From Candidatus Omnitrophota bacterium (GTDB taxonomy: Bacteria; Omnitrophota; Gorgyraeia; JAHIPI01), in the NCBI GenBank assembly GCA_030616695.1, contig JAUWWU010000013.1, forward strand, positions 1-10,534: a stretch of 10,534 nt of DNA, read 5' to 3'. Below the pieces are notes generated by a model. It was not told where the DNA came from. It ran no database searches and worked only from the letters and a program-made list of their open reading frames with translations. Made by a program: the position numbers and the translations under genes. How positions within the stretch are numbered: the stretch's first letter is position 1; each line of letters starts with the position of its first letter. Shown here in pieces: positions 1 through 10,534 of the stretch.

Positions 1-1
1 G

Positions 2-643
2 GCCTGGCATTTGCTATGCATGGGCGCGGTGAATATCGTCATATTGCCTGGAAACTATCAGGCCAGAGATATGACTTCCGTATCGTTTCTCGGCCCTATT
101 TTGGAAAAAACAGCTCTTGAAATAATACTGGCTAATAAGCCGGTAGCCGTTACTACAAGTTATCGGCGCGGTTTAAGATACAACCATGTCCTCAGCGAAA
201 AAGCAACGCTGCCGATGGGAAATAAGAGAGAGATGCCTATCAGCACCGACGCGGATAATATAGATAGAGCGCTTAATAGATTACCCCGAAAGGATAAAGA
301 GATCCCGAATTTTGCTAAAAAGACAGTCGCAACTAGCGACTATTCCGGAGGCTTGGGGGAAATCTCGGGGAATATTTCAGACAGAGAGCTTATTTATAGG
401 CCGGCGAAGCCTGAACTGCCGGCATGGGTAAGCGAAGACCTGTCCTTTAGTATGGAGCTCGAATTTATCGTGTCGGCGCAGGGTGAGGTGGAAGAGGTCA
501 TTCCCGTTGCGGCATCCGGCAGCCCGGAAGTGGATCTGCTGGGCATAAGGTATCTGAAAAGCTGGAGGTTTGCTCCGCTCGCGAAGGGCGCGGAAGGGCA
601 GCGAAGGGACAGGATAAAATTTATTTTTGGTAAAGAACAATGA
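2..643 (+). CDS. TonB C-terminal-domain protein (5' end cut by window)
   Basis: The frame is open from base 2 to the stop at 641-643, so the true start lies upstream. The TTG at 11 is only the first possible start inside the window. The last 70 or so residues read as a TonB C-terminal fold: a strand with SMELEFIVSAQGEVEEV, then SGSPEVDLLGIRYLKSWRFAP. The small-residue turn, the D before a helix and the WRFxP ending are hallmarks of the family. The middle is charged and low in hydrophobicity, as in periplasmic spacers. The expected N-terminal membrane anchor would lie before the window. TonB proteins couple inner-membrane proton motive force to outer-membrane receptors, but no ExbB/ExbD is visible here, so an envelope role other than nutrient uptake is possible. 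The next gene overlaps by 4 bases (ATGA). Confidence 0.75.
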   Translation, partial: AWHLLCMGAVNIVILPGNYQARDMTSVSFLGPILEKTALEIILANKPVAVTTSYRRGLRYNHVLSEKATLPMGNKREMPISTDADNIDRALNRLPRKDKEIPNFAKKTVATSDYSGGLGEISGNISDRELIYRPAKPELPAWVSEDLSFSMELEFIVSAQGEVEEVIPVAASGSPEVDLLGIRYLKSWRFAPLAKGAEGQRRDRIKFIFGKEQ

Positions 644-915
644 TAAGAATGGATATATCTCAGGCTGTATTTTTATACCTCTCCTTTACTGTCGTAGGCA
701 TCCTTATCCTGTGGATATTTTTTGAGGAGAGATTGAAATTCGTATATTTCCGCGAAGAGGATATATTTGTTTGGCAATGCAATATATGCACATATACGTA
801 TGTAGACAGCAAGAGCGAGGACATCTCAAGATGTCCGAGATGCAAGAGTTTTAATATGAGAAAGGAAAAAGGTAAAGGGGGTGAATCGAGTGGAAATAAA
901 ATCCTCAAAGGATGA
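640..915 (+). CDS. Small membrane-anchored zinc-ribbon protein
   Basis: This 91-residue protein starts at the ATG that overlaps the previous stop (ATGA at 640-643). A second ATG at 649 is also possible. Residues about 8-28 are a single hydrophobic membrane segment. After a short charged stretch come two CxxC pairs, C47-C50 and C65-C68, spaced like a rubredoxin-type zinc ribbon. The tail (about 72-91) is basic and glycine-rich and overlaps the next gene. The pattern suggests a cytoplasmic metal-binding knuckle tethered to the inner membrane. I do not recognise a named family. Overlap on both sides implies co-transcription and translational coupling with the TonB-like gene and the following small gene. 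Confidence 0.65.
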   Translation: MIRMDISQAVFLYLSFTVVGILILWIFFEERLKFVYFREEDIFVWQCNICTYTYVDSKSEDISRCPRCKSFNMRKEKGKGGESSGNKILKG

Positions 916-1156
916 AAAGATCCCGATAGCTCCGCCATTGAAGATATTAGACCATGCGACTATAAACAAGAAATTCGGTTGGTGGTCGGCCGTTGTTTTG
1001 CTTGAATCGTGGGGCAGGAAACAGCTCTGTTTCTACCTGTGGCAGAAAAAGCCTGATGGCGGATGGAGAAGGAAGCAGAAATTCGCCGTCCACAGCCAGG
1101 AGCACTGGGCATTGATGTCGGAGGCGGTAGATAAGATGGTCGGAGAGCTCAATTAA
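890..1156 (+). CDS. Small conserved-looking protein, PC4-like strand pattern
   Basis: The reading frame gives 88 residues from the GTG at 890, which follows an AGGGGGTG Shine-Dalgarno match by about 6 bases. An in-frame GTG at 881 lies inside that ribosome site and is less likely. The first 27 residues are polar. The core alternates short strands rich in aromatics (FGWWSAVVLLES, KQLCFYLWQKK, GGWRRKQKFAV) and ends in a helix (HWALMSEAVDKMVGEL). A four-strand sheet with basic and aromatic faces plus one helix is the layout of PC4/p15-type single-stranded nucleic-acid binders, so nucleic-acid binding is a reasonable guess. No diagnostic motif proves this. The gene overlaps the zinc-ribbon gene by 26 bases and sits 40 bases before the deacetylase gene. 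Confidence 0.6.
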   Translation: MEIKSSKDEKIPIAPPLKILDHATINKKFGWWSAVVLLESWGRKQLCFYLWQKKPDGGWRRKQKFAVHSQEHWALMSEAVDKMVGELN

Positions 1157-1196
1157 AAATAGATGCTTCAAAAAGCGCGTATGAAAAAATAGACAT

Positions 1197-2123
1197 ATGA
1201 GCAAAAGGAAAGTCGTCTATTCGGACAAATACGACGTGGATATAGGCGCCCACGTATTTCCGACAAAAAAATATAAGCTTGTCTGCGAAAGGCTTTTAAG
1301 AGAGGGGCTGCTGGAAGAAGAAGACCTCGAATCTCCTCATGCCGCGTCTGAGGAGGACATGCTTCTTGTCCACTCTCAGGAATATCTCAATAAGCTAAAG
1401 ACAGGAACGTTGAGCTTTGAAGAGATATTTAAGCTGGAGATGCCCTATTCGAAGGAAATCGTCCGCGCTTCCTACCTGTGCGTAAGCGGCACTATTATGG
1501 CTTGCGGCATTGCGCTTGATAAGGGCGTGGGCATACATATAGGAGGAGGTTTTCATCACGCCTTCAGGGATCACGGGGAAGGTTTATGCGTTTTAAACGA
1601 TATCGCTATTGCCATAAGAAAAGCGATAAAGGCCGGCAGGGTAGCCAGGGTTATGACAATAGACTGCGACCTTCATCAAGGCAACGGCACTGCCGATATA
1701 TTCAGCGATGACGATGAGGTATTCACTTTTTCCATACACCAGCAGAATAATTACCCCTTCTATAAACCTAAAAGCAACCTGGATATAGGCCTTGATGATT
1801 ACACCGGAGATAAAATATATTTAAACAAACTAAAGAGGCATATTCCTAAAATCATAAGCGACTTCAGGCCCCAGCTCGTATTTTATGTTGCCGGCGCCGA
1901 CCCGTACAAAAACGATCAGATCGGCAATCTGGCCCTGACTATAGAAGGCCTAAAGGAGAGAGACGAATTTATTTTTGAGACCTCAAGGAATTTCAATGTC
2001 CCGATAGCAGTTGTGCTTGCGGGCGGCTACGCGGCAGATATCAGGGATACGGTTACGATACATTTCAATACCGTTAAGGCGGCATTGGAGTATGGCAGGT
2101 TTCAGGTTGGTGGAAATGGGTAA
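1197..2123 (+). CDS. Class IV (HDAC11-like) histone deacetylase family protein
   Basis: This is a 308-residue single-domain arginase/deacetylase-fold enzyme that should hydrolyse an acyl-lysine or related amide using Zn. The visible active-site motifs are GGGFHHA with the catalytic histidine pair H120-H121, D-C-D-L-H-Q-G-N-G with metal ligands D158 and H160, AGADPY with ligand D235, and GGY with the transition-state tyrosine Y278. The GGGFHHA, DLHQGNG and YVAGAD spacing and the short N-terminus match the HDAC11-like class IV branch better than classes I/II or acetoin-utilisation AcuC. In HDAC11 the preferred reaction is removal of long-chain acyl groups; here the substrate is unknown. No signal peptide is present, so it is cytoplasmic. 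The Shine-Dalgarno site is weak. The stop overlaps the cutA start by 8 bases. Confidence 0.88.
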   Translation: MSKRKVVYSDKYDVDIGAHVFPTKKYKLVCERLLREGLLEEEDLESPHAASEEDMLLVHSQEYLNKLKTGTLSFEEIFKLEMPYSKEIVRASYLCVSGTIMACGIALDKGVGIHIGGGFHHAFRDHGEGLCVLNDIAIAIRKAIKAGRVARVMTIDCDLHQGNGTADIFSDDDEVFTFSIHQQNNYPFYKPKSNLDIGLDDYTGDKIYLNKLKRHIPKIISDFRPQLVFYVAGADPYKNDQIGNLALTIEGLKERDEFIFETSRNFNVPIAVVLAGGYAADIRDTVTIHFNTVKAALEYGRFQVGGNG

Positions 2124-2436
2124 ATACATAGTAGTTTTTGTTACATGCGCATCAAAAAAAGAGGCGCGGGAGATAACAAAAAGGCTTTTGGATGAAAGGC
2201 TGGTGGCTTGCGCTAACATCATTGACGGCGTAAGATCTTTTTTCTGGTGGAAGGGTAAGATCGACAAGGCTAAGGAGTCTCTTATTGTCGCCAAAACTGC
2301 AAGAAAGAATTTTATTAAAATACAGAAAAGGGTAAAGGGGCTCCACAGCTATGAAGTGCCCGAGATAATCGCCCTGCCCATTGAGGCGGCTGAGCCGGAT
2401 TATCTAAAATGGATTGACGGTTCAACCGGGAGGTAG
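2116..2436 (+). CDS. cutA: CutA1 divalent-cation tolerance protein
   Basis: The protein is 106 residues, the normal length for this trimeric ferredoxin-like family. Family signatures are KYIVVFVTCASKKEA near the start, the LLDERLVACANI helix-strand with C32, SFFWWKGKI (W44-W45), ESLIVAKT, and HSYEVPEIIALPI at 77-90. The ATG at 2116 gives the standard CutA N-terminus. The frame stays open further upstream inside the deacetylase gene, but that extension is not CutA-like. A GTG at 2110 is the only other plausible start. CutA is tied to copper/divalent cation tolerance in Escherichia coli, but its biochemical role is unsettled. It overlaps the deacetylase gene by 8 bases and precedes the nitroreductase gene by 8 bases, so it is very likely co-transcribed with both. 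Confidence 0.93.
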   Translation: MGKYIVVFVTCASKKEAREITKRLLDERLVACANIIDGVRSFFWWKGKIDKAKESLIVAKTARKNFIKIQKRVKGLHSYEVPEIIALPIEAAEPDYLKWIDGSTGR

Positions 2437-2444
2437 GTCGTAAC

Positions 2445-3116
2445 ATGAAACGCCGGTTGATATTATTGTTTTTTTTATTTTGTCTGTGCGGCGTAATTGC
2501 ATTTGCGGAGGATCTAGATATGAAAGCGCAGGATGAGATAATTTTGCCTGAGCCGAAGGCAAAAGGCGCAATGAGCCTCGAAGAGTCCATATCAAAACGC
2601 CGCTCAATAAGATCGTTTACTTCAAAGGGATTGACTTTAGAGGAGATTTCCCAGTTGATATGGGCTACGCAGGGTATCACCGAAAAAGGAAGCGGTTTCA
2701 GGGCGGCGCCGTCAGCGGGCGCATTATACCCTCTTGAGATCTACCTCATAAAGGAAGACGGCGTTTTTCACTATGATGTCAAGGGGCATAGCTTAAAAAA
2801 AACAGGCAGCCGGGACGTAAGGGGCGAGATCGCCCGGGCTGCATGGAACCAGTCGTTTATACGACAGGCGCCTGTTTCTATCATTATCTGCGCGGTCAGG
2901 GACAGGACGACGGCGAGGTACGGAAAACGCGGCAACAGGTACGTAGATATCGAAGTCGGCCACGCTGCCGAGAACCTGCATCTTCAGGCCGTAGCTTTAG
3001 GCATGGGATCCGTGCCTATAGGCGCATTTACCGACAGTGAAGTGCAAAAGATATTAGGTTTACCTCGCGGCACAGAGCCGGTATATATCGTGCCGGTAGG
3101 ATATAAAAATAGGTAA
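2445..3116 (+). CDS. Exported SagB-type nitroreductase/dehydrogenase
   Basis: This 223-residue protein belongs to the FMN-binding nitroreductase fold, SagB/ThcOx type. Residues 1-21 form a clear Sec signal (KRR, hydrophobic core, then AFA with cleavage likely after A21). No convincing lipobox is seen around C13/C15. Family motifs are EESISKRRSIRSF (47-58, FMN phosphate contact), LSQLIWATQG-like text at 68-77, APSAGALYPLEIYLI (88-102), and GHAAENLHLQAVALGMGSVPIGAF (172-195), ending in VPVGY. In peptide toxin and thiopeptide pathways SagB enzymes oxidise azolines, but no cyclodehydratase or precursor peptide is nearby. A stand-alone redox enzyme in the periplasm is therefore more likely. The Shine-Dalgarno GGGAGGT lies about 10 bases before the ATG. 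It is the last gene of the first block. Confidence 0.9.
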   Translation: MKRRLILLFFLFCLCGVIAFAEDLDMKAQDEIILPEPKAKGAMSLEESISKRRSIRSFTSKGLTLEEISQLIWATQGITEKGSGFRAAPSAGALYPLEIYLIKEDGVFHYDVKGHSLKKTGSRDVRGEIARAAWNQSFIRQAPVSIIICAVRDRTTARYGKRGNRYVDIEVGHAAENLHLQAVALGMGSVPIGAFTDSEVQKILGLPRGTEPVYIVPVGYKNR

Positions 3117-3186
3117 AATTACAAATTACAAGCTACAAATTACAAGTTATGGAAGTTTGTAGTTTGGAATTTGATATTTGTAATTT
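3117..3186. repeat. Inverted array of 7-bp AT-rich repeats
   Basis: Directly after the nitroreductase stop, four 7-mers follow head to tail at 3120-3147: TACAAAT, TACAAGC, TACAAAT, TACAAGT. After a 7-base centre, four related 7-mers follow in opposite orientation at 3155-3182: GTTTGTA, GTTTGGA, ATTTGAT, ATTTGTA. The outermost units and flanks (AATTACAAAT and ATTTGTAATT) are perfectly complementary and the inner units partly so. The whole can fold as an imperfect hairpin or cruciform. It could be a dispersed palindromic repeat or slow or stop transcription from the upstream genes, but it lacks a GC-rich terminator stem. Confidence 0.7.
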
Positions 3187-3203
3187 CCTTTGCGGAGCAA
3201 AGG
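3187..3203 (+). other. Perfect small hairpin just before tRNA-Ala
   Basis: CCTTTGC and GCAAAGG (7 bp, no mismatch) enclose a GGA loop. The stem ends three bases (GAC) before the first base of the tRNA, so it would lie in the 5' leader cut off by RNase P. It may also mark the end of the preceding AT-rich palindrome. Confidence 0.6.
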
Positions 3204-3206
3204 GAC

Positions 3207-3280
3207 GGGGCTGTAGTATAGCGGGAATACGCCACGTTCGCAACGTGGAATCAGGGGTTCGATTCCCCTCAGCTCCACCA
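3207..3280 (+). tRNA. tRNA-Ala (anticodon CGC), CCA encoded
   Basis: A full cloverleaf can be drawn by eye. The acceptor is GGGGCTG with CAGCTCC, including the G3-U70 pair that marks alanine tRNAs. The D arm is GTAT/ATAC. The anticodon stem is CCACG/CGTGG around the loop TTCGCAA, giving anticodon CGC, which reads GCG. The variable loop has 4 bases. The T arm is AGGGG/CCCCT around TTCGATT. The discriminator A is at 3277 and CCA is encoded at 3278-3280. The mature length is 74 with CCA. No convincing promoter was found just upstream, because the AT-rich repeat makes weak matches common. Its last 21 bases are repeated exactly 179 bp downstream. Confidence 0.95.
3260..3280 (+). repeat. Direct repeat copy 1 (attL-like), tRNA T loop to CCA
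   Basis: This is the first copy of the 21-bp exact repeat. It starts at the C of the TTC in the T loop, runs through CCCCTCAGCTCCACCA, and ends with the encoded CCA of the complete tRNA. Confidence 0.9.
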
Positions 3281-3438
3281 GCTTTCTTGCAGGATGTGGA
3301 GATAGCAGGAATCGAAGTGAGCCGGCGCCGACGCGTAGGAGGAAAAGCGCGTACTTCCATGAATCGCAGAAGCTAGCGATAGCCGGCGAGTGGCCGACCG
3401 GAGCACCCTGGCGAACGCAGAGAGCCGGGCGAAGGCGC
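3281..3438 (+). mobile_element. Possible micro-element inserted at the tRNA-Ala 3' end
   Basis: This 158-bp segment lies between two exact 21-bp copies of the tRNA 3' end. By hand count it is about 63% GC, well above the neighbouring genes. It holds no credible ORF. It has strong local structure: GAAGT (3314-3318) and ACGCG (3331-3335) pair with the contiguous CGCGTACTTC (3348-3357), enclosing a loop with AGGAGG, with the self-complementary CGGCGCCG at 3323-3330 bulged out. A second hairpin pairs ATCGC (3363-3367) with GCGAT (3376-3380). AGCCGGCG occurs twice (3320, 3381) and GGCGCC twice (3324, 3434). The layout, with a complete tRNA on one side and only its 3' end on the other, is what integration into a tRNA gene leaves. 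No integrase is encoded here, so it would be a non-autonomous element, a deletion remnant, or a structured RNA processed with the tRNA. Confidence 0.5.
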
Positions 3439-3459
3439 CGATTCCCCTCAGCTCCACCA
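3439..3459 (+). repeat. Direct repeat copy 2 (attR-like), orphan tRNA 3' end
   Basis: This 21-bp exact copy of tRNA bases 3260-3280 includes CCA but has no tRNA 5' half before it. Upstream sequence is GC-rich insert and downstream is CTAAAACG. It cannot form a second tRNA. The length and position fit a tRNA-type attachment site. Confidence 0.85.
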
Positions 3460-3461
3460 CT

Positions 3462-3564
3462 AAAACGTTCGGGCTCCGGGGCTAAAAAGTGAGGATTGGG
3501 CTTTTTACCCCTCCACCCTGCGGCAATATGAAAAGCAGGGCAGGACTTGCGTCCGAACGTTTTT
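3462..3564 (+). ncRNA. Candidate structured RNA of about 100 nt ending in a T tract
   Basis: An 11-bp perfect outer stem joins AAAACGTTCGG (3462-3472) with CCGAACGTTTT (3553-3563). Inside are a hairpin of GGGG-C-TAAAAAG with CTTTTTA-CCCC (3478-3489/3501-3511, one bulged C, 11-base loop), a hairpin of CCCTGC with GCAGGG (3516-3521/3535-3540), and a small GGAC-TTGC-GTCC hairpin (3543-3554) that competes with the outer stem. The 3' side of the outer stem runs into TTTTT, as in an intrinsic terminator. It may end the tRNA transcript or be a separate small RNA. It does not show the SRP RNA GGAAG-tetraloop core or any other family I can name. Since the arms are inverted repeats next to TA dinucleotides, a small MITE is an alternative. 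Confidence 0.45.
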
Positions 3565-3599
3565 AAGGAGACAACTTTTTAGAAAAAAGTTTTCTCTTT
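3565..3599. other. AT-rich hairpin before the MEMO-AMMECR1 gene
   Basis: AAGGAGA-C-AACTTTTT (3565-3580) pairs with AAAAAGTT-T-TCTCTTT (3584-3599) through one mismatch and one G-T pair, with a three-base AGA loop. It has few GC pairs and no clean T tract after it, so it is a poor intrinsic terminator. It could be read from either strand or be a second boundary of the structured segment before it. Confidence 0.45.
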
Positions 3600-3635
3600 A
3601 ATGTTCCTTTTTCAAAAATAAGCGGAGAAAGTAAT

Positions 3636-5126
3636 ATGTGTGCCAGAAAATTTCTTTTTTTGACAATTGCTTTACTTATTGCAGCGAATGTAAATGCAAA
3701 AATAGTTAAAAAAGCGGACCTTGCGGGTTCTTGGTATCCTTCCTCTAAAGAAAGCCTTTCTTCGTTAATAGATAGCTATCTCGATGCCGCAAGACCTACC
3801 CATATAGAAGGGGATATAAAAGTTATCATTGTGCCGCATGCCGGCCTTATCTATTCGGGTCCGGTCGCCGCTTATGCATACAAGGCCGTACGGGGTAAAA
3901 AATACTCCACTATAATACTGCTCGGTTTTTGCCATAGGAGAAGTTTTGACGGCGTATCCGTTTATAGGGAAGGCCTGTTTCAAACGCCTCTCGGCGCGCT
4001 GGAAGTGGATTCCCGGTTAGCGAATGAGATCATCTCCCACGACAAAAAAATAATTTTTAAGCCCGAGGCCTTTGAAAATGAAAATTCAATAGAACTCGAA
4101 CTGCCGTTTATAAAAAGGGTAATGCCTGATTCCCGGATCGTCCCGATAGTTTTCGGCTCAAGAGGTTTCGAGTATTGCGAGCTGATGGCGGGGATCCTGG
4201 GCGAAATACTCAAAGAACGGGAGGATGTGCTTTTGGTGGTCAGCACGGACATGAGCCATTTTCATACATACGACGATGCGAAGCAGATAGATTTGAAAAG
4301 TATAGAGCTTTTAAGGGATTTCGCGGCACGCGAAATATATAGAGCATCTACGGAGGGTGAGCAGCTATTTTGCGGATACATGCCGGTTGCTACCGCTTTA
4401 CTTACATGCAAGGATGCAGGTGCGGATAAAATAACTGTATTGCAATATGCAAATTCCGGGGACGTTACCGGTGACAGGACGAGGGTTGTCGGCTATGTCA
4501 GTGCCGCCATTTACAGGGATATCCGGGATGAAACCCCTCTGCCGCAGGGCGGAGAATCGCAACAAAAGGGGGAAGGGATGTTGAATGAAGCACAAAAGAA
4601 GAGATTGCTGGAAATCGCGAGAGGTGCAATAAAGGCCTATCTTCAGACGGGCAGGGCCTTGGAGGTCAAAGAAGGCGACCCACTTCTCAATAAAGAAATT
4701 GGGGCTTTTGTTACATTGCACAGAAAGGGCCGCTTAAGAGGATGTATCGGCAGCATAATAGGAAGGGGGCCTCTTTATTTGACTGTGCGTGACATGGCGA
4801 TCGAATCCGCGACCGGAGACCCCAGGTTTCCCAGACTTACACTTAATGAACTGGATGAAATCGATATTGAGATATCGGCCCTTTCTGAACTTGAGAAAAT
4901 AGAAGATACCGACAAGATAGAAATAGGGACCCACGGCGTCCTTATCAAAAAAGGTTTCGCAAGCGGCGTATTCCTTCCGCAGGTAGCCACGGAAACAGGA
5001 TGGTCCAAAGAGGAATTCATGGCAAACCTCTGCGCGCACAAGGCAGGACTTCTTCCGGATGCATGGAAGACAAGGGAAGTGGATATTTATATATTTACCG
5101 CAGAGGTATTCAAGGAGATGAGATGA
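3636..5126 (+). CDS. amrB: Exported MEMO-AMMECR1 fusion (AmmeMemoRadiSam proteins B and A)
   Basis: This 496-residue protein joins two families that are usually separate genes. Residues 1-21 look like a Sec signal (RKFLFLTIALLIAANVNA). Residues about 24-294 are a MEMO domain (family symbol amrB). It has VPHAGLIYSG with H68, LLGFCHR with H100, STDMSHFHTYDDA at 203-215 and LFCGYMPVATALL with C246. These correspond to the MEMO1 metal ligands (two His, one Cys). A polar linker (about 297-314, PLPQGGESQQKGEG) follows. Residues about 317-493 are AMMECR1 (amrA) with the diagnostic LRGCIGS at 367-373 and SATGDPRFPRLT. The third partner, a radical SAM enzyme, is not in the window. MEMO1 binds reduced copper or iron, and the function of the bacterial system is unknown. 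GGAG 8 bases before the ATG supports the start. M315 has its own ribosome site and could start a separate AMMECR1 chain. Confidence 0.92.
   Translation: MCARKFLFLTIALLIAANVNAKIVKKADLAGSWYPSSKESLSSLIDSYLDAARPTHIEGDIKVIIVPHAGLIYSGPVAAYAYKAVRGKKYSTIILLGFCHRRSFDGVSVYREGLFQTPLGALEVDSRLANEIISHDKKIIFKPEAFENENSIELELPFIKRVMPDSRIVPIVFGSRGFEYCELMAGILGEILKEREDVLLVVSTDMSHFHTYDDAKQIDLKSIELLRDFAAREIYRASTEGEQLFCGYMPVATALLTCKDAGADKITVLQYANSGDVTGDRTRVVGYVSAAIYRDIRDETPLPQGGESQQKGEGMLNEAQKKRLLEIARGAIKAYLQTGRALEVKEGDPLLNKEIGAFVTLHRKGRLRGCIGSIIGRGPLYLTVRDMAIESATGDPRFPRLTLNELDEIDIEISALSELEKIEDTDKIEIGTHGVLIKKGFASGVFLPQVATETGWSKEEFMANLCAHKAGLLPDAWKTREVDIYIFTAEVFKEMR
4534..4580 (+). repeat. Palindromic linker segment with possible internal start
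   Basis: Within the MEMO-AMMECR1 linker, CTCTGCC (4537-4543) pairs with GGCGGAG (4548-4554) around a GCAG loop, allowing one G-T pair. CCCCT at 4534-4538 is complementary to AGGGG further on. The segment looks like an intergenic palindromic repeat that is now translated. AGGGGGAAGGG precedes an in-frame ATG at 4578, which is exactly the natural start of an AMMECR1 domain. Confidence 0.55.
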
Positions 5127-5863
5127 GTAGATTTTACGTGAGCCCCGGATCCGTGAGGGGCGAAAAGATATATGTCGAAAAAGAGGAGAGCCACCACATA
5201 GTAGATGTGATGAGATTGCGCAAAGGCGATGAGGTTGCTGTATTTGACGGGAGCGGTAAAGTCTATGGGGGGGCCATAGCTTCGACCGAAGGCAAAAGGG
5301 TGGTTATCGATGTCTCGAATGTAAAAACCGCCGATAAAAAACGGACAGCCGGCATTGCATTAGCTCAGGCGATCCCTAAAAAAGACAAGATGGATTTGAT
5401 CATCCGGAAGGCAACAGAGCTCGGTGTTGAGGAAGTCTTACCTTTTGAAAGCGCAAGGACCGTCGTTAAACCAAAAAGAGCGAAAGCGCCGCGCAAAGTA
5501 GAGAGGTGGCGGAAGATCGCCATCGAGGCGTCTAAGCAATGCGGAAGGCCCGAACTGCCGGCGATCAGAGAGATCGTGCGTTTTGATGCCATATTAGACC
5601 AGATACCCCAATGCAGCCTGGCCATAATGCCATGCCTGTCAAAGGATTCCATTTCCCTTAAGTCCGCATTTTCGCGGAGGAAGGGTTTGTCTCAAGACGG
5701 AAAGACGCTCGTCATTATAGGCCCTGAAGGCGGCTTTACCGGGGATGAGATTAAAAAAGCAGGAGAAAAAGGGGCTGTTTTGGCTTCCTTGGGAGGCCTG
5801 GTTTTAAGAAGCGACACAGCCGCCATAGCTACACTTTCAATATTAAACTACGAATTACAATGA
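5123..5863 (+). CDS. rsmE: 16S rRNA (uracil-1498-N3)-methyltransferase RsmE
   Basis: This SPOUT-family methyltransferase methylates N3 of U1498 in 16S rRNA at the decoding centre using S-adenosylmethionine. It has 246 residues, the normal size. The N-terminal PUA-like part begins MSRFYVSPG and contains SHHIVDVMRLRKGDEVAVFDG. The knotted C-terminal domain shows IRKATELGVEEVLPF, EASKQCGRPELP, IIGPEGGFTGDE and LRSDTAAIATL, the SAM-binding and dimer motifs. The ATG at 5123 overlaps the previous stop (ATGA) and has AAGGAG 6-7 bases before it. The frame is open further upstream, but that region is the AMMECR1 gene in another frame. The mtaB start overlaps its stop by 4 bases. It is therefore translated in a coupled trio. 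Confidence 0.95.
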   Translation: MSRFYVSPGSVRGEKIYVEKEESHHIVDVMRLRKGDEVAVFDGSGKVYGGAIASTEGKRVVIDVSNVKTADKKRTAGIALAQAIPKKDKMDLIIRKATELGVEEVLPFESARTVVKPKRAKAPRKVERWRKIAIEASKQCGRPELPAIREIVRFDAILDQIPQCSLAIMPCLSKDSISLKSAFSRRKGLSQDGKTLVIIGPEGGFTGDEIKKAGEKGAVLASLGGLVLRSDTAAIATLSILNYELQ

Positions 5864-7176
5864 AGACATGCGCTTTTTATACGCTGGGCTGCAAAGTAAA
5901 TCAGTATGAGACCCAGGGCATAAGGGAGAGTCTTGTAAAAGCAGGGTACCGCGAAAGGGAAGCCGGTATGCCCTGCGACATCCATGTCGTCAATACCTGC
6001 ACTGTTACGGCGAAGACCGACAAGAAGTCGCGTCGCCTTATAAGAAGCCTCAAAAGACGGGATCCGCGGGCAAAAATCGTTGTTACGGGTTGCTATGTCG
6101 AACTTAACGAAGAGGAAGTCAGGGGTATAGCTCCCGATATCCTTATCGTTAAAAACCGGGATAAGGATAAGATAGCCCGTATTATAAACTCAAAAAGGCG
6201 CTTACCTGGACAATCGGCCGATAACGGGAAGTACCAGCCGCTTGCCATATCGGATTTCAAGGACAGGGCAAAGGCCTTTTTAAAGGCTCAGGACGGATGC
6301 AACAATCTTTGCTCTTATTGCAAGGTGCCGCTGGTAAGAGGACCATCCCGAAGCAGGGACACCGAATCCATACTTGCGGAAGCGGAGCGACTTATAGCCA
6401 GGGGGTTTAAAGAGATCATTCTGACCGGTATATGCCTCGGTGTGTGGGGAGAGGACCTATTCCCAAAAAGCTCTTTAGATAAGCTTCTCGGACAGCTTAT
6501 TAATCTGGCAGGAGATTTTCGAATAAGGCTAAGTTCGATAGAGCCTAAATATGTAACAACCCACCTACTATCAGTCATGAGGGGGGCTCCGAAAATTTGC
6601 AAACATCTTCACATGCCGTTTCAGAGCGGTGATGACGAGGTACTCAAGGCAATGAACAGGCCATACACCTCTGAAGAGTATGTCAATATTGCGAAAATGG
6701 TACGGGAGCATATACCGGAGGCCTCTATTACGACCGACATAATGGTGGGTTTTCCCGGAGAGGCGCAGGCAAGCTTTAATAACACGTGCAGGTTTATTGA
6801 AAAAGTCAGGCCTTCACGCATCCATATTTTCTCTTACAGCAAAAGAAAAGGCACAAGGGCTGCCCTTGCGCAAAAAGAGGTGGCAAAGGAGACGGCAAAA
6901 AGACGTTTTGAAGCGATAAAAGCCTTAGCTCTAAAAATTTCCTATGCCTACAGGAGGGATTTCCTGCAGAAAGAAACAAAGGTCCTGGTAGAAGCCAGAA
7001 GAGACCGGGATACAGGCTTGCTTACAGGATATGATGATAAATATATCAGGTTCTTATTAAGAGGCGGGGATGCGCATAAATGCAAGATAGTGTCCGTAAT
7101 AGTAAAAAAAATAGAGAACGGTCGGACATTTGGTTCTATTTTCGAAAATCAGCACCAACGGCAGGGTGCATCTTGA
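5860..7176 (+). CDS. mtaB: tRNA t6A37 methylthiotransferase MtaB
   Basis: This is a radical SAM methylthiotransferase of 438 residues that adds a 2-methylthio group to t6A at position 37 of tRNAs reading ANN codons. The N-terminal cluster domain has C11 in TLGCKVNQYET, C47 in NTCTVT and C78 in VTGCY, which hold the auxiliary Fe-S cluster. The radical SAM domain has DGCNNLCSYCKVPLVRGPSRSR with C147, C151 and C154. The region about 370-430 is a TRAM-like RNA-binding tail. TLGCKVNQYET and the RG after the cluster fit MtaB rather than MiaB or RimO. The usual LTGxHLGxYG reads LTGICLGVWG here, a modest departure. It starts at the ATGA overlap with rsmE, so both RNA modification genes are coupled. 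The next promoter overlaps its stop codon. Confidence 0.95.
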   Translation: MKTCAFYTLGCKVNQYETQGIRESLVKAGYREREAGMPCDIHVVNTCTVTAKTDKKSRRLIRSLKRRDPRAKIVVTGCYVELNEEEVRGIAPDILIVKNRDKDKIARIINSKRRLPGQSADNGKYQPLAISDFKDRAKAFLKAQDGCNNLCSYCKVPLVRGPSRSRDTESILAEAERLIARGFKEIILTGICLGVWGEDLFPKSSLDKLLGQLINLAGDFRIRLSSIEPKYVTTHLLSVMRGAPKICKHLHMPFQSGDDEVLKAMNRPYTSEEYVNIAKMVREHIPEASITTDIMVGFPGEAQASFNNTCRFIEKVRPSRIHIFSYSKRKGTRAALAQKEVAKETAKRRFEAIKALALKISYAYRRDFLQKETKVLVEARRDRDTGLLTGYDDKYIRFLLRGGDAHKCKIVSVIVKKIENGRTFGSIFENQHQRQGAS

Positions 7177-7201
7177 CATAGCCCTATTCTCATGATATAC
7201 T
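7173..7201 (+). promoter_or_regulatory. Sigma70-type promoter for the CvpA-NIF3-dnaG genes
   Basis: TTGACA at 7173-7178 is separated by exactly 17 bases from TATACT at 7196-7201, one mismatch from the consensus -10. Transcription would start near 7208, about 35 bases before the CvpA start. The -35 box contains the mtaB stop codon (7174-7176), so the two units are packed without spare sequence. Confidence 0.75.
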
Positions 7202-7242
7202 TTTGTATCTTGTTTTACCCTTAGTAAAAAGGAGGAGTGTTG

Positions 7243-7848
7243 TTGGAGTGGATAGCGCGCATCAGCTGGGTGGACCTCCTGATCGTAATTATTGTATTGA
7301 GAGGCACTTACGTAGGCTCACAAAGAGGTTTTCTAGGTGAGCTTTTTCATATCTTCGGGATATGCCTGGCCATTGTCCTTGGCATTCATTTTTATACCCC
7401 GATTTCCAATTTTAGCCATACATACCTTTTTATACCTCTAAATATTGCTTATATAATAAGCTTTTTGTTAATAACTTTTATGATATATGTGGTCTTTAAA
7501 ACAATTTACACATTTCTCCAGAAGTTGCTAAAAATAGAAATACTTCCCGCTATCAATAAGATAGGCGGGGCATTCATAGGTTTTTGTAAAAGTTTTGTCC
7601 TGTCCGTATTTATCGTTCTCATTATGTTGCTTGTCCCCATACAGTATATCAGCGAATCAGCGAAGACAGAATCGCTGTTCGCCCCCGCTTTTATTGAGAC
7701 AGGGGCAGCCTTGTATGTGAGGAGTTTGAGCATATTTTCCACTGTCAAATCAGAAGATCTCCGGCGGCTTTTGAACGGTATAGAGCCCTTGAAATTTAAT
7801 GGGCTCCGGCTTAAAAGAAAAGATAAGCTTGACGAGATTTTGCAATAA
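7243..7848 (+). CDS. cvpA: CvpA-family inner-membrane protein
   Basis: This integral membrane protein has about 201 residues and four hydrophobic segments, at about 8-24, 31-48, 63-88 and 108-131. It then has a polar C-terminal tail rich in Lys/Asp. The signature WVDLLIVIIVLRGTYVGSQRGFLGELF at the start matches CvpA, including the G-x3-G-x2-RGF turn after the first segment. CvpA is linked to colicin V production in Escherichia coli and to envelope stress tolerance, but its molecular role is unknown. The TTG at 7243 is the best start because the GGAGGA ribosome site (7231-7236) stands 6 bases before it. The GTG at 7237 overlaps that site, and the TTG at 7240 is too close. It is the first gene after the strong promoter. 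Confidence 0.85.
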   Translation: MEWIARISWVDLLIVIIVLRGTYVGSQRGFLGELFHIFGICLAIVLGIHFYTPISNFSHTYLFIPLNIAYIISFLLITFMIYVVFKTIYTFLQKLLKIEILPAINKIGGAFIGFCKSFVLSVFIVLIMLLVPIQYISESAKTESLFAPAFIETGAALYVRSLSIFSTVKSEDLRRLLNGIEPLKFNGLRLKRKDKLDEILQ

Positions 7849-7872
7849 CAGGTTACAGATAGAGGAGGCGCA

Positions 7873-8829
7873 ATGAAGTTTCAGGATATTTATGAATTTG
7901 TGATAAAAAAAGGCCTTCAATGCGACCCGCGCTCGAAATCCGATATAAAAAAGGCGCTGGCAGAAGTAAAAAAGGAGTACAATAAGTTGTCTCCGCGGAG
8001 AAAAAAGTTTTTTGATAAGGAGAGGCTAAGGCATCCTTATGATGATACCAGGATGCTCTACGGCAACCCGTCGCGAGAGGTAAAGACTATTATGATTGGT
8101 ATAGATATGGAGGGAGGGGAGCTTCTTCTCGCCGATAGACTGAGCGACAAAGGCCGGAATGTAGATCTGGTAATGGCGCATCACCCGGAAGGGCGGGCGC
8201 TTGCCGGTTTTTACCACGTCATGGATATGCAGACAGACATCCTAAAGAAGCTCGGCATATCACATGAAGTAAGCAAGGCCCTGCTAAAAGAGCGGAAGTC
8301 GGAAGTTGCAAGAAGCATATCAGGCGTAAACCATATGAGGTCCGTGGATATCGCGAGATTATTGGATATCCCGTATATGTGCGTGCATACCCCGACCGAT
8401 AACCATGTTACCGGTTATCTGCAAAAGCTTTTAGACAAAAAGAGGCTGAAGACGTTAAAAAATCTTATAGATGTTTTAGACTCGATGCCGGAATACAGCG
8501 ATGCCGCGAAAAAGAACGCCGGCCCCTTCATTATGATCGGCAAGGAAAAGGACAGGGCGGGTAAAATTGCCGTTGACATGACCGGAGGCACGGAAGGATC
8601 CCGCCGCGTATTCCCGAGATTGTCGCAAGCCGGCGTAAATACTATTGTAGGCATGCATTTTAGCGAACAGCATTTCAAAAGTGCGCAGAAGGAGCATATA
8701 AATATTGTAATAGCCGGGCATATATCCAGTGATACACTCGGGCTTAATCTGCTTCTGGACGGGCTTTGCAAGAAGGATGTTTTTGAAATCATACCCTGCT
8801 CCGGATTTGTGAGAGTGAAAAGAGGTTAA
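7873..8829 (+). CDS. NIF3/DUF34 family metal-binding protein
   Basis: This protein of 318 residues resembles the NIF3-like (YbgI/DUF34) family, which forms toroidal hexamers with a two-metal site; the reaction is unknown. The visible candidates for metal ligands are AHHPEG with H103-H104, VHTPTDNH with H172 and D176, and AGHISSDTLGLNLL (H283 and D287) near the C-terminus. The last of these stands where the family has GH followed by a glutamate. The first 70 residues are charged and helical (KKALAEVKKEYNKLSPRRKKFF) and are not part of the usual core, so this is a variant subfamily. AGGAGG stands 5-6 bases before the ATG. It lies 24 bases after cvpA and 7 bases before dnaG, so it is likely co-transcribed with the primase. 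Confidence 0.8.
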   Translation: MKFQDIYEFVIKKGLQCDPRSKSDIKKALAEVKKEYNKLSPRRKKFFDKERLRHPYDDTRMLYGNPSREVKTIMIGIDMEGGELLLADRLSDKGRNVDLVMAHHPEGRALAGFYHVMDMQTDILKKLGISHEVSKALLKERKSEVARSISGVNHMRSVDIARLLDIPYMCVHTPTDNHVTGYLQKLLDKKRLKTLKNLIDVLDSMPEYSDAAKKNAGPFIMIGKEKDRAGKIAVDMTGGTEGSRRVFPRLSQAGVNTIVGMHFSEQHFKSAQKEHINIVIAGHISSDTLGLNLLLDGLCKKDVFEIIPCSGFVRVKRG

Positions 8830-8836
8830 TCGCTTC

Positions 8837-10534
8837 ATGCCGGGATTTATCCCTGACAACATATTAGACGAGATTTTAAGCAAATGCGATATAGCGGAGA
8901 TCATATCAAGCTATATCCCTCTTAGAAGGGTGGGGCGGAGCCATAAGGCACTCTGTCCCTTTCACCACGAAAAGACCCCCTCCTTCATCGTCAATCCGCA
9001 GAAAGGCATATTCCACTGTTTCGGATGCGGCGTAGGCGGCAATGCCTTTAGCTTTATCATGAAATACGAAAGGCTGGAGTTTCCTGAGGTCGTAAAGATG
9101 CTGGCAAAGAGGACGGGGGTTGCATTGCCCGAGCAGTCCGCAAAAAGTTCCCGGGAATCGTCTTCGGCGGCGGACGCTCTATACAGGATCCATGAATTTG
9201 CTACGGCGTATTTTCAGAATACGCTCATGTCGCCTTCGGCCAGACACGTGCGCGAATATCTCGTAAAAAGGGGAATAAAGAACGAAACAGCCAGGGAGTT
9301 CAGGCTGGGATTCGCACCTAATTCCTGGGACAGCCTCTTTTCATATCTAAGATCTAAGGGCTTCAAGGAAGATATTGCGGGGAAAGCCGGCTTGATTATA
9401 CCAAGGCCCGAAGGGTCAGGCCATTATGACCGCTTCAGGGGCCGTTTGATATTTCCGATATTTAACCAACGCGGCAAGGTCGTGGCATTTGCGGGCAGGG
9501 TTCTTGACGATTCAATGCCGAAATATGTAAATTCACCCGAAACCCAGGTTTATAATAAAAGCAGGACTCTATTCGGGTTGAATTTCGCCAAAGGCGAAAT
9601 CGGCGAAAAGGACGTAGCTGTAGCGGTGGAAGGGTATATGGATCTTATAGTCCCATATCAAAGCGGGATGAAAAATATCATCGCTTCCTGCGGCACTGCC
9701 CTTACGCCCGGTCATATAAGATTGTTAAAACGTTACACGCGCAACGTCATAATGGTTTACGACTCGGATAAGGCCGGAGAGATGGCCACGCTGAGAGGTC
9801 TTGATTTATTGATAGCGGAAGATATGAATGCGGGGATCGTCCGCCTGCCGAAAGGGTTTGATCCGGATAGCTATGTCCGTAAGTATGGGTCAGCGGCATT
9901 TCAGGAATTATTGAGGAAACCGATAGGATTGCTGGAATATAAACTTAGCGTCCTTACGTCTATTCACGGTGCTGACGGCGCAGAGTCCAAGGCCAGGGTC
10001 GCAGCCGAAATGCTGGCGACGATATCGAAAATTAATAACGCTATCCGGAAATCAGAGTATATAAAACGCCTGGCAGACTCGTTAAAGGTTGACGAGAGCG
10101 ACCTTAGGACAGAACTCAGTAAGGTCAAGAAAGAATACGCCGATGCCTACGAGATCACCCCCTGCCCCCTTAAGGACGAGACGGTTGCTTTCTCCGCCGC
10201 CGATAAGATTATCATAGGGTTGATGATAGAAGATAGCGGTCTTATACCGGTCGTGAAAAAGAAATTGGCCCCTGACGAGTTCCGCAATAAGTTTACGCAG
10301 AGGATAATCGATTTTATATTCAGGTCTGACGAAGAGAAGAGGCCTGTGACCTATTCTGCCCTAATAACCCATCTTGATATTAAAGGCCTTGACGGCATTT
10401 TGTCCGAGATAGCGGCCAAGCATTCTACCTTTGTTGACAAGATGAAGAACCTGGAGGATTGCATAACATGGATAAAGAGGGATAACCTGAAGGGGAGCTT
10501 AAGCGAATTGCGCAACCGGATAAAATCGGCTCAA
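8837..10534 (+). CDS. dnaG: DNA primase DnaG (3' end cut by window)
   Basis: The primase that makes RNA primers at the replication fork is open to the window end, with 566 residues visible. Only the last few tens of residues of the C-terminal helicase-interaction domain should be missing. The N-terminal CHC2 zinc finger is ALCPFHHEKTPSF and FHCFGCGVGGN, with C40, H43, C61 and C64. The Toprim domain has VAVEGYMD with E265 and VYDSDKAGEMA with D309 and D311, the acidic metal-binding residues, at the same numbers as in Escherichia coli DnaG. KYVNSPETQVYNKSR (about 234-248) is the conserved basic RNA-polymerase patch. The ATG at 8837 is preceded by AGAGG about 11 bases upstream, a weak ribosome site, suggesting coupling to the NIF3-like gene. 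Nothing is missing from the active site. Confidence 0.97.
   Translation, partial: MPGFIPDNILDEILSKCDIAEIISSYIPLRRVGRSHKALCPFHHEKTPSFIVNPQKGIFHCFGCGVGGNAFSFIMKYERLEFPEVVKMLAKRTGVALPEQSAKSSRESSSAADALYRIHEFATAYFQNTLMSPSARHVREYLVKRGIKNETAREFRLGFAPNSWDSLFSYLRSKGFKEDIAGKAGLIIPRPEGSGHYDRFRGRLIFPIFNQRGKVVAFAGRVLDDSMPKYVNSPETQVYNKSRTLFGLNFAKGEIGEKDVAVAVEGYMDLIVPYQSGMKNIIASCGTALTPGHIRLLKRYTRNVIMVYDSDKAGEMATLRGLDLLIAEDMNAGIVRLPKGFDPDSYVRKYGSAAFQELLRKPIGLLEYKLSVLTSIHGADGAESKARVAAEMLATISKINNAIRKSEYIKRLADSLKVDESDLRTELSKVKKEYADAYEITPCPLKDETVAFSAADKIIIGLMIEDSGLIPVVKKKLAPDEFRNKFTQRIIDFIFRSDEEKRPVTYSALITHLDIKGLDGILSEIAAKHSTFVDKMKNLEDCITWIKRDNLKGSLSELRNRIKSAQ

Follow-up and report, generated by a model that had tools for sequence, protein, structure and literature searches.

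A short folded insert behind tRNA-Ala(CGC) as a member of an apparently undescribed family of tRNA-associated elements in Omnitrophota

The 158-bp insert that follows an intact tRNA-Ala(CGC) gene belongs to a family of short folded Omnitrophota elements that has apparently not been described; a literature search, in which preprints and most subscription papers lay outside the scope, returned no description of such elements behind tRNA genes. Comparison of the copies leads us to regard the family as very probably mobile and non-autonomous. With moderate confidence we favor the reading that the insert is one of a phylum-wide set of very small, non-autonomous mobile elements that target tRNA genes, whose arm would act as a guide and for which a small GIY-YIG nuclease working in trans is the candidate enzyme.

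The window, that is, the whole stretch of 10,534 nucleotides that was analyzed, lies on contig C96 of the metagenome-assembled genome G000. The features that matter for the argument are the following.

3207..3280, plus strand: host gene tRNA-Ala(CGC), intact, CCA encoded (ARAGORN; Rfam RF00005, 66.6 bits).
3258..3266, plus strand: TTCGATTCC, tRNA positions 54-62, the stretch complementary to the arm, containing the insertion point 56|57 (sequence; complementarity profile of 124 units).
3281..3304, plus strand: leader, of a length and sequence that vary among units (unit comparison).
3305..3316, plus strand: guide-like arm GCAGGAATCGAA, ending in 9 nt that match the reverse complement of tRNA 54-62 exactly (position in sequence; unit comparison).
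3317..3439, plus strand: conserved structured core with GGCGCC at its end (match of model R1 at 3302-3447, 146.4 bits; covariation).
3321..3387, plus strand: helix P2, 3321-3326 with 3382-3387, around P3, which has tandem GA mismatches, and P4 (6 of 6 pairs changed on both sides).
3392..3439, plus strand: helices P5 (3392-3394 with 3437-3439; 3398-3399 with 3434-3435) and P6 (3406-3412 with 3424-3429) (model, covariation).
3440..3459, plus strand: second copy of tRNA 57-76 (3439-3459 with the shared C), of which 3440-3445 pairs with the arm as P1 (sequence, model).

An earlier note on this DNA had described a 21-base tRNA end duplicated exactly 179 bp downstream, and so it is: CGATTCCCCTCAGCTCCACCA, the last 21 bases of tRNA-Ala(CGC) at 3260-3280, recurs without a change at 3439-3459 and is the sole 21-mer repeated within the window. 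The strict duplication is nevertheless 20 nt (tRNA 57-76), because C3439, which corresponds to tRNA C56, is part of the conserved GGCGCC end of the element and pairs in helix P5. The insert proper, 3281-3438, was said to have about 63% GC in a lower-GC surround and to lack an ORF. We find 62.7% GC against 46.8% for the window and about 40% for the near flanks; of the three ORFs (63-75 aa) that overlap the insert, none lies wholly within it and none shows any sign of being a gene. When the window was scanned with Rfam, the tRNA alone reached the gathering score, and the matches around the insert stayed below the cut-off, none of them naming an intron. The 161 bp right after the tail copy (3460-3620) are 93% identical to the stretch that follows the unit at tRNA-Gly(CCC) in the same genome (L002), and thus form a further repeat located behind tRNA genes.

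A DNA search with the insert hit four places in its own genome, behind tRNA-Ala(CGC), tRNA-Gly(CCC), tRNA-Glu(CTC), and tRNA-Ala(GGC), the last copy being truncated and without a tail copy. Among the relatives, 12 of 99 genomes matched, the insert's own genome counted, and a copy of the tRNA tail was present downstream in 18 of the 23 DNA-search loci with a tRNA called and absent or decayed in the other five. Within the class, a covariance model built from 15 units matched 79 of 197 genomes (E 0.01 or better), with up to 14 copies per genome; across the phylum it matched 93 of 285 sampled Omnitrophota genomes (E 1e-4 or better). Named genomes were also scanned with a pattern of 14 fixed bases: among the 80 loci listed, L258, L285, and L329, all from Omnitrophota, scored above 33 bits with the model, the remaining ones, a fourth Omnitrophota record (L262) included, gave 18.3 bits or less or no match at all, and most matches of this pattern are due to chance. 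Tandem, truncated, and partly decayed second units occur, and no protein-coding gene was seen inside the units that were read. The unit behind tRNA-Glu(CTC) in the insert's own genome (L003 1248-1610; G000:C127) measures 363 nt, about 180 nt above its relatives; the extra length consists of added hairpin sequence within the core, and its 21-nt tail copy is exact.

In the fetched loci, 138 of 177 model matches (a number that includes a few places fetched twice) start within 100 nt after a same-strand tRNA gene, and the host genes represent 17 amino-acid types. Copies behind other tRNA genes, with right ends matching each host tRNA, are what the earlier note had proposed to look for in this genome and its relatives, and both were found. 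Comparison of tails in the 135 distinct units out of the 138 gave a copy (20 nt, positions 57-76) identical at 20/20 in 66 units and at 18/20 or better in 118, while agreement with tRNAs of another isotype almost never reached 17/20. The second tail matches at less than 17/20 in 12 of the 135; some downstream tails are thus decayed, and a second tail copy is therefore unnecessary for a working tRNA. Behind tRNA genes ending without CCA, 36 of 39 tail copies also lack it and match the gene's own letters; three (L052, L054, L061 tRNA-Pro) read CCA despite a CCA-less gene, which is about the chance rate. Since the copies follow the letters of the gene, CCA-less ends included, the duplication looks as though it was made from the gene and not from the mature tRNA. 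Analyses of leader, core neighbors, and arm were confined to the 124 units with a tail copy of at least 15/18, a choice that biases copy identities there upward. The direct repeat extends at least 6 nt beyond the tRNA in 49 of these 124 units; the leader is unrepeated after the tail copy in 75 and repeated at least partly in 49. As for the 39 matches with no tRNA within 100 nt, the right end recurs upstream (15/20 or better) in 19, and the other 20 have no clear upstream tail match, some of them lying at contig ends. The unit at L110 976-1091 (G194:C77), for which no tRNA was called in the 1 kb upstream, has at its right end the tRNA-Ser tail that is also present in L056 of that genome, and is either an orphan copy or a strain variant.

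Several observations speak for movement between tRNA genes. Of 124 units, 52 have their nearest core at a different tRNA within their own genome, 12 have it at the same tRNA in another genome, and 60 at another tRNA in another genome. In genome G067, the tRNA genes for Met, Arg, Gly, Thr, and again Arg are each followed by a unit, and the five cores are 92-98% identical. The tails of these five genes agree with one another at 9-14 of 18 positions, and the arm and tail of each unit fit its own tRNA apart from a few positions; given the identity of the cores, these elements must have spread recently. The earlier note had raised empty sites in sister strains as a point to check; G021 and G139, two species of one genus, differ by presence or absence at two loci (tRNA-Met and tRNA-Gly). 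In G139 the tRNA-Met gene almost adjoins tRNA-Val, and in G021 a unit, its tail copy, and a palindromic element separate the pair; at tRNA-Gly(CCC), G139 has the order tRNA, unit, tail, palindromic element, tail, palindromic element, and G021 has palindromic sequence only after the tRNA. More generally, sister species carry units at different sets of tRNA genes. The suggestion of a non-autonomous mobile element is thereby upheld by copies behind other tRNAs, by right ends that match the host, and by presence or absence at two loci. One further candidate, a 2.2-kb stretch between tandem units (L069 3074-5250), was set aside as it is bounded by its own 40-bp inverted repeats; by eye, its ORFs resemble an Xre-type regulator and a RES-domain protein.

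The hairpins reported from the single sequence proved a mixed case: they are backed by covariation across relatives, whereas the fold of the single insert is no better than that of shuffled sequences on either strand (z -0.77 and -0.27), so that the claim of structure rests on covariation. The fold comprises P1 (arm with tail copy), P2, P3 with its tandem GA mismatches, a short P4, and P5/P6. Across 80 distinct aligned units, 92.3% of cells were paired against 74.0% after shuffling and 29-47% after sliding, and 26 of 29 pairs were changed on both sides against 15.7 after shuffling, figures that come from an alignment which had been fitted to the model. Mismatches in the core favor the tRNA-sense strand as the folded one, because G.A (132) far outnumbers C.T (14); the ratio of G.T to A.C (74 versus 51) points weakly in the same direction. 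P5 ends at C3439, directly against copy position 57, and as a result P5 and P1 are contiguous on the tRNA strand.

The core is directly preceded by the reverse complement of the host T-arm, which forms an arm of 9-12 nt whose complementarity to the host tRNA spans 56|57. In 124 units the arm pairs with its own tRNA at 94-100% for positions 54-62, at 82, 59, and 55% for positions 63, 64, and 65, and near background from 66 on. At the discriminating positions 57, 59, and 60, pairing amounts to 97, 99, and 96% with the own tRNA versus 60, 28, and 72% with other isotypes, bearing in mind that the register of the arm was picked by best fit to the tRNA, which favors pairing. At the 12 positions within 57-65 where the tail copy departs from its tRNA, a few of which are alignment slips, it is always the tRNA that the arm fits, the register again having been picked on the tRNA. 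In 54 pairs of units, the cores share 85% identity or more while the tRNA arms differ, at 149 positions in total; both element arms follow their own tRNA at 102 of them, one arm at 34, and neither at 13. Taken together, these sequence comparisons make it reasonably probable that the arm functions as a guide. An origin of the arm as a full-length reverse copy of the tRNA end, an idea prompted by L151 and L148, was rejected, for the pairing profile reaches only to 62-65. An arm for a new target may arise by drift of the guide with choice of fitting tRNAs, or by copying of the target. At tRNA-Lys(CTT) of two species of one genus (L054 and L065), tRNA, arm, and tail copy share an identical single change, be it concerted change or re-insertion.

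The question then arises as to which enzyme might move such elements. A second family, of palindromic elements, consists of a hairpin, GATCCTGAG, an inner hairpin, and GAAGGACC, often facing an inverted partner, and follows many tRNA genes in G021 and G139 (L158, L161-L165, L186, L189, L190). Palindromic copies at L189 and L190 end in the tail of the host tRNA, and a mechanism shared with our family is likely because the palindromic elements add tail copies too. A 12-base motif, GACGAATAGGAG, considered as a link between all hairpin families, was weakened by its distribution (16 exact matches in five of eight genomes, none in three carriers). The only nuclease seen within such tail-duplicating insertions is of the GIY-YIG type. 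Two small GIY-YIG genes lie in insertions that end with a copy of the host tRNA tail, one of 89 aa (L231 1453-1722) and one of 79 aa (L252 1501-1740); at L231/L195 the gene sits between inverted palindromic ends and a tail copy of 17/18, and at L252 it precedes a 15/18 tail copy, after which more than 40 bp of the flank are repeated. Of 29 small GIY-YIG loci examined, which are a part of all small GIY-YIG matches, 12 are found no more than 450 nt behind a same-strand tRNA gene and 17 do not lie behind a tRNA; the chance expectation is roughly 0.5% by our estimate (39 tRNA genes in 1.7 Mb, G021). Small GIY-YIG ORFs (frames below 200 aa) were found in all 17 carriers and in all five non-carriers searched (one below the curated cut-off), so that their presence does not discriminate carriers. 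None of five GIY-YIG proteins was named by NCBIfam, with one weak match below the cut-off. On the strength of this association, a small single-domain GIY-YIG nuclease acting in trans is tentatively put forward as the best candidate mover, a role that it may well not have. At L013 and L228, sequences next to tRNA 3' halves look by their motif like group I introns inside the tRNA gene.

It is tempting to propose the following scheme. The arm would pair with the tRNA strand at 54-65 and thereby bring the 3' end of the element (helix P5, with its GGCGCC) up against position 57; P5 and P1 would then make a single helix with the junction at their border. The tRNA strand would be opened at 56|57, and position 57 would receive the 3' end of the element where P5 meets P1. 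Extension would start from the free 3' end left at C56, remaking 57-76 and sometimes further flank, before the extended strand would be joined to the 5' (left) side of the element. The enzyme would work in trans, the best candidate being a small single-domain GIY-YIG nuclease such as occurs within two related tail-duplicating insertions. The scheme would account for the intact tRNA and its tail copy, for a junction that is fixed at 57 while the other end varies, and for the arm that spans the junction. In its boldest form, to which we give rather little credence, it amounts to nucleic-acid-guided insertion into tRNA genes by a folded element of 100-200 nt, with a guide of 9-12 nt spanning the T-loop joint, guide and tail being renewed for each target, and a GIY-YIG nuclease in trans together with host enzymes doing the chemistry. 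If insertion is indeed guided, altering the guide would alter the tRNA gene that is hit. If the scheme is right, many genomes of one phylum would harbor a class of mobile element without a known enzyme, directed at a fixed position common to nearly all tRNAs by a short guide fitting each host tRNA. This would be a novel way of target choice by a very small sequence, and would account for many unannotated hairpins behind tRNA genes.

Other readings of the insert deserve to be weighed against this scheme. The earlier note had leaned on the geometry of attL/attR with an integrase encoded elsewhere, which would make the insert a remnant or mini-island of a tyrosine-recombinase element with the 21-bp repeats as its attachment sites. 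Integrases usually target the T-loop and the 3' end of tRNA genes, the repeat begins in just this region, and Phage_integrase matches occur in 12 of 12 carriers. Near-identical cores nevertheless carry differing tails and arms, as in G067, where both vary with the host tRNA; a fixed attP does not explain such a family, and the tails of G067 do not show an att core shared by all sites of one element. Furthermore, some duplications continue into the flank, and just two Phage_integrase matches each were obtained in G001, G067, G135, and G155, which by their number would be the host XerC/XerD, so that no dedicated tyrosine integrase is apparent in these four of the 12 element-rich genomes. The attachment-site geometry is thus not supported, and we consider this origin unlikely. 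Retrotransposition, in which an RNA copy would be reverse-transcribed from a nick at 57 in a target-primed manner to leave one fixed and one variable junction, agrees with the junction at 57, with the variable other end of the duplication, and with a fold on the transcribed strand. RVT_1, the sole reverse transcriptase family searched, is present in only two of the 12 element-rich genomes and absent from the other ten, including the single-contig G026 and G069 as well as G067 (95% complete), whose cores spread recently, and G155 (93%), which makes this route very improbable.

Two further readings place the function of the insert in its RNA. An intron-like RNA could excise itself, its arm pairing on both sides of the joint 56|57, such that everything from the first tail through the core would be removed and the second tail would complete the tRNA; the arm that spans the joint, the folded covarying core on the transcribed strand, and the mostly intact tail copies are all in line with this. 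The tRNA is already complete with its first tail, however, 12 of 135 units have a second tail below 17/20, the arm agrees with the first tail at the 12 positions of 57-65 that distinguish the two tails, alignment slips among them, and no group I or other intron family reached the Rfam gathering score in the window. The suggestion of an RNA cut out along with the tRNA consequently loses the part in which the second tail is needed for a working tRNA, and survives as a slim chance. About equally slim is the chance of a conserved functional RNA, serving for example in tRNA maturation or regulation, that spread with tRNA genes and is not selfish. The strongly conserved fold, the constant use of the tRNA strand among the 138 matches, and the joint change of tRNA, arm, and tail at tRNA-Lys of two species would suit such an RNA; its patchy occurrence (93 of 285 genomes), the different sets of tRNAs occupied in sister species, and the tandem and truncated copies would not.

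Mobile elements aimed at tRNA genes, the reading that we favor, may finally be compared with known systems. In the parts of the literature consulted, REPINs and REP sequences mobilized by RAYT, a Y1 transposase, are described as short, non-autonomous, and folded, with many intergenic copies (PMC3116915, PMC8266576), and our family resembles them, as far as those sources go, in being likewise short, non-autonomous, folded, and present in many copies between genes. It differs from them in aiming at one point of tRNA genes, in duplicating the tail, and in having an arm that fits the target; moreover, a search of 18 genomes for Y1_Tnp (PF01797) gave matches in 12 and none in the carriers G067 and G155. 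With the tRNA elements of tyrosine recombinases the family shares the target region, the repeated tRNA 3' end, and a tRNA that stays intact, whereas its repeat and arm change with the target and four carriers have no apparent dedicated integrase. In single-strand transposons of the IS200/IS605 type, which require a Y1 transposase, a guide at the foot of the folded strand pairs with the target, and the arm at the foot of our fold resembles such a guide sequence; these transposons are not known to duplicate their target, whereas the units have a duplicated tail, and a Y1 transposase was not found in the two carriers just named. GIY-YIG homing elements come to mind in view of the small GIY-YIG genes behind tRNA genes, at two loci inside tail repeats, yet no GIY-YIG gene lies inside the units of our family that were read. 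Integron cassettes with attC run from a first half-site through a linker and a folded site with pairing outer arms to the next half-site, and form tandem arrays; the family has the same order of parts and tandem arrays, but no cargo genes in the units read, and its arms follow the host tRNA. In kind, the insert would belong with the short non-autonomous mobile elements that are known already, and there is a real chance that its targeting is itself new in kind.
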